DNA from: Saprospiraceae bacterium
GTDB taxonomy: Bacteria > Bacteroidota > Bacteroidia > Chitinophagales > Saprospiraceae
Direction of reading: 5' to 3'
Length of the DNA stretch: 64,000 bases
NCBI GenBank assembly: GCA_020631135.1
Contig: JAHDHU010000005.1
Location: 1-64,000 of the forward strand
Numbering within the stretch: position 1 is the first letter of the stretch; every line of letters starts with the position of its first letter. The translations under genes were made by a program, and so were the position numbers. A model generated the notes under the pieces. That model had not been told where the DNA came from, made no database searches, and saw only the letters and a program-made list of their open reading frames with translations. Positions 1-64,000 of the stretch are shown here, in pieces.

Positions 1-49
1 CACCTCGTTTACACCGAGGGGGTCGGGAGTTCGAGTCTCTCATCGCCCA
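1..49 (+). tRNA. tRNA-Val (anticodon TAC), 3' part
   Basis: This is the 3' part of a tRNA cut by the window start. The anticodon arm reads CCTCG-TTTACAC-CGAGG, giving anticodon TAC (valine). The T arm GGGAG-TTCGAGT-CTCTC follows, then the acceptor half ATCGCCC and discriminator A at 49. The 3' CCA is not encoded and would be added after transcription. The D arm and 5' acceptor half lie outside the window. Confidence 0.9.
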
Positions 50-56
50 CTTAAAA

Positions 57-83
57 GGGTCTGATAAATCAGACCCTTTTTTT
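57..83 (+). terminator. Rho-independent terminator after tRNA-Val
   Basis: A perfect 8-bp stem GGGTCTGA/TCAGACCC (57-64 and 69-76) closes a TAAA loop and is followed by seven T. It sits 7 bases after the tRNA 3' end, so it ends the tRNA transcript. Confidence 0.9.
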
Positions 84-124
84 ATTACTCCCCTTTTAGA
101 TTCCTTAATTACTTTTAAGGCTAT

Positions 125-1549
125 ATGGCATCTCTTTATAAGCATAAAATAACCTGGGTTGATATCATCTTAGGCGTCTTGGCAATTAGCTTGTTCGCCC
201 TATGTGTCTATCGTGCATATAATTTGTCCTTCACTCATGATGAAAGTTCCACTTATTTACATTTTAGAAGAAGTCCCATATTAAAATTTCTTACCCACTC
301 GTCAATGTGGGGTAATGCAAACAACCATTTATTAAATACACTGCTTATGCAAGGTAGTATTGATGTATTTGGTAGTTCAGATTTAAGTCTTCGTTTTCCC
401 AATATTATTTCTTTTGGATTTTATATGTATGCCATTGTTAAACTGGGTAAGAATCTTTTCAAAAACCCATTTGTTCTTTTGTTCTTCTTCATCATTTGCT
501 GCGCTAACCCTTATGCTTTCGATTTTTTTAGTCTATGTAGGGGATATGGATTATCTATGTGTTTTCAAATGCTTGCATTTTCCTTTGTTTTCGATTATCT
601 AAAAAACCCTTCTAACAAAAATTTGGCTAGCATTCTTCTCAGTTTATTTTTTATGGCTTTTGCTTTGTTTTCGACATTACTCCTCATACCTGTTTTTTTG
701 GGTGCTCTTTTATCTGTCCTATTGTTAAAAAACAAGCTCGACCGAAAGCATTTCTTCATAGCGACAGGATTTCTTCTCTTTTGTACTATCGTATTTTATG
801 TTCCTGTAACTGCTTTATCAGGCAATGGTGAATTTAATTTTGGTGAAGCCACTTTCGTGGAAAGCATGCAAAATTTTGCTAGTTACTTTTTCTACAATAA
901 ACCTTACTTAGGTAATGGCATTTCGATTGTCTTTCTTTCATTAATAATTATCTCTGGCGGTTTACTAATATTTAAAAACATCTCTAAACGACAAATAGAT
1001 TTACAGATTTCTTATGAGTGGTTTATGGTTGGTTCTCTTTCTTTATTAATAATTGGACTGATACTTTCTAAGTTGATCCTAGGTACTTTGTATCCTATGG
1101 AAAGAAAAACTCTATTACTTTTTCCTTATGCATATATTTTGCTTGGACTCTTACTGAATGTCCTTGAAGAAGTTCCTTACTTAAAATACTCTAAATTTTT
1201 AATCTGCTCATTTTTTGTTTTTCACTTTTTCGATGCACATCAAATTGAAAAGACGAGAGAATGGTGGTATGATTATGAAACAAAAAAAATTATTCAAATT
1301 ATTCAGAAAGATACAAGCAATGATGTTTCGCTTTCTGTCAATTGGCTATTTCACCCTACGGCTTCAAGGTATTTAGAGCTCTACAATATGAATAACGTAA
1401 GCTTAGATAAATACACTAAAAGTATCGCTGATTTAGAAAGGTCAGATTACTTTATTTGCATCGGATCCGATTATAAAAAGCTTAAGAAAGATTACAATGT
1501 TCACTATGAAAATCAATCCTCGATTAGGCTCTTAAAAAAGAAAGATTAG
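125..1549 (+). CDS. Multi-pass membrane protein, probable GT-C-type glycosyltransferase
   Basis: This 474-residue protein is strongly hydrophobic, with roughly ten membrane segments starting at residues 12-32. The first extracytoplasmic loop carries THDESSTYLHF (about 37-47). An acidic DE-type motif in this place is typical of GT-C lipid-sugar glycosyltransferases such as the ArnT/PMT (GT39) group, where it binds the donor or metal. The last 90 residues are soluble. From this topology I infer transfer of a sugar from a polyprenyl carrier on the outer face of the inner membrane; the acceptor is unknown. It follows the tRNA terminator and precedes fumarylacetoacetase, with no obvious functional link. 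A generic conserved membrane protein is the alternative. Confidence 0.6.
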   Translation: MASLYKHKITWVDIILGVLAISLFALCVYRAYNLSFTHDESSTYLHFRRSPILKFLTHSSMWGNANNHLLNTLLMQGSIDVFGSSDLSLRFPNIISFGFYMYAIVKLGKNLFKNPFVLLFFFIICCANPYAFDFFSLCRGYGLSMCFQMLAFSFVFDYLKNPSNKNLASILLSLFFMAFALFSTLLLIPVFLGALLSVLLLKNKLDRKHFFIATGFLLFCTIVFYVPVTALSGNGEFNFGEATFVESMQNFASYFFYNKPYLGNGISIVFLSLIIISGGLLIFKNISKRQIDLQISYEWFMVGSLSLLIIGLILSKLILGTLYPMERKTLLLFPYAYILLGLLLNVLEEVPYLKYSKFLICSFFVFHFFDAHQIEKTREWWYDYETKKIIQIIQKDTSNDVSLSVNWLFHPTASRYLELYNMNNVSLDKYTKSIADLERSDYFICIGSDYKKLKKDYNVHYENQSSIRLLKKKD

Positions 1550-1550
1550 T

Positions 1551-1577
1551 AGTTAATCAAAGCATTGAGGATTAACT
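1551..1577. other. Intergenic inverted repeat
   Basis: AGTTAATC and GATTAACT form an 8-bp perfect stem with an 11-base loop, starting two bases after the stop of the membrane-protein gene. No T tract follows, so it is not a standard terminator. It may stabilise a 3' end or mark an operator for fahA. Confidence 0.3.
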
Positions 1578-1602
1578 TACCTTAGCAATTCAAATATTTT
1601 AA

Positions 1603-2856
1603 ATGGCAAAGCACGTTTTAAAAAGTTGGATTAAATATCAAGAAGATTGTGATTTTTCGATTCACAATCTCCCTTATGGTGTTTTTAGTGTTAACGATGG
1701 ACCTAAAAAAATTGGAGTCGCAATTGGTGATTATGTTGTAGATCTTTTCGCAGTAGCTTCAAAAGGACTTTTAACCAAATCTAACATTCCTAAAACCATT
1801 TTTAAAAATTCGTTTCTAAACCCACTGATGGCATTGGGCAAAGGTAAAAATGCCGAACTACGTCAAGATATTACCAAGCTTTTAAGCTCTCGAATAAGCA
1901 AACTGAGAGAGCTCCCAAAAGCTTTGATTCCGATCGAAAATGTTGAGATGCATTTGCCTGTAAAGGTCACAGACTACACCGATTTTTATTCTTCAAAAGA
2001 ACATGCCACCAATGTAGGCAAGATGTTTAGAGACCCTAAAAACGCTCTTTTACCCAATTGGAGACATATCCCTGTCGGTTATCACGGAAGAGCTTCGTCT
2101 ATCATCGTATCTGGTACGCCAATTAGAAGACCTAAAGGACAACAAATTCCTGCGAATGCAAAAAAACCTATCTACGGTCCTTGTAAATTGTTGGATTTCG
2201 AATTAGAAACAGGTTTTATTATTGGTCGATCTACAGAACTCGGGTCTAGTATCAAATGTAATAAAGCCGAAGACTACATTTTTGGGATGGTTCTTTTAAA
2301 TGACTGGTCAGCCAGAGATATTCAAAAATGGGAGTATGTTCCTCTTGGGCCGTTTTTAGGAAAAAACTTTGCTTCTTCGATATCTCCATGGGTGGTACCT
2401 TTAGAGGCATTGGATCCGTTCCGTGTGGCAGGTCCTAAACAAGTTCCTGCAGTTTTACCTTACCTAAAAAGTAGGGGAAAAAAGAATTTTGATATAAATC
2501 TAGAAGTTGCCATTAAAAACAAAAGTGCTCAAGAAACCATCGTTTGTCAATCCAATTTTAAATATATGTATTGGAATATGAGTCAGCAGTTGGCTCACCA
2601 TACGGTGAATGGATGCAACGTTAATGTGGGTGATCTGTATGGTAGTGGAACCATAAGTGGTAAGTCCAAGAGGAGCTATGGTTCAATGCTTGAGCTTTCC
2701 TGGAAAGGAACAAAGCCCTTAAAAATGATTGATGGCACCACACGTAAATTTATCCAAGACTATGACACTGTTGTTATGAGAGGTTTTGCTGAAAAACGAG
2801 GCATTCGTGTAGGCTTTGGGGAGGTGAGCGGACAAATTTTACCAGCCCTTAAATAA
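1603..2856 (+). CDS. fahA: Fumarylacetoacetase
   Basis: The enzyme hydrolyses 4-fumarylacetoacetate to fumarate and acetoacetate, the last step of tyrosine/phenylalanine degradation. At 417 residues it is the usual length. An SH3-like N-terminal domain (about 1-118) is followed by the FAH fold. The metal and catalytic residues known from the mammalian enzyme line up: D127 in YTDF, H134 in HATNVG, E200 and E202 in DFELETG, and D234 in LNDWSARD. The ends of the ORF are clear. No homogentisate dioxygenase is adjacent, so the pathway genes are scattered. The convergent MFS gene ends 2 bp downstream. Confidence 0.95.
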   Translation: MAKHVLKSWIKYQEDCDFSIHNLPYGVFSVNDGPKKIGVAIGDYVVDLFAVASKGLLTKSNIPKTIFKNSFLNPLMALGKGKNAELRQDITKLLSSRISKLRELPKALIPIENVEMHLPVKVTDYTDFYSSKEHATNVGKMFRDPKNALLPNWRHIPVGYHGRASSIIVSGTPIRRPKGQQIPANAKKPIYGPCKLLDFELETGFIIGRSTELGSSIKCNKAEDYIFGMVLLNDWSARDIQKWEYVPLGPFLGKNFASSISPWVVPLEALDPFRVAGPKQVPAVLPYLKSRGKKNFDINLEVAIKNKSAQETIVCQSNFKYMYWNMSQQLAHHTVNGCNVNVGDLYGSGTISGKSKRSYGSMLELSWKGTKPLKMIDGTTRKFIQDYDTVVMRGFAEKRGIRVGFGEVSGQILPALK

Positions 2857-2858
2857 GT

Positions 2859-4067
2859 TTACATTTCAAGCTCTTTGTCAAATTGTGGTTTTAAAAGCCA
2901 TAAACAAATTCCGGATATTACAGATAGCGAGGCAGCAATAAACCAGTAGGTTTGGTAACCTACAAATTCAATAACTGGCAAGCCAGAGATTGGGGCCAAT
3001 AAAAAAGCTGTGGCAAACATCATCGAAACTACGCCCATGTATTTACCTTGATTTCTTTCATTTGCTCTTCTCATTGCCAAAGACGGAATTAGCGGAAAGT
3101 TGATTACCTCACCAAAAGCCACCAACAAACTATACAAAATGATAGCTACAATCGGATCACTAAACAAACTCAAAGATGCATAGCCAATACCAATAATAAT
3201 TGCTCCTGCAGCCAATGGTTTAAAATATTGGTTTTTCTTTTCTATGATATAAACTAAGGGCATTTCTAGGAGAAACACTAAGATTCCATTTGCGGTAAAA
3301 AATATTCCAATGAGCATCTCATCCATCATCACTTCTTCTTTAAAATATACTGGCACAGCAAAAATTATTTGGAAAAAAGCCACCATGTTGATCAGGTTAA
3401 AAAACAAAAACAACATTAATACCAAATCTTTAAAAGGTGACATTTTTATCTCATCCTCCTCTTTAGAAATTGATGGTTTTCCATTACGATGTTTTAAGAC
3501 TAAAAACAATGTAGCCACAGCTAAAAAACAAGTCATCGCATCAACGATAAACAACCAATCATATCCAAAGCTGTAAGCTAAAAATCCTCCAAATGCAGGA
3601 CCAATTGCAACACCCAAATTGATGGCCATTCTCAAAAGCGAAAAACCCCTTGTTTTATTTTCGGGTTTACCCCATAAACTCACCGCACTAAAGGCTGCCG
3701 GACTAAACATGCTTGTAAAAATGGCGATCAGAAACATCCACATGCTTAATAAAACAAATGTTTTGAAAAACAATATTCCCAAAAACCCCAGGCCCGTTCC
3801 TGTTAGGCTTAAAGCCATGACTTTAAAGTTTCCTATAGAGTCCGTAAGATAACCTCCAATATTAGATCCAAGCATAGCTCCTGCACCAAAGCACAAAAGA
3901 GTGATCCCGGCCTCCCCTTTGGTAAAACCCAATTGACTCGTGAGAAAAACACTCATAAATGGAATTACCATTTCTCCACACCTATTGACTAGATAGATAA
4001 GCGCAATGTACCAGACATCTTTTGATAGTCCAGAAAAAGAATTAATATATAACTGTACTAATCTCAT
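2859..4067 (-). CDS. MFS transporter
   Basis: This 402-residue protein has about 12 predicted membrane helices. A loop 2-3 signature GGYLTDSIGNFKV matches motif A of the major facilitator superfamily (GxLaDrxGrkxv). It has the drug/metabolite exporter layout common in Bacteroidota, but the substrate cannot be read from sequence. The ATG at 4067 gives the expected N-terminus (MRLVQLYINSF, then helix 1). A hairpin with a T tract ends only four bases before this ATG, and a small Arg-rich ORF lies upstream of that. Expression may therefore depend on read-through (see findings). The gene converges on fahA. Confidence 0.85.
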   Translation of the reverse strand: MRLVQLYINSFSGLSKDVWYIALIYLVNRCGEMVIPFMSVFLTSQLGFTKGEAGITLLCFGAGAMLGSNIGGYLTDSIGNFKVMALSLTGTGLGFLGILFFKTFVLLSMWMFLIAIFTSMFSPAAFSAVSLWGKPENKTRGFSLLRMAINLGVAIGPAFGGFLAYSFGYDWLFIVDAMTCFLAVATLFLVLKHRNGKPSISKEEDEIKMSPFKDLVLMLFLFFNLINMVAFFQIIFAVPVYFKEEVMMDEMLIGIFFTANGILVFLLEMPLVYIIEKKNQYFKPLAAGAIIIGIGYASLSLFSDPIVAIILYSLLVAFGEVINFPLIPSLAMRRANERNQGKYMGVVSMMFATAFLLAPISGLPVIEFVGYQTYWFIAASLSVISGICLWLLKPQFDKELEM

Positions 4068-4070
4068 AAA

Positions 4071-4101
4071 CTAAAAAAGCCCCGACAATTTGCCGAGGCT
4101 A
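4071..4101 (-). terminator. Rho-independent terminator directly in front of the MFS start
   Basis: On the minus strand AGCCTCGGCAA pairs with TTGTCGGGGCT (some G-T pairs), a nearly loop-closing 10-bp stem followed by TTTTTT. The MFS start codon begins four bases further on. The plus-strand reading is also followed by a T-rich stretch, so it may work both ways. Its position suggests a transcription attenuator for the MFS gene or the end of a short upstream RNA. Confidence 0.7.
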
Positions 4102-4130
4102 TATTTTTAAAGAAAAACAATAGACATTAC

Positions 4131-4190
4131 TCAGCAGCGACGTATGGGTCGTGAAGATCTTCTTCTATATGTATTTCTTGTGTTAATCAT
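4131..4190 (-). CDS. Possible 19-residue Arg-rich leader peptide
   Basis: A short ORF reads MINTRNTYRRRSSRPIRRC, with seven arginines in 19 residues. It lies just after a TAnnTTTG -7 box (4198-4205) and 30 bp before the terminator in front of the MFS gene. The geometry (promoter, codon-biased mini-ORF, terminator, structural gene) is that of ribosome-mediated attenuation. No Shine-Dalgarno sequence is visible and the mRNA would be almost leaderless. It is unproven; the alternative is a non-coding RNA of about 115 nt. Confidence 0.3.
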   Translation of the reverse strand: MINTRNTYRRRSSRPIRRC

Positions 4191-4197
4191 TACATTA

Positions 4198-4205
4198 CAA
4201 AGCTA
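4198..4205 (-). promoter_or_regulatory. Bacteroidota -7 promoter element (TAGCTTTG)
   Basis: The minus strand reads TAGCTTTG, an exact TAnnTTTG match. It would start a transcript near 4193 that runs through the mini-ORF to the terminator before the MFS gene. No well-placed -33 TTG is present, so support is partial. Confidence 0.4.
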
Positions 4206-4239
4206 ATACAAATTTTATCAAGAAGGAGATTTGAAAAAT

Positions 4240-5691
4240 TTAATATGTAATCTTCACTAGATTTAGAATTAGGCTTCTTTGACTTGGCACCAATAATTCA
4301 TTGGATGATATTTGTATTGCATCCTTAAAACGTAATCGTAAGTTTTGATAATCTGTATTTAGTACAGCATTGCGTTCGTAATCTCCCAATGGATCTATTA
4401 CGTATTCACTAACGGTATTGTTCTTTTTTATTTCATCATTATAAACCAGTCTCAATCTCGAAGGAGACTTGAAAGCAAAAAAGGAACTGTAAATGTTTTC
4501 ATCATCTTGAGAGAATTGCTTTTTGTGTAAAACCTTTGTCCAATGTTCAAGACCGGAAGGTTTTATGGCAAATAAAATGATGTTTTCGTTGTAATAATCT
4601 TTCCAAACTCCCCCGCCAACTCTTTCATTATTAAATCGATTATAACCATTGTAGTAAGTTCTCCTTGCCAACTCTTTATTCATTTCGGTTATCAAAATAA
4701 ATCCTCCATCTCTTCTAAAAACAACATCATAAATTTTAAAATGCTGAAGATCTTGATCCTTGTCTTTCGAATAACCATTTACCTCTTGTAAAATTTCGTC
4801 TTTGTACGAAATTACAGTTGCTAATGGGTCGCTATCGAATAGTGTTTTGTTTTGTCTTATAAAAAAATAGCCTTGAGAAGCCAATTTATTTTTGTCATGA
4901 TAAAGACCAGTGACTAAGACTTGTTCATTGTAATTATCATAGAACATTTCTAAGTCCGAAGAAAGTAAGTCTTTAAGCTCAACCTTTAACGTTTGTATAT
5001 CATCTACAAATGGGCTCACATAATTTAGCTCCACAAAGTGCTCATCTCTTTTAGCTCTTTTATTGTTTTTGTCCAATAATAAAAACACCTCAGCCTTATT
5101 AGTGATGATGGCAGATCTAAAATCCAAACGAAGATCAAATTCTTCAAACGTAACAACGTCGTCATAAATTAGACTCAAGGAATCCTGGTCTATAGCTATT
5201 AAATTAATTTCATCTTTAGACAAGATACTGTATAGCAAAACCCTCCTCTTGTCTTCAGATTCTCGTAGTTCAAATTTCTTTTTGAATACTTTGGTTTTTT
5301 CTGTGTATACAACAGTGCTATCTATAGGTTCTGCATTTTCATTAAATGTTCTAGTACTGATAATGGTATTGCCATCATCTTTATATGAATAATATATGGT
5401 AAATGAGCTGTCTCTACTCACAAGCTCAATAACATCCACTTTCGATTTCTCAAACCTAATCTCTGCTCTTTTTTTGTATGATAAATCAGCATCCATTAAT
5501 TCGAGTTTATATGCAAAACCTGAATCTCGATACAGAATAATATTTTCTCCAATTTTACCTACTAAGTCATAAGCATAATCATTTCTTAAGTTGAAATCCT
5601 GCGAAACTGCTACCTCTTGTCCTTGACATGTCGTTAGTAAAAGAAAAAACAATAGAAGAAAAGCAGTGGATTTAAAGACCATATTTGTCAA
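4240..5691 (-). CDS. Exported protein of unknown function
   Basis: I do not recognise this 483-residue protein. It begins with a secretion signal: a short polar start, then a run of Leu/Phe ending near TTCQGQ (about residues 22-26). The cysteine is not in a canonical lipobox, so lipoprotein status is uncertain. Met1 or Met4 (ATG at 5682) could be the start. The rest is rich in Asp, Lys, Tyr and short beta-like segments, with no membrane helix and no T9SS C-terminal domain. It is transcribed divergently from ftcD. A periplasmic or outer-membrane-associated location is inferred from the signal only. Confidence 0.7.
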   Translation of the reverse strand: MTNMVFKSTAFLLLFFLLLTTCQGQEVAVSQDFNLRNDYAYDLVGKIGENIILYRDSGFAYKLELMDADLSYKKRAEIRFEKSKVDVIELVSRDSSFTIYYSYKDDGNTIISTRTFNENAEPIDSTVVYTEKTKVFKKKFELRESEDKRRVLLYSILSKDEINLIAIDQDSLSLIYDDVVTFEEFDLRLDFRSAIITNKAEVFLLLDKNNKRAKRDEHFVELNYVSPFVDDIQTLKVELKDLLSSDLEMFYDNYNEQVLVTGLYHDKNKLASQGYFFIRQNKTLFDSDPLATVISYKDEILQEVNGYSKDKDQDLQHFKIYDVVFRRDGGFILITEMNKELARRTYYNGYNRFNNERVGGGVWKDYYNENIILFAIKPSGLEHWTKVLHKKQFSQDDENIYSSFFAFKSPSRLRLVYNDEIKKNNTVSEYVIDPLGDYERNAVLNTDYQNLRLRFKDAIQISSNELLVPSQRSLILNLVKITY

Positions 5692-5746
5692 ACGGTTTTA
5701 ATTTCGCACTTAATATTCTCAAAAATTCGAATCAATAGCAAATTTT

Positions 5747-7438
5747 ATGGCAGGAAGACAATTAATTGAATGTGTACCAAATTTCAGTGAAGGAAGAGAT
5801 TTGAGTATAATAAAGCAAATCACGGATGAAATCGAAAAAATTGATGGTGTTAAATTGCTCGATGTTGATCCAGGAAAAGCAACCAATAGAACCGTCGTAA
5901 CTTTTGTCGGTGAGCCAGAACCTGTGTTAGAAGCCGCCTTCATGGCAATCAAAAAAGCTGCAGAGTTAATTGATATGTCAAAACAAAAAGGTGAACATCC
6001 ACGAATGGGAGCTACTGATGTTTGTCCGCTTATTCCGATTGCCAATATTAGTATGGAACAGACTGTTAAGTATGCTTTAAAATTGGCTCGACGAGCAGGG
6101 AGAGAATTGGATATTCCATTTTATATGTACGAAAATGCTGCAACCAGACCTGAAAGAAGAAATCTGGCAAACATTAGATCTGGAGAATATGAAGGGCTTG
6201 AAAAAAAATTAGAGGATCCAAAATGGAAGCCAGATTTTGGTCCGGCTAAATTTAATCCTCGAGCAGGAGCTACCGTAATTGGGGCTCGTGATTTTTTGAT
6301 CGCCTATAACATCAATCTTAACACCACATCGGTTAGAAGGGCAAACTCCATTGCTTTCGATATAAGAGAAAATGGTAGACTCAAAAGAGAAGGGGGTAAG
6401 CTTAACGGCAAAGTGTTACACGATAAAAAAGGAAATCCTCTTCGACAAAAAGGTAAATGCAAATCTGTGAAAGCCATTGGCTGGTATATAGAAGAATATG
6501 GTATAGCCCAGATTTCTATGAATCTTACGAATATAAATGTCACACCTTTACACAAAGCTTTTGAGGAAACCAATAAAAGCGCCAACAAAAGAGGAATGCG
6601 TGTCACAGGTTCCGAAATAGTTGGGCTGGTCCCGCTCAAAGTAATGCTAGATGCTGGAAAACATTTTTTAATCAAACAAAAAAGGTCTGTAGGGGTTTCT
6701 GAAAAAGAACTCATACATATAGCAGTTAAATCATTGGGCTTAGATGAACTATCGCCTTTTGATCCCAATAAAAAAATTATTGAATTTGTGATGAGGGATG
6801 AGATGCAAAACCCTCTAGTAAATCAATCCTTAATTCAATTTGCTGACGAAACGGCTTCGGAAAGTCCAGCACCTGGAGGTGGCAGTATCTCTGCTTATGT
6901 AGGTTCATTAGGAGCTGCTTTGGGGATAATGGTAGCAAACCTTTCCAGCCATAAACGTGGTTGGGATAACAAATGGGAAAACTTTTCTAAAATAGCGGAC
7001 AAAGGTCAAGCCTTAAAAGACAAGCTACTTGGTTTGGTAGATGAGGACACAAGAGCATTTAACGGAATCATTGATGCATTCCGCTTACCAAAGGTCTCTT
7101 CCGAAGACAAAAGAATAAGAAAAGAAGCCATAGTTTCTGCAACCAAACACGCTATTGAAATTCCATTAGAAGTTATGAAAACTAGTGCATTGGTGTTTCC
7201 TCTTTTAAAAGAAATGGCTGTCAGTGGTAATCCCAATTCTATTTCAGATGCTGGTGTTGGTGCTTTGTGTACAAAAGCAGCCGTTCACGGAGCCTTTTTA
7301 AACGTATTAATAAATATCAAAGGGATAGATGATGATAAGTATCTGAAAAAAACAATGGCTACGGCTAAAAAAATATTGAAGGAAGCTTATTCTAAAGAAA
7401 AAGAAATTATCACATTGGTAGAAAAAGCGATTAAATAA
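5747..7438 (+). CDS. ftcD: Bifunctional glutamate formimidoyltransferase / formimidotetrahydrofolate cyclodeaminase
   Basis: The protein moves the formimino group from formiminoglutamate (histidine degradation) to tetrahydrofolate and then deaminates it to methenyl-THF. Residues 1 to about 345 are the formiminotransferase, with H84 in KGEHPRMGATD matching the catalytic His of the animal enzyme. Residues from about 360 to 563 are the cyclodeaminase, opening with SPAPGGGS (374-380). The two-domain fusion of 563 residues is the length found in animals and many Bacteroidota; other bacteria often keep two proteins. No other hut gene is in the window. Its 3' end overlaps the convergent next gene by 8 bp. 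Confidence 0.95.
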   Translation: MAGRQLIECVPNFSEGRDLSIIKQITDEIEKIDGVKLLDVDPGKATNRTVVTFVGEPEPVLEAAFMAIKKAAELIDMSKQKGEHPRMGATDVCPLIPIANISMEQTVKYALKLARRAGRELDIPFYMYENAATRPERRNLANIRSGEYEGLEKKLEDPKWKPDFGPAKFNPRAGATVIGARDFLIAYNINLNTTSVRRANSIAFDIRENGRLKREGGKLNGKVLHDKKGNPLRQKGKCKSVKAIGWYIEEYGIAQISMNLTNINVTPLHKAFEETNKSANKRGMRVTGSEIVGLVPLKVMLDAGKHFLIKQKRSVGVSEKELIHIAVKSLGLDELSPFDPNKKIIEFVMRDEMQNPLVNQSLIQFADETASESPAPGGGSISAYVGSLGAALGIMVANLSSHKRGWDNKWENFSKIADKGQALKDKLLGLVDEDTRAFNGIIDAFRLPKVSSEDKRIRKEAIVSATKHAIEIPLEVMKTSALVFPLLKEMAVSGNPNSISDAGVGALCTKAAVHGAFLNVLINIKGIDDDKYLKKTMATAKKILKEAYSKEKEIITLVEKAIK

Positions 7439-7901
7439 TTTCGTGACAAATGTCAATGTAGGTTTTGCAAGTTATAAATATGATTTCTCTACCTACTTGA
7501 CTCAGTTCACTTTCTTCATCTTCAATTAGAGCATCTTCAATAAATGCAAGTAAATCTTCTTGCGGATATCCCTCAAAGTACATATTTACAATCGCCTTAA
7601 AACCTTTATCTTTCGATTCATTGTAAACCTGCCAATTAATTTCTTCTTTTTTGTCAATCAAATCCGGAGGTATTTCTATGTGTTCTTCCACACTTGATAT
7701 TGACTGAAAACATACCAATAAGAGGAACATTAATTGATCAAATTCTTCTTCCTTTAAAAGTTTAAAGTTTTCTGATTCAACAAATTGTACCACTGGCAGA
7801 TGCCATTCGGCGAATGCCAAGAAAGCATCTTCTTTAGACTGAGGATTTTGTTCAAAATCCGTCAAAACATTGTCAATGATATTCTCAGAGATAAAATCCA
7901 T
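7431..7901 (-). CDS. Hypothetical acidic protein
   Basis: This 156-residue, strongly acidic, helix-rich protein has no signal peptide, membrane helix or family motif that I recognise. Its start overlaps the last base of the upstream AstE-like gene (start 7901, stop 7901), so the two are probably translated together. The 3' end overlaps ftcD by 8 bp. It looks cytosolic. The tight coupling suggests a role beside the deacylase, but that is inference from position only. Confidence 0.7.
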   Translation of the reverse strand: MDFISENIIDNVLTDFEQNPQSKEDAFLAFAEWHLPVVQFVESENFKLLKEEEFDQLMFLLLVCFQSISSVEEHIEIPPDLIDKKEEINWQVYNESKDKGFKAIVNMYFEGYPQEDLLAFIEDALIEDEESELSQVGREIIFITCKTYIDICHEII

Positions 7902-8845
7902 TAATAGCCTGAAATTTCTTCTACAATAAAAAACCCTTCCTCACCTTGCTTTTGATAAAGTGGCATGAGGATCCTACCATCTCTTGATGCATGAATTTCG
8001 CCATTCTTATCAGAAGCGATCAACTCACCCTTTTCAATTTTTTGAAAATTCTGATAGTTGGGTTGCATCACAAAATTATCAGTTTCTTCGATATCATATC
8101 TTTGGGTAAGTCTGACCACCTTAGGCAGATTTTTAGAATATTCTACCAATAATTGGTCATGACGATTTTCAACATCTTCTGGATTAACACAACCAATTGT
8201 TCGCATGCAATTAGTTATTGCTGCGATGGCTCTGTTTACAGATAATTCCTCATCATGTTGTCCACTTTCGAAGGTTACCGGCACAATGTCTAAGTCAAAA
8301 ATATTTCTATTAAAATAGTGCAAAGTTGTGCCTTCTAATCCATCTAACATACCCGTTATAACGGGAGCATGAAGTTCTACTGCGATATCAATGCTTTCCG
8401 GATCATCAGTGGCAATTGAAAAAATTCCACCTTTCGAAGAAGTAGTATGCAAATCCAAGAAGATTATTTTTCTATTGCGATTTGTCTCAATAACCGGATT
8501 TAAAATTTCCAAAAGCTCTTTTATTTCATTTTCTTCACACAATAGATCTTGCGGTAAAGAACTGGAAATTCTTTCAATGTTTGTTGTAGTAAATAATCGA
8601 TTCATGTCTCTATCGACATACCTTTTGCCTAAGTTGTAGGCCTCAAGATTACCGACCAAACCAATAAATGTGCCTCTAAATTTAAATGAAGGATTGGTGA
8701 TTGGTTCAACCTCAAGCATCTTTAGCATTAATTTTATCGCCTCTACTCCCGCTGGCTCATTGCCATGCATGGCCCCAATACAAATCAATAATGGTCCTGA
8801 TTCCAAACCTTCAAACTTGCCTAATAATCTCGATGCCTGTGTCAC
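7901..8845 (-). CDS. Succinylglutamate desuccinylase/aspartoacylase family zinc deacylase
   Basis: This is a zinc carboxypeptidase-fold deacylase of the AstE/ASPA family, 314 residues. Zinc ligands are visible as H27 and E30 in AMHGNEPAG and H133 in FLDLHTTSS. The substrate-binding RYVDRDMNR motif lies at 75-83, and the likely general base is E193 in TFESGQH. The family removes acyl groups from amino acids such as N-succinylglutamate or N-acetylaspartate; the actual substrate is open. No other arginine-succinyltransferase-pathway genes are nearby. It is the first gene of a two-gene minus-strand unit. Confidence 0.85.
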   Translation of the reverse strand: MTQASRLLGKFEGLESGPLLICIGAMHGNEPAGVEAIKLMLKMLEVEPITNPSFKFRGTFIGLVGNLEAYNLGKRYVDRDMNRLFTTTNIERISSSLPQDLLCEENEIKELLEILNPVIETNRNRKIIFLDLHTTSSKGGIFSIATDDPESIDIAVELHAPVITGMLDGLEGTTLHYFNRNIFDLDIVPVTFESGQHDEELSVNRAIAAITNCMRTIGCVNPEDVENRHDQLLVEYSKNLPKVVRLTQRYDIEETDNFVMQPNYQNFQKIEKGELIASDKNGEIHASRDGRILMPLYQKQGEEGFFIVEEISGY

Positions 8846-8923
8846 TTTTCTCTCGTTTATTTATCCCTTATTCCTTAATTTTAAATGCCTTCCCGATGAG
8901 GAGAACCTTCAAAAGCGATTTCT

Positions 8924-11266
8924 ATGAAAGTTACAAAAGTACTTTTTAAGTTTTTATTGTTTTTCCTTACAGCCGTAAATTCTTACAGTCAAACACCATG
9001 TGTCAGTGGAATGGCTGGAATTTATCCTTGCAATAATGTTGATCTAAAATCAAGAATCAATTTAGCCACACTCGGTGCTCCAGGAGCCAATGACATTTGG
9101 GGGTGGACCGACCCATTAAGTGGTGAAGAATATGCGATAATAGGTTTGCATAATGGAACTGCATTTATTGATATTTCCAATCCTATTTCACCTATAATAG
9201 TTGGTACCCTTGCCTCTCGTTCTACGACCAATAATATTTGGCGTGATATAAAGGTTGTAAATAATCATGCTTATATAGGGTCGGAAATAAATACTCATGG
9301 GATTCAAATTTTTGATTTAACTCAATTGGGTTCTATTAGCTCTCCTCCTGCGGTACTCAGTGAAACAGGATGGATCAATCTTGGAAGCTCAACAAATGAT
9401 TCTCACAATATTGTAGCGAATGATTTATTGGATCATATTTTCGCCGTAGGTACGAATAATTTATGTAGTGGTGGTATCACTACTTATGATGCAAGTAATC
9501 CTGCAAACCCTAGCTTTATTGGTTGCAATAATTTGGATGGGTATTCACACGATGCACAGTGTTTTGTTTACAGGGGACCAGATGTTGCACATATCGGAAA
9601 AGAAATATGTATTGGTTTTAATGAAGATGACGTTACCATTTTTGATTATTCTGATCCTGCCAATCCATTTGTTTTAAGCGCTACAACTTATGGAGGAGTT
9701 CAGTATACTCATCAAGGCTGGGTAACTGATGATCATAAATATTTGCTTGTTGATGATGAATTAGACGAAAACAATTTGTCAACCAATACGAAAACCTTTG
9801 TTTTTGATATTTCGGATTTAAACAGTCCTCTTTTGGTCTATACCTATACACATGCTTTTGGGGCAATTGATCACAATCAATATGTGAGAGGGCCCTACGT
9901 GTATCAGGCCAATTACAGAGCCGGAATGAGGATCTTGGATATTAGTGATCTAGATAATAGTGCACCTAGTGAAGTTGCCTTTTTTGATATCTACCCCAAC
10001 AATGATAATGTCGGTTTTGATGGAAGTTGGAGCGTGTTCCCGTATTATAAAAGTGATTGTGTAGCAATTAGTGGTATAAATGGTGCCGATGAAGGTGGTT
10101 TGTTTGTTGTAGAACCAAAACTACCTCACTATGTGATGGCACCTATCGGGCTCGGCGTTGATACTGTTTGCCAAGGAGAGAATGCTGGATTTAGCTTTGA
10201 TATGACGCAGTATGCTGGATTTAGCAATATGGATAATTTATCCTTAACTGGATTGCCTGTTGGAGCCATCGCTACATTTAATAATAATCCAGCCCCTACC
10301 AATAGTCAGCTCAACTTAACAATTAGTAATACGCTTGGCGTTATACCTGGTAATTATTCGTTAACCATAACAGGATCACAAACTCCAGTTAACAGAGTAA
10401 GTATTGGTTTAATCGTATGTGCACAACCAGATAAGTTTGATTTAATTTCTCCTGCCAATTTGGACATGGATGTAAGTATCAATCCAACGCTGAGTTGGAC
10501 TGCCTCTACAAATGCTTTAGACTACACTGTCGAAGTTTCTACAAGTCCTTCTTTCGCAACGATTGATTTTAGTGCCAGTGGAATTACAACCACCAGTCAT
10601 ACTTTTATGGGCCTTTTACCAAATGAAAATTATTATTGGAGAGTGATAGCGAAAGCAAATCACTGTGAGAAAATCTCTGAAACCTTTACTTTTCAAACAG
10701 AAAGTATTGTCGTTCCAGTCAGTTGGATGAGCTTTGAACTTATTAAAAACAATGACTCATTTATTCAATTGGATTGGAGCACAGCTTTTGAAAGAAACAA
10801 CAGTCACTTTTTAGTATTGAGAAGTCAGGATGGAACAAATTATGAAGAAATCGGGATTGTTAATTCGAGTGGCGATAGTGACCAAAGAACATGGTATTCC
10901 TTTGTTGATCATTTTGCTCCAAAAAATTGGAATTATTATAAAATAAAACAATTGGATTTTGATGGACAAGTCTCGTTTAGTCCTGTAAAATCGATTTTCT
11001 TGGAAGCCAAAATTTATAATTTTAAACTATCTCCTAATCCAAACAATGGTTTAGAGTTTATCATAAAAAGTAACGTTGTTTTAACTCAACCCAAAATCAA
11101 AATTTACAATGTTTTGGGACAAGAAATGCCAATAAAATTTTTCTATGATCAAAACTCTTCCTCTTTGATCATCAGTCCAGAAAACCAACTTCCCAAAGGC
11201 TCATATTTCGTCAATATTTTTGAAAATAAAGAGTTGCTGGAAATAAAGCCCTTGGTAATTATCTAA
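8924..11266 (+). CDS. Choice-of-anchor B family protein with T9SS sorting domain
   Basis: This 780-residue secreted protein starts with a signal peptide (1-23, ending SYSQ). Residues about 27-395 form the choice-of-anchor B domain with LVIVD-like repeats such as TAFIDISNPISPIIVG, probably a beta-propeller. A fibronectin III-like region follows (about 505-590), then the Saprospiria/Flavobacteriia pre-sorting module with LDWSTAFERNNSHF. The C-terminus (about 705-780) is a type A T9SS sorting domain: SPNPNNG, KIYNVLGQ, GSYFVNI. It should be exported by Sec, then T9SS, and displayed or released at the surface. The ligand is unknown. Confidence 0.9.
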   Translation: MKVTKVLFKFLLFFLTAVNSYSQTPCVSGMAGIYPCNNVDLKSRINLATLGAPGANDIWGWTDPLSGEEYAIIGLHNGTAFIDISNPISPIIVGTLASRSTTNNIWRDIKVVNNHAYIGSEINTHGIQIFDLTQLGSISSPPAVLSETGWINLGSSTNDSHNIVANDLLDHIFAVGTNNLCSGGITTYDASNPANPSFIGCNNLDGYSHDAQCFVYRGPDVAHIGKEICIGFNEDDVTIFDYSDPANPFVLSATTYGGVQYTHQGWVTDDHKYLLVDDELDENNLSTNTKTFVFDISDLNSPLLVYTYTHAFGAIDHNQYVRGPYVYQANYRAGMRILDISDLDNSAPSEVAFFDIYPNNDNVGFDGSWSVFPYYKSDCVAISGINGADEGGLFVVEPKLPHYVMAPIGLGVDTVCQGENAGFSFDMTQYAGFSNMDNLSLTGLPVGAIATFNNNPAPTNSQLNLTISNTLGVIPGNYSLTITGSQTPVNRVSIGLIVCAQPDKFDLISPANLDMDVSINPTLSWTASTNALDYTVEVSTSPSFATIDFSASGITTTSHTFMGLLPNENYYWRVIAKANHCEKISETFTFQTESIVVPVSWMSFELIKNNDSFIQLDWSTAFERNNSHFLVLRSQDGTNYEEIGIVNSSGDSDQRTWYSFVDHFAPKNWNYYKIKQLDFDGQVSFSPVKSIFLEAKIYNFKLSPNPNNGLEFIIKSNVVLTQPKIKIYNVLGQEMPIKFFYDQNSSSLIISPENQLPKGSYFVNIFENKELLEIKPLVII

Positions 11267-11284
11267 AACATATTATGTTTTTTT
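11265..11284 (+). terminator. Weak AT-rich terminator
   Basis: AAAACAT-ATT-ATGTTTT followed by TTT begins at the stop codon of the choice-of-anchor B gene. The stem is AT-rich, so the call is tentative. Confidence 0.4.
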
Positions 11285-11334
11285 ATAATGTTTGGCACAG
11301 ACTTTGATCTTTAAGGATTGTTAAATCCTGAGAA

Positions 11335-11889
11335 ATGAAAAGTTTAATTTACGCCCTTATTGCATTTACGCTATTAATAGTAGATCCTGCTAAAACTAGT
11401 TTATCCAAAAGCTATATAGACAATTACAAAGAACTTGCAGTTGTAGAAATGCATAGGAGTGGAATACCCGCCAGTATCATTTTGGCACAAGGCTTACATG
11501 AATCTGCTTTGGGACAAAGTGATTTAGCTGTAAAAGCCAACAATCATTTTGGCATCAAGTGTAAAAACTATTGGATGGGTCAAAGATATTATCACGTTGA
11601 TGATGATTTTAACAGCAAAGGAGAATTAATCGAGTCTTGTTTTAGAAAATATGAGAGTGATATAGATTCATATGTGGACCACTCCAACTTTTTAATGGAT
11701 TCTCCCAATTATTCGGAGTTATTTAACTATCCAAGTACAGATTATATTTCTTGGGCTATTGGTCTTAAAAAAGCTGGATACGCTACGGACCCGATGTATG
11801 CTGAAAAACTAGTGAAAAAAATAGAAGAGCATGAGCTTTACCAGTACGATTTTTGGCCCTATCCCCTCAAGAAAAAAATTGACGAATAA
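11335..11889 (+). CDS. Glucosaminidase-domain protein (peptidoglycan hydrolase)
   Basis: This is a 184-residue FlgJ/LytG-type N-acetylglucosaminidase domain, seen from SGIPASIILAQGLHESALGQSDLA, with the probable catalytic Glu at E56, and the downstream NNHFGIKC block. Residues 1-20 are hydrophobic and act as signal peptide or anchor. It would cut glycan strands in the periplasm during growth or division. No LysM domain follows, unlike larger relatives. It stands alone between the T9SS protein and convergent pdxA. Confidence 0.85.
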   Translation: MKSLIYALIAFTLLIVDPAKTSLSKSYIDNYKELAVVEMHRSGIPASIILAQGLHESALGQSDLAVKANNHFGIKCKNYWMGQRYYHVDDDFNSKGELIESCFRKYESDIDSYVDHSNFLMDSPNYSELFNYPSTDYISWAIGLKKAGYATDPMYAEKLVKKIEEHELYQYDFWPYPLKKKIDE

Positions 11890-11935
11890 TCTACAATTAT
11901 TAGATTAATATTCGTTTATGGTATATATTGGTGCT

Positions 11936-11947
11936 CACAAATTTGTG
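11936..11947. repeat. 12-bp palindrome CACAAATTTGTG
   Basis: This perfect palindrome lies between the convergent glucosaminidase and pdxA genes. It is flanked by GTGC and GCAC, which partly extend it. It lacks a T tract, so it is not a normal terminator. A regulator site or chance are both possible. Confidence 0.35.
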
Positions 11948-12021
11948 CACTTTTCGCCGAGGCTATCATTAAATCAACCAACCGTTGGGGGGTGACTTTT
12001 AATAGAACCATTAGAACCTTA

Positions 12022-13077
12022 CTACTCAGCACTTTCTGATAGCTTTGGCTTTTTTTCTAACCTATTCGCCTTACCTTCTTTATATTCTTTTCTATTTCTG
12101 GCTAAATCAAGTGCCAAATACAAGGCCTGTCTAAAGGAAGATTCGTCCGCTTCATTTTTACCCGCTATGTCAAAACCGGTTCCATGATCTGGTGAAGTTC
12201 TAACTATAGGTAGACCAGCAGTAAAGTTTACACCAGTTCCAAAAGTCAAGGCTTTAAAAGGGACCAATCCCTGATCGTGATACATAGCTAGAATACCATC
12301 AACTTTTGAAAACTTATTGCTTCCAAAAAAACCATCCGCCGCAAAAGGTCCAACGGCATGAACTCCATTTTTCTTCGCCTCTATGATAACTGGTCGAATA
12401 ATTTCATCTTCCTCGGTCCCTATTACACCATTGTCTCCAGCATGAGGATTTAAACCCAACACAGCAATAACAGGTTTTGCTATACCAAAATCTTCTATGA
12501 GTGAACGGTTTAAAATCTTCAATTTATGTATAAGTTTCTCTTTCGTCAAAACCTCAGACACTTTAGATATTGGAATATGATTACTCGCTAAGGCAATTCT
12601 TATATTATCCGAAACCATCATCATCAAGCTATCCTTCTTGCCTAAATTTTCGGTAAAAAACTCTGTATGACCAGGATAATCAAATGAAGCCAACTTCATA
12701 GCTTCTTTATTAATAGGAGCCGTTATAATCCCATCTATCTTCCCCTCTTTTGCGTCAGTGAGTGCACGATCCATTGCGATATGCGCAAATTTGCCTCCAT
12801 CTTGAGTGGTACTACCCAATTCTATCTTTACTTCTTCGTCCCAACAATTTATAACATTCACCTTTGACGAAGACGCCCTTTCAGGATCACCTGTAGTGAT
12901 AAATGAGAAGTCCACCGTTTTCACAATGTTCTTGTGATAAGACATTACTTTGGCACTTCCATAAATTATTGGAATACAAAATTCCAGTATTTTAGGGTTG
13001 GACAATGCCTTAATGATTACTTCTGGTCCTATTCCGTTTATATCGCCTATTGTTATTCCTACTTTGAGTTTCTTCAT
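12022..13077 (-). CDS. pdxA: 4-hydroxythreonine-4-phosphate dehydrogenase
   Basis: PdxA oxidises 4-phosphohydroxy-L-threonine with NAD in the DXP-dependent route to pyridoxal 5'-phosphate, working with PdxJ. At 351 residues it has the family length. The three metal-binding histidines are visible: H137 in PGHTEFF, H212 in LNPHAGDNG and H267 in AMYHDQG. The opening MKKLKVGITIGDINGIGPEV is typical and fixes the start. The last 25 residues are charged and not conserved. pdxA is divergent from rsmA, the same neighbourhood pairing (pdxA-rsmA) seen in many bacteria, although there they usually share a strand. Confidence 0.95.
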   Translation of the reverse strand: MKKLKVGITIGDINGIGPEVIIKALSNPKILEFCIPIIYGSAKVMSYHKNIVKTVDFSFITTGDPERASSSKVNVINCWDEEVKIELGSTTQDGGKFAHIAMDRALTDAKEGKIDGIITAPINKEAMKLASFDYPGHTEFFTENLGKKDSLMMMVSDNIRIALASNHIPISKVSEVLTKEKLIHKLKILNRSLIEDFGIAKPVIAVLGLNPHAGDNGVIGTEEDEIIRPVIIEAKKNGVHAVGPFAADGFFGSNKFSKVDGILAMYHDQGLVPFKALTFGTGVNFTAGLPIVRTSPDHGTGFDIAGKNEADESSFRQALYLALDLARNRKEYKEGKANRLEKKPKLSESAE

Positions 13078-13134
13078 TTTATTTATTTACCACAATCTAA
13101 GATAGTAATTTAGCCTACCATCATACACAATACA

Positions 13135-13908
13135 TTGAAAGCTAAAAAAGCATTAGGTCAACATTTTCTAAATGATTCTCAGCTGGCTGCTAATATTGCC
13201 AATTCAATGACCACGGTCAACGAATTTCCTAAAGTTTTAGAAATTGGACCCGGAAAAGGAATCCTTAGTCAATTCTTGATAAATCAAGATTATGACTTTC
13301 AAGCGGTAGAACTAGATGGCGACATGGTTAATGTTCTGGCTCAAAGCCATCCGGCAATGAAGGTCATTCATTCTGATTTCCTAAAATTGGACCTTCGGTC
13401 TATTTTTACCAGTGAACAATTTATCATCATTGGGAATTTTCCTTACAATATTTCGACTGAGATTATTTTTAAAATTCTAAAGCAAGTTGACCTTATTCCT
13501 GAAATGATTGGTATGTTTCAAAAAGAGGTGGCAGAACGCATTATTTCAAAACATGGATCTAAGGTTTATGGCATTACCAGTGTTCTCACTCAATTATTCT
13601 ATGAGGGTGAAAAACTTTTCGATGTTCCTCCTCATTCTTTTAATCCCCCTCCAAAAGTAGATTCTGCAGTAATCCGTTTGACAAGAAAAAAAGAAAAACC
13701 ATATTGTGACTTGAGCCTTCTCAAGCAAATTGTAAAAATGGGCTTCAATCAAAGGAGAAAGATGTTAAGAAACACTTTAAAATCAGTCGTCAAAAATCCG
13801 GAAATTTTAAAAAACAAAATATTTACCTTGCGCCCCGAACAACTTTCAGTAATAGAATTTGTTCAACTAACCAATCTAATAGAAAAAGAAAATGAGTCTG
13901 GAAACTAA
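13135..13908 (+). CDS. rsmA: 16S rRNA (adenine1518-N6/adenine1519-N6)-dimethyltransferase
   Basis: RsmA (KsgA) dimethylates two adjacent adenosines in the helix 45 loop of 16S rRNA during 30S maturation. The 257-residue protein has the SAM motif VLEIGPGKG (35-43) and the adenine methyltransferase motif NFPYNIS (101-107). The initiating codon is TTG: KAKKALGQHFLND follows at once, which is the conserved N-terminus, and there is no ATG alternative. It overlaps the following yqeY-like gene by 17 bp. Confidence 0.95.
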   Translation: MKAKKALGQHFLNDSQLAANIANSMTTVNEFPKVLEIGPGKGILSQFLINQDYDFQAVELDGDMVNVLAQSHPAMKVIHSDFLKLDLRSIFTSEQFIIIGNFPYNISTEIIFKILKQVDLIPEMIGMFQKEVAERIISKHGSKVYGITSVLTQLFYEGEKLFDVPPHSFNPPPKVDSAVIRLTRKKEKPYCDLSLLKQIVKMGFNQRRKMLRNTLKSVVKNPEILKNKIFTLRPEQLSVIEFVQLTNLIEKENESGN

Positions 13909-14338
13909 ATTAATGAAAGATCTTAAAACAGCTATGAAATCAAAAGATCAAGCTGCCCTGCGGTCAATTAGAGCAGTTAAAGCTGCCATCCTGTTGGCAA
14001 AAACCGATGGTACGGGTAATGAGGTTACTGAATCAACTGAAATAAAAATTCTTCAAAAACTTGTCAAACAACGCCAAGACTCTTTAGATATATTCGAAAA
14101 ACAAGGACGTGAAGACCTAGCCAATACTGAAAGAGAAGAAATTGAAGTAATAAGTAAATATTTACCAGAACAAATGAGCACAGAAAAACTCAGTGCTTTT
14201 ATAAAAGATCTAATTCAAAAAACAGGAGCTGAAGGGATGAAAGATATGGGAAAAGTTATGGGTATGGCATCCAGTCAATTAGCTGGGAAGGCTGACGGGA
14301 AAACGATTTCTGGAATAGTAAAAAGTCTTCTTTCCTAA
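13892..14338 (+). CDS. GatB/YqeY domain protein
   Basis: This 148-residue YqeY-type protein consists of the helical domain otherwise found at the C-terminus of GatB, the tRNA amidotransferase subunit. Visible features are the N-terminal KTAMKSKDQAALRSIRAVKAAI, the central LVKQRQDSLDIFEKQGREDLA, and the GKVMGMASSQLAGKADGK end. The domain may contact tRNA, but the stand-alone protein has no firm function. It overlaps rsmA by 17 bp and is probably co-translated. Its stop overlaps the convergent PagL-like gene by 4 bp. Confidence 0.9.
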   Translation: MSLETKLMKDLKTAMKSKDQAALRSIRAVKAAILLAKTDGTGNEVTESTEIKILQKLVKQRQDSLDIFEKQGREDLANTEREEIEVISKYLPEQMSTEKLSAFIKDLIQKTGAEGMKDMGKVMGMASSQLAGKADGKTISGIVKSLLS

Positions 14339-15426
14339 AAAGTTACCCCAGTAGCAATTCCTATATATTCTGCAACCGCAAAATGAGTTTTTAATATCAT
14401 TCCCAAATAGGGTTTAAATTCACCTGTCGCTTTTATAGGTGGGTGGTATAACGTCATGACCTTAATATAAAAAGGCGTACCCGTATATTCACTTGCCACT
14501 TGTGTGTAAAATCCTAATTGAAAACGCATTGAGATATCTCCAAACATCAACTCTTCAGCTACATAAATAATAGTTCTTCTTGATCTTCTCCTAGCAATTT
14601 CTTCATCGGTAAAAATGGAAAGTTCAAATTCGTAAACCTTAGTACTGTATTCGTATTCAAATCCAAAGTGCAATCGTTGAAATGATGCGTGCCTCCAATA
14701 TCCACCCAATCCTGCAATATAAATTGGAAAGTTAGGGCCACCGTAATTACTGTGCTCTGAAACGCCTATCCCAAGCATTGTGCTTAGGCCAAATTTTCTG
14801 TGCTTCCTAAAAACTGGCTTTTCAGATATTTCGATTTTGTTTCCGAAAGTGGAAGATATCCCGAGATTTAATCCATAGGTATTGATACCACTATTAGGAC
14901 TTCTTGTTAAACCATTTGAAAAATGATTAAAACTAAAACCCAGTAGAAGATTCAGATCTCTAGTCAGAACTCTCTCAAAACCCAGTTTTAATCTGGACAT
15001 ATTGTTATAGTTTGAACCTATTGCATTATTACTTGGATTGTTTATTGGGTTAAATTTCTTGCTTAAATAAGCTATACCTGTGGCATAGTGCAAATAAAGG
15101 CCTGTTTTATTCCATTTTTTTAAAGTAAACCTAAATCCAGGGGCAAGAGAAAGAGCAGTGCCCAATACTTCATTATTTCCAAAATTCATCAGACCGAAAA
15201 CACCCTCAAACCTCGGGAAACCCCAATAGTGATGCCAAGACTTAGTTCCGTTTGTTTGCTTCTGAATACTGGCATGAAAACCACTAGCCAGGGGTGGTAT
15301 ATCAAAAAATAATCCTTCTTTATGCTTTAACACCTTTCCGAAGAAAAGATCTCCATGAACAACATGCTGGCCCGTTGCAAAATGGCAACAAAAAATAAAT
15401 GATACTATGTAAATAATTGTTTTGAT
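14335..15426 (-). CDS. Acyloxyacyl hydrolase / PagL-like lipid A deacylase, non-standard start
   Basis: The family is an outer-membrane eight-stranded barrel that removes an acyl chain from lipid A. The active-site block FNHFSNGLTRSPNSGINTYGLNLG carries the family His and Ser. From the GTG at 15333 the protein would be 332 residues and lack a signal. The frame stays open upstream to a TAA at 15439-15441 and encodes a convincing signal peptide (KTIIYIVSFIFCCHFATGQ). That extension holds no ATG, GTG or TTG. I place the start at ATC (15426), just before Lys-Thr, giving 363 residues. A TTTG-N19-TACATTTG promoter lies just upstream. A frameshift or sequence error is the alternative. Confidence 0.75.
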   Translation of the reverse strand: MKTIIYIVSFIFCCHFATGQHVVHGDLFFGKVLKHKEGLFFDIPPLASGFHASIQKQTNGTKSWHHYWGFPRFEGVFGLMNFGNNEVLGTALSLAPGFRFTLKKWNKTGLYLHYATGIAYLSKKFNPINNPSNNAIGSNYNNMSRLKLGFERVLTRDLNLLLGFSFNHFSNGLTRSPNSGINTYGLNLGISSTFGNKIEISEKPVFRKHRKFGLSTMLGIGVSEHSNYGGPNFPIYIAGLGGYWRHASFQRLHFGFEYEYSTKVYEFELSIFTDEEIARRRSRRTIIYVAEELMFGDISMRFQLGFYTQVASEYTGTPFYIKVMTLYHPPIKATGEFKPYLGMILKTHFAVAEYIGIATGVTF

Positions 15427-15449
15427 ATAATACTCGTTTTAAAAGTCAT

Positions 15450-15480
15450 CAAATGTAACACTAGTTTAATTTGAAGCAAA
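15450..15480 (-). promoter_or_regulatory. Bacteroidota-type promoter for the PagL-like gene
   Basis: On the minus strand TTTG (15477-15480) and TACATTTG (15450-15457) are separated by exactly 19 bases, the consensus of the major Bacteroidota sigma factor. The expected transcription start near 15445 leaves out an ATG at 15449. This leaves about 19 nt of leader before the proposed ATC start. Confidence 0.75.
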
Positions 15481-15654
15481 CGAAAATTTGCATCGTTAAA
15501 CATTAGTTAAATAGTTTGTCGTATTAACTAAATATTTGAATATAAAACGTTCAATATCAAGCTAATAGACTTTTTAGCGTCAAATACAAAATTTTAGGTG
15601 TGAAACTTTCTTTCTGACTAAATAGTCAATAGTTATAAACACTGTCATTAATTG

Positions 15655-15662
15655 TATTTTTG
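15655..15662 (+). promoter_or_regulatory. -7 promoter element for the skp pair (TATTTTTG)
   Basis: TATTTTTG matches TAnnTTTG and lies 35 bases before the first OmpH/Skp start. No clear TTG is found at the -33 position. The preceding AT-rich DNA (about 15460-15650) holds no gene that I can see. Confidence 0.45.
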
Positions 15663-15696
15663 TCTGCCAATTTTAAATAATTCAAAATTTAAATAA

Positions 15697-16203
15697 ATGA
15701 AAAATTTGATCCTTTCTCTTGCAATTATCTTCTCAGCAGCATTCCAATTAGATGCTCAGAAAATAGCAGTTGTAGATATTAATCAAGTACTAGAAGGTAT
15801 GAGCGATTATCAAGAAGCTCAAAGAGAATTAGATAAGGTTGCGGCTGACTGGAGGCAAGAAATCGCCAAAGAGTACGACGAAATCAAAAGTTTGTACAAT
15901 CGTTACCAAGCAGAACAGGTGTTGCTGAGTGACGAGCAAAAACTTAAAAAAGAGGAAGAGATTGTAGAGAAAGAAAAAGATGTAAGAGAGTTACAAAAGA
16001 GAAGATTTGGTCCTGAAGGAGATTTGTTTAAAAAGAGACAAGAGCTAATTAGTCCTGTACAAGATAAAGTCTATTTTGCAATTGAAGATTTCGCTGCAGA
16101 CAGAGGATATGATTTAATCATGGATAAAAATGGATCAGCAGGAATACTTTTTGCATCAGATGATTTTGACAAAACTGCCGATATAATTAAAAGAATAAAA
16201 TAA
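15697..16203 (+). CDS. OmpH/Skp family periplasmic chaperone (first copy)
   Basis: This 168-residue Skp-like protein has a signal peptide ending at LDAQ (about residue 20), then KIAVVDINQVLEGM, the usual strand, and a long charged coiled coil (about 45-115). Skp trimers hold unfolded outer-membrane proteins in the periplasm for the BAM complex. A second copy starts 25 bp downstream and murI follows. Tandem skp-like genes are common in Bacteroidota. The bamA gene that usually precedes them is not here; a PagL-like gene lies upstream on the other strand instead. Confidence 0.9.
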   Translation: MKNLILSLAIIFSAAFQLDAQKIAVVDINQVLEGMSDYQEAQRELDKVAADWRQEIAKEYDEIKSLYNRYQAEQVLLSDEQKLKKEEEIVEKEKDVRELQKRRFGPEGDLFKKRQELISPVQDKVYFAIEDFAADRGYDLIMDKNGSAGILFASDDFDKTADIIKRIK

Positions 16204-16228
16204 GCGCATTATATAAACAGACACCGAT

Positions 16229-16738
16229 ATGAAATATTTATTAAAATCACTTTTACTTATCACAATTGTAAGTTTTACTTTTTCGGCATCAGCCCAAAAA
16301 TTTGGATATATAAATACCCAAGAACTTATCTCTCAAGTACCTTCAGTTAAAGAGGCTAACTCTAATATTGAAACTTACCGAAAGCAATTGCAAGGTAAGT
16401 ACGAAAACATGATCAAATCCTTACAGACTAAATATCAAGGTCTGGAGCAAAAACAAGCTTCTGGAGATATTTCTCCAAAACAATTGGAGGCTGAAGCTCT
16501 AAAACTTAAAGAAGAGGAAAAGAAAATCGCAGAATTTGAACAAAGTTCTCAGCAAAAAATTGTTGAAAAAAGTGAACTACTTCTAAAACCTCTTAGAGAT
16601 CAAATTCAAAAAGCAATCGATGACGTAGCGAGCGAAAACGGCTTTGATTATATTTTCGACGCAAGTCTTGGTTTAATCCTTTATGCCGATGACACTGCAG
16701 ATGTAAGTACCCTCGTAAAAACTAAACTTGGTCTTTAA
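16229..16738 (+). CDS. OmpH/Skp family periplasmic chaperone (second copy)
   Basis: This 169-residue paralogue of the preceding protein has a signal peptide (1-22, ending ASAQ), then KFGYINTQELISQVP and a coiled coil through about residue 115. The C-terminal ASENGFDYIFDAS block is the second conserved half of the family. The two copies are only moderately alike, so the duplication is old. Its stop is followed immediately by the murI TTG start, which suggests translational coupling. Confidence 0.9.
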   Translation: MKYLLKSLLLITIVSFTFSASAQKFGYINTQELISQVPSVKEANSNIETYRKQLQGKYENMIKSLQTKYQGLEQKQASGDISPKQLEAEALKLKEEEKKIAEFEQSSQQKIVEKSELLLKPLRDQIQKAIDDVASENGFDYIFDASLGLILYADDTADVSTLVKTKLGL

Positions 16739-17548
16739 TTGACCTCTTTTGAATCCAACAAACCAATAGGAATATTTGATTCTGGCATTGGCGGCTTAAC
16801 TGTTGCCAATGCCATTTATCGTCATTTTCCAAATGAAAATTTGATTTATTTTGGAGATACGGCTAATCTTCCTTACGGTGATAAATCAGCTGATGCCATT
16901 AGGTATTATGCGATTAAGATTAGCAAATTCTTGCTTGAGCAAAATTGTAAAATGATCATCATCGCTTGTAATTCTGCCTCTTCAGCAGCTTATGAAGTAT
17001 TACTAGATTTCTTCAAAGAGAAAACCATTTTCGTTAACGTAGTCGACCCTTTGGTCGATCATGTTATAGAAGCCGAATACAAAAAGGTAGGTGTAATCGC
17101 AACAAAGGCTACGGTCAACTCAAATGTTTATAAGCAAAAAATCCAAGCAAAAAACCAAATGGTTGATGTTGTACAATTGGCAACTCCTCTACTAGCCCCT
17201 ATGATTGAAGAGGGTTTTTGTAATGATGAAATATCACATACTGTAATTTCTAAATACCTATCGGATAAAAGTCTAAATGACATTGAAGTCTTGTTGTTGG
17301 CCTGTACACATTACCCGCTGATTAAGAAACAAATTCAATCCTTTTTCTCTTCTGACATAACGGTTATGGATTCGACTGATGTCGTAGTAGATGTTGTCCA
17401 ACACTTTTTAGAAAGTAAAAATTTAATAAACACTTCTGAAGTCAATGCACCTGTCTTTTATGTTTCCGATTACACGAAGTCATTTGAAGAAGCTACCAAG
17501 GTGTTTTATGCGGATAAAGTTGAACTGATTGAAAAATCAATATGGTAA
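16739..17548 (+). CDS. murI: Glutamate racemase
   Basis: MurI converts L- to D-glutamate for the second residue of the peptidoglycan stem. The 269-residue protein shows the N-terminal FDSGIGGLTV, the first catalytic cysteine C77 in ACNSASS and the second C189 in LLACTHYPL. The start is TTG directly after the TAA of the skp gene. The family N-terminus (KPIGIFDSG) follows within ten residues, so no other start fits. Confidence 0.93.
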   Translation: MTSFESNKPIGIFDSGIGGLTVANAIYRHFPNENLIYFGDTANLPYGDKSADAIRYYAIKISKFLLEQNCKMIIIACNSASSAAYEVLLDFFKEKTIFVNVVDPLVDHVIEAEYKKVGVIATKATVNSNVYKQKIQAKNQMVDVVQLATPLLAPMIEEGFCNDEISHTVISKYLSDKSLNDIEVLLLACTHYPLIKKQIQSFFSSDITVMDSTDVVVDVVQHFLESKNLINTSEVNAPVFYVSDYTKSFEEATKVFYADKVELIEKSIW

Positions 17549-17642
17549 TATTCCAATTTTAATAATCCTTTAACGAATAAAAAGGATAACTATTTAATTA
17601 TAATTACGTCAAACTAGAGTAGAATCTAAAAATTCGATTTAA

Positions 17643-18161
17643 ATGAAAAACACTTTTGCTTTATTTCTTTTTGTGATTGGTGCATTTACAACTAATCTAA
17701 GTGCTCAAAACATGTATGAGGAAGCTATCGGCGAATCCTTGCATAACTTCCAACAAGCATTATTGGTAAAAGATTTTAAAACCGCAGCTTCTCATTTGCA
17801 TCCTGGTGTAGTTGAAAAAGGCGGAGGCACAGAACTTTATGCTGATATTTTAGAAGCAGAAATGGATTCTTACCTTAAGTCAGGAATAAAAATAATGGAC
17901 ATTTCCTCGGGAAAGCCAGGGTCTCCTGTCGCTGCAGGTGGCGAAATCCATTGTATCATCCCTCAAGAGGTTACTATGCTCTTTGGAGAGAAGTATTTTA
18001 AAGGGATAGAACACCTTTTGGCTGCTTCTATGGATGAAGGAAAAACCTGGTATTTCGTAGATCTCAAAACCTTCGATGCGCCAAGTTTAAAAGAATTTAT
18101 TCCCAATTTTAATGATGCCCTGGAGATTCCCCAAAATCCTCCAATGGAAGAAATAAAATAA
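17643..18161 (+). CDS. Exported hypothetical protein
   Basis: This 172-residue protein has a clear signal peptide (1-21, ending LSAQ). The mature part has a small alpha+beta pattern (YEEAIGESLHNFQQALLVKDFKTAASHLHPGV...) reminiscent of NTF2/SnoaL-like folds, and the family name is unknown to me. No lipobox, membrane helix or T9SS tail is present. It stands alone, with its own terminator downstream. Confidence 0.7.
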   Translation: MKNTFALFLFVIGAFTTNLSAQNMYEEAIGESLHNFQQALLVKDFKTAASHLHPGVVEKGGGTELYADILEAEMDSYLKSGIKIMDISSGKPGSPVAAGGEIHCIIPQEVTMLFGEKYFKGIEHLLAASMDEGKTWYFVDLKTFDAPSLKEFIPNFNDALEIPQNPPMEEIK

Positions 18162-18187
18162 GCTGATTAGTATTAAAGAATTATGAG

Positions 18188-18219
18188 CCTCATTTGCCTT
18201 TCGGCGAATGGGGTTTTTT
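18188..18219 (+). terminator. Rho-independent terminator
   Basis: CCTCATTTGCC (18188-18198) pairs with GGCGAATGGGG (18203-18213, two G-T pairs) around a TTTC loop and is followed by six T. It ends the exported-protein gene. Its T tract touches the stop of the convergent rhodanese gene. Confidence 0.85.
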
Positions 18220-18721
18220 AATACACTTTTTGAATCTTTGGATTTTCAACCCACTTACTCCATTTCTTATTGTAGGTATGCACCTCATTGGTCACTTCTG
18301 ACTTATTGTTAACTACTTCATAGCCTTCATTGGTCCATTCGAAAATACTTCCGTATAAGTTTTTCACTCTTGTATATCCTTTTTTCTGTAGTTTTTCTCC
18401 GATTTTTTCACTGCGGTATCCAATTGAACAATAGACTACAATTGGACAATCTAACTGAATGTCTTTTAAAATTGAAAAGTCCGGATTATCATATCCTATG
18501 TGTATTGCATTAGCAATGTGTGAAACATCAAATTCCTTTTTTTCCCTTGCGTCTAGTAGTAAATATTCCTGTTGATTTTCTTTCAACTCATTGACAGAAA
18601 TAATTTCAATTGTCTCTTTTAATAACCAGTCGATTTTCCTTTTAAACTTTGGATTCGAAACTTGAGCACTTAGAGGTGTTCCGAATAAAACACTAATAAC
18701 TAGCAGTAATAACCTTTTCAT
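18218..18721 (-). CDS. Exported rhodanese-like domain protein
   Basis: This 167-residue protein has a signal peptide (1-20, ending LSAQ) and one rhodanese domain (about 43-140). The active-site loop is CSIGYRS with the persulfide cysteine at C98, and LLDARE is the usual N-terminal motif. It would work in the periplasm; the sulfur donor and acceptor are unknown. Its ATG overlaps the mvaD stop by 4 bp, so the two are translationally coupled, although no functional link is obvious. Confidence 0.87.
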   Translation of the reverse strand: MKRLLLLVISVLFGTPLSAQVSNPKFKRKIDWLLKETIEIISVNELKENQQEYLLLDAREKKEFDVSHIANAIHIGYDNPDFSILKDIQLDCPIVVYCSIGYRSEKIGEKLQKKGYTRVKNLYGSIFEWTNEGYEVVNNKSEVTNEVHTYNKKWSKWVENPKIQKVY

Positions 18722-19788
18722 ATTTTCTTTGGTCCTTGTCCTACTTTATCTCGGATTATCTTTCCATCTAAACAGTATGCTAATAAATATTCTTCCGTAA
18801 AGGAAACCACTTCGTCAAACAAGTCTGAAGGATATAACATATGAATGTTTGGACCAGCATCTAATGTGAAAAAAACAGGATGGTTAGTTCTTTGTCTGAA
18901 GGCTCTGATTTCACGAATTATATTTAATGTATTTGGCTCCATCAAAATATAAGAAGGATTGGAACACATCATTAAGGCGTGTAAAGTCATAGCTTCAGAT
19001 TCCACAATTTCTCCAAAGGTTTTGAGATCACCTTTCTTCATGGCTTTAATAAGCTCTTCAAGATGATGATTAGCCTGTTCGTATCTTGAAGAAGCATAAA
19101 TATTTTCTTCCATAAGTTTATGACCAGCAGTAGAAGAAACCGATTTTTCTTTGGCGCTTACGATCAAAATATCATCATGAAAATCTGCAAAGACAGAATC
19201 AACTTGGTTTTCATATGAAATGGCAAAAAGATCATTCGAATGCTCAATATTAGGGTGCGCTCCCCAAATAGAAAGTTGTGGATAAAGTGATCTACTCGCG
19301 CTTCCTGAGGCTAATCTTGATAAAAAACTTGCTTTTTTTACTGAAAGCGGCTCACCTTGAAATTGAGATTCTATGTCCATTAAACACATAATAAGTGCAG
19401 ACATACTCGATGCTGAAGACGCAATGCCTGAAGAATGTGGAAAAGAATTTGTACTGGATATAATCAACGCTAACTGAGTTATCCACGGAAAATAATTTCT
19501 ATTACCTTCTAAATAGTTTCGAATCTTGGTTCCGAAGGCAATGTTTTTCTCGCCTTCAAAAAAAAACTCCATCTCAATTAATTCATTATCCTCTTTTGGA
19601 TAAAATTTAATCTCTGTTTGAGTATGTGCCGTATCCAGCGTAAAGCTAATCGAGGCATTTCGCGGAAGTTGGTTGCCATGTTTACCCCAATACTTTACTA
19701 GAGCGATATTTGATGGACTTTTCCAGCTAGTACTACCCTCTTTTAACTTAGACTGCTCTATCTTTTTGCCTAACGGATTATAGGTCAT
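18718..19788 (-). CDS. mvaD: Diphosphomevalonate decarboxylase
   Basis: MvaD makes isopentenyl diphosphate from mevalonate diphosphate with ATP, so this organism probably uses the mevalonate route for isoprenoids. The GHMP-kinase fold of 356 residues shows PSNIALVKYWGK near residue 25, the ATP loop FPHSSGIASSASSM and the late TLDAGPNIHML block with the catalytic Asp. It overlaps the rhodanese gene by 4 bp and the upstream DUF4294 gene by 4 bp. No other mevalonate-pathway gene is in the window. Confidence 0.92.
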   Translation of the reverse strand: MTYNPLGKKIEQSKLKEGSTSWKSPSNIALVKYWGKHGNQLPRNASISFTLDTAHTQTEIKFYPKEDNELIEMEFFFEGEKNIAFGTKIRNYLEGNRNYFPWITQLALIISSTNSFPHSSGIASSASSMSALIMCLMDIESQFQGEPLSVKKASFLSRLASGSASRSLYPQLSIWGAHPNIEHSNDLFAISYENQVDSVFADFHDDILIVSAKEKSVSSTAGHKLMEENIYASSRYEQANHHLEELIKAMKKGDLKTFGEIVESEAMTLHALMMCSNPSYILMEPNTLNIIREIRAFRQRTNHPVFFTLDAGPNIHMLYPSDLFDEVVSFTEEYLLAYCLDGKIIRDKVGQGPKKI

Positions 19789-20498
19789 TTTTTTCTTTTG
19801 ATGTATTTCAATTCATTCTGATCTAAGGAGTAAGATATATCAAAATCTTGAAGTACCGCATCGAGAATCTTATACTTTCCTGGTTGATAACCTTCTTTCA
19901 AATCATAGCTATAAAGTTTACCTACATTATGCCAAGTAAATGCTTTGACCCTTCCTCTTATCGATTTAATTAAAGAATAAAAACTCTTACCAGTTTCTTT
20001 CTCGATCATTTTGATGAGAATTTTACCTTGAAGCTTGGTGAGTTTACTGAGCGGTTCTTCAAACTCGGTTTCTAATTCCTTTTCTAATCTTTTTGCCTCC
20101 TTTTTAAATTTTCGCCTCTTCATAGTTTGTCGAGCATATTCTAATTCTTCAAATATGCGAATGGCTTCTTTAGCGTATGGATATACTTTATTGGCGTAAC
20201 GTCGTTGCTTTAGATATTTTCGGTATTCTTTATCATCTTCAAACTTCCGCAATGAGGTTATACTGATATCTTCTATGTCAGCCATAATAATTGTATCTCC
20301 TTCAATAATAATTGCAGAATATACTTTACCCTTAAGTTTTATCTTTTCAATTTCTGGTTCTTGATAAAGCACCTTTTCATTTACAATAATGGTAGTATCC
20401 TTGTCATGAATAATGCGATCTATTTTGTCAGGCCCTTCCTGACTATATAAAATAGAGCAGATTGACAAAAAGAATAATATGTAAGCCAATTTATTCAT
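19785..20498 (-). CDS. DUF4294 domain protein
   Basis: This is a 237-residue Bacteroidota-specific protein with a short signal peptide (1-20, ending YSQ). A very basic helical segment lies at about 95-150 (YLKQRRYANKVYPYAKEAI, then many Lys/Arg/Glu). The conserved HNVGKLYSYDLKEGYQPGKY follows near residue 195. Its function is not known. It heads a three-gene minus-strand unit with mvaD and the rhodanese, with 4-bp overlaps throughout. Confidence 0.8.
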   Translation of the reverse strand: MNKLAYILFFLSICSILYSQEGPDKIDRIIHDKDTTIIVNEKVLYQEPEIEKIKLKGKVYSAIIIEGDTIIMADIEDISITSLRKFEDDKEYRKYLKQRRYANKVYPYAKEAIRIFEELEYARQTMKRRKFKKEAKRLEKELETEFEEPLSKLTKLQGKILIKMIEKETGKSFYSLIKSIRGRVKAFTWHNVGKLYSYDLKEGYQPGKYKILDAVLQDFDISYSLDQNELKYIKRKK

Positions 20499-20520
20499 TA
20501 GGGTTTAAACGATTCACTTG

Positions 20521-20528
20521 CAAAGTTA
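20521..20528 (-). promoter_or_regulatory. -7 promoter element for the DUF4294-mvaD-rhodanese operon
   Basis: The minus strand reads TAACTTTG, an exact TAnnTTTG box 23 bases upstream of the DUF4294 start. A divergent plus-strand box lies 26 bases away, so the two operons share a compact bidirectional promoter region. No clear -33 element is seen. Confidence 0.5.
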
Positions 20529-20553
20529 GGTCTTAATAAATTCATAAAGTCTT

Positions 20554-20561
20554 TACTTTTG
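20554..20561 (+). promoter_or_regulatory. -7 promoter element for the PAP2-like/dapD operon
   Basis: TACTTTTG matches TAnnTTTG and ends 14 bases before the ATG. The transcript leader would be under ten bases. The -33 region is poor. Confidence 0.45.
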
Positions 20562-20575
20562 CGATTCTTATTGAC

Positions 20576-21238
20576 ATGGTAAAAACAACAGCAAAAATCA
20601 TTTCTTTAATTTTTCACCCACTTTTTGTGGTGTCCTATTTACTATTGATTCTTTTTGTGGTTAATCCTTACCTATTTAGTATACAAGATGCAAAAACCCA
20701 AGGATTGGTGTTTTTCTCTGTTCTTGCTCTTTCGGTCGGGTTTCCGCTTATCGTAATTTTGATGTTTAAGGCTTTAGGAATGATCAAGTCATTGGAAATG
20801 GATGATCCTATGGAAAGAATAGGTCCTTTAATTGCAACAGGAATTTTTTACTTGTGGTTATTTATCAATATCTATAAAAACCCTGTCATGCCACAAGCTT
20901 TCTCAGTGTTTGTATTAGGTGCCACTATAGGTTTATTCATGGCATTTTTTATAAATAATTTTTCTAAAATTAGTTTACATGGGGTCGGTATGGGAGGATT
21001 GGTCACGGCTGTTTTCTTTATCCGCTTTTTTTATAGTTACAATACTTTCGTCCTTGATATAGGATCTTGGGGACAATATCACATTCATGTAAACGTCTTG
21101 CTTTTTATTAGCCTTTTTATAGCTGGGCTGGTTGGAACAAGTAGACTTTTACTTGGGGCACATAATCGATCAGATTTATATGGTGGCTTTTTAGTCGGAT
21201 TTATTTCACAAATAATCGCGTTTAGATTTTTAATATAA
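20576..21238 (+). CDS. PAP2-superfamily-like integral membrane protein
   Basis: This 220-residue protein has about six membrane helices. The late motif SRLLLGAHNRSDLYGG matches the third PAP2 phosphatase motif (SRxxxxxHxxxD). A partial second motif, SKISLHGVGMGG, stands where PSGH is expected. The first motif (KxxxxxxRP) is reduced to an ERIGPL-like stretch, so catalysis may be weak or altered. Undecaprenyl-diphosphate or lipid phosphatase activity is possible. The stop abuts the dapD ATG with no spacer. Confidence 0.7.
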   Translation: MVKTTAKIISLIFHPLFVVSYLLLILFVVNPYLFSIQDAKTQGLVFFSVLALSVGFPLIVILMFKALGMIKSLEMDDPMERIGPLIATGIFYLWLFINIYKNPVMPQAFSVFVLGATIGLFMAFFINNFSKISLHGVGMGGLVTAVFFIRFFYSYNTFVLDIGSWGQYHIHVNVLLFISLFIAGLVGTSRLLLGAHNRSDLYGGFLVGFISQIIAFRFLI

Positions 21239-22051
21239 ATGGAATTACAACAAACAATAGAAGCAGCCTGGGAAAATCGGGAAATGCTTAAAGAAGAGAA
21301 TGTCCAATCGGCCATTTTAGAGGTAATAGAAAAATTGGATAAAGGTCTTCTGCGTGTAGCAGAACCCGTCGATGACCAATGGAAAGTCAATAATTGGGTC
21401 AAAAAAGCTGTGGTTTTATACTTCCCTATTTCAAAAATGCAAACTATAGAAGTTGGCCCATTTGAATTTCATGATAAAATCCCTCTGAAAAAAGATTATG
21501 CTTCCCAAGGGGTTCGAGTAGTACCGCATGCCATTGCAAGACATGGTTCGTTCTTAGAAAAAGGCGTTATCATGATGCCTTCATATGTCAACGTCGGAGC
21601 TTGGGTAGGATCAGGTACCATGATTGACACATGGGCAACTGTAGGTTCTTGTGGTCAAATCGGTAGGAATGTTCACCTTTCTGGTGGAGTAGGAATTGGT
21701 GGCGTTTTAGAACCACTTCAAGCAACACCTACGATAGTCGAAGATGATTGTTTTATCGGTTCAAGAAGTATAATCGTCGAAGGCGTGCGCATCAGAAAAG
21801 AAGCCGTAATAGGTGCAGGAGTGACACTTACAAAATCTACCCATATAATAGATGTATCTGGTACAGAACCCATTAAATACAAAGGGGAAGTTCCAGAGAG
21901 ATCTGTAGTTATACCTGGTTCTTATTCGAAAGAATTCTCTGCAGGAACGTACAATGTAAATTGTGCACTAATTATCGGTAAAAGAAAAGAAAGTACAGAT
22001 AAAAAGGTGTCTCTAAATGACGCTTTAAGAGAACATAATGTAGCTGTATAA
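21239..22051 (+). CDS. dapD: 2,3,4,5-tetrahydropyridine-2,6-dicarboxylate N-succinyltransferase
   Basis: DapD succinylates tetrahydrodipicolinate in the lysine/diaminopimelate pathway. The 270-residue protein has the usual N-terminal helical domain (about 1-95), then a left-handed beta-helix of hexapeptide repeats (for example GVIMMPSYVNVGAWVGSGTM, and VGIGGVLEPLQATP, where the active site lies). It begins right after the stop of the PAP2-like gene and probably shares its transcript. Confidence 0.95.
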   Translation: MELQQTIEAAWENREMLKEENVQSAILEVIEKLDKGLLRVAEPVDDQWKVNNWVKKAVVLYFPISKMQTIEVGPFEFHDKIPLKKDYASQGVRVVPHAIARHGSFLEKGVIMMPSYVNVGAWVGSGTMIDTWATVGSCGQIGRNVHLSGGVGIGGVLEPLQATPTIVEDDCFIGSRSIIVEGVRIRKEAVIGAGVTLTKSTHIIDVSGTEPIKYKGEVPERSVVIPGSYSKEFSAGTYNVNCALIIGKRKESTDKKVSLNDALREHNVAV

Positions 22052-22093
22052 AAAATATAGCGTCTAAAGTATAATATTCCAATCCTCCTAACA

Positions 22094-24610
22094 ATGCAAA
22101 AATTAATCCTTGCCCTTGCAGCCCTTTTTATTTTTGGTTGTAAAACAACTAAAAACACAATTTTAGAATCATCTGTAGATGAACGCCTTTTAGATACGCT
22201 AATGGTTACCGCACCTAAGATTAGCAAAAACAAAACGTACGAATTGGATCCATTTAATCCTTCTGAAGAAAGAAAAATTGATCTCATCCATACGGCTTTA
22301 GATCTTTCTTTTGATTGGAACAAACAACATGTCATCGGCAAAGCGATGCTACGATTAAGGCCATATTTTTATGACATTACCCAAGTAGAATTGGATGCTG
22401 TTGGATTTGACATCAAACGAGTCAAAATGTTTGATTCAGATCTAAAATATAAATATGATGGGTATAAATTAGTTATAGAACTTGAAAGAAATTACAGTCG
22501 TGATAATCTCATAGAGTTGGACATAGATTATGTTGCCAAACCAGAGGAAACTCCTGCTGGTGGTAGCGATGCAATCACTTCTGAAAAAGGTTTGTTTTTT
22601 ATAAATCCATTAAACGCTGATCCAAACAAGCCTCAACAAATTTGGACACAAGGAGAAACTGAAAACAATAGTCGGTGGTTTCCGACAGTTGACAAACCCA
22701 ACGAAAGATGTTCGCAAGAAATAAGGATGACAGTGGAAGATAGATTCGCTACTCTTTCAAATGGACGTTTAGTTTCTTCAACAAAAAACAATGATGGTAC
22801 AAGAACTGATTATTGGAAACAAGATAAACCTCATGCTCCTTATTTATTCATGGTAGGAGTAGGTGAATATGCAGTTGTCACTGAAAAGGTAAATGGCTTA
22901 GATTTAATGTACTATGTTGAACCAAAATATAAAGAAGATGCAAAACTGATTTTTAATCATACTCCAGAGATGATTGCTTTTTTCTCTGAAAAACTTAACT
23001 ACCCATATCCTTGGGACAAGTATGCTCAAATTATCTGTCGTGATTTTGTGTCGGGTGCCATGGAAAACACTGGTGCGGTAACCTTTGGTGATTTTGTTCA
23101 ACGCACAAAGAAACAACTGGTTGATGCCGATAATGATTACATCGTCGCCCATGAGTTGTTTCATCATTGGTTTGGTGATCTTGTGACATGTGAAAGTTGG
23201 GCTAATCTTACGATGAATGAAGGTTTTGCCAACTACTCCGAATATTTATGGTTTGAACACAAGTACGGAGAAGACCGAGCAAATCACCACAGAGAAAATG
23301 AAATTGGCGGGTACTTGGGTTCGTTACAAAGAGGAGGCGCTCACCCACTCATCCATTACGGATATGATGATAAGGAACAAATGTTTGATGCCCATTCATA
23401 CAATAAAGGAGGTTTGGTTTTACATATGCTGCGCGACCTTGTAGGTGACGATGCGTTTTATCACTCACTAAATAAATATTTAACTGATAATGAGTACTCA
23501 GCCGTGGAAGCCGACGAATTAAGGTTGGCCTTTGAGGATGTTACTGGAAAGGATTTAATTTGGTTTTTCGATCAATGGTATTTTGAAGCAGGACATCCAC
23601 AACTCAATGTCAATTATACCTATCAAAATGATTCGTTACAAATATTGATAGAGCAAACTCAAGATCCAGAAAAATATCCTCCAATTTTTATTCTTCCCAC
23701 GACCATTGCGATTTATGATGTTTTAGGCAACGCCACCAAACATAAGGTTGTTATCGACCAAAGAAAGCAAACTTATTCCTTCCCATATAAGGGTGACTAT
23801 GCTTGGGCTTCTATAGATGCTGATGACATTTTATTGGCTGAAGTATCTTCCAATAAATCCAAAGAACAATATGGTCATCAGTTTCTAGCTTCAAAAAATT
23901 ATAGAGAGCAAATTTTAGCTCTGAATGAAATCGAAGGAATGCCTACCGCTGATGTTGTTTATGAAGAAGCCTTAAATAATGATTACTATAACATTCGCCG
24001 TAAGGCAATAAATGAACTTTCTAAAGATGAAAAATTTAGAGATAAAATCGAAAACTTGGCAGTGAATGATCCTCATAGTATCGTTCGATCCACAGCCATT
24101 AACTATTTGAAAGAAATGCCTCCGTTTACAGATCGAATTCCGGAAATAGTTAAACAAATGAAAACTGTTATCAAAAATGATGAATCTTATAGACCTGCAA
24201 ATGCGGCTCTTTCTTACATCTATTCCTTATTGCCAAACGAAGGATTAGAATTGTGTGAAAAACTTGAAGATCACCCCGATAATGCCTTTGATGGGACAAT
24301 TACCGATATCTATATCGAATCAAAAGACGAAAAATATTTGCCAAAATTATTTCAACAATTGGATCAAGCGGAAGGCGTAGGCTTTTATTTTGCAAGCCAA
24401 AAACTTCTACCCTATTTTAAAGAAAGAAAAGATGCAGAAAAGTTAAAAGCAGCTCAAATCTATCTTGCGCAGACTCAAAAAAGTGGTCCGCCTTTTATCA
24501 AATTTATTTCCAGATCAGCTGTTAATGAGTTGAAATCTTCATTATCTAATCAAGCAGAAGAAAGCATCAAACAAGCTTTTGAAGATATAATTAAGGTTTT
24601 GCCGGAATAA
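22094..24610 (+). CDS. M1 family aminopeptidase, lipoprotein
   Basis: This is an 838-residue zinc aminopeptidase. The signal ends at the lipobox-like FIFGC (Cys16), so it is probably anchored in an outer or inner membrane leaflet facing the periplasm or surface. GAMEN lies near residue 320. The zinc site is H353-E354-x-x-H357 with E376 eighteen residues on (HELFHHWFGD...NLTMNE). After the catalytic domain, the last 230 residues form a helical, HEAT-like C-terminal region. It releases N-terminal amino acids from peptides, probably for nutrient uptake. Confidence 0.93.
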   Translation: MQKLILALAALFIFGCKTTKNTILESSVDERLLDTLMVTAPKISKNKTYELDPFNPSEERKIDLIHTALDLSFDWNKQHVIGKAMLRLRPYFYDITQVELDAVGFDIKRVKMFDSDLKYKYDGYKLVIELERNYSRDNLIELDIDYVAKPEETPAGGSDAITSEKGLFFINPLNADPNKPQQIWTQGETENNSRWFPTVDKPNERCSQEIRMTVEDRFATLSNGRLVSSTKNNDGTRTDYWKQDKPHAPYLFMVGVGEYAVVTEKVNGLDLMYYVEPKYKEDAKLIFNHTPEMIAFFSEKLNYPYPWDKYAQIICRDFVSGAMENTGAVTFGDFVQRTKKQLVDADNDYIVAHELFHHWFGDLVTCESWANLTMNEGFANYSEYLWFEHKYGEDRANHHRENEIGGYLGSLQRGGAHPLIHYGYDDKEQMFDAHSYNKGGLVLHMLRDLVGDDAFYHSLNKYLTDNEYSAVEADELRLAFEDVTGKDLIWFFDQWYFEAGHPQLNVNYTYQNDSLQILIEQTQDPEKYPPIFILPTTIAIYDVLGNATKHKVVIDQRKQTYSFPYKGDYAWASIDADDILLAEVSSNKSKEQYGHQFLASKNYREQILALNEIEGMPTADVVYEEALNNDYYNIRRKAINELSKDEKFRDKIENLAVNDPHSIVRSTAINYLKEMPPFTDRIPEIVKQMKTVIKNDESYRPANAALSYIYSLLPNEGLELCEKLEDHPDNAFDGTITDIYIESKDEKYLPKLFQQLDQAEGVGFYFASQKLLPYFKERKDAEKLKAAQIYLAQTQKSGPPFIKFISRSAVNELKSSLSNQAEESIKQAFEDIIKVLPE

Positions 24611-24748
24611 CATTTGAAATTTGGATAAGAAGTAACTTGAAATAATCATTGAATTAGGCTACTTTGTATACTTATTATAGCCAAATTACCGCCTGGGAAC
24701 TGAATCTTTTTAGAATAAGATGTGTTAAGTAAAATGCGTAAGTAGTTC

Positions 24749-27700
24749 ATGCAGAATCAAAGTAGTAATTACGATCTCCTTATTGGAAAGTTAGATCAAT
24801 TTATCCGTAAATTTTATCTCAACAAACTCATTAGAGGTGTACTCTATTTTTTGGCAGTTTGCCTAGGTTTGTTCTTACTATTTAATTTACTTGAGCACCA
24901 ATTTTATTTTAGTACTGCCATACGCAAAGGGTTTTTCTTTTCTTTCCTAGGTGCTTCCTTGGTCGGTTTGGTTTATTGGATTTTTACACCATTGTTTAAA
25001 TATTTAAAACTCGGTAATACAATAAGCCACGAAAAAGCCGCAGAAGTTATCGGTAGTCACTTTAACGATGTTCAAGATAAATTGTTGAATATCCTTCAAC
25101 TAAAAAAGCAATCTGATTCTAATCCAGCTCATGCATCCTTGATTAATGCCAGTATTAATCAAAAATCAGAAGAAATAAAACCTGTGCCTTTTAGATCAGC
25201 GATTGATTTAAGTCGAAATAAAAAATACCTGCGGTACGCAGCGCCTCCTTTTTTTGCCCTGATTATTTTGTTATATGCAGCACCCAGTATAATTACTGAC
25301 AGTACGCATAGGATAATAAACAACGACAAAAAATTTGAGCGGAAAGCATTGTTTAGCTTTAATATACCCCAGAAAACACTGGAAGTAGTACAAAATGAAG
25401 ACTACGTATTAAGCCTGAAAACAGAAGGTGAAGTTTTGCCTGATGAAGTATTTATTCGCTTTGATGATTTTGAGTATAAAATGCAAAAACAAGATGTTAA
25501 TCTGTTTAGTTATACATTTAAGAATGTACAGAAGACAACTGATTTTTCTGTTTATTCGGGCTCAGTAAACTCAAACAATTATTCTCTTGAACTAATTAGA
25601 AAGCCAAATTTATCCGATTTCAATGCTCAAATTTATTATCCAAAATACCTAAACAGAAAAAGTGAATCCTTGGCAAATATTGGCGATTTTGTTATCCCAG
25701 AAGGTTCAACCATAAGATGGTCTTTTATTGCTGAAAATACAGATGATCTATCCATCGGTTTTAATAATGGTAAACCGAAAAAGACTGAAAGAAAAGGAGA
25801 TAACGAATTTTTCTATTCTTCCACATTTAGAAAGGATGCAAGCTATCAAATTAAAATTGCAAATAATCGAATACCAAATGGGGATTCATTAAACTACAAT
25901 ATCGATGTTATTCCAGATGGATATCCAAGTATTTCTGTTGAGAGTTTTCAAGACAGCACAGATGCCAAGCTTTTTTATTTTGTCGGTAACGCCAGCGATG
26001 ATTATGGTTTAACTTCTGTAAACTTTAATTATTCTATCTCTGATGAGAATGGCGTTGCTGGTCCTAATCAAAAAATACAACTCAAGGGACCGAGTCAAAG
26101 AGCTGTACAATTTGACCACACGGTATATTTCCAAGAATTTCAACTAAAACCTGGTCAAAACGTAAGTTATTATTTCGAAACATTTGATAACGATGGTGTC
26201 AATGGAAGTAAGTCTTCCAAAACTGGCGTAATGAATTTTCGTAAGCCTTCTCTTGAAGAATTCAAGAAAGAAGAAGACAAAAACGAAGAAGACATTAAAA
26301 AAACACTCGAAGAATCAATAGACAATATCCAGAAACTGCAAGAAGAGTATAAAAAGCTTCGTGAGAAAATGCTGCAAGAAAAAGATATGTCTTGGCAAGA
26401 CAAGAAGGAGCTCGAGAAGTTGATGGAAAAACAAAAAGATCTTCAAGATAAGCTCGAAAAAGCTAAAGAGAAGTTTGATGAAAATCTAAAAAAACAAGAG
26501 GAGTTTAAGGAACAAAAAGAAGAAATTCTAGAAAAGCAGGAAAAGCTCCAACAGATGTTCGAAGAGGTATTGGATCCGGAAACCCAAGAATTAATGGAAA
26601 AGATTCAAGAGTTAATGGAAGAACTCAATAAAGATGAGGCAATGGATATGGTCGAGCAGATGGAAATGGATGATCAAGCTGTCGAACAAGAGATGGATAG
26701 ACTATTAGAGTTGTTTAAGCAACTTGAAATGGAGAAAGAGATCAAAGAAACCATAGAGAAGCTCGAAGAGCTTGCAGAGAAACAAGAAGATTTAGCCAAA
26801 GAAACTCAAGAAGAGAAAAAATCATCCGAGGAACTTAAAAAAGAGCAAGAAAAAATAAATGAAGAGTTTAAGGATGTAAAAGAAAAATTAGAAGAGTTAG
26901 AAAAGAAAAACGAGGAGCTTTCTCCACCAAAAGATCTTGGCGATAAGGAAGAGAATGAAGAGCAAATGGATGATATTGAAGAAGATTTGGAAAAGAGTGA
27001 AGAACAGTTAGAACAACAAGATAAACAAGGTGCCAGCAAGTCTCAAAAGGGTGCAGCCAAAAAAATGAAAAAAATGGCAGGTGGTTTGCAGCAGAGTATG
27101 GAGTCGGGTGAACAAGAACAGATGGAAGAAGATATGCAGGCCTTACGCCAGCTACTTGAAAATCTTCTTGATCTATCATTCGATGAAGAAGAATTAACTA
27201 AAGATGTTAGTTCTGTTCAGACTACAAGTGTCATTTATAAAGATCTGGTCCAAACTCAGTTTAAACTAAAAGATGACTTTTCTCTAATTCAGGATAGTCT
27301 CCACGCTTTAAGCAAAAGGGTCGATCAAATAGAGCCTATTGTAACTGAAAAAACAATTGAAATTTCTGCAGACATCGATAGTAGTCTCGTCTTTTTAGAA
27401 GAAAGAAAGGTTAGTAATTATCAAGAATTGGTCTCTATAAAATATCAACGTCGAATCATGAAAAATGTAAATGATTTAGCCTTGATGCTCAATGAAGCCA
27501 TGGAACAAATGCAACAACAAATGTCTGGTATGATGTCCGGTTCTCAAATGTGCAATAAACCAGGAGGCAAACCAGGTAGTAAACCGGGTAAAGTTCCAGG
27601 AGATAAAATAACTGAAGGCCAAGGAGAGTTGAACAAGCAAATGGAGAAAATGAAAAACTCCATGGAAAAAGGTAAAAATGGTAAAGGTGGTAAAAACGGG

Positions 27701-28144
27701 AAGAATGGAATGGCCAAAGAATTCGCAGAAGCTGCTGCAAAACAAGCTGCATTGAGAAAGGCATTACAAGATTTGAATCGATCGAAACAAGAGCAAGGAA
27801 AAGGGTCCAAAGAGTTGCAAGAAATTATTGATCAAATGAATAAAGTAGAAACGGACCTTGTCAACAAACGTTTTGACAACGAAGTTTTAAAAAGACAACA
27901 AGATATAATGACAAGGCTCCTTAAGGCGGAAAAAGCAGAGAGACAAAGAGAATATGACAACAAACGCAAAGGAGAGACTGCGAGAGAGAAAAAGAAAGAA
28001 TTGCCACCATCAATAAAAGAATACTTAAAAGAGAAAGAAGCAGAGATCGAATTGTACAAAACCATTTCTCCAGAATTAAGACCTTTTTATCGAGGACTTG
28101 TGGATAAATATTACAACGAACTCAAGAGTAAAAAAACCAATTAA
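24749..28144 (+). CDS. DUF4175 family membrane protein with long coiled coil
   Basis: This is a large 1131-residue protein of the Bacteroidota DUF4175 type. Two membrane helices near the N-terminus (about 30-48 and 58-77) and a third near 160-180 are followed by an extracytoplasmic beta-rich region to about residue 500. A charged Glu/Lys/Gln coiled coil follows from about 510 to 800. A Gly/Lys/Met-rich low-complexity segment (about 920-1000, with KPGGKPGSKPGK) precedes the basic tail. Its function is unknown; size and layout suggest an envelope scaffold. It leads a run with an RsbW-like kinase and ybeY. Confidence 0.8.
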   Translation: MQNQSSNYDLLIGKLDQFIRKFYLNKLIRGVLYFLAVCLGLFLLFNLLEHQFYFSTAIRKGFFFSFLGASLVGLVYWIFTPLFKYLKLGNTISHEKAAEVIGSHFNDVQDKLLNILQLKKQSDSNPAHASLINASINQKSEEIKPVPFRSAIDLSRNKKYLRYAAPPFFALIILLYAAPSIITDSTHRIINNDKKFERKALFSFNIPQKTLEVVQNEDYVLSLKTEGEVLPDEVFIRFDDFEYKMQKQDVNLFSYTFKNVQKTTDFSVYSGSVNSNNYSLELIRKPNLSDFNAQIYYPKYLNRKSESLANIGDFVIPEGSTIRWSFIAENTDDLSIGFNNGKPKKTERKGDNEFFYSSTFRKDASYQIKIANNRIPNGDSLNYNIDVIPDGYPSISVESFQDSTDAKLFYFVGNASDDYGLTSVNFNYSISDENGVAGPNQKIQLKGPSQRAVQFDHTVYFQEFQLKPGQNVSYYFETFDNDGVNGSKSSKTGVMNFRKPSLEEFKKEEDKNEEDIKKTLEESIDNIQKLQEEYKKLREKMLQEKDMSWQDKKELEKLMEKQKDLQDKLEKAKEKFDENLKKQEEFKEQKEEILEKQEKLQQMFEEVLDPETQELMEKIQELMEELNKDEAMDMVEQMEMDDQAVEQEMDRLLELFKQLEMEKEIKETIEKLEELAEKQEDLAKETQEEKKSSEELKKEQEKINEEFKDVKEKLEELEKKNEELSPPKDLGDKEENEEQMDDIEEDLEKSEEQLEQQDKQGASKSQKGAAKKMKKMAGGLQQSMESGEQEQMEEDMQALRQLLENLLDLSFDEEELTKDVSSVQTTSVIYKDLVQTQFKLKDDFSLIQDSLHALSKRVDQIEPIVTEKTIEISADIDSSLVFLEERKVSNYQELVSIKYQRRIMKNVNDLALMLNEAMEQMQQQMSGMMSGSQMCNKPGGKPGSKPGKVPGDKITEGQGELNKQMEKMKNSMEKGKNGKGGKNGKNGMAKEFAEAAAKQAALRKALQDLNRSKQEQGKGSKELQEIIDQMNKVETDLVNKRFDNEVLKRQQDIMTRLLKAEKAERQREYDNKRKGETAREKKKELPPSIKEYLKEKEAEIELYKTISPELRPFYRGLVDKYYNELKSKKTN

Positions 28145-28174
28145 CCAAAGCCATTTCATCTGTTTACATTAAAA

Positions 28175-28573
28175 ATGAATTGGAGAATGCTAAAACTGAA
28201 ATCTAACCCAAATTCCATTAACCTTATAGAGGGATACGTCCAACGTATTGTCACTGAATACAAAATCAGTGCATCTAAATATCCTGATATCCTCATTAGC
28301 CTCACCGAGGCTGTAAACAACGCCATCATTCACGGCAATAAAAATGATGATTCGAAGTTTGTTGATGTTTATGTGGACAAAACAAGATCCGGGATAAGTT
28401 TCCAAATCAGTGATCAAGGTCGAGGTTTTAATCCTAACGAAGTTCCTGATCCTACAGCCCCCGATAGATTAGATTGCTGTGGAGGTAGAGGTGTCCATAT
28501 AATTAAAGAATTATCAGATAACGTCGAATATCTAAACAACGGAAGAACTGTAGAAATATATTTTGACCTCTAA
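28175..28573 (+). CDS. RsbW-like anti-sigma-factor kinase / HATPase domain protein
   Basis: This 132-residue stand-alone GHKL ATPase domain has the N box EAVNNAIIHGN, the G1 box DQGRGF and a G2-like stretch CCGGRGVHIIKEL. Proteins of this size and form act as serine kinases for anti-anti-sigma (STAS) partners and as anti-sigma factors. No STAS gene is next to it. A SpoIIE-type phosphatase that could oppose it lies at 39.2 kb. Its last bases overlap the ybeY start by 11 bp, a common gene order in this phylum. Confidence 0.87.
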   Translation: MNWRMLKLKSNPNSINLIEGYVQRIVTEYKISASKYPDILISLTEAVNNAIIHGNKNDDSKFVDVYVDKTRSGISFQISDQGRGFNPNEVPDPTAPDRLDCCGGRGVHIIKELSDNVEYLNNGRTVEIYFDL

Positions 28574-28985
28574 TACGATTCTTTTTTTCTACGAAGAAAT
28601 CTCTTTAAACTTAGACGAATCCAAACTTAATTCTTGGTTGAGATCTGTTATTACAGAACACCAAAAAGAATTAGAAACATTAAACTACATCTTTTGCTCA
28701 GATGAATATCTCTTAGATATAAATCGCAAATATCTAAATCACGATTACTATACGGATGTTATTGGATTTCCGTATGCTCAAGAACATATCGAGGGTGACA
28801 TTTATATCAGTATAGATAGAGTACGAGAAAATGCACTAGCTCTAAAAACCTCATTCGAGAATGAATTAAACAGGGTTATCGTTCATGGGCTACTTCATTT
28901 CTTAGGTTATGAGGATAAGACTCCTGAAACAAAAGAACAAATGAGGCAAAAAGAAAACCACTACTTAAATCAATTCAGCGTATAA
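28563..28985 (+). CDS. ybeY: Endoribonuclease YbeY
   Basis: YbeY is a zinc-dependent RNase that takes part in 16S rRNA 3'-end maturation and ribosome quality control. The 140-residue protein has the hallmark HGLLHFLGYEDK (the three His of the UPF0054 motif). The start is a TTG inside the previous gene. The next conserved segment (ILFFYEEISL) follows at once, so a downstream ATG would lose it. The stop overlaps the convergent FG-GAP gene by 16 bp. Confidence 0.93.
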   Translation: MTSNTILFFYEEISLNLDESKLNSWLRSVITEHQKELETLNYIFCSDEYLLDINRKYLNHDYYTDVIGFPYAQEHIEGDIYISIDRVRENALALKTSFENELNRVIVHGLLHFLGYEDKTPETKEQMRQKENHYLNQFSV

Positions 28986-31900
28986 AACAGCATAGGTGCA
29001 TTGTTGTTTGCAATGGCCAAAACAGGCTTTGAGTTATTCTGTTTTATGAGTTTCGCTGCCCTAACATCGCCATTTGCTAATATTCCTGATTCTGTAGGAT
29101 GCATCGCTCTCCATTTTCTATTTGATTCATTGATCAAAACACACCCAATTCCAGCATCACTCCGTGTGGTTTCTACTTCTCTATCATGAAAGTTGCCAGC
29201 AGTAAAAAGATCCTGATCGCCATCTCCATCAAAATCATAAACAACTATTCCATATACAGGTGCAATTTGGCTTTCCATTGGTAATTCTAACGCCTCAAAA
29301 TTTCCACCACCGTCTCCATAAAAAATTGTGTGGGCAAAAGTATATGCTTCTTTTACTGTCATTCCTTCTTCTCTACCTTCTAAAACATCTTCGACTGTAG
29401 ATTTTCCGAAGACATCATAGGTTTCAAATTTTTCAGCAACAAAAGGCATTTGCTCTGAGGAACATTGTCTTCCCCTTACAGGGAAAGTTTTGCCATCTTG
29501 ATTAAAACCTAGATAAACATCATTGGTACCATTTTGATCAAAGTCATTGACAAATAGTTTGAAAGGTTCTGCCTTTGTTGCAGTGTATTTATTATTCAAG
29601 CCTAAATTTCCAATTATCAAATCAAGATTACCGTCTTGATCGAGGTCAGCGACTTCTACGCTGTTCCACATGCCATTGGTTTTTGCAAAAGTAGCTTCTT
29701 GTTTCGATTGCATTTCTTGTCCATTGTAGATAAATACACTAATAGGCATCCACTCTCCTACTACGACCAACTCTTCTTTTCCGTCTTTGTCCAAATCTGT
29801 AGCTTTCGCCGATGTAACCATTCCTAGTTCTTTAAATATTTTTGCTTTCGATTCTGTCACATTCGTGAATTGACCGTTTTCCAATTCAAGTAAGTTACTA
29901 TCTGTGGACCTACCATATTGACCAGGCACCTGTCGACCTCCTACAAAAATATCTTTGTCGCCATCTCCATCAAAATCTATAAAACAGACGGCACCACCAC
30001 TAATGGAAACTTGTGACATCGGTATCCCTTGATTAAAATCTCCGTTGCCATCATTGAAATAAAAACGGTCGTTGAAACCTTCCTTATTTTCTCCAAATTC
30101 GTTCCCTCCACTAGCTACATATAGGTCTTCATCTCCGTCTCCATCAATATCCACAAATTGTGCAGCTCCGTCCTCATATACTTTATGTAAATCAAAGGAT
30201 GGAAAAACAGTTTCATCAAAACCATTCCCGTTGTTTATACACATTTTACCAGGGACATTAATTGAACCACCCAAATAAAAATCGTCAAGTCCATCTTGGT
30301 TCACATCAGCCACGGCCAGCACAGGACCTAGACTTGATAATTTATAAGGGATCAAAATCTCTTTCTCATAATCATCAAAGGGATTCTCAAAATGTCTTAT
30401 TGAATTAACTTGTTTTTGGGTAAAAAGTGTTTTAGCGAGAGGTGTATTTACATTTATTTCTTTTGCCTCAGTAAGATTCACTTCCAACCTTTGATTTGCT
30501 TTCACAGATTTCTTTTCCCATACCTTCCCGTTAGGGAATGTAATTTTTACATCCGCTCTATCATATGCGCCTAGACCAAAATGAGATATTGCTTGACATG
30601 TAGACATATATCCTCTGTATGGAGTGTGATCTATTGTTTGTGTTAGCGCTGCTGTCTTTAACTCTATTCGCGATCCAATAGCTTTACTGTTTCCTTTAGA
30701 TCCTTTGAGAGAAATATTAAGATAGTTATTGACCTTATTTTCAGATGAGTTGTTTTTATAGATCCAAGCTTTTTGATTGGTATTATTCATCACAAGATCA
30801 AGATCATTATCATTATCTAGATCTACATAAATCATTCCTTGAGACCAACCCTTATCTGTCAAGCCCCATTGATCACTTTTTTTATCAAAACCTAAATCTC
30901 CATTGTTCCTAAAAGCATAATTCTGAATTTTTACAGAAGGGCTTTTCGATGTAATATCAAGCAAGTCTTGTGGCGTGACTTTATTCTTTTTCTTCTTTAA
31001 AATCTTGTCCCTCTCTTTTTCAAAATCTTTATTTCTAATGTCCTTATACAATCCATTTGAAACCAACAAATCCTTAAGGCCATCATTGTCTACATCTACA
31101 AACAATGGTGCCCAAGACCAATCCGTATTTGAAATTCCTGCCATTTGGGCTATTTCACTGAATGAGCCATTTCCGTTGTTTAATTGAAGAGCATTAAACA
31201 TGTATTGGTGGTGAAATCCTGCTTTTACTAGATTCCAAAATTTCTCAGGATTCATTCCACTCATATTGGTTTTTTGACGGTAATTATCCTCTGCAACCAT
31301 ATCAACTGTATACACATCAAGATGACCATCATTATTGATATCTGCAATATCCGCTCCCATGCTAAAATTGCCGATGTGTTTCATGGCAGTATTGATGGTG
31401 TTTTTAAAACCTCCTTTTCCGTTATTTATAAAGAGTTGGTCCGGCTCTTCATAATCACAAGCAATGTAGATATCAGTCCAACCATCATTGTTTAAATCAC
31501 AAGTTGTGGCGCTCAGCGTATATGCATAGTTTGTAATCCCTGCTTCTTTAGTTACATCAATAAATTTACCTGCATCATTTCTATATAATCTATCAGTGTA
31601 TTGTAGGTCTCGTTTTCCTTTTAATTTTTTCTTTCCATCCAGGGTTGAAGGTGGTTGGTTACATACATATACATCCAGATCACCATCATTATCAAAATCA
31701 AAAAAATTGGCCATTATCGAATGTCCTTGATCAGCTAGTCCATATTCTTTTGCTCTTTCAGTAAAACTTAAATCCCCATTATTGATATAAAGTTTATTAG
31801 CAAGTCGAGCTTTATCATCATAAAAAAACTTACAAACGTAAATATCATCATAACCATCACCGTTAATGTCAACGATGCTTACTCCAGAAGACCAGTCTTC

Positions 31901-32266
31901 ATCTAAATCTAATTTGGAGCCTTTTGAGATGTCTTGGAATTGAAAATCACCTTTGTTAAGATATAATCGATCGCTACTTTGATTGCCAGCAAAGTATAAA
32001 TCCATCAAACCATCATTATTAATGTCTAGACTTGCAACACCTCCACCTTGATAGAGACCATCATTGAGCAAAATATTATCTCTTTCGTTTTCCTCGATAA
32101 CATTGACAAAATCAATACCGGTTTGACTGTCGTCAATCCTTGTAAAAAATTTTGACTCCGAATATTGATCTGCTGTGCTCGTGTTATTTTTTGGACCATT
32201 TTGCTCCTTGTCTTGAGTACAGGACATAATGGCAAAAATCAAAATAATTAGATAGACCTTGTTCAT
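28970..32266 (-). CDS. VCBS/FG-GAP repeat lipoprotein with ASPIC/UnbV domain (CRTAC1-like)
   Basis: This is a 1098-residue lipoprotein: MNKVYLIILIFAIMSC gives a lipobox with Cys16. Many FG-GAP/VCBS repeats carry calcium loops of the D-x-D-x-D-G type (for example DINNDGLMDLYFAG, DINGDGYDDIYV, DFDNDGDLDVYV), which predict beta-propellers. An ASPIC/UnbV module sits near residues 540-610 (GSRIELKTAALTQ to FPNGKVWEKKS). The protein is probably outside the outer membrane and binds carbohydrate or protein ligands; no ligand can be named. SusC/SusD genes, which often sit beside such proteins, are absent. The 3' end overlaps ybeY by 16 bp. Confidence 0.9.
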   Translation of the reverse strand: MNKVYLIILIFAIMSCTQDKEQNGPKNNTSTADQYSESKFFTRIDDSQTGIDFVNVIEENERDNILLNDGLYQGGGVASLDINNDGLMDLYFAGNQSSDRLYLNKGDFQFQDISKGSKLDLDEDWSSGVSIVDINGDGYDDIYVCKFFYDDKARLANKLYINNGDLSFTERAKEYGLADQGHSIMANFFDFDNDGDLDVYVCNQPPSTLDGKKKLKGKRDLQYTDRLYRNDAGKFIDVTKEAGITNYAYTLSATTCDLNNDGWTDIYIACDYEEPDQLFINNGKGGFKNTINTAMKHIGNFSMGADIADINNDGHLDVYTVDMVAEDNYRQKTNMSGMNPEKFWNLVKAGFHHQYMFNALQLNNGNGSFSEIAQMAGISNTDWSWAPLFVDVDNDGLKDLLVSNGLYKDIRNKDFEKERDKILKKKKNKVTPQDLLDITSKSPSVKIQNYAFRNNGDLGFDKKSDQWGLTDKGWSQGMIYVDLDNDNDLDLVMNNTNQKAWIYKNNSSENKVNNYLNISLKGSKGNSKAIGSRIELKTAALTQTIDHTPYRGYMSTCQAISHFGLGAYDRADVKITFPNGKVWEKKSVKANQRLEVNLTEAKEINVNTPLAKTLFTQKQVNSIRHFENPFDDYEKEILIPYKLSSLGPVLAVADVNQDGLDDFYLGGSINVPGKMCINNGNGFDETVFPSFDLHKVYEDGAAQFVDIDGDGDEDLYVASGGNEFGENKEGFNDRFYFNDGNGDFNQGIPMSQVSISGGAVCFIDFDGDGDKDIFVGGRQVPGQYGRSTDSNLLELENGQFTNVTESKAKIFKELGMVTSAKATDLDKDGKEELVVVGEWMPISVFIYNGQEMQSKQEATFAKTNGMWNSVEVADLDQDGNLDLIIGNLGLNNKYTATKAEPFKLFVNDFDQNGTNDVYLGFNQDGKTFPVRGRQCSSEQMPFVAEKFETYDVFGKSTVEDVLEGREEGMTVKEAYTFAHTIFYGDGGGNFEALELPMESQIAPVYGIVVYDFDGDGDQDLFTAGNFHDREVETTRSDAGIGCVLINESNRKWRAMHPTESGILANGDVRAAKLIKQNNSKPVLAIANNNAPMLFYTLN

Positions 32267-32596
32267 TAAAATTGTTTTCTTTGAGTCCCGCGAAAATACT
32301 AAGTCTTTTTAGAAAAAAGTATATATTAAAATCCTTTATAATGTGTTGACTATCAAGCATTTACTTGCAGATAGTATTTTATTCGATACTTTAAGCGCAT
32401 TGAAAATCGATGGAAGAATAAAATATAAGCACATATCCTACAATAATTAAACATATAAGAACCTAATACACTGTTTATCAGTAATTTATATAATAAAAAA
32501 GTTTAATTTGTTAGCGATTTGTAAATTTTTACAATCTATATTTTCGAGGACTTATCTTTGCTAAAATTTATTTTACAAACTATCATTAATACTTGT
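32267..32596. other. 330-bp divergent intergenic region
   Basis: This AT-rich region lies between the divergent FG-GAP lipoprotein and M1-type peptidase genes. It carries a -7 box for the peptidase (32553-32560) and no ORF or RNA gene that I recognise. The lipoprotein side has only a near match (TATTTTCG on the minus strand) to a -7 box. Confidence 0.5.
32553..32560 (+). promoter_or_regulatory. -7 promoter element (TATCTTTG) that decides the peptidase start
   Basis: TATCTTTG matches TAnnTTTG. Transcription would begin near 32566, about 30 bases before the ATG at 32597. A TTG at 32558 lies inside the box, so it cannot be the start codon. The -33 element is not evident. Confidence 0.5.
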
Positions 32597-34930
32597 ATGA
32601 AAAAGTGTCTTCTTTTGGTTTTTTCATGTCTATTCATTTGCGCGAATGCGCAAGAAAATAAAAACAACAATAAGTTTAAACAACTAAAACAAGAGTTACC
32701 TACTCCTAATTCTTATCGTAATGCTTCGGGTGCTCCTGGACATGAATACTATCAGCAAAGAGCTGACTATAAAATGAAATTGAAGATCGATGATGAAAAT
32801 CAGAGACTTCATGGAGATGAGAGAATTCAATACTACAATAATTCTCCAGACGAATTATCTTATTTGTGGCTACAATTAGATCAAAATGTTCGTGCAAAGG
32901 ATTCGGACTCGCACAAGATTAGAGGCAGTCAAATAAATGAAAGAACTAATCTTTCATCCCTTGCCAGATTAGATCCTTCCTTTGATGGAGGGTTTAAGAT
33001 AGATCATGTAAAGGATGACAACGGTAAAAAGCTAAACTATGTGATCAATAAAACCATGATGAGGATTGATCTTGAAAAACCTCTTAAAAATGGAGAGAGT
33101 TTCTCTTTTAATATTAAGTGGTGGTATAATATCAACAATACAAGAAAAGATCGAGGTCGTTCAGGATACGAGCATTTTGAAGAGGATGGTAATAATGTTT
33201 ACGTAATTGCTCAATTTTTTCCACGAATGTGCTCATACAATGATGTTGAAGGTTGGCAAAATAAACAGTTTTTAGGCAGAGGTGAGTTTGCATTAATTTT
33301 TGGTGATTATGATGTAGAGATTGAAGTTCCTGTAGATCACTTAGTAGCCTCTACCGGTGAATTGCAAAATGCTGATAAGGTTTTGACTGGAGAACAAAAG
33401 AAGAGATTAAAAAAAGCAGCCAAAGAAACAGTACATCCTGTCATTATTGCTTCCATGGAAGAAGCTGAGGATAGAATGAAAGACAAAAAATCTAAAACTC
33501 AAAAATGGCACTTTAAAGCAGAAAACGTTCGAGATTTTGCCTTTGCAACTTCAAGAAGATTTATATGGGATGCTATGGGTGTGAAAATGGCAGATGGCCG
33601 AACTGTGATGGCCCAATCAATGTGGGTAAAAGAAGGGGATTGTCTTTGGAGAAAATATTCTACTAAAGCTGTGGCACATACCATTAAATGGTTTTCTCAT
33701 TACACTTTTGACTATCCATACCCTACTGCATGGTCTATTGATGGAAGTATGGGAATGGAATATCCAATGATATGTTTCAACTTCGGACGATGTGAAGATG
33801 ATGGCACTTATACGCAAAGGATGAAATACGGCCACATCGGTGTGATTATTCATGAAGTGGGTCACAACTGGTTTCCGATGATAGTCAATTCGGATGAAAG
33901 ACAATGGACCTGGATGGATGAAGGGTTTTGCACATTCGTGCAATATTTAACTGAGCAACACTGGGAGAGAGACTTTCCATCAAGAAGAGGACCTGCACAC
34001 AAGATTGTTGATTACATGGGTGGTGATAAAAGTAAGATCTCCCCTATTATGACCAATTCTGAGAGTATACATCAGTTTGGTAATAATGCATATGGTAAAC
34101 CCGCTACTGCTTTTAATATTCTTAGAGAAACAGTTATGGGAAGAGAATTATTCGACCATGCATTTAAGACTTATTCAAATAGATGGAAGTTTAAACATCC
34201 AATGCCAGGTGATTTCTTCAGAACCATGGAGGATGCGAGTGGTGTTGATCTTGATTGGTTTTGGAGAGGCTGGTTTTATACTAACGATCATGTTGATCAA
34301 TCTTTAGTTTCATTTAAACCAATGGAAGTCGAAGCTTTTAACCCTAGGGTATCTATGGCAAAACAAAAAGCGACTAGAGATGAAGGTCCTGTTAATATCA
34401 GTACAATAAGAAATCGACAAGAAATCAAAAAGACCTTAAACGAGGAGGATCCTACAATCAATGATTTTTATACAGATTATGATCCTTTAGAAACAAATGC
34501 TCTAGATGACAAGGAATACCAAGATTACATCGATGGACTCAGCGAAGATGAAAGAAAGATTCTAGAATCTGGAAAAAACTTTTATGAACTCAAATTTGAG
34601 AACGAAGGTGGGTTGGTGATGCCAGTGATCTTTGATTTCGTTTATGAAGACGGTACAAAAGAAACTTTTAGATTGCCTGCAGAAGTTTGGAAATTAAATC
34701 ATTCTTCTTTTACTAAAATATTCCCTACAGATAAAAAGGTTGTTGAAGTGATTTTAGATCCTTATTTAGAGCTTGCAGATGTTGATAGATCGAACAATTA
34801 TTATCCACATAAACAAGAAGAAGATCGTTTTGATTTGTTTCAGAGTAGAAAGAAAAGAACAAGAGATAATCCGATGCAAAGAGATAGAAAGGCTAAAGAA
34901 TTATCTAAAAAGAAAGACATAAAGCCATAA
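32597..34930 (+). CDS. M1 family metallopeptidase, secreted
   Basis: This is a 777-residue zinc peptidase with a signal peptide (MKKCLLLVFSCLFICANAQ). The zinc site is H419-E420-x-x-H423 with E442 (HEVGHNWFP ... WMDE). The exopeptidase motif is GMEYP near residue 385 instead of GAMEN, as in a Bacteroidota subgroup. It is paralogous to, but far diverged from, the M1 peptidase at 22.1 kb. The C-terminal 230 residues are charged and of unknown fold, ending in a Lys/Arg-rich tail. It acts in the periplasm or outside. Confidence 0.9.
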   Translation: MKKCLLLVFSCLFICANAQENKNNNKFKQLKQELPTPNSYRNASGAPGHEYYQQRADYKMKLKIDDENQRLHGDERIQYYNNSPDELSYLWLQLDQNVRAKDSDSHKIRGSQINERTNLSSLARLDPSFDGGFKIDHVKDDNGKKLNYVINKTMMRIDLEKPLKNGESFSFNIKWWYNINNTRKDRGRSGYEHFEEDGNNVYVIAQFFPRMCSYNDVEGWQNKQFLGRGEFALIFGDYDVEIEVPVDHLVASTGELQNADKVLTGEQKKRLKKAAKETVHPVIIASMEEAEDRMKDKKSKTQKWHFKAENVRDFAFATSRRFIWDAMGVKMADGRTVMAQSMWVKEGDCLWRKYSTKAVAHTIKWFSHYTFDYPYPTAWSIDGSMGMEYPMICFNFGRCEDDGTYTQRMKYGHIGVIIHEVGHNWFPMIVNSDERQWTWMDEGFCTFVQYLTEQHWERDFPSRRGPAHKIVDYMGGDKSKISPIMTNSESIHQFGNNAYGKPATAFNILRETVMGRELFDHAFKTYSNRWKFKHPMPGDFFRTMEDASGVDLDWFWRGWFYTNDHVDQSLVSFKPMEVEAFNPRVSMAKQKATRDEGPVNISTIRNRQEIKKTLNEEDPTINDFYTDYDPLETNALDDKEYQDYIDGLSEDERKILESGKNFYELKFENEGGLVMPVIFDFVYEDGTKETFRLPAEVWKLNHSSFTKIFPTDKKVVEVILDPYLELADVDRSNNYYPHKQEEDRFDLFQSRKKRTRDNPMQRDRKAKELSKKKDIKP

Positions 34931-34933
34931 TAA

Positions 34934-34949
34934 TGTTCCACGTGGAACC
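34934..34949. promoter_or_regulatory. parS-like centromere site, copy 1
   Basis: The 14-bp palindrome GTTCCACGTGGAAC (34935-34948) matches the ParB-binding parS core GTTNCACGTGNAAC. The left flank T agrees with the 16-bp consensus and the last base is C instead of A. It lies 4 bp after the peptidase stop and 53 bp from an identical core. Confidence 0.75.
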
Positions 34950-34952
34950 TAG

Positions 34953-34987
34953 AACAGTTGGAGATTTACTTCAACTGTTTTTTTTTT
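34953..34987 (+). terminator. Rho-independent terminator between two parS-like sites
   Basis: AACAGTTG (34953-34960) pairs with CAACTGTT (34972-34979) around an 11-base loop, followed by a T tract through 34987. It ends the peptidase transcript. Confidence 0.8.
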
Positions 34988-35002
34988 GTTCCACGTGGAA
35001 CA
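34987..35002. promoter_or_regulatory. parS-like centromere site, copy 2
   Basis: TGTTCCACGTGGAACA is a perfect 16-bp palindrome and a full match to TGTTNCACGTGNAACA. It begins on the last T of the terminator and precedes the convergent hydrolase stop at 35009. ParB nucleates on such sites to organise and segregate the origin region. Confidence 0.8.
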
Positions 35003-35008
35003 AAAAAA

Positions 35009-35773
35009 CTAAATAGTTGCATTTAAAAAGGTTTCAAGTAAAGAATTGAACTCATTTGGCTTTTCCATCATTGCAGCATGACCACATTTATCGATAAAGT
35101 GTAACTGTGCATGGGGAATTAATTCTTTGAATTTATCGCCAACAAAGGGAGGCGTTATTGTATCATCTTGTCCCCAAATCAAAAGGGTAGGGCACTTAAT
35201 CCCATCGAGTCTGTCTTCTAAATTATTTTTAATTGCTGATCTAGCTGTAGCAATAATACTCAGTGTTTTGTCTCGATCATTCACAATATCGTAAACTTCA
35301 TCAACCAATTCCTTTGTCGCAATTTTTGGATCGTAAAATGTACTTTCTGTTTTAGTTTTTACGAATTCATAATTGCCTCTAGGAGGAAAAGTACTTCCTA
35401 AAGAATCCTCAAATAGACCAGAACTTCCCGTAAGTGAGATTGATGATACCTTATCAGGGTTTTTTAAAGTATATAATATTGCTAAATGTCCACCTAATGA
35501 ATTTCCTAACACATGGTGTCTATCATAAGATTTGTGGGTAACAAATTCCTCAATTGCGGAAACCAATGCGTCTAGATTAAGCTCTTTAAAAGGAATAGAA
35601 AATATGGGTAGTATAGGGACAACGACATTATAATCATCTTTAAACCGTTCAATAATTCCTTCGAAATTACTCAGCGCACCAAATAAACCATGCAGTAAAA
35701 GGAGTACCTCTTTACCTTCGTTGGTTTCTATATATGTATACTTTCCTTCTTCTTTTAAATAATCACTTATCAT
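35009..35773 (-). CDS. Alpha/beta-fold hydrolase
   Basis: This is a 254-residue alpha/beta hydrolase. It has the HGLF oxyanion motif near residue 28, the nucleophile elbow GNSLGGH (Ser about 92), an acid in WGQDDTITPP and the catalytic His in KCGHAAMMEKP. There is no signal peptide, so it is cytosolic. It may be an esterase or C-C hydrolase; the substrate is open. It follows ctaA on the same strand by 33 bp and is probably co-transcribed. Confidence 0.87.
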   Translation of the reverse strand: MISDYLKEEGKYTYIETNEGKEVLLLLHGLFGALSNFEGIIERFKDDYNVVVPILPIFSIPFKELNLDALVSAIEEFVTHKSYDRHHVLGNSLGGHLAILYTLKNPDKVSSISLTGSSGLFEDSLGSTFPPRGNYEFVKTKTESTFYDPKIATKELVDEVYDIVNDRDKTLSIIATARSAIKNNLEDRLDGIKCPTLLIWGQDDTITPPFVGDKFKELIPHAQLHFIDKCGHAAMMEKPNEFNSLLETFLNATI

Positions 35774-35806
35774 GGCGATTAAAATAATTTCTTCAAAAAT
35801 AGAATT

Positions 35807-36853
35807 TTATCTAGCCTTTATAGTGTAATTAATAAAAAGGCTGACAGATAACAATGCTAATCCAAAAGCTTGATGTAAAACACCTAACCCGACTGGAATG
35901 TTTCCTTTACAATTAATGACGGTTACTATACCTAATATTACTTGGCTCAATAAAATCACCATAAGTATTACGGGTTTCCAACTCTGAAGTTTAGATTCTT
36001 TCAAGAGAAGATATCCCAATCTTAAACCCATAAAAAACAACAGATAAGCAACTAAACGGTGAATGGTCTGTATGAGGGCTGGAAGTAAAAGGTTTTTATC
36101 ATACTGATTAAAATTTTCTAAAGTGTATTCTTCAAGTTGAAAAATTATCGAAGGGATAAAACTTCCATTCATATCAGGCCAAGTAGGATAAAACAAACCT
36201 GCTTTCATTCCAGACATTACTCCACCAAAAAATATTTGTATGGAAACCAAAATTGTAAACGTCAAAGCAGCTTTGCTAAATGAAGACTTTATTTTTTCGA
36301 TAGCAAACCCATAAAAACAGGTCCATAACATGGCAGCATAAACGGAGAAACCAATACACAAATGTAAAGCCAGTTTATACGCATTTACCCAAGGTCTATT
36401 TATAAGTCCACTAGCGACCATTATCCATCCAAAACTAGCTGCCAAGACAGCCAACAGAATCACTGAAAGTAAATATTTTATTAAGGCTTTGTCGATGAAC
36501 TTCAACAATAAAAAACCTATAAAAGGAAAAAGAAAAACAAAACCCATTAAGCGTGCCCAGAGTCTATGTAAATACTCCCAGAAATATATAAACTTAAACG
36601 TACCACTTTCGAAAATCGTACCCATCTCCATACCTTCATTTATCTTTTCATATTGAGGAGTGAGCTTATAAAGCTCAAATTCTTCTTCCCATTGATTATC
36701 GGAAAGTGGAGGTAAAGTTCCTGTAATTATTTCCCATTTAGTAATTGACAAACCAGATCCTGTTAATCTCGTTATTCCACCAACAACGATCTGAATGAAT
36801 AACATAAATAGTCCCAAAAGAAGCCAAAGTCGAACAAGCTTATTATACTTCAT
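35807..36853 (-). CDS. ctaA: COX15/CtaA family heme A synthase
   Basis: CtaA oxidises heme O to heme A for aa3-type cytochrome oxidases. The 348-residue, eight-helix protein starts with LVRLWLLLGLFMLFIQIVVGGITRLTGSGLSI, the family signature, and carries the conserved His in the paired four-helix bundles (for example EYLHRLWAR, ALHLCIGF, QTIHRLVAY, LHQAFG). A consensus promoter sits so close that the mRNA is probably leaderless. ctaB and oxidase genes are not nearby. Confidence 0.93.
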   Translation of the reverse strand: MKYNKLVRLWLLLGLFMLFIQIVVGGITRLTGSGLSITKWEIITGTLPPLSDNQWEEEFELYKLTPQYEKINEGMEMGTIFESGTFKFIYFWEYLHRLWARLMGFVFLFPFIGFLLLKFIDKALIKYLLSVILLAVLAASFGWIMVASGLINRPWVNAYKLALHLCIGFSVYAAMLWTCFYGFAIEKIKSSFSKAALTFTILVSIQIFFGGVMSGMKAGLFYPTWPDMNGSFIPSIIFQLEEYTLENFNQYDKNLLLPALIQTIHRLVAYLLFFMGLRLGYLLLKESKLQSWKPVILMVILLSQVILGIVTVINCKGNIPVGLGVLHQAFGLALLSVSLFINYTIKAR

Positions 36854-37330
36854 GAAACAAAAATATGGAGACTAAAATGAAGATCAATGTAATCATCCAA
36901 AGCTCGTTTTCTTTATAATAGATATAAATAATTTAAAAGAAGCTTTATTATTATTAGCACTGTTAATATGTTTAAAATCATTAAATAAATTGGATTAAAT
37001 ATTCTATTACTAGATATTCCACATTTAATTAACATTATTATTGAATATAACTAATTTATATTCAATTAATTAACATAAATATTATTTTGTAGATAAGTTA
37101 ATGTTAATAACTATAACCTGAATTTATCTTGTGGAGAAGACCCTTTTATAACTGTAAAATTTGAATAAAAAAGTATTATATATAATTAATTTTAATATGT
37201 TTTATAATGCTTGTTAGTTTTCGAGGAGTTATCCACACTAAATATTAAAATTTATGTTGGTATTTAATTTTTGTATTCCTTCTACATCAATATTTTATGG
37301 ATATAGAAAATTATTAATGTTTAAAACTTT
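36854..37330. other. Candidate chromosomal replication origin (oriC)
   Basis: This 477-bp gene-free stretch is extremely AT-rich; the line 37021-37080 holds only 6 G/C in 60 bases. It has a perfect DnaA box TTATCCACA (37229-37237) and an inverted one-mismatch box TGTGGAGAA (37130-37138). An 11-bp direct repeat TTAATTAACAT (37025-37035, 37066-37076) flanks an 11-bp inverted repeat ATTGAATATAA/TTATATTCAAT (37040-37050, 37056-37066). GTTAAT and its complement recur several times. Two parS-like sites lie about 2 kb to the left, and almost all genes to the right run away from it. Confidence 0.55.
36858..36887 (-). promoter_or_regulatory. Bacteroidota-type promoter of ctaA (leaderless)
   Basis: On the minus strand TTG (36885-36887) and TATTTTTG (36858-36865) are 19 bases apart. 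The predicted transcription start falls at about 36853, the A of the ctaA ATG. Confidence 0.65.
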
Positions 37331-37789
37331 ATGAAAGTAGTAATACAAAGAGTAAATAATGCTGAAGTAGATATCCCTTCTGAAAATTATAACCAATCGA
37401 TTGAAAATGGTCTTATGGTCTTATTAGGAATCGAAAATGAAGATAACGCTGATGATATTAATTGGTTAACTAACAAAATTGTCAGTATGCGAATATTTAA
37501 TGATTCAGATGGAATAATGAATTTATCGATTAATGATATTGGCGGATCAATACTATTAGTAAGTCAGTTTACACTTCAAGCCAGTACAAAGAAAGGAAAT
37601 AGACCTTCTTACATAAAAGCCGCAAAGCCAGAAATAGCAGTACCAATTTATAATTCATTTATTATTGAATTAACAAATAAGCTGATGAGTCACAATTTAA
37701 AGACTGGTATTTTTGGCGCCGACATGAAAATTTCTTTAATAAATGACGGACCAGTCACCATAATTATGGATTCTAAAAACAGAGTATGA
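37331..37789 (+). CDS. dtd: D-aminoacyl-tRNA deacylase
   Basis: Dtd hydrolyses D-aminoacyl-tRNAs (and Gly-tRNA-Ala), preventing D-amino acids from entering translation. At 152 residues it has the family length. The two active-site motifs SQFTLQA (about 79-85) and NDGPVTI (about 138-144) are intact, and MKVVIQRVNNAEV is the normal start. It overlaps the mazG-like gene by 4 bp. Confidence 0.95.
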   Translation: MKVVIQRVNNAEVDIPSENYNQSIENGLMVLLGIENEDNADDINWLTNKIVSMRIFNDSDGIMNLSINDIGGSILLVSQFTLQASTKKGNRPSYIKAAKPEIAVPIYNSFIIELTNKLMSHNLKTGIFGADMKISLINDGPVTIIMDSKNRV

Positions 37790-38148
37790 TTTATTTACAC
37801 GAAGTTCAAGATAAAGTTGATCAATGGATTAAGTTAAATGGTGTACGATATTTTGACGAACTAACAAACGCCTTAATATTGAATGAAGAGGTTGGAGAAT
37901 TTTCGAGTTTAGTAGCTCGAATCTATGGTGAGCAGTCCTTTAAAACTATAGAACAAGAGCAGGCGGCTAATGAAAATATAAAAGATGAGCTAGGTGATAT
38001 ATTTTTTGTTATCGTTTGTTTAGCCAATCAGATGGACATCTCAATCGAAGAGATATTTAAAAAAAACTTAGCAAAGAAAACCAAAAGGGATAAACATAGA
38101 CACCATAATAATCCGAAGTTGAATACAAGAAACTCCAAAAGTCAATAA
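37786..38148 (+). CDS. MazG-like nucleotide pyrophosphohydrolase
   Basis: This is a 120-residue all-alpha NTP pyrophosphohydrolase of the MazG/dUTPase superfamily. Metal-binding acids are visible in LNEEVGEFSSLVAR (EExxE pattern, about 29-42) and in DELGDIFFVIVCLA (ExxD pattern, about 66-79). It should remove pyrophosphate from non-canonical NTPs. The start overlaps dtd by 4 bp; dtd-mazG pairs are frequent in Bacteroidota. Confidence 0.88.
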   Translation: MIYLHEVQDKVDQWIKLNGVRYFDELTNALILNEEVGEFSSLVARIYGEQSFKTIEQEQAANENIKDELGDIFFVIVCLANQMDISIEEIFKKNLAKKTKRDKHRHHNNPKLNTRNSKSQ

Positions 38149-38155
38149 GTTTTAA

Positions 38156-39232
38156 TTGAGTAATCAGGAAACAATTTTTACGCGTTTACTAAAAAGCAAA
38201 TTAGTTTTTGCTTGTTTAATATTTCTCTCATTTTTGTTTTTAGTATCTGTTTTTTCTTATTTCATAATTTCTGACAATTCTCCGAATGCCAATACTCAAC
38301 ATTTGGAAATAACTTTGAAAGAACCAGGATTCAAATCAAAATTCTTAATTCTATCCTCACAAGAAAACGGAACCGAATCCTTTTTATCTATTCTTTTATT
38401 CGGTCAACGTAATTCTACCGATCAAATACCTTTCAAAGAATTGAAAGTCGAAAAAGAACATTTGTTGATTACAAACCACTTTAATCAGAATAAAATTTTT
38501 CTCCTTAATGATATAGTTAAAAAAGATGAATCCTTGGATAATTACATTATCGAAAAAACTTTTTTGTTAGGGACGGATAAGTTTGGACGAGATATATTTA
38601 GTCGACTTATACTTGGTATTAGGATATCCTTGCTGATTGGTTTTATGTCAGTTCTGATATCCTTGACCATCGGAATTATTATTGGAGCATCCGGTGCTTT
38701 TTTTGGAGGATGGGTTGATAGAGTAGTGCTTTATTTAATTAACATTATGTGGTCTATACCTACCTTATTATTAGTATTTGCCATAATCATTGCCTTCGGA
38801 CGAGGTTTTTGGATAATATTTTTTGCAGTAGGTCTAACACTCTGGGTTGATGTAGCAAGACTGGTGAGAGGCCAAGTTTTAAAAATTAAAGAAGAAGAAT
38901 TTATAACTGCGGCGCGAAGTTTATCTTACAGTTCTTCTAGGACTATTTTTAGACATATTTTACCAAATATTATTGGTCCCTTGCTAGTAATTGCAGCCAT
39001 TAACTTTGCAATTGCCATACTGATTGAAGCAGGTTTGTCTTATCTGGGTTTTGGGATTCAACCACCAGCACCATCTATTGGAAATATGCTAAATGAAAAT
39101 TATGGATATGCAATTACCGGAAAGCCTTTTTTAGCTTTTATTCCTTCATTGACAATAATGTTTATGGTTTTGACATTTAATTTAATTGGCTCGGGTCTAA
39201 GAGATATCTTAGATGTAAAATCCATCAACTGA
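38156..39232 (+). CDS. ABC transporter permease, DppC/OppC type
   Basis: This is a 358-residue permease of the oligopeptide/dipeptide type. TM1 lies at about 17-38, then an extracytoplasmic stretch of about 90 residues, then five helices. The family signature GTDKFGRDIFSRL precedes TM2, and the EAA loop is EFITAARSLSYSSSRTIF. The start is TTG; no in-frame ATG fits before TM1. No partner permease, ATPase or binding protein is adjacent, so the rest of the transporter is elsewhere. It lies between mazG and a SpoIIE phosphatase. Confidence 0.87.
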   Translation: MSNQETIFTRLLKSKLVFACLIFLSFLFLVSVFSYFIISDNSPNANTQHLEITLKEPGFKSKFLILSSQENGTESFLSILLFGQRNSTDQIPFKELKVEKEHLLITNHFNQNKIFLLNDIVKKDESLDNYIIEKTFLLGTDKFGRDIFSRLILGIRISLLIGFMSVLISLTIGIIIGASGAFFGGWVDRVVLYLINIMWSIPTLLLVFAIIIAFGRGFWIIFFAVGLTLWVDVARLVRGQVLKIKEEEFITAARSLSYSSSRTIFRHILPNIIGPLLVIAAINFAIAILIEAGLSYLGFGIQPPAPSIGNMLNENYGYAITGKPFLAFIPSLTIMFMVLTFNLIGSGLRDILDVKSIN

Positions 39233-39240
39233 TTTGACCT

Positions 39241-40470
39241 ATGAATTCTAGGGACATTGCCATAATGGAAAAATTGGAAAAGGAACTTAGTCTGAAAGAA
39301 CTTCAGATTAAAAGTTTACTGACCATTACACAAGCGATAAATGATAACATATCTGCAGAAGGTCTTTATGGTATGTATCAAAATTTTCTGAGCTGGGATA
39401 TGGGTATTAGCGTAATGGCGCTTTTCGTCAATTCTCAAAGTGAAGCATGGGAGTGTGTTTCGAATATTAATTATGCTCGTTCATCACACAAGAAGTTAGT
39501 CAAACAATTATTAGAATACGATAGACTTCATACTATTAAAGAAACGGATAGCGAAACCCTTCAAAATTTTGATATTATTATACCGGTATATCACAAAAAG
39601 GATCCCATTGCGTATAGCGTAATAGGTGGGATAAAATCAAGAGATGATCTTTATAATAAAATTCAGTTTATCACCACCATTACCAATATTGTTGCCGTTG
39701 CTTTGGAGAACAAAAGATTATTTAAACGAAAGTTAGAGCAGGAGAGATTAAACAAGGAAATAGAGCTAGCAAGTGGCGTTCAGAAAATGCTTATCCCTGA
39801 ACATCTTCCAAAATATCCATCTCACCAATTAAGTAGTATTTACAAACCTCATTCAAACATTGGAGGGGACTATTTGGACTATATCGAATTTGATAAAAAT
39901 AAATTTGCTTTTTGTATTGCCGATATATCGGGAAAGGGAGTTCCAGCAGCTCTTTTGATGGCTAACTTTCAAGCCATGATTCAAAGTCTAATTTATCAGT
40001 ATCGTGATTTAGAAACCTTTGTTTTTGCACTTAACCAAGCTGTATTTAGGATTACCAAGAGTGATAAATTCATTACTTTTTTTATTGCTCAAATCGATCA
40101 CAAAAGAAAAACCCTGAGTTATATAAATGCTGGACATTATCCACCGATTTTAGTCAATGGTTCAGAAATAAGACGACTTAAAAGTGGTTGTACTGTGATA
40201 GGCGCCTTCGAGAAATTGCCAGAGATAGAAGAAGAAAAAATAGAATTAAAGGATGAGGCATTGATATTAAGCTTCACTGACGGTTTAGCTGATTTAAAAA
40301 ATCAAAATGGAGAATATTTTGAAGATGATCGGATTGAATCTTTTGTCAAAAAGCATGCAAAATCGGATGTTGATACCTTCAATGAAGAACTCTTAAAAGA
40401 AATTGATAGTTTTAAAGGGGATACCGAATATGTAGATGATATTGCGGTGCTCACATGCAAAATAAATTAA
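39241..40470 (+). CDS. GAF-like/SpoIIE PP2C-type serine phosphatase
   Basis: This is a 409-residue phosphatase. An N-terminal GAF-like sensory region (about 20-160) and a short helical linker precede the SpoIIE/PP2C catalytic domain (about 185-409). Metal-binding acids are visible in NIGGDYLDY, CIADISGKGVPAALLMA and SFTDGLADL. Such enzymes dephosphorylate STAS anti-anti-sigma factors in partner-switching circuits, opposing an RsbW kinase; one candidate is at 28.2 kb. It overlaps or abuts the TM2/TPR gene. Confidence 0.9.
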   Translation: MNSRDIAIMEKLEKELSLKELQIKSLLTITQAINDNISAEGLYGMYQNFLSWDMGISVMALFVNSQSEAWECVSNINYARSSHKKLVKQLLEYDRLHTIKETDSETLQNFDIIIPVYHKKDPIAYSVIGGIKSRDDLYNKIQFITTITNIVAVALENKRLFKRKLEQERLNKEIELASGVQKMLIPEHLPKYPSHQLSSIYKPHSNIGGDYLDYIEFDKNKFAFCIADISGKGVPAALLMANFQAMIQSLIYQYRDLETFVFALNQAVFRITKSDKFITFFIAQIDHKRKTLSYINAGHYPPILVNGSEIRRLKSGCTVIGAFEKLPEIEEEKIELKDEALILSFTDGLADLKNQNGEYFEDDRIESFVKKHAKSDVDTFNEELLKEIDSFKGDTEYVDDIAVLTCKIN

Positions 40471-41255
40471 TGGCACGTCGAACAGTTTATAGGGAAAGAA
40501 AAAGATTAAATGCGGCTTTACTTGCTTTTATTGGAGGTGGATTAGGTCTGCATAAATTCTATCTACGTGATACAGGCGGTGGTATATTTTATCTTATTCT
40601 AGCCTTTGTTACCATCAACAGCTTCTATTTTCCATTTTCCGTTATTCTTGGTTTGTTTGATGCAATGAAACTATTAATGATGCCGGACTCTGAGTTTGAT
40701 CGAAAGTATAATCGTCAACTATTAAAGCAAAACAGATCTTATCGAAAAAATAGTCGGAGTAAGGTGCACCAAAAACCAAGCAAACGAGTTAGAAACAATC
40801 CATTCAAAAAGACAGCTTTAGCTAAATACAAAGATTTCGCTTTAGAAGAATCCATAGAAGATTTTAAAAAGGCAATAGAAATAGATAATGGTGATCCAGA
40901 TTTACACTTCAATATTGCTTGTGCATATTCTTTAACAGAACAAGCGGATGAGGCTTTTTATCATTTAAGCAAAGCTGTTGAAAATGGTTTTGCTGATTTT
41001 GAAAAAATAAAGACTCACGATGATTTAGCCTTCGTCAGGATTCAACCTGGATTTGAACAATTTCAAAAGAATAATTATTCCAATTACACAGGGGTCGGAA
41101 AAAGAAATAATCAAACTCAAACTTCTGCCAATAATCAAGTGGGTGATGACTTATTGTTGGCACAATTAAACAAGCTAAAAGAGTTACGAGATAAGGGAAT
41201 TTTAAATGAAAATGATTACGTCACGGAGACAAAAAAACTAATGAGAAGGAGATAA
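40470..41255 (+). CDS. TM2-TPR-SHOCT composite membrane protein
   Basis: This protein has three modules. An N-terminal TM2 domain has two helices with GGGLGLHKFYLRDTGGG between basic flanks. A TPR end-of-group domain (about 115-205, HFNIACAYSLTEQADEAF) follows. A C-terminal SHOCT-like helix (LLAQLNKLKELRDKGILNENDY) ends the protein. The ATG at 40470 shares the A of the upstream stop and gives 261 residues; an in-frame ATG at 40455 would add five and overlap the phosphatase by 16 bp. Coupling to the phosphatase is likely. Function is unknown; the layout suggests a membrane-tethered protein-protein adaptor. Confidence 0.8.
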   Translation: MARRTVYRERKRLNAALLAFIGGGLGLHKFYLRDTGGGIFYLILAFVTINSFYFPFSVILGLFDAMKLLMMPDSEFDRKYNRQLLKQNRSYRKNSRSKVHQKPSKRVRNNPFKKTALAKYKDFALEESIEDFKKAIEIDNGDPDLHFNIACAYSLTEQADEAFYHLSKAVENGFADFEKIKTHDDLAFVRIQPGFEQFQKNNYSNYTGVGKRNNQTQTSANNQVGDDLLLAQLNKLKELRDKGILNENDYVTETKKLMRRR

Positions 41256-41302
41256 GTATAGACACTTATTCTTTTTTTTCGTCTAAATAAAAAACAATCC
41301 TT

Positions 41303-41962
41303 TTGATAGCATACGAATTAATATCAAAAACGATCGCACCATTGCATAAAAATGATACTGGTGAGCAGGCTTTAACAATGATGAGCATCTATCATGTTAA
41401 GCACCTCCCTGTTGTCGAAGATGACCTTTTGATAGGTATTATATCCGAAGATGAAATTTTAGCCAATGACTTGGAAAAAGAAATTGGTTCTTACGACATG
41501 ATGGAAAACAAACCTTTTGTCAAAGAAGATGACCATCTTTTCGAAGTATTGTCAAAACTAGGCGAACAAAAACTTAGCGTTATACCTGTAGCTGATAAAG
41601 AAAACTACTATTTAGGCGCAATCAAACAAGAAGACCTAATTCATTACTACGCAAACAGCTTTTCATTTAAAGAAGCTGGCTCTATTTTGGTTATACAAAT
41701 GAAAAGGATAAATTATTCTTTGGCAGAGATTTCTCGTATTGTAGAAGAAGAGAATGGTTCCATCCTTAGTACTTTTTTAAGTTCTACAGATAATTCTGAG
41801 AATGTAATGGTTACACTTAAGATCAGTGCAGAGAATACAAATGGAATCGTTGCATCTTTTGAAAGATATGGTTACGAAATAAAAGGCTCATTTATGGAAA
41901 ATGAATATATCGATACACTTAAAGAACGGTATGATGCCTTAATGACTTATCTAAATGTCTAA
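41303..41962 (+). CDS. CBS-domain protein with C-terminal ACT-like domain
   Basis: This 219-residue cytosolic protein has two CBS motifs (about 1-60 and 65-125), which usually bind adenosyl nucleotides. Residues about 140-205 (SILVIQMKRINYSLAEISRIVEEE) look like an ACT regulatory domain. The start is TTG followed by IAYELISK, the usual N-terminus of this Bacteroidota family. It overlaps the POTRA/barrel gene by 8 bp and is two genes before nadK, a conserved neighbourhood. Confidence 0.85.
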   Translation: MIAYELISKTIAPLHKNDTGEQALTMMSIYHVKHLPVVEDDLLIGIISEDEILANDLEKEIGSYDMMENKPFVKEDDHLFEVLSKLGEQKLSVIPVADKENYYLGAIKQEDLIHYYANSFSFKEAGSILVIQMKRINYSLAEISRIVEEENGSILSTFLSSTDNSENVMVTLKISAENTNGIVASFERYGYEIKGSFMENEYIDTLKERYDALMTYLNV

Positions 41963-43361
41963 ACATTTATTATTAGTCTTTTTTAGTTTCTCCCTATGCC
42001 TTTTGTATTCACAAAATGAAACAGCTCCTCATGTAATTATCGATTCTATAATTATCAAAGGAAACAAAAAGACTAAAGAACGTATCGTTCACAGGGAATT
42101 GGATTTTGCCATTGGAGATACAATACTAATCCGAAACTTTGAAGAAAAGATGCTTCTTTCGAGAAAGAGACTTTTTAATACAGGTCTTTTTAATCTCATC
42201 AATATAAATCTTAGTGGTTTCAATGCTACCACTAATAAAGGAAATGTAGTAATTGATCTAGTCGAAAACCTTTTCATTTACCCAGCTCCGATCTTCGAGC
42301 TCGCAGACCGTAACATAAATGTATGGCTTAAAGAAATGAATGGCTCGCTTGATAGAGTCAACTATGGATTGAGGTTGGATCACATAAATTTAACGGGGAT
42401 GCAAGACCGACTCAAGGTCAAATTACAAAGAGGTTATACCCGAAAATATGAACTAAATTATACTTATCCCTATCTCAATAGAAACCTAGGATTTGGCGGA
42501 CACATATTTTATGCAGAACAAAAAGAGATAGGTTATATCACACAAGGAAATAAAACATTGTTCTTTCAAGCGATGGACGAAAGAATCATGTTGAGAAGAT
42601 TCAGGACGGGAATAGACTTGCGCTATCGCAAAAATTTATTTAGTTGGCACAATATATATTTTCAGTTTCATCGCAACGCCATTGATGAAGAAATTGCAAA
42701 TATTCTCAATCCTGATTATTTTCTTAACGGAAGATCTAAGCTCAGGTTCTTTTTATTAGAATACAATTTTGATTTTAATAAACGGATTTTCAATATTTAT
42801 CCAGAAGGAGGTTATAGGATTAATTTTAATATTAAAAAGGAAGGTCTAGGAATTTTTAAAGACTATAATAATCTTCCTGTTTTCGTTGATTCGGACCTAC
42901 ACTTTAAAATTAAAAGCGGACTAATTACGAGCTTCCGAGTAAAAGCTAAAGCTAATTTAATACGTGATAAGTTGGCATTCGCCAATAATACAGGACTGGG
43001 ATATGGTAAAGATATTGTTGGTGGGTATGAACTCTATTTGCTAGATGGTTCAGATTATATTCTGACAGAATCGCAGTTGAAGTTTAGATTCTTTGATAGA
43101 ATTTTAAATATCGATCGGATTATGCCCATAAAAGGTTTTAAAAAATTGGATCTAAAAATGTTCTTTAGATTAAATATTGATGCAGCGTACGTAAATGAAA
43201 GGGATTACATAATTACTAATGATTTAAACAATCAGTGGGTTGTAGGATTTGGCCCGGCTATTGATATATTGTTTTTTCATAATTTTCTTTGGAAGTTTGA
43301 ATATAGTTTTAATCAATTGGGTGAATCCGGATTATTTATTCACACATCAAACGTTTTCTGA
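41955..43361 (+). CDS. POTRA-containing outer-membrane beta-barrel protein (Omp85-like)
   Basis: This 468-residue protein has a signal peptide (1-20, ending YSQ). One POTRA-like module lies at about 27-100 (IDSIIIKGNKKTKERIVHRELDF ... GDTI ... NTGLFNLININL). A C-terminal barrel of about 330 residues follows, ending in the aromatic residue F. It is shorter than BamA (five POTRA) and TamA (three), so it is a reduced Omp85 relative whose clients are unknown. It overlaps the CBS gene (8 bp) and nadK (1 bp), within one operon. Confidence 0.82.
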   Translation: MSKHLLLVFFSFSLCLLYSQNETAPHVIIDSIIIKGNKKTKERIVHRELDFAIGDTILIRNFEEKMLLSRKRLFNTGLFNLININLSGFNATTNKGNVVIDLVENLFIYPAPIFELADRNINVWLKEMNGSLDRVNYGLRLDHINLTGMQDRLKVKLQRGYTRKYELNYTYPYLNRNLGFGGHIFYAEQKEIGYITQGNKTLFFQAMDERIMLRRFRTGIDLRYRKNLFSWHNIYFQFHRNAIDEEIANILNPDYFLNGRSKLRFFLLEYNFDFNKRIFNIYPEGGYRINFNIKKEGLGIFKDYNNLPVFVDSDLHFKIKSGLITSFRVKAKANLIRDKLAFANNTGLGYGKDIVGGYELYLLDGSDYILTESQLKFRFFDRILNIDRIMPIKGFKKLDLKMFFRLNIDAAYVNERDYIITNDLNNQWVVGFGPAIDILFFHNFLWKFEYSFNQLGESGLFIHTSNVF

Positions 43362-44242
43362 TGCAGGTTTTAATTTATGGCAGAATAGTAAAAGAAGAGG
43401 ATCGGCAAGTAATAAAGCAATTACTGGACACCCTCTCCGAACTTCGCATAAAGGCTCATATTTTGGAGGCTTTTAAGAGCTCGGCAATAGAACAAAACCT
43501 TAAATCTGATTTACCGACTTTCAACTCTTATAATGACATAAAAAAAATTAGACCGGATTTTTTAATCTCGTTGGGAGGAGATGGTACGATCTTAAGTGCA
43601 ATGACGCTCATAAGAGATTTGGCTGTGCCAATTTTAGGTATCAATCTTGGAAGGTTAGGATTTTTGGCGAATGCAGATAAAAACAAGATTCATCAAAGCT
43701 TATTAAAATTGAAAAATGGTGATTTTTCTTTACAGGATCGTACGATGTTACAACTAAGATCTGAGCGCAACCTATTTGGCGAATGCCCAGTTGCTTTGAA
43801 TGATTTTACAGTTTTGAAAAGAGACAATTCTTCGATGATATTAATTCATTGTTACATAAATGGAGAATTACTAAACTCGTATTGGGCAGATGGACTTATC
43901 GTTTCGACTCCTACAGGTTCTACTAGTTATTCACTTAGTGTAGGAGGACCTATTGTTACACCTGATTCAGGTAATTTTGTTATTTCTCCAGTTGCTCCTC
44001 ACAATCTAAATGCTCGTCCAGTCGTAGTTAGTGATGATGTTGAGATAAGTATACGAGTAGAGGGAAGATCAGAGACTTACCTCGTCACATTAGATGCAAG
44101 AAACAACACGATAAGTGACAAGGAGGAATTGGTCCTCACTAAATGTAATTATACTGCCAAGTTGGTCAGTTTAAACAATAGTTCCTTTTTTAAAACCATT
44201 CACAAAAAGCTTAATTGGGGTACAGACAAACGTAATTCATGA
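43361..44242 (+). CDS. nadK: NAD kinase
   Basis: NadK phosphorylates NAD to NADP. The 293-residue protein has the diagnostic SLGGDGTILSA (about 69-79), the ND pair in ALNDFTVLKR and the STPTGSTSYSLSVGGP block. The ATG shares its first base with the preceding stop, so translation is coupled to the barrel protein. It overlaps the next gene by 4 bp. Confidence 0.95.
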   Translation: MQVLIYGRIVKEEDRQVIKQLLDTLSELRIKAHILEAFKSSAIEQNLKSDLPTFNSYNDIKKIRPDFLISLGGDGTILSAMTLIRDLAVPILGINLGRLGFLANADKNKIHQSLLKLKNGDFSLQDRTMLQLRSERNLFGECPVALNDFTVLKRDNSSMILIHCYINGELLNSYWADGLIVSTPTGSTSYSLSVGGPIVTPDSGNFVISPVAPHNLNARPVVVSDDVEISIRVEGRSETYLVTLDARNNTISDKEELVLTKCNYTAKLVSLNNSSFFKTIHKKLNWGTDKRNS

Positions 44243-44886
44243 CCAATGAAGATATGTCATATGATCGTTCTGCGTATTTAAGATTTAGAGAAATACAAGA
44301 AAATGCCTTTCGGACCAAAGTAAAGTTTGTTCTAGAGCAAAGGGATCAAATTAATAAACTAAGGTATCGTGATAAACAATTTATTGAACTTGATTTTCTA
44401 ATTTGTTTGTTTGAGATAGGGGATTACGAACGTTATTTAGAATTTGTTGATAAAGAAATAGAATCAGTCATTAGAAATAACATATTCCGATTTAAAGAAA
44501 AAGATATTTATTATCATCTTTTACAGTGTAAAGCATTGGCTTTATTTAATCTTTTTAAGGACCAAGAATGCTTAAAACTTACCAAAGAGATCTGTGCCAT
44601 CAATGGCAATAGTAAAATTCCACGAATCATCATTTTAAAGTTGATGAAACGCAAGAAGAGAAAATGGTCAATCCGTTTAAATGGACTTTCAATTGGTTTA
44701 ATTTTAATGACAGCTGTCATTCTTTTTGTAGAACTTATAGTAATCCGTCCTTTCTACCCTGAGCATAGTATAACAATTGAAATGTTCAGAAACACCACGA
44801 TATTAGCTGCATTTTCCTTTTTGATTGTTAAAGAAATTCTCGTTTATCTTTTTGCCCATCATGAGACCAATAAATTAGTCAAATAA
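44239..44886 (+). CDS. Hypothetical membrane protein
   Basis: I do not recognise this 215-residue protein. The first 150 residues are a charged helical cytosolic region with a repeat-like look (FLICLFEIGDYERYLEFVDKEI). Two membrane helices follow at about 153-175 and 188-206, with a short periplasmic loop between. It overlaps nadK by 4 bp as the last gene of this operon. Confidence 0.7.
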   Translation: MTNEDMSYDRSAYLRFREIQENAFRTKVKFVLEQRDQINKLRYRDKQFIELDFLICLFEIGDYERYLEFVDKEIESVIRNNIFRFKEKDIYYHLLQCKALALFNLFKDQECLKLTKEICAINGNSKIPRIIILKLMKRKKRKWSIRLNGLSIGLILMTAVILFVELIVIRPFYPEHSITIEMFRNTTILAAFSFLIVKEILVYLFAHHETNKLVK

Positions 44887-44992
44887 GTATTTATCTTAGT
44901 TGGTACGGTTTTCGTCGAAAAAACTGCGATTCCTTTTGGATTAATATGACTCGTGACACTCTTGTGTCTATTTTTAAATAAAAATCTTCTCT

Positions 44993-47047
44993 ATGAAAAA
45001 TTTCTTTCATTTTATTTCTTTTGGGCTTTTTGCAATGTTAATTGTTGGTTGTGCCCCAAGTACTTCTTCTGATACGGAAGTCATACCTGGCTTGGATTTA
45101 TCCAATATTGATACAACTACAAGTCCATCTTCAGATTTCTTTAGGTACGCCAATGGTGCATGGTTGGATCGCACCGAAATTCCAGATGATCGATCAAGGT
45201 GGGGAAGTTTTGACGAACTCAGGAAAAAATCCAGTGAAAATACATTGGCTGTTTTGAAGGAAGCTTCAGAGAGTAATACTTATGGTAAAGGTACTGACCA
45301 ATGGAAAGCAGCAACTTTTTATGCTTCCGCAATGGATACAGTGACGAGAAACGAATTAGGAGTTACTCCATTACAACCATACTTTGATCAAATTAATGAC
45401 TTTAAAACCATTACGGATGTTCAGAGATACAATGAAAAAACAATTGCCTACGGAGGGAGAACTTTTTTCGATTTTGCGGTTTTTCCTGATTTAAAAAATA
45501 GTACGATCAATACTGCATACCTATCTAGTGGATCTTTAGGTTTACCCGAAAGAGATTATTACACTAAATCGGATGACGATTCTAAAAACATTAGAGAAAA
45601 GTATATCGGGCACATGCAGAGGATGTTAGGAATTATTGGTAAAGAAAAAAGGGAGGTAATGGCACAAAGTGTAATGTCAGTCGAAACAAAACTAGCGGAC
45701 GCCATGATGACTAAGGAGAAAAGAAGAAACCCCTTAAACATGTATAACAAAAGGTCAATGGAGGATCTTCAAAAAATGGTTCCTTCAATACAATGGTCAG
45801 CATTTTTTAAAAATATTGGGGCTGGAGATTTAGATTCTATAATAGTTATGGACATTAATTATTTTGAAAAACTTGAAGGCATAATTCAATCGACAACTGT
45901 TGAGGATTGGAAAAATTATTCACTATGGAATGAATACAACGGTGTCGCATCACAGTTGTCAACAGATATAGAAGAAGCAAACTTTGACTTTTATGGGAAG
46001 GAGCTTAGAGGAACCCCGAAGCAAAGACCAAGATGGGAAAGATCTTTAGGAACAGCAAATGGAGTAATAGGTGAAGCCATAGGTAAGCTTTATGTTGACA
46101 AACATTTTCCACCGGAAGCAAAAAAGAAGGCTGCTGCAATGATCGAAAACATCAGAGATGCTTTCGAAGTACGTATAAACAACCTAGAATGGATGACTGA
46201 TGATACAAAGGAGAAGGCTCAAAAGAAATTGGCCAACATTACTGTCAAAATCGGGTATCCTGACAAATGGAAAGATTACGGAGATTTAGAAATTAAAGAC
46301 AAAGAGGATGGAGGGTCATTTATCACTAACTTAATTGCAGCTTCTAAATGGGGCTTTCAGGAGCAATTGGATAAAATTGGAAAAGAGGTAGATAAAACCG
46401 AATGGGGAATGTCTCCACAAACGGTGAATGCTTATTACAATCCTTTGAATAACGAAATCGTTTTTCCAGCAGCTATTTTACAACCACCTTTTTATAATTA
46501 TCAGGCTGACGAAGCAGTAAATTATGGAGGTATTGGAGCCGTGATAGGCCATGAAATTTCTCATGGTTTTGATGACCAAGGAAGTCGATTTGACGCAGAC
46601 GGTAATATGACAAATTGGTGGACTGATGAAGACAGAGAGAGTTTCGAGTCACGAAACAAAAAACTCATCGATCAATTCAACAATTATGAAGCACTTCCTG
46701 GAGTTTTTGTAAACGGCGAGTTTACCTTGGGTGAAAACATTGGTGACCTAGGAGGTATTGTTGCGGCCTATGATGGTTTACAAAGACATTTTGAAGCCAA
46801 CGGTAAACCAGAGCCCATAGATGGATTATCAGCGGAAAAAAGATTCTTTATGTCTTGGGGTACTATATGGAGAACAAAGATGAGAGACGAAGAACTTCAA
46901 AATAGAATTAAAACAGACCCACACTCTCCTGGTAACTTTAGGGCCAATGGACCACTTTCGAATTTACCAGCTTTCTATGAAGCGTTTGGCGTAAAAGAAG
47001 GTGACGCAATGTTTAGAACTGAAGAAGAGAGAGTTAAAATTTGGTAA
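44993..47047 (+). CDS. M13 family metallopeptidase (neprilysin-like), lipoprotein
   Basis: This is a 684-residue zinc endopeptidase of the neprilysin/PepO family. The lipobox LIVGC puts the lipid on Cys20. Zinc ligands are H520 and H524 in VIGHEISHGFDD and E581 in GENIGDLGG, with D585 as second-shell acid. NAYYNPLNNEIVFPAAIL is the substrate-binding strand. The C-terminus ends near the usual KIW motif. It cleaves small peptides outside the cytoplasm; the M1 peptidases here could complete their degradation. Confidence 0.94.
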   Translation: MKNFFHFISFGLFAMLIVGCAPSTSSDTEVIPGLDLSNIDTTTSPSSDFFRYANGAWLDRTEIPDDRSRWGSFDELRKKSSENTLAVLKEASESNTYGKGTDQWKAATFYASAMDTVTRNELGVTPLQPYFDQINDFKTITDVQRYNEKTIAYGGRTFFDFAVFPDLKNSTINTAYLSSGSLGLPERDYYTKSDDDSKNIREKYIGHMQRMLGIIGKEKREVMAQSVMSVETKLADAMMTKEKRRNPLNMYNKRSMEDLQKMVPSIQWSAFFKNIGAGDLDSIIVMDINYFEKLEGIIQSTTVEDWKNYSLWNEYNGVASQLSTDIEEANFDFYGKELRGTPKQRPRWERSLGTANGVIGEAIGKLYVDKHFPPEAKKKAAAMIENIRDAFEVRINNLEWMTDDTKEKAQKKLANITVKIGYPDKWKDYGDLEIKDKEDGGSFITNLIAASKWGFQEQLDKIGKEVDKTEWGMSPQTVNAYYNPLNNEIVFPAAILQPPFYNYQADEAVNYGGIGAVIGHEISHGFDDQGSRFDADGNMTNWWTDEDRESFESRNKKLIDQFNNYEALPGVFVNGEFTLGENIGDLGGIVAAYDGLQRHFEANGKPEPIDGLSAEKRFFMSWGTIWRTKMRDEELQNRIKTDPHSPGNFRANGPLSNLPAFYEAFGVKEGDAMFRTEEERVKIW

Positions 47048-47069
47048 CTAGTTTTTAAATGATAAACAC

Positions 47070-47096
47070 AGGAGCTCCAATTTGGAGCTCCTTTTT
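47070..47096 (+). terminator. Rho-independent terminator after the M13 peptidase
   Basis: AGGAGCTCC (47070-47078) pairs perfectly with GGAGCTCCT (47084-47092) around AATTT and is followed by a T tract. It lies 23 bp after the peptidase stop. It shows that the ATG at 47059 is not the start of the next gene. Confidence 0.88.
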
Positions 47097-47103
47097 AATT
47101 TGT

Positions 47104-48159
47104 ATGATCTGGATCGTAGTAACTATAATTATTTTATTTGCCCTATTTATAATCATTTCTAAATCCCTTTCTACTGCACCATACAAAGGTCCAATAACAC
47201 CTCATTTTAATGGACAAAGATTTAAAAACCCAAGCGGTGTTCCTGCTAATGGTTTTGATAAAGTCTTTCGTTATCTCAGAGAATCAACCAAAGAAAATTG
47301 GTTAATTAGGAACCCAAATATCTATGATAAAAAAATAAGAGATGCGACCGATGAAGAGCTTCGATTTTTATGGGTCAATCACAGTACTTTCCTCATACAA
47401 ATAGGAAATACCAACATTTTGACTGATCCCATTTGGTCAAAGTATTGTAGTCCCATACCTACGCCAATGCTCAAAAGAAAAAGACCATCAGGTATAGCAC
47501 TAAATAATTTGCCGAGGATTGACCTAGTGTTGATTAGTCATAACCATTATGACCACATGGATAGTAATACAATCAAACTAATATCAGAAAAATGGAATCC
47601 AACTTTTATCACGCCTTTGGGCAATGAACAAATTCTAAAAAAATATGGTGCTAAAAAAGTTATTGAGTTAGACTGGTGGAAATCGACAGAAACACATAAA
47701 ATAAAGCTAAGTTGTACACCAACTAATCATTTTTCGAGTAGAGGCACATTTGACCGAAACACTTCTTTGTGGGGAGGTTTTATCTTAGAAAAATCAGACA
47801 AAAAAATATATTTCGTGGGGGATACAGGATATAGTGAGAATCTGTTTGATCAGATTGGTGTAAAATATGGACCAATTGATTTGTCATTTATTCCGATTGG
47901 AGCCTATAAACCAGAATGGTTTATGTCGCCGATCCACGTAAATCCTGAAGAAGCAGTTATTCTTCATAAAGAGGTAAAGAGCAAATTATCGGTTGCCATG
48001 CATTTTGGAACTTTTGCTTTAGCAGATGATGGACCTAAAGAAGCAATTGAAAAATTAGATCATGCCAAATCAGTTCACGAAATAAATGAAGATGAGTTTT
48101 TAGTTATTGAAGAAGGACAGCTCTATTCACTAACTAATACACTTCATCTGCTCAATTAA
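47104..48159 (+). CDS. MBL-fold metallo-hydrolase (NAPE-PLD/UlaG-like), membrane-anchored
   Basis: This 351-residue metallo-beta-lactamase-fold protein has the dinuclear zinc motif SHNHYDHMD (H146, H148, D150, H151) and later metal ligands in FVGDTGYS and MHFGTFAL. It resembles the group that includes bacterial NAPE-phospholipase D relatives. I start it at ATG 47104 because an upstream ATG (47059) would place a terminator inside the gene. From 47104 the protein opens with one membrane helix (about 1-20). The 3' end overlaps convergent truA by 30 bp. Confidence 0.85.
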   Translation: MIWIVVTIIILFALFIIISKSLSTAPYKGPITPHFNGQRFKNPSGVPANGFDKVFRYLRESTKENWLIRNPNIYDKKIRDATDEELRFLWVNHSTFLIQIGNTNILTDPIWSKYCSPIPTPMLKRKRPSGIALNNLPRIDLVLISHNHYDHMDSNTIKLISEKWNPTFITPLGNEQILKKYGAKKVIELDWWKSTETHKIKLSCTPTNHFSSRGTFDRNTSLWGGFILEKSDKKIYFVGDTGYSENLFDQIGVKYGPIDLSFIPIGAYKPEWFMSPIHVNPEEAVILHKEVKSKLSVAMHFGTFALADDGPKEAIEKLDHAKSVHEINEDEFLVIEEGQLYSLTNTLHLLN

Positions 48160-48930
48160 CACTTCAGATAATTTTGATTCTACTGGTTTTTGAAATTCAG
48201 GGTATTCTAACTGATACAAATACAAACCTTGTGGATAGGCAAACTGAACAGCATCTTTGCTTCTGTTGGACTGAAGATACTCTTTAAAAGAATCCACAGA
48301 CATACTGCCATCCAAGACTTTCAATAATCTGTACATAATAATCCGCACCATTCCTCTTAGAAACCGATTTGAAGTGATTTCAAAACAAAATCTTGTTTTT
48401 TCATCGTCAGCGTATAAATTACATTCTTTGATTTTACAAATTGTATTGTCAACTTTATCCGGAGTTTTACTAAAAGCACCAAAATCATTCGAATTTTGAA
48501 TAAGCTTAATGCACTGAATCATTTCATCCAAAAAGAGGTTATCACACGAGATCAGGGTGCTTAAATCTTTCGTGAATACATTTTTATTTAAATGAAAAAA
48601 ATATCTATAAGTTCTACTTCTTGCACTATATCTAGCATTGAATGATTCTGCGACAGGGGATATATCATAAACGCATATATCCTTTGGCAACATTCTGTTG
48701 AGTTTATAGATTAAATTGGGCTGAATATTATTAGAAGTAAAGTGGGCAAAATATTGAAGAGCATGCACACCTTTATCTGTTCGCCCGCAACCAAATACAC
48801 CAATTTCTTCTTTCATTAATATTGATAGATTCCGTTCAATATTCTCTTGAATGGTATCAGAAGTATTTTTTTGTCTTTGCCAACCGTTAAAATCGGTGCC
48901 TTTGTATGCCAAATGAACTAGAAATTTCAC
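48130..48930 (-). CDS. truA: tRNA pseudouridine(38-40) synthase TruA
   Basis: TruA isomerises uridines 38-40 in the anticodon stem-loop. The catalytic Asp sits in GCGRTDKGVHA, and ARSRTYRYFF and FLRGMVRIIM are further family blocks. I prefer the GTG at 48930 (KFLVHLAYKGTDFNGW follows, the usual N-terminus, 266 residues). An upstream ATG at 48954 would add eight atypical residues. It is the only minus-strand gene between 37.3 and 60.8 kb. The last ten codons overlap the end of the MBL gene. Confidence 0.92.
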   Translation of the reverse strand: MKFLVHLAYKGTDFNGWQRQKNTSDTIQENIERNLSILMKEEIGVFGCGRTDKGVHALQYFAHFTSNNIQPNLIYKLNRMLPKDICVYDISPVAESFNARYSARSRTYRYFFHLNKNVFTKDLSTLISCDNLFLDEMIQCIKLIQNSNDFGAFSKTPDKVDNTICKIKECNLYADDEKTRFCFEITSNRFLRGMVRIIMYRLLKVLDGSMSVDSFKEYLQSNRSKDAVQFAYPQGLYLYQLEYPEFQKPVESKLSEVLIEQMKCIS

Positions 48931-49010
48931 AAATACGAAGTTAATTAATGTCATACTGGCAGTAAAATGCCATTGGTACGGAATTGGTCATAAAAAGCAT
49001 AGGAATGCCT

Positions 49011-49018
49011 TACTTTTG
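49011..49018 (+). promoter_or_regulatory. -7 promoter element for secA (TACTTTTG)
   Basis: TACTTTTG matches TAnnTTTG and ends 21 bases before the secA ATG. A TTG at 48984-48986 is 24 bases upstream, slightly beyond the usual spacing. Confidence 0.45.
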
Positions 49019-49039
49019 TAATCCGATATAAATAAATCA

Positions 49040-52000
49040 ATGTTCAATTTTATAAAGAAAGTATTTGGTACTAAATACGAAAGAGATGTTAAGGAGTATA
49101 TGCCTTTGGTAGATACTACCAATGAATATTTTGAATCGTATTCTAGTCTAAGTAATGACGAGCTCAGAAATAATACCACAATATTTAGAAATCGCATTAA
49201 AGGCCATTTGGAAGGAATCAACCAAGATATAGACAACTTACGTAGTGAGGCCCAAGCAGAGAAGGATTTGGAGAAGAGAGAAGATATATTTAATGATATT
49301 GACGAACTTATAAAGGAGAGGGATAAGCATTTAGAAGAAGTTCTTAAAGAAATCTTACCTGAGGCCTTCGCCACGGTAAAAGAAACCGCGAGAAGATTTA
49401 AGGATAATGAGACCATTACTGTTACAGCAAGTGAATACGACAAAGAGCTTTCAATAAAAAATGATTTTGTAACGATAGAAGGAGAAAAAGCAATTTGGAA
49501 AAATCATTGGGTTGCTGCTGGTGGTGAGATAACATGGAATATGCTACATTATGACGTGCAGTTGATTGGAGGAATGGTGTTGCATGATGGAAAGATTGCA
49601 GAAATGCAAACAGGTGAAGGAAAAACATTGGTTGCTACTTTACCCGCTTATTTAAATGGTCTTTCTGGTAAAGGTGTTCATGTTATTACGGTTAATGATT
49701 ATTTGGCAAGAAGAGATTGCGAATGGATTGGTCCAATCTTTCAGTTTTTAGGATTAACCATAGATTGCATAGATAGATACAAACCCCATTCTGATCAAAG
49801 AAAGAAAGCTTATAAGGCTGATATTACCTATGGGACAAATAATGAGTTTGGATTCGATTACCTGAGAGACAACATGGTGCGTACACCTAATGAGCTGGTT
49901 CAACAGAAGCATCATTTTGCCATGGTAGATGAGGTAGATTCTGTACTGATCGATGACGCCAGAACGCCATTAATTATCTCTGGTCCAGTCCCAAAAGGTT
50001 CAGAAGAGCAAGAGTATCAAAATCTTAAACCCAAGATAGAAAGGTTGGTTGCTCAGCAAAGAAAAATGGCTACCAACTATTTAGCGACAGCAAAAAAATT
50101 ATTTGCGGAAGGGGATACTGGATATGAAGAAGGTGAATGCGGTATGGCACTTTTGCGTGCTTATCGTGCTTTACCTAAACACAGGCCATTAATTAAATTT
50201 TTAAGCGAAGAGGGAGTAAAAGTTACTTTGCAAAAGGCAGAAAATTTTTACATGGCAGAGCAAAACAAAAACATGCATTTAGTCGATGCGCCCTTATTGT
50301 TTACCATCGATGAAAAAAACAGGCAAGTTGAGTTAACCGACAATGGATCTGAATTTTTAGCTAAAGGAGAAAACGATAGTTCATTTTTTGTTATGCCAGA
50401 TATCACGCTGGAAATGCAAGAACTAGAAGAACAAGAAAAGGAATTAGGCGAAAAGCTTTCGGAAGAAAGAGACGCTATTATTTCAAATTTTTCCATTAAA
50501 TCAAAACGTCTTCATAGTGTAAGTCAACTATTAAAAGCTTACACCTTGTTTGAAAGAGATGAAGAATATGTCGTTCTCGATAACGAAGTAAAAATAGTTG
50601 ACGAGTCGACAGGTCGTATGATGGAAGGTAGAAGGTATTCAGACGGATTACACCAAGCTTTAGAGGCCAAGGAAAATGTCAAGGTGGGTGAAATTACTCA
50701 AACTTATGCCACAGTTACGCTACAAAATTATTTCAGAATGTATCACAAGCTTGCAGGTATGACTGGTACTGCTGAAACTGAGGCAAGCGAATTTTGGGAA
50801 ATTTATAAATTAGATGTAGTTGTCATTCCCACAAATAGACCTATTGTTAGAGATGATAAAGAAGACTTGGTATACAAGACATCAAGAGAAAAATACAATG
50901 CAGTAATCGATGAAATTGATAGATTAACTTCTCAAGGAAGACCTGTCTTGGTCGGTACTACTTCGGTTGATATCTCTGAGAAATTAAGTCGAATGCTTAA
51001 ACTAAAAGGTATATCGCATAATGTATTAAATGCCAAACAACATCAGAGGGAAGCTGACATTGTAGCTGAAGCAGGAAATGCTGGAAAAGTTACTATTGCC
51101 ACAAACATGGCTGGTAGGGGAACTGATATTAAATTGAGCCAAGAAGTAAAAGATGCTGGCGGTCTAGCAATTGTAGCTACCGAACGACACGATTCAAGAA
51201 GGGTAGATAGACAGTTAAGAGGTAGAGCAGGAAGACAAGGAGATCCGGGTTCATCCCAGTTTTATGTTTCTTTAGAAGACAACCTTATGAGATTATTCCA
51301 ATCTGACAGATTGGCTAAGGTTATGGACAGGATGGGTCATCAAGAAGGTGAGGTGTTACAACATTCGATGGTTTCAAAATCACTGGAACGAGCACAAAAG
51401 AAAGTCGAAGAAAATAATTTTGGAATTCGAAAAAGATTGTTAGAGTACGATGATGTTATGAATATCCAGAGAGAAGCGATCTATAAAAGAAGGAAAAATG
51501 CACTTAACGGAGAAAGATTAGCAGTTGATTTAAATAATATGTTTAGTGGTCTAACCGAAAACATAGCCATAGACAACAAGCGAGGTGGGGATTTCGAATC
51601 ATTTAGAAACGAATCATTATCCACCATAGGAGTAGACCCGATTGTGGAAGAAGCTTTATTCAATGAGGCAGCAGAAAATGAAGTAGTAGAAGTTTATCAA
51701 CAAGCAGTTGCAGAAGCATACAACAAAAAGTCTGAGCAAATAACACAGATGTTACTACCAGTCATCAAAAGGGTTTACGAAAATGAAGGACACAAATACA
51801 AGCGTATCGCGATACCTTTTTCAGATGGAAGAGCTAAGCCATTAAATATTGCAGCAGACTTAAAAGAGGCAATAGATTCTAATGGAGACACCATTATGAA
51901 GGATATTGAAAAGGCTGTTACGCTTGCTTTAATTGATGATAGTTGGAAAGAACATTTACGTTCTATGGATGAACTTAAAGAAACCGTCCAATCAGCGTCA

Positions 52001-52351
52001 TTCGAGCAAAAGGACCCTTTGGTGGTTTACAAAATGGAAGCTTATGATCTTTTTGAGCAGTTTATTGGTAAGGTAAATTATGAGGTTTGTTCCTATTTAA
52101 TGAAAGGGAGACTTTTAATAGGTGCACCAGAAGATATAAAGGAAGCTCAAGAACAAAAAACAGATTTGACAAATGTCAAAACAAGTAAAGAGGATATTGC
52201 TAGAAGAAGAGCAGCGATGGCTGCTGGAGGAGGAAGAGCACCGAAACCAGAAACCTTCAAAAGAACGGAGCGTAAAGTGGGTAGAAACGAACCTTGCCCT
52301 TGTGGAAGCGGAAAAAAGTATAAAAAATGCCATGGTGCCGGAACACCTTAA
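49040..52351 (+). CDS. secA: Preprotein translocase ATPase SecA
   Basis: SecA drives preproteins through SecYEG at the inner membrane. The 1103-residue protein is longer than the roughly 900 of Proteobacteria. The extra length includes an insertion after the DEVD box (about residues 315-460, opening [15 protein letters not shown]), as in other Bacteroidota. Walker A is MQTGEGKT, the Walker B region [15 protein letters not shown], and motif [16 protein letters not shown]. The C-terminus carries the zinc-binding SEC-C tail ([16 protein letters not shown]), which contacts SecB and lipids. Confidence 0.97.
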
Positions 52352-52413
52352 TGTACTTATACTGTATCAAAATGATTAAAGTTTCGTTACATTAGTAAAA
52401 GCCGTTAAAAATT

Positions 52414-52797
52414 ATGAGAAATATTTTCTTAGCTTTTCTTCTTTTGGTTGGTATAAACTTAACTGCTCAAGTTTCAGTGTCAGAAGAAGCAGGGATTTCT
52501 GCCTTGATGAATAAATACATGGCAAAAAATCAATTAGAAGAAAGTGTCAAAGCCTGGAGAATTCAGATCATTACAACATCGGACAGACGAGAAATGCAAA
52601 GTGCTCAATATAAGTTTGAAAGAGAGTATCCTGGCATGCAGATGGCATGGAAACACGTGCCACCATATTATAAAGTGACTGTAGGTGCTTGGCGCGATAA
52701 GCTAGCTTGTGATGCATTTTTAGGCAGATTGAAAAAATCATTTCCTTTGGCTATTCCGGTTGTTGATAATATTTCAAAGCAGGAACTTTTAAACTAA
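52414..52797 (+). CDS. Exported SPOR-domain-like protein
   Basis: This 127-residue protein has a signal peptide (1-18, ending LTAQ). The rest fits a single SPOR domain: WRIQIITTSDRREMQSAQYKFEREYPG, then YYKVTVGAWRDKLACDAFLGRLKKSFP. SPOR domains bind denuded peptidoglycan, often at division sites. It lies 62 bp after secA and 7 bp before rodA, which fits a cell-wall role. Confidence 0.83.
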   Translation: MRNIFLAFLLLVGINLTAQVSVSEEAGISALMNKYMAKNQLEESVKAWRIQIITTSDRREMQSAQYKFEREYPGMQMAWKHVPPYYKVTVGAWRDKLACDAFLGRLKKSFPLAIPVVDNISKQELLN

Positions 52798-52804
52798 CTT
52801 TTAG

Positions 52805-54196
52805 ATGACCCTTAGGACTCGTACAAAGGGCTTTGACTGGGTCATTCTAAGTTTATACTTAAGTCTGGTTGCTATAGGATTATTAATGCAGTATGCAACA
52901 TATTATGACCCCCTTTCCGAACACTTTCTAAACGCTTCACCAGTTTTCACTAATCAACTAATTTGGACAACGATTTCGATAGGTTGTTTTTTCGCCTGTC
53001 TATTATTGGATTGGAAGCTTTGGAATGGATTAGCATATCCAATTTATTGGACATCGATCGCTTTTTTGATTATTGTCTTAATTTTTGGAACCGAAATAAA
53101 GGGTGCGAAATCTTGGCTAGTGGTTGCAGGATATTCTTTCCAACCCTCCGAGTTTGCCAAGTTAGCGACAGCTCTAGGTGTAGCAAACTTCATGGCTTCT
53201 TTTAAGGGTGACTTTAAGTCAAAGGGAGATTTATTTATATCAGCAGGGCTTTCGTTTTTACCTGCAGTCTTGATTCTTCTTCAACCAGATGCAGGATCCG
53301 CATTGGTCTTTATTTCGTTGCTCATTTTATTCTACAAACGAGGATTAAGTCCTATGCTTTATTTCGTAGGATTTCTTTTAAGTGCTTGTTTTATTCTATC
53401 ACTGGTTTTTACTCCCAAGTTAGTGGTTGTCATTACTTTGACAGTAATCAGTTCTATTTTTATATATAGAACCAGTTTAGAAATTGTTGGGATTTTGTCG
53501 GCTGTTTTATTAGCCTTTCTAGCGTATTTTTTATTTGACAACATTTACTATGTAATTGGTTTGATTGCTCTGTCTTTGGGGGTTGCCGTGACCTATTTTA
53601 TTAGAGAGAGAGACATACAATTCACGACACAGCTTTCCGCAATCATGGTTTCTACTGCGGCACTTGCTTTTGGGACTCGATACTTTTTTGATAATTTGTT
53701 AGAGCCGCACCAACAAGACAGAATAAATGTTTGGTTGAGGCCATATCTCTGTGATCCACGTGGATCTTTGTACAACATTACCCAAAGTAAAATCGCCATA
53801 GGCTCAGGAGGATTCGAGGGGAGAGGTTTTTTGCAAGGAGCCTTAACGCGATATAATTATGTCCCAGAACAACCGACAGATTTTATTTTTACCGTGATCG
53901 GAGAAGAACAAGGATTTATAGGGGCCATCAGCGTGATTATTATTTTTGCACTATTAATTATTAAGGCATTACAAGTAGGCGAAAGAGCGCACACTTCTTT
54001 CATTTCGAACTATGCTTATGCCATTGCGGGATTTTTGATTATTCATTTTTTTGTAAATATTGGCATGACAATGGGACTAATGCCTGTAATTGGCATCCCG
54101 TTGCCGTTTATTAGTAAAGGAGGTAGTTCAATATTGTTTTTTTCAATAATGCTAGGTATTCTTCTGAATATGGATACGGCAAGATATAAGAGATAA
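52805..54196 (+). CDS. rodA: Rod-shape SEDS glycosyltransferase RodA
   Basis: RodA polymerises lipid II with PBP2 during elongation. The 463-residue membrane protein has the SEDS signatures GAKSWLVVAGYSFQPSEFAKLA and GIPLPFISKGGSS. A stretch between them (about 180-290) holds extra hydrophobic segments, making it longer than the roughly 370-residue enterobacterial enzyme; such long forms occur in Bacteroidota. It abuts tgt with no gap. FtsW is excluded less firmly, but the SPOR and wall context suits RodA. Confidence 0.87.
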   Translation: MTLRTRTKGFDWVILSLYLSLVAIGLLMQYATYYDPLSEHFLNASPVFTNQLIWTTISIGCFFACLLLDWKLWNGLAYPIYWTSIAFLIIVLIFGTEIKGAKSWLVVAGYSFQPSEFAKLATALGVANFMASFKGDFKSKGDLFISAGLSFLPAVLILLQPDAGSALVFISLLILFYKRGLSPMLYFVGFLLSACFILSLVFTPKLVVVITLTVISSIFIYRTSLEIVGILSAVLLAFLAYFLFDNIYYVIGLIALSLGVAVTYFIRERDIQFTTQLSAIMVSTAALAFGTRYFFDNLLEPHQQDRINVWLRPYLCDPRGSLYNITQSKIAIGSGGFEGRGFLQGALTRYNYVPEQPTDFIFTVIGEEQGFIGAISVIIIFALLIIKALQVGERAHTSFISNYAYAIAGFLIIHFFVNIGMTMGLMPVIGIPLPFISKGGSSILFFSIMLGILLNMDTARYKR

Positions 54197-55333
54197 ATGG
54201 AGAAAGTATTTGACTTATTGCAAACAGATAAAGGGAGTTCTGCAAGAGCAGGTCTTTTAAGGACGGATCATGGGAATATAGAAACCCCCATTTTTATGCC
54301 TGTAGGTACACAAGCTACAGTAAAGGGCATCACTCAAGAGGTTCTAAATGATAAAATAAAAGCACAGATTATACTCGGCAACACTTATCATCTATACCTA
54401 AGACCCGGAACACAAATTTTATCAAAGGCAGGAGGTATTCATAAATTTATGAATTGGCAAAAACCTGTTCTAACTGATAGTGGAGGGTATCAGGTTTATT
54501 CCCTTTCGGGAATGCGAAAAATAAAAGAAGAAGGAGTAAAGTTTGCCTCACACGTTGATGGATCCAAGCACTTGTTTACTCCAGAAAAGGCAATTGATAT
54601 TCAAAGAGAAATTGGAGCTGATATCATAATGGCCTTTGACGAATGTACTCCTTATCCATGTGATTATAGATATGCCAAAAAATCTATGGAAATGACCCAT
54701 AGATGGTTAAAGAGATGTTTAACTCATTTTGATGGACAAAAAGAACATTATGGATACCGTCAGATTTTAGCACCGATAGTGCAAGGTTCTGTTTATTCTG
54801 ATTTAAGAAAAATATCTGCAGAAACAATTGCCTCTCACGAACGAGAAATCAATGCCATCGGTGGACTTTCAGTTGGAGAACCCAAAGATGATTTATATAG
54901 AATTACAGAAGAGGTTTGTCAAATTTTACCTAAACAATCTCCGAGATATTTAATGGGTGTCGGTACTCCCGAAAACATATTGGAATGTATTAGTCTTGGT
55001 ATTGACATGTTTGATTGCGTGCTACCCAGCCGAAATGCGAGACACGGCTTGCTATATACTCGAGCAGGTATTATAAATATTAAAAACGCGAAGTGGAAAG
55101 AAGATTTTTCACCAGTTGATAAGGAAAATTATTGTCCTTCGAGCCAAAACCATACTAAAGCGTATCTACGACATCTGTTTCAAGTGAAAGAATCTTTAGG
55201 TGCACAATTAGCAACTACACATAATTTGAGTTTTTACTTGTGGTTGGTTAAAGAGGCAAGGATCAGAATTTTAGACGGTAGCTTTTCTAATTGGAAAAAA
55301 GAAATTTTAAAAGACATTACACGAAGACTTTGA
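54197..55333 (+). CDS. tgt: Queuine tRNA-ribosyltransferase (zinc site eroded)
   Basis: Tgt exchanges G34 of Asp, Asn, His and Tyr tRNAs for the preQ1 precursor of queuosine. The 378-residue protein has D94 in LTDSGGYQV, IGGLSVGEPKD (221-231) and DMFDCVLPSRNARHG (270-284, nucleophile D270), so the catalytic core is intact. The usual zinc motif CxCxxC...H reads NYCPSS (311-316) with H342: only one of the three cysteines remains. Loss of zinc ligands is therefore likely, as I recall for other Bacteroidota Tgt. Confidence 0.93.
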   Translation: MEKVFDLLQTDKGSSARAGLLRTDHGNIETPIFMPVGTQATVKGITQEVLNDKIKAQIILGNTYHLYLRPGTQILSKAGGIHKFMNWQKPVLTDSGGYQVYSLSGMRKIKEEGVKFASHVDGSKHLFTPEKAIDIQREIGADIIMAFDECTPYPCDYRYAKKSMEMTHRWLKRCLTHFDGQKEHYGYRQILAPIVQGSVYSDLRKISAETIASHEREINAIGGLSVGEPKDDLYRITEEVCQILPKQSPRYLMGVGTPENILECISLGIDMFDCVLPSRNARHGLLYTRAGIINIKNAKWKEDFSPVDKENYCPSSQNHTKAYLRHLFQVKESLGAQLATTHNLSFYLWLVKEARIRILDGSFSNWKKEILKDITRRL

Positions 55334-56418
55334 TCAAAAAGATTGACAAATATATCATCAAGAAATATCTAAGCACTTTTTTCTTCACTGTGCTGTTGAT
55401 CACCTTATTTGCCATTGTAATGGATTTTGCCGAACGGATCCACTACTTTATTGGTCAACCGGTAACCGCAAGAGAAATAATTTTTGACTACTATTTACCC
55501 TTTATTCCTTGGATAAATGGATTGATGTGGCCACTCTTTGCCTTATTGGCCGTAATTTTTTTCACCTCTCGAATGGCTGGTAATTCCGAAATAATACCAA
55601 TACTAAGTTCGGGTGTAAGTTATTATAGGTTTTTGGTCCCTTACATAATCAGTGCGAGTTTATTGGCATTTTTATTATGGCTTGGCAACAATTATATCAT
55701 TCCTAAAAGCACTAAAGTCAAGAATGAGTTTTATGCTACTCATATTAAGAAGTCGGAGAAGAAAACACATACAAACAATTTTCATTTTTATATACACCCA
55801 GACGAAAAGGCTTATGTAAGGTTTTATAAATCTCGAGATACTTCAGCGCACACCTTTCGACTCGAGAAGTTTAAGGAAGGTAAGATCACTCAGATTATAA
55901 AAGCCAGGAAACTAGACCTAAAGGAGCCTCCCAATTTGTGGACTATGTATGACTATGAAAAAAGGCGATTTAATGGATTAAGCGAAGAAATAGAAATCTT
56001 CAAAGAACAAGAAAAAGATACGATCCTAAATTTTACACCTGATGATTTTGTGTATTACTCCAAAGAAATGGAGATGATGACCACAAAAGACTTAAAAAAT
56101 TACATTAATAATGAGCGATCTAGAGGTGTAAATGCCGCCAAGAAATACGAGATAGAGCTTTACAGGAGAAGTTCAGATCCGCTCACTATAATAATTTTGA
56201 CCTTGATTGGTGTGGCAATAGCATCGCGGAAAACTAGGGGTGGTATGGGTCTTCATCTAGCTTTAGGTGTGGTACTAGGATCTGCATATGTTATTCTAGT
56301 GAAGTTTTCGGCCACATTCGTGAATAACCTAAATCTCTCGCCATTTTTAGGTGTATGGATGCCCAACTTGGTTTTTTTCTTGTTGGCTTTATATCTAATA
56401 TTTAAGGCACAAAAGTAA
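55330..56418 (+). CDS. LptF/LptG family permease
   Basis: This is a 362-residue membrane protein of the LptF/LptG (YjgP/YjgQ) family, part of the LPS-extracting ABC transporter LptB2FG. TM1 begins near residue 11 (YLSTFFFTVLLITLFAIVMDF), with three helices, a periplasmic beta domain (about 125-260) and three more helices. I start it at TTG 55330, which overlaps the tgt stop and gives the typical IKKIDKYIIKKYL. An ATG at 55291 would overlap tgt by 43 bp and add 13 atypical residues. Confidence 0.87.
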   Translation: MIKKIDKYIIKKYLSTFFFTVLLITLFAIVMDFAERIHYFIGQPVTAREIIFDYYLPFIPWINGLMWPLFALLAVIFFTSRMAGNSEIIPILSSGVSYYRFLVPYIISASLLAFLLWLGNNYIIPKSTKVKNEFYATHIKKSEKKTHTNNFHFYIHPDEKAYVRFYKSRDTSAHTFRLEKFKEGKITQIIKARKLDLKEPPNLWTMYDYEKRRFNGLSEEIEIFKEQEKDTILNFTPDDFVYYSKEMEMMTTKDLKNYINNERSRGVNAAKKYEIELYRRSSDPLTIIILTLIGVAIASRKTRGGMGLHLALGVVLGSAYVILVKFSATFVNNLNLSPFLGVWMPNLVFFLLALYLIFKAQK

Positions 56419-56515
56419 TTTTCACTTTAAAATGAAAACTAGTGAAAAAATCAAACAAAGCGTTACAGATATAAAGTATTGATAATCAATGAAATATAGA
56501 TATTGCTCAATTGAT

Positions 56516-56559
56516 GTTTAAACATTGTTTAACCAAATTTTGGTTTTTGTTTAACTTTG
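56516..56559 (+). promoter_or_regulatory. ECF sigma gene promoter with phased GTTTAA repeats
   Basis: A -7 box TAACTTTG (56552-56559) lies 41 bases before the ECF sigma ATG. GTTTAA occurs three times, at 56516, 56527 and 56549. The steps of 11 and 22 bases put them on the same DNA face, and the last copy overlaps the -7 box. A regulator or the sigma factor itself may bind here. Confidence 0.4.
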
Positions 56560-56600
56560 TACTAACTTACAAGTAGATTGTTAATCAAATACCTTCGATT

Positions 56601-57134
56601 ATGTCAACATTAGAGTTTAATACAAAATTTGATTTGCTTACGATAGCACTAAGATCTTTTGCATACAACCTGACTAAAAATGATGAAGATGCTAAGGATC
56701 TTTATCAAGAAACTGCATTCAGGGCAATGACCAATAGAGATAAGTTTAGACCAGGTACAAATTTTAAGGCTTGGTGTTACACCATAATGAAAAATATTTT
56801 CATTAACAATTATCGCAAAAAGGTTAAAAGAAATACCATTTTGGATTCTACGGATAATGACTTCTACATCAATTCGGGAAAAAATGCCGTTTTAAATGAC
56901 GCGGGATCAAATATTATGATGAAAGAATTGAACAGGATGGTCAAGTCTCTGGATGATTCTATTAAGAAGCCTTTCCTAATGCATTTCGATGGTTTTAAAT
57001 ACCAAGAAATAGCTGATGAACTCTCATTGCCGCTAGGCACAGTGAAAAGCAGAATTTTCTTTGCGAGAAAAGCATTAAAAGAAATGGTCAACCAGCATTA
57101 TGGAAATGTAAATATTGCGCGGTCACATATATAA
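56601..57134 (+). CDS. ECF-type RNA polymerase sigma factor
   Basis: This 177-residue sigma factor has region 2 (about 10-80, with DEDAKDLYQETAFRAM and NFKAWCYTIMKNIFIN) and region 4 (about 115-165, HFDGFKYQEIADELSLPLGTVKSRIFFARKAL). It lacks regions 1 and 3, as ECF sigma factors do. There is no anti-sigma gene next to it. It stands alone with its own promoter and terminator. The target regulon cannot be read. Confidence 0.92.
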   Translation: MSTLEFNTKFDLLTIALRSFAYNLTKNDEDAKDLYQETAFRAMTNRDKFRPGTNFKAWCYTIMKNIFINNYRKKVKRNTILDSTDNDFYINSGKNAVLNDAGSNIMMKELNRMVKSLDDSIKKPFLMHFDGFKYQEIADELSLPLGTVKSRIFFARKALKEMVNQHYGNVNIARSHI

Positions 57135-57160
57135 AATTTATTAAAAATATACACTTAGAA

Positions 57161-57186
57161 CCCTGACCATATGGTCGGGGTTTTTT
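57161..57186 (+). terminator. Rho-independent terminator after the ECF sigma gene
   Basis: CCCTGACC (57161-57168) pairs with GGTCGGGG (57173-57180, one G-T pair) around ATAT and is followed by TTTTTT. It separates the sigma gene from mutY and rules out a mutY transcript that begins earlier than about 57187. Confidence 0.88.
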
Positions 57187-57208
57187 ATTGTTCCTATTTT
57201 CGTTTTTG

Positions 57209-58246
57209 ATGCCAAAACAATTCGGTCAAATCTTAGTTAAATGGGCTAAAGAAAATTTTAGAGAACTTCCTTGGAAGGAAGATAATGACCCTTATAAAAT
57301 ATGGATCTCAGAAATAATTCTTCAACAAACCAGGATATCCCAAGGTCTACCTTATTATTTGAAATTTGTAAAAAAATATCCTGATGTTTTTGCTTTAGCA
57401 AAAGCACCTGAAAATGAGGTGCTCAAATTATGGGAAGGCTTAGGTTATTATTCTAGAGCAAGAAATCTACACCATACTTCGAAAGTGATTGCGTTTGAAT
57501 TTAACGGAAGGTTTCCAAACACCTATGAAGAACTTTTAAAATTAAAAGGCATCGGGCCTTACACAGCAGCAGCTATTGCGAGCTTTGCTTTTGGAAAAAG
57601 TCATCCAGTTGTAGATGGCAATGTTTTAAGACTAATCAGTAGATATTTTGGAATAGAGAATTCCATTGACGAAGGTCAAACGAAAAAATACATAGAGGCT
57701 ATTTGTGAGTCTGCAATAAGAGATCAAGATCCTGCGATTTTTAACCAAGCTATCATGGATTTTGGTTCTCAAATATGTTCTCCAAAAAAATCCAAATGTG
57801 AGAACTGTGTATTTCAATCAAACTGCGTCGCTTTTGATAAACAGATGGTCAGTACATTGCCCAAGAGAACCAAAAAGATAAGGAAAAGAGAACGATATTT
57901 TCTTTTTGTAATTGAGCATAAGGATGGAAAGGTAATTATCGAAAAAAGAATAGCTGAAGATATATGGAAGGGTTTGTATCAATTTCCATTAATAGAAACG
58001 ACCAAAGTCAATTTTGATTCTAATGGGTTAAAGGAAATTATTGACCAAAAATATGATGTAGAAATTGAAACCATAAGCCAAAGTATAACAAACGTACTAA
58101 CGCACCAAACCATCAGAGTAAAATTCGTTTTCACCAAAAACTTTAAAATTGGAAAAGGACAAAAACGAATCAAAACAGCATCGATTTATAAATATGCCTT
58201 TCCACGTGTGATAACTAGATTTTTGGACGAGTTGAGTTGGGACTAA
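57209..58246 (+). CDS. mutY: A/G-specific adenine glycosylase MutY
   Basis: MutY removes adenine mispaired with 8-oxoguanine. From ATG 57209 the protein has 345 residues and opens MPKQFGQILVKWAKENFRELPW. The catalytic Glu lies in SEIILQQTR. The HhH motif LKGIGPYTAAAIASFAFG is followed by the conserved Asp in HPVVDGNVLRL. The iron-sulfur ligands follow C-x6-C-x2-C-x5-C (CSPKKSKCENCVFQSNC). A NUDIX-like C-terminal domain reads 8-oxoG. A TTG at 57188 would run out of the terminator and is unlikely. Confidence 0.95.
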   Translation: MPKQFGQILVKWAKENFRELPWKEDNDPYKIWISEIILQQTRISQGLPYYLKFVKKYPDVFALAKAPENEVLKLWEGLGYYSRARNLHHTSKVIAFEFNGRFPNTYEELLKLKGIGPYTAAAIASFAFGKSHPVVDGNVLRLISRYFGIENSIDEGQTKKYIEAICESAIRDQDPAIFNQAIMDFGSQICSPKKSKCENCVFQSNCVAFDKQMVSTLPKRTKKIRKRERYFLFVIEHKDGKVIIEKRIAEDIWKGLYQFPLIETTKVNFDSNGLKEIIDQKYDVEIETISQSITNVLTHQTIRVKFVFTKNFKIGKGQKRIKTASIYKYAFPRVITRFLDELSWD

Positions 58247-58276
58247 CTTAATTAGATATTTGACTTAAATTCTTAA

Positions 58277-58284
58277 TAAATTTG
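58277..58284 (+). promoter_or_regulatory. -7 promoter element for ssb (TAAATTTG)
   Basis: TAAATTTG matches TAnnTTTG 20 bases before the ssb ATG. A TTTG lies 14 bases upstream, shorter than usual spacing. Confidence 0.4.
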
Positions 58285-58304
58285 TCCTATCAACAAGTAT
58301 AAGA

Positions 58305-58739
58305 ATGATAAATAAGGTAATGTTAATTGGCAATTTGGGAAAAGACCCTGAAATTAAACATTTTGAAAACGGTGGAGCTGTTGCAAAGTTTTCTGTTGCA
58401 ACCAATGAAAACTACATGGATAAGGCTGGAGAATGGCAGCAAAAAACAGAATGGCACGATGTGGTGGTTTGGAATAAAAATGCAGAGAGGGCAGAAAAAC
58501 AATTAACAAAAGGCCAAATGGTATATATTGAGGGTAAATTGACTCATCGTAAATGGCAAGATGATCAAGGAAACAATCGGTATAATACTGAAGTTGTCGC
58601 TAATACGTTTAGGTTACTTGAGAGAAGAGAAAGAAATGAATTAAGCCAAGGAGGAATGAATAATTTCCCTCAGCAAGAAAATGCACCGGCAGCTCCAAGT
58701 ACAGCGAACAACGCTATGGACGACGATCTGCCGTTTTAA
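58305..58739 (+). CDS. ssb: Single-stranded DNA-binding protein
   Basis: This 144-residue SSB has one OB fold (about 1-105: MINKVMLIGNLGKDPEIKHF ... WHDVVVWNKNAERAEKQL). A Gln/Asn/Pro-rich linker leads to the acidic tip DDDLPF, which recruits repair and replication partners. It coats ssDNA in replication and recombination. It directly precedes gldE-gldD, an order conserved in Bacteroidota. Confidence 0.96.
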   Translation: MINKVMLIGNLGKDPEIKHFENGGAVAKFSVATNENYMDKAGEWQQKTEWHDVVVWNKNAERAEKQLTKGQMVYIEGKLTHRKWQDDQGNNRYNTEVVANTFRLLERRERNELSQGGMNNFPQQENAPAAPSTANNAMDDDLPF

Positions 58740-58757
58740 TTAATATAAAAGCAAATT

Positions 58758-60164
58758 GTGGATCCTGATCCCCCCCTGCAATCTAGTTCTTTATTGATTT
58801 TAATAATTACTCTTTCCTTCTTCGGGCAGATTGGAATATTGGCGATATTGTTATTGCTGATTTTGATGTCAGCGGCTGTCTCTGGATCAGAGGTGGCATT
58901 TTTTTCTTTCAGTCCTCAAGACGAACAAATCATTACCGCGGATGATTCTGCAGCAAGTGAAAGAATAAGAAGTCTAAAATCTAAACCCGAGAAGTTGCTA
59001 GCGACAATACTTATCGCAAATAACTTTATAAATATTGCCATAGTGATCGTTTCAGAATCTCTTCTGAGAAACTGGATTGGTGAGGGCACATACTTAAATG
59101 CTGCAAAAAGAATTTGCTCGACGATAGGAGAATCTATAATTGGCGTAGAGGCTATGTCAAGATCATTGAGTTTTTTAATTACTGTGGTCTTAGTAACATT
59201 TATTTTGGTCCTATTTGGAGAAATTGCTCCCAAAATTTTTGCGAACCTAAAGAATATTGCTTTTGCAAAAACGATGTCTCTTCCTTTGCTTTTACTATCT
59301 AAGTTATTTGGTCCTGTGAGTAGTGTCTTGGTAAATTGGTCCAATAAAATTGAACAAAGTATAGACGCTGAAAAGTGGGGAGGTTCAGGTAACGCTAACA
59401 AACAAGATATTGATAAAGCGATACAATTGGCTTCAGAACAAATAGAAGAAGCTCCCGAACATGTTGATATGCTGAAGGGAATTTTAAAATTTGGAGATGT
59501 TGCGGCAAAGCAAATTATGAAGCCCAGGGGTGATGTAATTGCGATCAACATAGAAACAGGTTTTAAAAAACTTATGTCTACCATCAAGGAGGTAGGATAT
59601 TCACGGTTACCAGTTTATCGAGAAGATTTTGACGAATTGGTGGGAATTTTATATGTCAAAGATTTACTAGGGCTTACTGGGGAGGGAGATGATTTTAAAT
59701 GGCAAAAACTAATACGAGATCAGATTTTATATGTTCCAGAATCAAAAAAAATTGATGATCTTTTAAGGGAGTTTCAAAGTAAAAGAACACACATGGGGAT
59801 CGTTGTCGATGAATATGGCGGTGCCTCTGGCATTATCACTTTGGAGGATATTATGGAGGAGGTGATTGGAGACATACGAGATGAGTTTGACGAGGAAGAG
59901 GAGGTAGAGTACATAAAGATCAGTGATAAGCATTATATTTTTGAAGGGAAGACATTGATAAATGATTTTTGTAGAATTGTCGATGAACAAATCGAAGTTT
60001 TTGATGAAGTTAAAGGAGATGCGGATTCGTTAGCAGGATTATTACTAGAACTAACAGGGTTTATCCCGAGAAGAGACAAGGAAATTAGTTACAAGCAATT
60101 TACATTTAAAGTTGTGGCAGTAAGCAAAAAAAGAATAGAGAAAATCAATGTAGAACTTAAATGA
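58758..60164 (+). CDS. gldE: Gliding motility protein GldE (DUF21/CBS/CorC_HlyC)
   Basis: This 468-residue protein has a DUF21 membrane domain (about 25-220 with several helices), a CBS pair (about 245-370, with GYSRLPVYREDFDELVGILYVKD and THMGIVVDEYGGASGIITLED) and a C-terminal CorC/HlyC transporter-associated domain. GldE is linked to gliding and T9SS function with GldD. The start is GTG; the first residues (MDPDPPLQ) lead into TM1. It overlaps gldD by 4 bp. Confidence 0.92.
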   Translation: MDPDPPLQSSSLLILIITLSFFGQIGILAILLLLILMSAAVSGSEVAFFSFSPQDEQIITADDSAASERIRSLKSKPEKLLATILIANNFINIAIVIVSESLLRNWIGEGTYLNAAKRICSTIGESIIGVEAMSRSLSFLITVVLVTFILVLFGEIAPKIFANLKNIAFAKTMSLPLLLLSKLFGPVSSVLVNWSNKIEQSIDAEKWGGSGNANKQDIDKAIQLASEQIEEAPEHVDMLKGILKFGDVAAKQIMKPRGDVIAINIETGFKKLMSTIKEVGYSRLPVYREDFDELVGILYVKDLLGLTGEGDDFKWQKLIRDQILYVPESKKIDDLLREFQSKRTHMGIVVDEYGGASGIITLEDIMEEVIGDIRDEFDEEEEVEYIKISDKHYIFEGKTLINDFCRIVDEQIEVFDEVKGDADSLAGLLLELTGFIPRRDKEISYKQFTFKVVAVSKKRIEKINVELK

Positions 60165-60760
60165 TAAGCAAAAAATTATCTTGGATCTTTCTGTTGTTTT
60201 TGATTTTTTCTTCTTCATGTGAAAGGGAAAATTTAATCATACCTAAACCTCGTTTGTACCCGAAAGTGAACTTTCCTTCGAAAGAATATCAAGATTTTCA
60301 AAAGGACTATTGTTCTTTTGGTTTCCGATTTCCAAACTATGCGGAGATTAAAAAAGATGATTATTTTTTCGAAGACAAACCGTATCATCCATGTTGGTTT
60401 GACATTGAAATTCCTTCACTCAACGGAAAACTTCATTGTTCGTATTATCCGGTAGGTAAGAGAAAAGACTTAGATAACTTGGTAAACGATGCTTATAAAT
60501 TGGCTGGCAAGCACAATGTCAAAGCTGAATATTACGAAGAACAAGTTATTAGATTACCTAACAAGGTCAATGGGGTTTTGTTTGAAATAGAAGGGGATGT
60601 TGCCACACCGCTTCAGTTTTTTTTATCGGATAGTACTAATCATTTTTTTAGAGCCTCACTTTATTTTAATGATAAAGTAAATTCGGATTCGATTGCTCCA
60701 ATATATGATTTTGTAAAAGCGGATATCGACACCCTGATCCATAGCTTTTATTGGAAATAA
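60161..60760 (+). CDS. gldD: Gliding motility lipoprotein GldD
   Basis: This is a 199-residue lipoprotein: the signal ends SSSC with Cys20. The start of the mature chain, IIPKPRLYPKVNFPSKEYQDF, and CWFDIEIPSLNGKLHCSY are characteristic of GldD, which is needed for gliding and T9SS-dependent secretion in flavobacteria. The ATGA overlap with gldE couples the two. A strong hairpin follows the stop but points its T tract towards recA's strand. Confidence 0.9.
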   Translation: MISKKLSWIFLLFLIFSSSCERENLIIPKPRLYPKVNFPSKEYQDFQKDYCSFGFRFPNYAEIKKDDYFFEDKPYHPCWFDIEIPSLNGKLHCSYYPVGKRKDLDNLVNDAYKLAGKHNVKAEYYEEQVIRLPNKVNGVLFEIEGDVATPLQFFLSDSTNHFFRASLYFNDKVNSDSIAPIYDFVKADIDTLIHSFYWK

Positions 60761-60792
60761 AAAAGCCTTGTCATTCGAAAATGACAGGGCTT
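60757..60792 (-). terminator. Rho-independent terminator of recA
   Basis: A 13-bp stem (AAGCCTTGTCATT, 60763-60775, with AATGACAGGGCTT, 60780-60792, one G-T pair) closes a CGAA tetraloop. On the minus strand it is followed by a T-rich run (TTTTATTT). It ends recA and may also protect the gldD 3' end. Confidence 0.85.
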
Positions 60793-60820
60793 ATATTTCG
60801 GTGTAATGCTATCTTGAGAA

Positions 60821-61888
60821 TTATACTTCTTCTGCGAGCTCTTTCCCATTTTCGGGAATTACGACCACTTCTTCTTCATCGACCAATTCTGGATTAAAAC
60901 AAGCTTTAATCTTTTCTTCTATCTCCTCGGCAACTTCCGGATTGTCAAGTAAAAATTGTTTAGCACCTTCTCTTCCTTGTGCAATTTTAGCATCGTTATA
61001 ACTGTACCAAGATCCACTTTTTCCGATAATTTCTTTGTCAACTCCAATGTCGATGATTTCACCTGTTTTAGAAATACCCATTCCAAACATGATGTCAAAG
61101 AAGGTGATTCTAAATGGCGGTGCCAATTTATTTTTAACAACTTTAACCTTGACTGGGTTTCCTACTACATTTCCTTCTTTATCTTTTATAGCTGCTCCAG
61201 ATTTACGAATATCTAATCTGATTGAGGCATAAAACTTGAGTGCGTTTCCACCGGTGGTTGTTTCAGGATTCCCGAACATCACACCAATTTTTTCTCTTAA
61301 CTGATTAATAAAAATGCAGCAACATCCAGTTCGACCAATGGTACCGGTCAATTTTCTCATTGCTTGCGACATTAATCTGGCTTGAAGACCCATTTTTGAG
61401 TCTCCCATTTCGCCTTCTATTTCAGATTTAGGGACCAATGCAGCTACAGAATCAATTACAAGTATATCTATCGCTCCAGAACGGATTAAATTTTCAGCGA
61501 TCTCTAAGGCTTGCTCACCATTATCCGGCTGAGAGATCAAAAGATTTTCAGTATCAACGCCCAATGCCTCAGCATAAAAGCGATCAAAGGCGTGTTCGGC
61601 GTCAATGATTGCAGCAATGCCACCATTTTTTTGACATTCGGCGATTGCATGAATTGCTAAAGTGGTTTTACCAGAAGATTCTGGTCCATATATTTCGACG
61701 ACTCTTCCTTTAGGTAAACCGCCTATTCCAAGAGCAATATCTAAACCCAAAGATCCTGTTGAAATGGATTCTACATTGACAACTTGTTTGTCGCCTAATT
61801 TCATTATGGTACCCTTACCATATGTTTTTTCTAATTTGTCTAATGCAAGACCGAGGGCTTTTAATTTAGCTTCTTTTTCCTTTGACAT
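60821..61888 (-). CDS. recA: Recombinase RecA
   Basis: RecA forms filaments on ssDNA for strand exchange and SOS signalling. The 355-residue protein has Walker [27 protein letters not shown], and the loop 1 and loop 2 regions ([33 protein letters not shown]). A variable acidic tail ([18 protein letters not shown]) closes it. A 16-bp palindrome 77 bp upstream may be an operator. Confidence 0.97.
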
Positions 61889-61932
61889 GGTTGGTTATAT
61901 TAAGGATATAAATATACGTAAGATAAAAAGAT

Positions 61933-61951
61933 AAGGCATAGGTTATGCCTT
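61933..61951 (-). other. Hairpin in the recA leader region
   Basis: AAGGCATA and TATGCCTT form an 8-bp perfect stem with a 3-base loop, 45-63 bp upstream of recA. A T-rich run follows on the recA strand (ATCTTTTTATC). It may be a weak attenuator or part of an operator. Confidence 0.35.
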
Positions 61952-61964
61952 TAATCCTTTAAAA

Positions 61965-61980
61965 TGTATTTATAAATACA
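61965..61980. promoter_or_regulatory. Perfect 16-bp palindrome upstream of recA, possible SOS/LexA-type operator
   Basis: TGTATTTATAAATACA is fully palindromic and lies 77-92 bp upstream of the recA start. Its TGT...ACA ends and AT core resemble LexA boxes (CTGT-N8-ACAG in E. coli). Being AT-rich, it could arise by chance, but its place before recA is suggestive. Confidence 0.4.
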
Positions 61981-62003
61981 CTGGCGTAGTAAAACGTAAT
62001 CAA

Positions 62004-62042
62004 TAAAAAAAACCCGTAACCAATAAAAATTGGTTACAGGTT
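62004..62042 (-). terminator. Rho-independent terminator of the 78-residue protein gene
   Basis: AACCCGTAACCAAT (62011-62024) pairs with ATTGGTTACAGGTT (62029-62042) with one mismatch. On the minus strand a run of T (62004-62010) follows. It lies 22 bp after the stop of the gene. Confidence 0.85.
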
Positions 62043-62063
62043 TGACACCAAAAATTTACTCGA

Positions 62064-62300
62064 CTAACGTCTTGTCGGTTCGAGGTTATTCTTACTGATA
62101 CTAAGTATGTTCTGAAGAATTTCTTTAGACGGCGTAAGCTTTACTTGTGGTAAAGACTGTACGGCATCATATAGTTTTCGGAACTCGATACGGATTGCTG
62201 GGTCTTCGGCCATGGCATCATCTAACTGAAAGTATTCATTCAGTTCGGCCTCACCATATATAATCTGTATTAGTTTGTTTGAAGTGTAAAGTATATCCAT
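62064..62300 (-). CDS. Small acidic protein of unknown function
   Basis: This 78-residue protein (MDILYTSNKLIQIIYGEAEL...) is helical and acidic, with no signal or membrane segment. I do not recognise the family. It has its own -7 box and terminator, so it is a single, probably well-expressed gene. The helical make-up and size would suit a small regulator or anti-sigma-like protein, which is speculation. Confidence 0.7.
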   Translation of the reverse strand: MDILYTSNKLIQIIYGEAELNEYFQLDDAMAEDPAIRIEFRKLYDAVQSLPQVKLTPSKEILQNILSISKNNLEPTRR

Positions 62301-62333
62301 AAATAGATTTAGTTAAACAATAGTGTTCTTTAC

Positions 62334-62341
62334 CAAAACTA
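62334..62341 (-). promoter_or_regulatory. -7 promoter element for the small acidic protein (TAGTTTTG)
   Basis: The minus strand reads TAGTTTTG, a TAnnTTTG match 34 bases upstream of the start codon. No clear -33 element is seen. Confidence 0.4.
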
Positions 62342-62408
62342 TATTATGACTGATATTATTGTGCCATCATAAAAAATTTATTTTTTACCAAATTATCGAT
62401 CCAGAAGG

Positions 62409-62831
62409 CTATTTGACACGGTGCCATTTTTGTGTTCTTCCAAAAACTGCAAATTTCAGATAACCCCTAACATCTAAAACATCTGCTGAAGCTAAACTAA
62501 TTTTACAACCGTATTCCTTTCCTTTTTTAGGATCTAAGATGGTACCATCATCATAATGATCTCCATGATTTTCTAAGTCCCAAAGAATAACCATCCCTTC
62601 TATAGGTTGATCCTTTTTATCTCCTTTACATTTCTTACAATTGTATAATGTCGCTCCTTCAAGAAGTTTGATGACCTTGCCATATAGCTTACCATTCTCT
62701 TCATAGATTTCAATATGCGATTTAGGTTTACCATCTTCATCATCGATATTTTCCCAGATTCCAATAGGACTTTGAGACCAGCCAATAGAAGATATTAAGA
62801 CGAATAAATTAAGTATTAGGAATTTTTTCAC
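62409..62831 (-). CDS. DUF2147 family exported protein
   Basis: This protein of about 140 residues has a signal peptide (MKKFLILNLFVLISSIGWSQ) and a DUF2147 domain: PIGIWENIDDEDGKPKSHIEIYEENGKLYGKVIKL, a CKKC pair, then DGTILDPKKGKEYGCKISL. The fold is a small lipocalin-like barrel; its role is unknown. I prefer GTG 62831 as start because it gives a clean signal and overlaps the aminotransferase by 23 bp. An ATG at 62855 would overlap it by 47 bp. Confidence 0.83.
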   Translation of the reverse strand: MKKFLILNLFVLISSIGWSQSPIGIWENIDDEDGKPKSHIEIYEENGKLYGKVIKLLEGATLYNCKKCKGDKKDQPIEGMVILWDLENHGDHYDDGTILDPKKGKEYGCKISLASADVLDVRGYLKFAVFGRTQKWHRVK

Positions 62832-63717
62832 TGTATTTAGGAATTTTATTTTCAAAAGAAAGACGAATTTTTTCTAAAATAGTATGCCTCGTACCCCCAG
62901 AAATTGATCTACCATCCAATTCTATGATCGGGGTAATTTCCCCCATGGAGCCGGTACAAAAGAAAAGATCAGCATTATAAAGTTCGGTCAAAGAAATGTT
63001 TTTTTCAACAATGGGAATATTTAACTCATTACAAATTTCTATTACCAAACCTCGCGTAATTCCTGGCAAACAAGCATCGGCATGAGGTGTATAGACTTTT
63101 TCATTTTTGATCATAAAAATATTGGTACCATTTAGTTCGGATGCGAAACCATATGCATCTAGCATTAAAGCAGCATCGACCTTTGCAAAATTACTCTGGA
63201 TCTTGGCTTGAATATTATTGAGCAAATTGTTGTGATGTATTTTTGAATCTAAACTCATGGGAGAATTTCTTCTAATGGTTGAAGTCATTACCCTTATTCC
63301 ATGATCGTTATCATAAACTGGCGGTTTCCATTCGGCTAATACGATAATACAGCAACCTTCTTGGTTTAAACGAGGGTCCATACCCGAAGTAATCTTTTCA
63401 CCCCGTGTGAGGGTTAGTCGAATATGTGTGTCGTCAAACATTTTGTTGGCTTCCAGGGTTTGGAAAACTGCTTGCTTTACGGCATCACGCATCGGAATAT
63501 TTTCGAAGGATAGTGCATGCGCAGAGTCGTACAATCTATCTAGATGACGGTCAAACATAAAGATTCCGTTTTGGTAAACACGGATACCCTCCCAAACCGC
63601 ATCTCCTCCTTGGACAACGCTATCAAAAACAGACACTTTGGCTTCTGTTCTTGGGTACAGACCATCTTTAACATAAACTAAAATATCTCGATTTCTTTCA
63701 TTAAATATTTGGAGCAT
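62809..63717 (-). CDS. Class IV aminotransferase (branched-chain type)
   Basis: This 302-residue PLP enzyme of fold type IV has PLP lysine K159 in LDSKIHHNNLLNN. E194 in ASELNGTNIF and the TGSMGEITPI phosphate-binding turn are visible. It probably transaminates branched-chain amino acids or a related substrate; D-amino-acid or aminodeoxychorismate activity cannot be excluded. It lies 2 bp downstream of the sulfotransferase-like gene and overlaps the DUF2147 gene, forming one minus-strand unit. Confidence 0.88.
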   Translation of the reverse strand: MLQIFNERNRDILVYVKDGLYPRTEAKVSVFDSVVQGGDAVWEGIRVYQNGIFMFDRHLDRLYDSAHALSFENIPMRDAVKQAVFQTLEANKMFDDTHIRLTLTRGEKITSGMDPRLNQEGCCIIVLAEWKPPVYDNDHGIRVMTSTIRRNSPMSLDSKIHHNNLLNNIQAKIQSNFAKVDAALMLDAYGFASELNGTNIFMIKNEKVYTPHADACLPGITRGLVIEICNELNIPIVEKNISLTELYNADLFFCTGSMGEITPIIELDGRSISGGTRHTILEKIRLSFENKIPKYSEKIPNT

Positions 63718-63719
63718 CG

Positions 63720-64000
63720 TTAAGCTTGTATTGCGTGAGCTAATAATTTTTGATAGTAATAATTTGCCTCTTCTTGAACTGCTTTAAGAGAGGTGGGTAA
63801 CGGATCAAAACTGGATTTTTGCTTTTTAAAACCTGTTGTAAGATGAACATTTTTATACCAATATTTAGCCCAAATACCATCTTCTTTTATAGGACCCGCT
63901 TTCCACGAAAGCATTTTATCTGTGAAAGGGATATTTAATTTTGAGCATAGTTTTTTTAAAACCTTTTCTGGATTTTGAAGAACTAAACCCGAATCTAAAA
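63720..64000 (-). CDS. Sulfotransferase-like family protein, C-terminal part
   Basis: The reading frame is open to the window edge, so the N-terminal part, including the expected P-loop, lies outside. The visible 93 residues begin LDSGLVLQNPEKVLKKLC and continue LNIPFTDKMLSWKAGP and DGIWAKYWYKNVHLTTGF. This matches the C-terminal part of the sulfotransferase-like proteins that in Bacteroidota sit beside or are fused to branched-chain aminotransferases. An internal ATG at 63914 is not the true start. It ends 2 bp before the aminotransferase start. Confidence 0.65.
   Translation of the reverse strand, partial: LDSGLVLQNPEKVLKKLCSKLNIPFTDKMLSWKAGPIKEDGIWAKYWYKNVHLTTGFKKQKSSFDPLPTSLKAVQEEANYYYQKLLAHAIQA

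Follow-up and report, generated by a model that had tools for sequence, protein, structure and literature searches.

The AT-rich ctaA-dtd gap as the probable chromosomal replication origin of Saprospiraceae, at a distance from dnaA

The gap between the ctaA and dtd genes of a Saprospiraceae bacterium raises the question of whether chromosomal replication starts there, at a site that does not adjoin dnaA. The window, i.e., the whole stretch of DNA analysed (64,000 nucleotides), covers the greater part of the 69,902-bp contig C3; the assembly totals 2.75 Mb in 105 contigs and is 73% complete. At the contig edge, positions 1-49 carry the 3' part of a tRNA. The original prediction proposed an origin in a gene-free, extremely AT-rich region, and this description is accurate: the gap is 477 bp long with a GC content of 18.9% and overlaps the 477-bp stretch that has the lowest GC content in the window (18.4%); the next-lowest stretch elsewhere reaches 24.9%. 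The flanking genes are divergent, and dtd is followed by the MazG-type gene and then by a long series of genes on the plus strand. As had been noticed, genes point away from the gap up to 60.8 kb: all clear genes at 37.3-60.8 kb (including secA at 49040) are on the plus strand except for a tRNA pseudouridine synthase (truA-like) gene at 48130-48954, and minus-strand recA comes next at 60821. The gene order at the locus is the same in congener G001, and ctaA and dtd are divergent over a short gap in approx. 66 of 150 genomes of the family. An Rfam search of the gap matched no family.

All sequence items that had been listed for the gap, including the GTTAAT/ATTAAC repeats, are present, though the GTTAAT repeats constitute weaker evidence. 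The 11-bp inverted repeat and its flanking repeat do exist, and the hairpin at 37040-37066 folds better than shuffled sequences as single-stranded DNA (z -3.3). However, the inverted repeat is absent from the nearest congener, and the hairpin, likewise weaker evidence for an origin, was given no weight.

DnaA boxes, in turn, are clustered in the gap beyond chance. The predicted perfect box at 37229 and inverted one-mismatch box at 37130 are both found, and together with a box that had been overlooked (Table 1), they make up three boxes with at most one mismatch vs. approx. 0.1 expected from dinucleotide shuffles. When the window's own gap is analysed together with 40 homologous ctaA-dtd gaps of Saprospiraceae, 142 such boxes are observed vs. 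8.8 expected from dinucleotide shuffles, and exact boxes number 19 vs. 0.2. In the same 41 gaps, 300 letter permutations of the DnaA box give a mean of 8.6 and a maximum of 54 (from a permutation that is the box in shifted form), while the mirror of the box gives 16. Moreover, TTATCCACA emerges, with no motif supplied, as the most widespread 9-mer with at least three G/C in the gaps, and congeners G001 and G002 possess a counterpart of the 37229 box at -101 to -105 from dtd. The weak box motif TTATTAACA likewise exceeds expectation in the 41 gaps (18 vs. 3.2), and TGTTAGTA is enriched as well; some copies of the latter form the module's second box (see below), and for TGTTAGTA taken alone, no fixed distance from DnaA boxes was found. 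The gap on the ctaA side usually contains at least 2 boxes and up to 16; in two other gaps among the 41, no box has fewer than two mismatches. Where dtd no longer lies nearby, ctaA is still accompanied by 6 (G088), 6 (G151), and 16 (G083) boxes per 500 bp. In G088 (C1, approx. 2.35 Mb), box clusters flank ctaA on both sides, which a recent rearrangement may explain, along with the shallow skew change of that genome. In G083, clusters of 14 and 16 boxes per 500 bp lie approx. 7 kb apart (C1, 2,044,940 and 2,052,340; L181 and L182), one of them overlapping parS sites, and may represent a bipartite origin.

The densest box cluster of the window's contig is found at 19277-19603, where 330 bp contain four boxes with at most one mismatch, one of them perfect. 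These boxes are inside a minus-strand coding gene (18718-19788), which, judged by eye, encodes a putative diphosphomevalonate decarboxylase. The cluster was rejected as a second candidate, being intragenic and not among the densest places in two congeners.

The most specific part of the gap, a module at 36945-36977, had been overlooked and is a new result of the present analysis. Toward ctaA, the module consists of a DnaA box, a second box that overlaps the first by one base, four mostly C/G bases, and a series of TNA triplets, in which, on the box strand, T and A are near invariant and the middle base is mostly A or G. It is present in 37 of the 41 gaps, always on one strand and mostly approx. 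90-170 bp from ctaA. Each gap was scored by a fixed-width model trained on the remaining gaps; scores reach 44, vs. a 99% shuffle level of 5.8 and a highest score of 17.4 among 1025 shuffled gaps. The module of the window (minus strand) scores 31.1 with G000 excluded from training and, with up to three mismatches allowed, is the single match in the 2.75-Mb assembly. Triplet runs are also in excess in the gaps (TA[AGT]x4, 33 vs. 8.4), and they share their sequence context.

Table 1. Features of the ctaA-dtd locus (positions in the window)
Feature	Position	Strand	Evidence or remark
Candidate oriC, ctaA-dtd intergenic region	36854..37330		low GC, box enrichment, homologous skew switch in six genomes
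ctaA/COX15, heme A synthase, left neighbour	35807..36853	-	PF02628, E=4e-80
dtd, D-aminoacyl-tRNA deacylase, right neighbour	37331..37789	+	TIGR00256, PF02580
MazG-type pyrophosphohydrolase, next after dtd	37786..38148	+	PF03819, E=9e-15
DnaA box TTATCCACA, perfect	37229..37237	+	motif match
DnaA box TTCTCCACA, 1 mismatch	37130..37138	-	motif match
DnaA box TTATCTACA, 1 mismatch, overlooked originally	37088..37096	-	motif match
Weak DnaA box TTATTAACA, 2 mismatches	37102..37110	-	motif match
11-bp inverted repeat ATTGAATATAA/TTATATTCAAT, 5-nt loop	37040-37050/37056-37066		perfect; inside repeat carrying TTAATTAACAT
First module box TTTTAAACA	36969..36977	-	degenerate here (3 mismatches); TTATCCACR in many relatives
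Second module box ATATTAACA, degenerate, 3 mismatches	36961..36969	-	37 relatives share the consensus WAYYMACA, with hardly any change in ACA
4-bp spacer GTGC, second box to triplets	36957..36960	-	length conserved in all 37 modules that the fixed-width model detects; C/G-rich in relatives
TNA triplet repeat TAATAATAATAA, DnaA-trio-like	36945..36956	-	module score
Putative duplex-unwinding stretch, ctaA side of triplets	36854..36944		position as in the published basal unwinding system (BUS)
parS site 1 TGTTCCACGTGGAACC	34934..34949		motif match
parS site 2 TGTTCCACGTGGAACA	34987..35002		1 mismatch to query, perfect palindrome

The window alone does not decide whether the gap is an origin; relatives from the family Saprospiraceae do. 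Within the window, the minimum of the raw cumulative GC skew, misleading when taken alone, lies at 20.7 kb, and between 37 and 60 kb the skew has positive values almost throughout, so the earlier judgment that the window's skew was not decisive was fair. Because raw skew mixes gene direction with replication, G vs. C was compared at four-fold degenerate sites in sampled stretches, with the genes of each strand kept apart. In five genomes, from left to right across the gap, G increases in plus-strand genes and decreases in minus-strand genes; therefore, the change is an effect of replication, not of coding. In particular, eleven sampled stretches of the 1.258-Mb contig C11 of G069, covering 1-1,220 kb, all have one sign, and the change point is placed at 1,222,250 (2-log-unit range 1,220,500-1,222,500), in the genome's own ctaA-dtd gap (1,221,790-1,222,260). 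No switch accompanies dnaA, which is found at 286 kb on the same contig. In the closed genome G083, the skew flips at approx. 2.05-2.1 Mb, where parS, ctaA, and the clusters of 14-16 boxes sit, and its dnaA (0.6 kb) shows neither a skew flip nor a box cluster. Pooled over six genomes, the change point falls between -250 and +1500 from dtd. The skew change near the locus is shallow and broad in closed G088, and the best-fit change point of the window's own contig, imprecise when taken alone, is 8-21 kb to the right of the gap (7 log-units better than the gap). A strand-corrected switch, as expected of an oriC, is thus found in relatives and in the pooled data, with imprecise placement on the own contig. 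The skew check proposed originally has the same outcome when run on relatives: the switch is at the ctaA-dtd locus, not at dnaA, in G069, in G083, and in the pooled genomes, and it coincides with the module in G439 (see below).

As dnaA was not found in the incomplete assembly of the window, its distance from the locus and the proposed refutation tests were assessed in relatives. dnaA and the locus are on different contigs in G001, G002, G007, G012, G020, G028, and G009, 936 kb apart on one contig in G069, and dnaA is megabases from parS in the closed or nearly closed genomes G088, G151, G083, and G153. An origin commonly, though not necessarily, adjoins dnaA; in these relatives, it does not. 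A better DnaA-box cluster at dnaA was sought in relatives, and none was found: dnaA neighbourhoods contain 0-1 boxes per 500 bp vs. usually at least 2 on the ctaA side. The skew switch, the boxes, and the distance of dnaA in relatives thus support the prediction of an origin that does not adjoin dnaA.

The two parS-like sites reported approx. 2 kb from the gap were confirmed. The perfect GTTCCACGTGGAAC sites in the whole assembly are only two and match this pair, which is located 2.3 kb to the left of the gap; in relatives that possess the locus, parS is approx. 2-5 kb away. ParB is encoded in contig C80 of the window's assembly, and thus the TGTTNCACGTGNAACA palindrome near the origin and the ParB protein, as expected of a chromosomal parS system, are both present. 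Where the distance is measurable, parB is far from parS, including in G083 and G088; in G439, parB (3,237,503) is far from the origin.

A search of 296 genomes from the phylum recovered the module pattern beyond Saprospiraceae too: 11 genomes match, most of them from a single further family within this order, and none matches the reversed pattern. In that family, the module is located inside box-rich gaps that are not beside ctaA or dtd; at the three loci inspected, nadA flanks it on one side, with a variable gene on the other side. In the closed genome G439 of this family, the module is placed at 640 kb, around which negative skew gives way to positive; the skew switches back between 2.12 and 2.35 Mb, a range that includes the antipode, and dnaA is at 2.54 Mb (2,539,354), i.e., close to the replication terminus. 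G439 is an independent test of the module as a mark of the origin, and the module passed it. G319, from the same phylum, has two full dnaA genes (C1, 554 and 1718581) and, 12 kb from one of them, a module-like, box-rich gap (L241, C1, 13000).

Could the gap be only a long divergent promoter region that serves ctaA and dtd, with an AT content and boxes that reflect transcription regulated by DnaA? It does separate divergent genes and contains eight sigma-70-like matches, a number equal to that in shuffled sequences. However, the gap coincides with the skew switch and parS in many genomes, ctaA and dtd no longer form a divergent pair in G088, G151, and G083, yet the box clusters remain by ctaA, and in another family, the module occurs at the skew switch beside different genes. 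With these observations, a promoter alone is very improbable.

There is a small chance that replication starts outside the gap but close to it, e.g., 8-20 kb rightward or at the parS sites, in which case the gap would be an accessory, datA-like DnaA locus or one half of a bipartite origin. The better fit of the own contig's skew 8-21 kb to the right agrees with this proposal, as does the presence in G083 of a second box cluster at the parS sites, separated by 7 kb from that upstream of ctaA. The G069 change point within the gap, the pooled change point at the gap (-250 to +1500 from dtd), and the unwinding-type module inside the gap argue against it; a bipartite origin would also be compatible with an oriC in the gap. 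The absence of dnaA from the window's assembly leaves room for an origin at dnaA, as in most bacteria, with the ctaA-dtd locus serving as a segregation centre only. Nevertheless, this arrangement is already contradicted in relatives, where the family's dnaA loci have 0-1 boxes and no skew switch, and by the near-terminal dnaA of G439, and it deserves hardly any credence.

Taken together, the sequence elements with their conserved occurrence and strand, the switch in skew, the linkage to parS, and the remoteness of dnaA in relatives indicate that the ctaA-dtd gap is very probably the chromosomal oriC. For the mechanism, we infer that DnaA binds and unwinds the origin, that helicase is loaded, and that replication begins in both directions, as follows. 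DnaA would bind to the boxes dispersed over the gap (37088, 37130, 37229, and weaker ones) and to the overlapping boxes at 36961-36977. From the boxes, by analogy with BUS, a DnaA filament may extend onto one strand of the triplet repeat (36945-36956) and would then melt the AT-rich DNA toward ctaA. The helicase would presumably be loaded at the melted stretch, and two forks would depart in opposite directions. Finally, ParB, encoded elsewhere, is expected to bind the parS pair that lies 2.3 kb left of the gap and to segregate the new origins.

More tentatively, with somewhat less than an even chance, this Bacteroidota order might possess a distinct unwinding module, in which two boxes with a one-base overlap lead into a TNA tract instead of 3'-GAT-5', and which relocates as a whole from one gene neighbourhood to another and identifies the origin irrespective of dnaA and parB. 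The records of three closed or nearly closed relatives open within approx. 600 bases of dnaA. Records opened there, as is often done, can miss the Saprospiraceae origin by up to half a chromosome, and a misplaced origin affects estimates of replication rate from metagenomes, gene-dosage studies, and the design of origin plasmids. The short module, which occurs once in the window's assembly, offers a way to seek the origin in draft genomes, and its altered triplet provides a natural test of the bases that DnaA needs on single-stranded DNA.

In the literature searched, no paper on a Saprospiraceae origin was found. E. coli oriC contains DnaA boxes and an AT-rich unwinding element, is located away from dnaA, and has an R1 box that points to the unwinding element; E. 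coli is not known to have parS. The ctaA-dtd gap resembles it in its DnaA boxes, AT-rich stretch, and location apart from dnaA; unlike E. coli oriC, the gap has fewer strong boxes and parS nearby.

The BUS of Bacillus subtilis oriC consists of two tandem DnaA boxes, a short G/C-containing spacer, a triplet repeat, and AT-rich DNA, with 10-13 bp between the better box and the triplets (PMC6669920, PMC8287927, PMC10721633). Similarly, the module has two boxes, a spacer, and triplets that edge AT-rich DNA, and its better box is 12 bp from the triplets. Unlike in the BUS, the two boxes overlap by 1 bp and the locus is away from dnaA. The published search rule for BUS asks for three or more triplets with a middle A, located 0-16 bp from one DnaA box or a pair of them. 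This rule describes the module in 37 of 41 gaps, with fixed spacing and on one strand; in the window, both boxes, at three mismatches each, exceed the published limit of two for the better box. On the box strand, the published triplet complement is 5'-CTA-3' or 5'-YTD-3' (PMC8235120). The module triplets read TNA on that strand (3'-TAY-5' on the other) vs. the published consensus 3'-GAT-5'; they depart from the consensus and satisfy only the relaxed middle-A rule. By their sequence, the TNA triplets are a candidate variant of the DnaA-trio.

Segregation of chromosomes by parS/ParB has been reviewed (PMC7022226). As in such systems, near-perfect TGTTNCACGTGNAACA palindromes lie approx. 2-5 kb from the origin; a difference is that parB is far from both parS and the origin where this is measurable. 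The locus can be regarded, with good confidence in its position, as a DnaA-dependent bacterial oriC, which is an ordinary object found in an uncommon location. It has precedents, since DoriC records oriCs distant from dnaA, e.g., in Synechococcus lividus PCC 6715 (PMC6323995). Like these, the Saprospiraceae origin has a DnaA-box cluster apart from dnaA; unlike them, it is fixed beside ctaA in one family, together with parS and a shared unwinding-type module.
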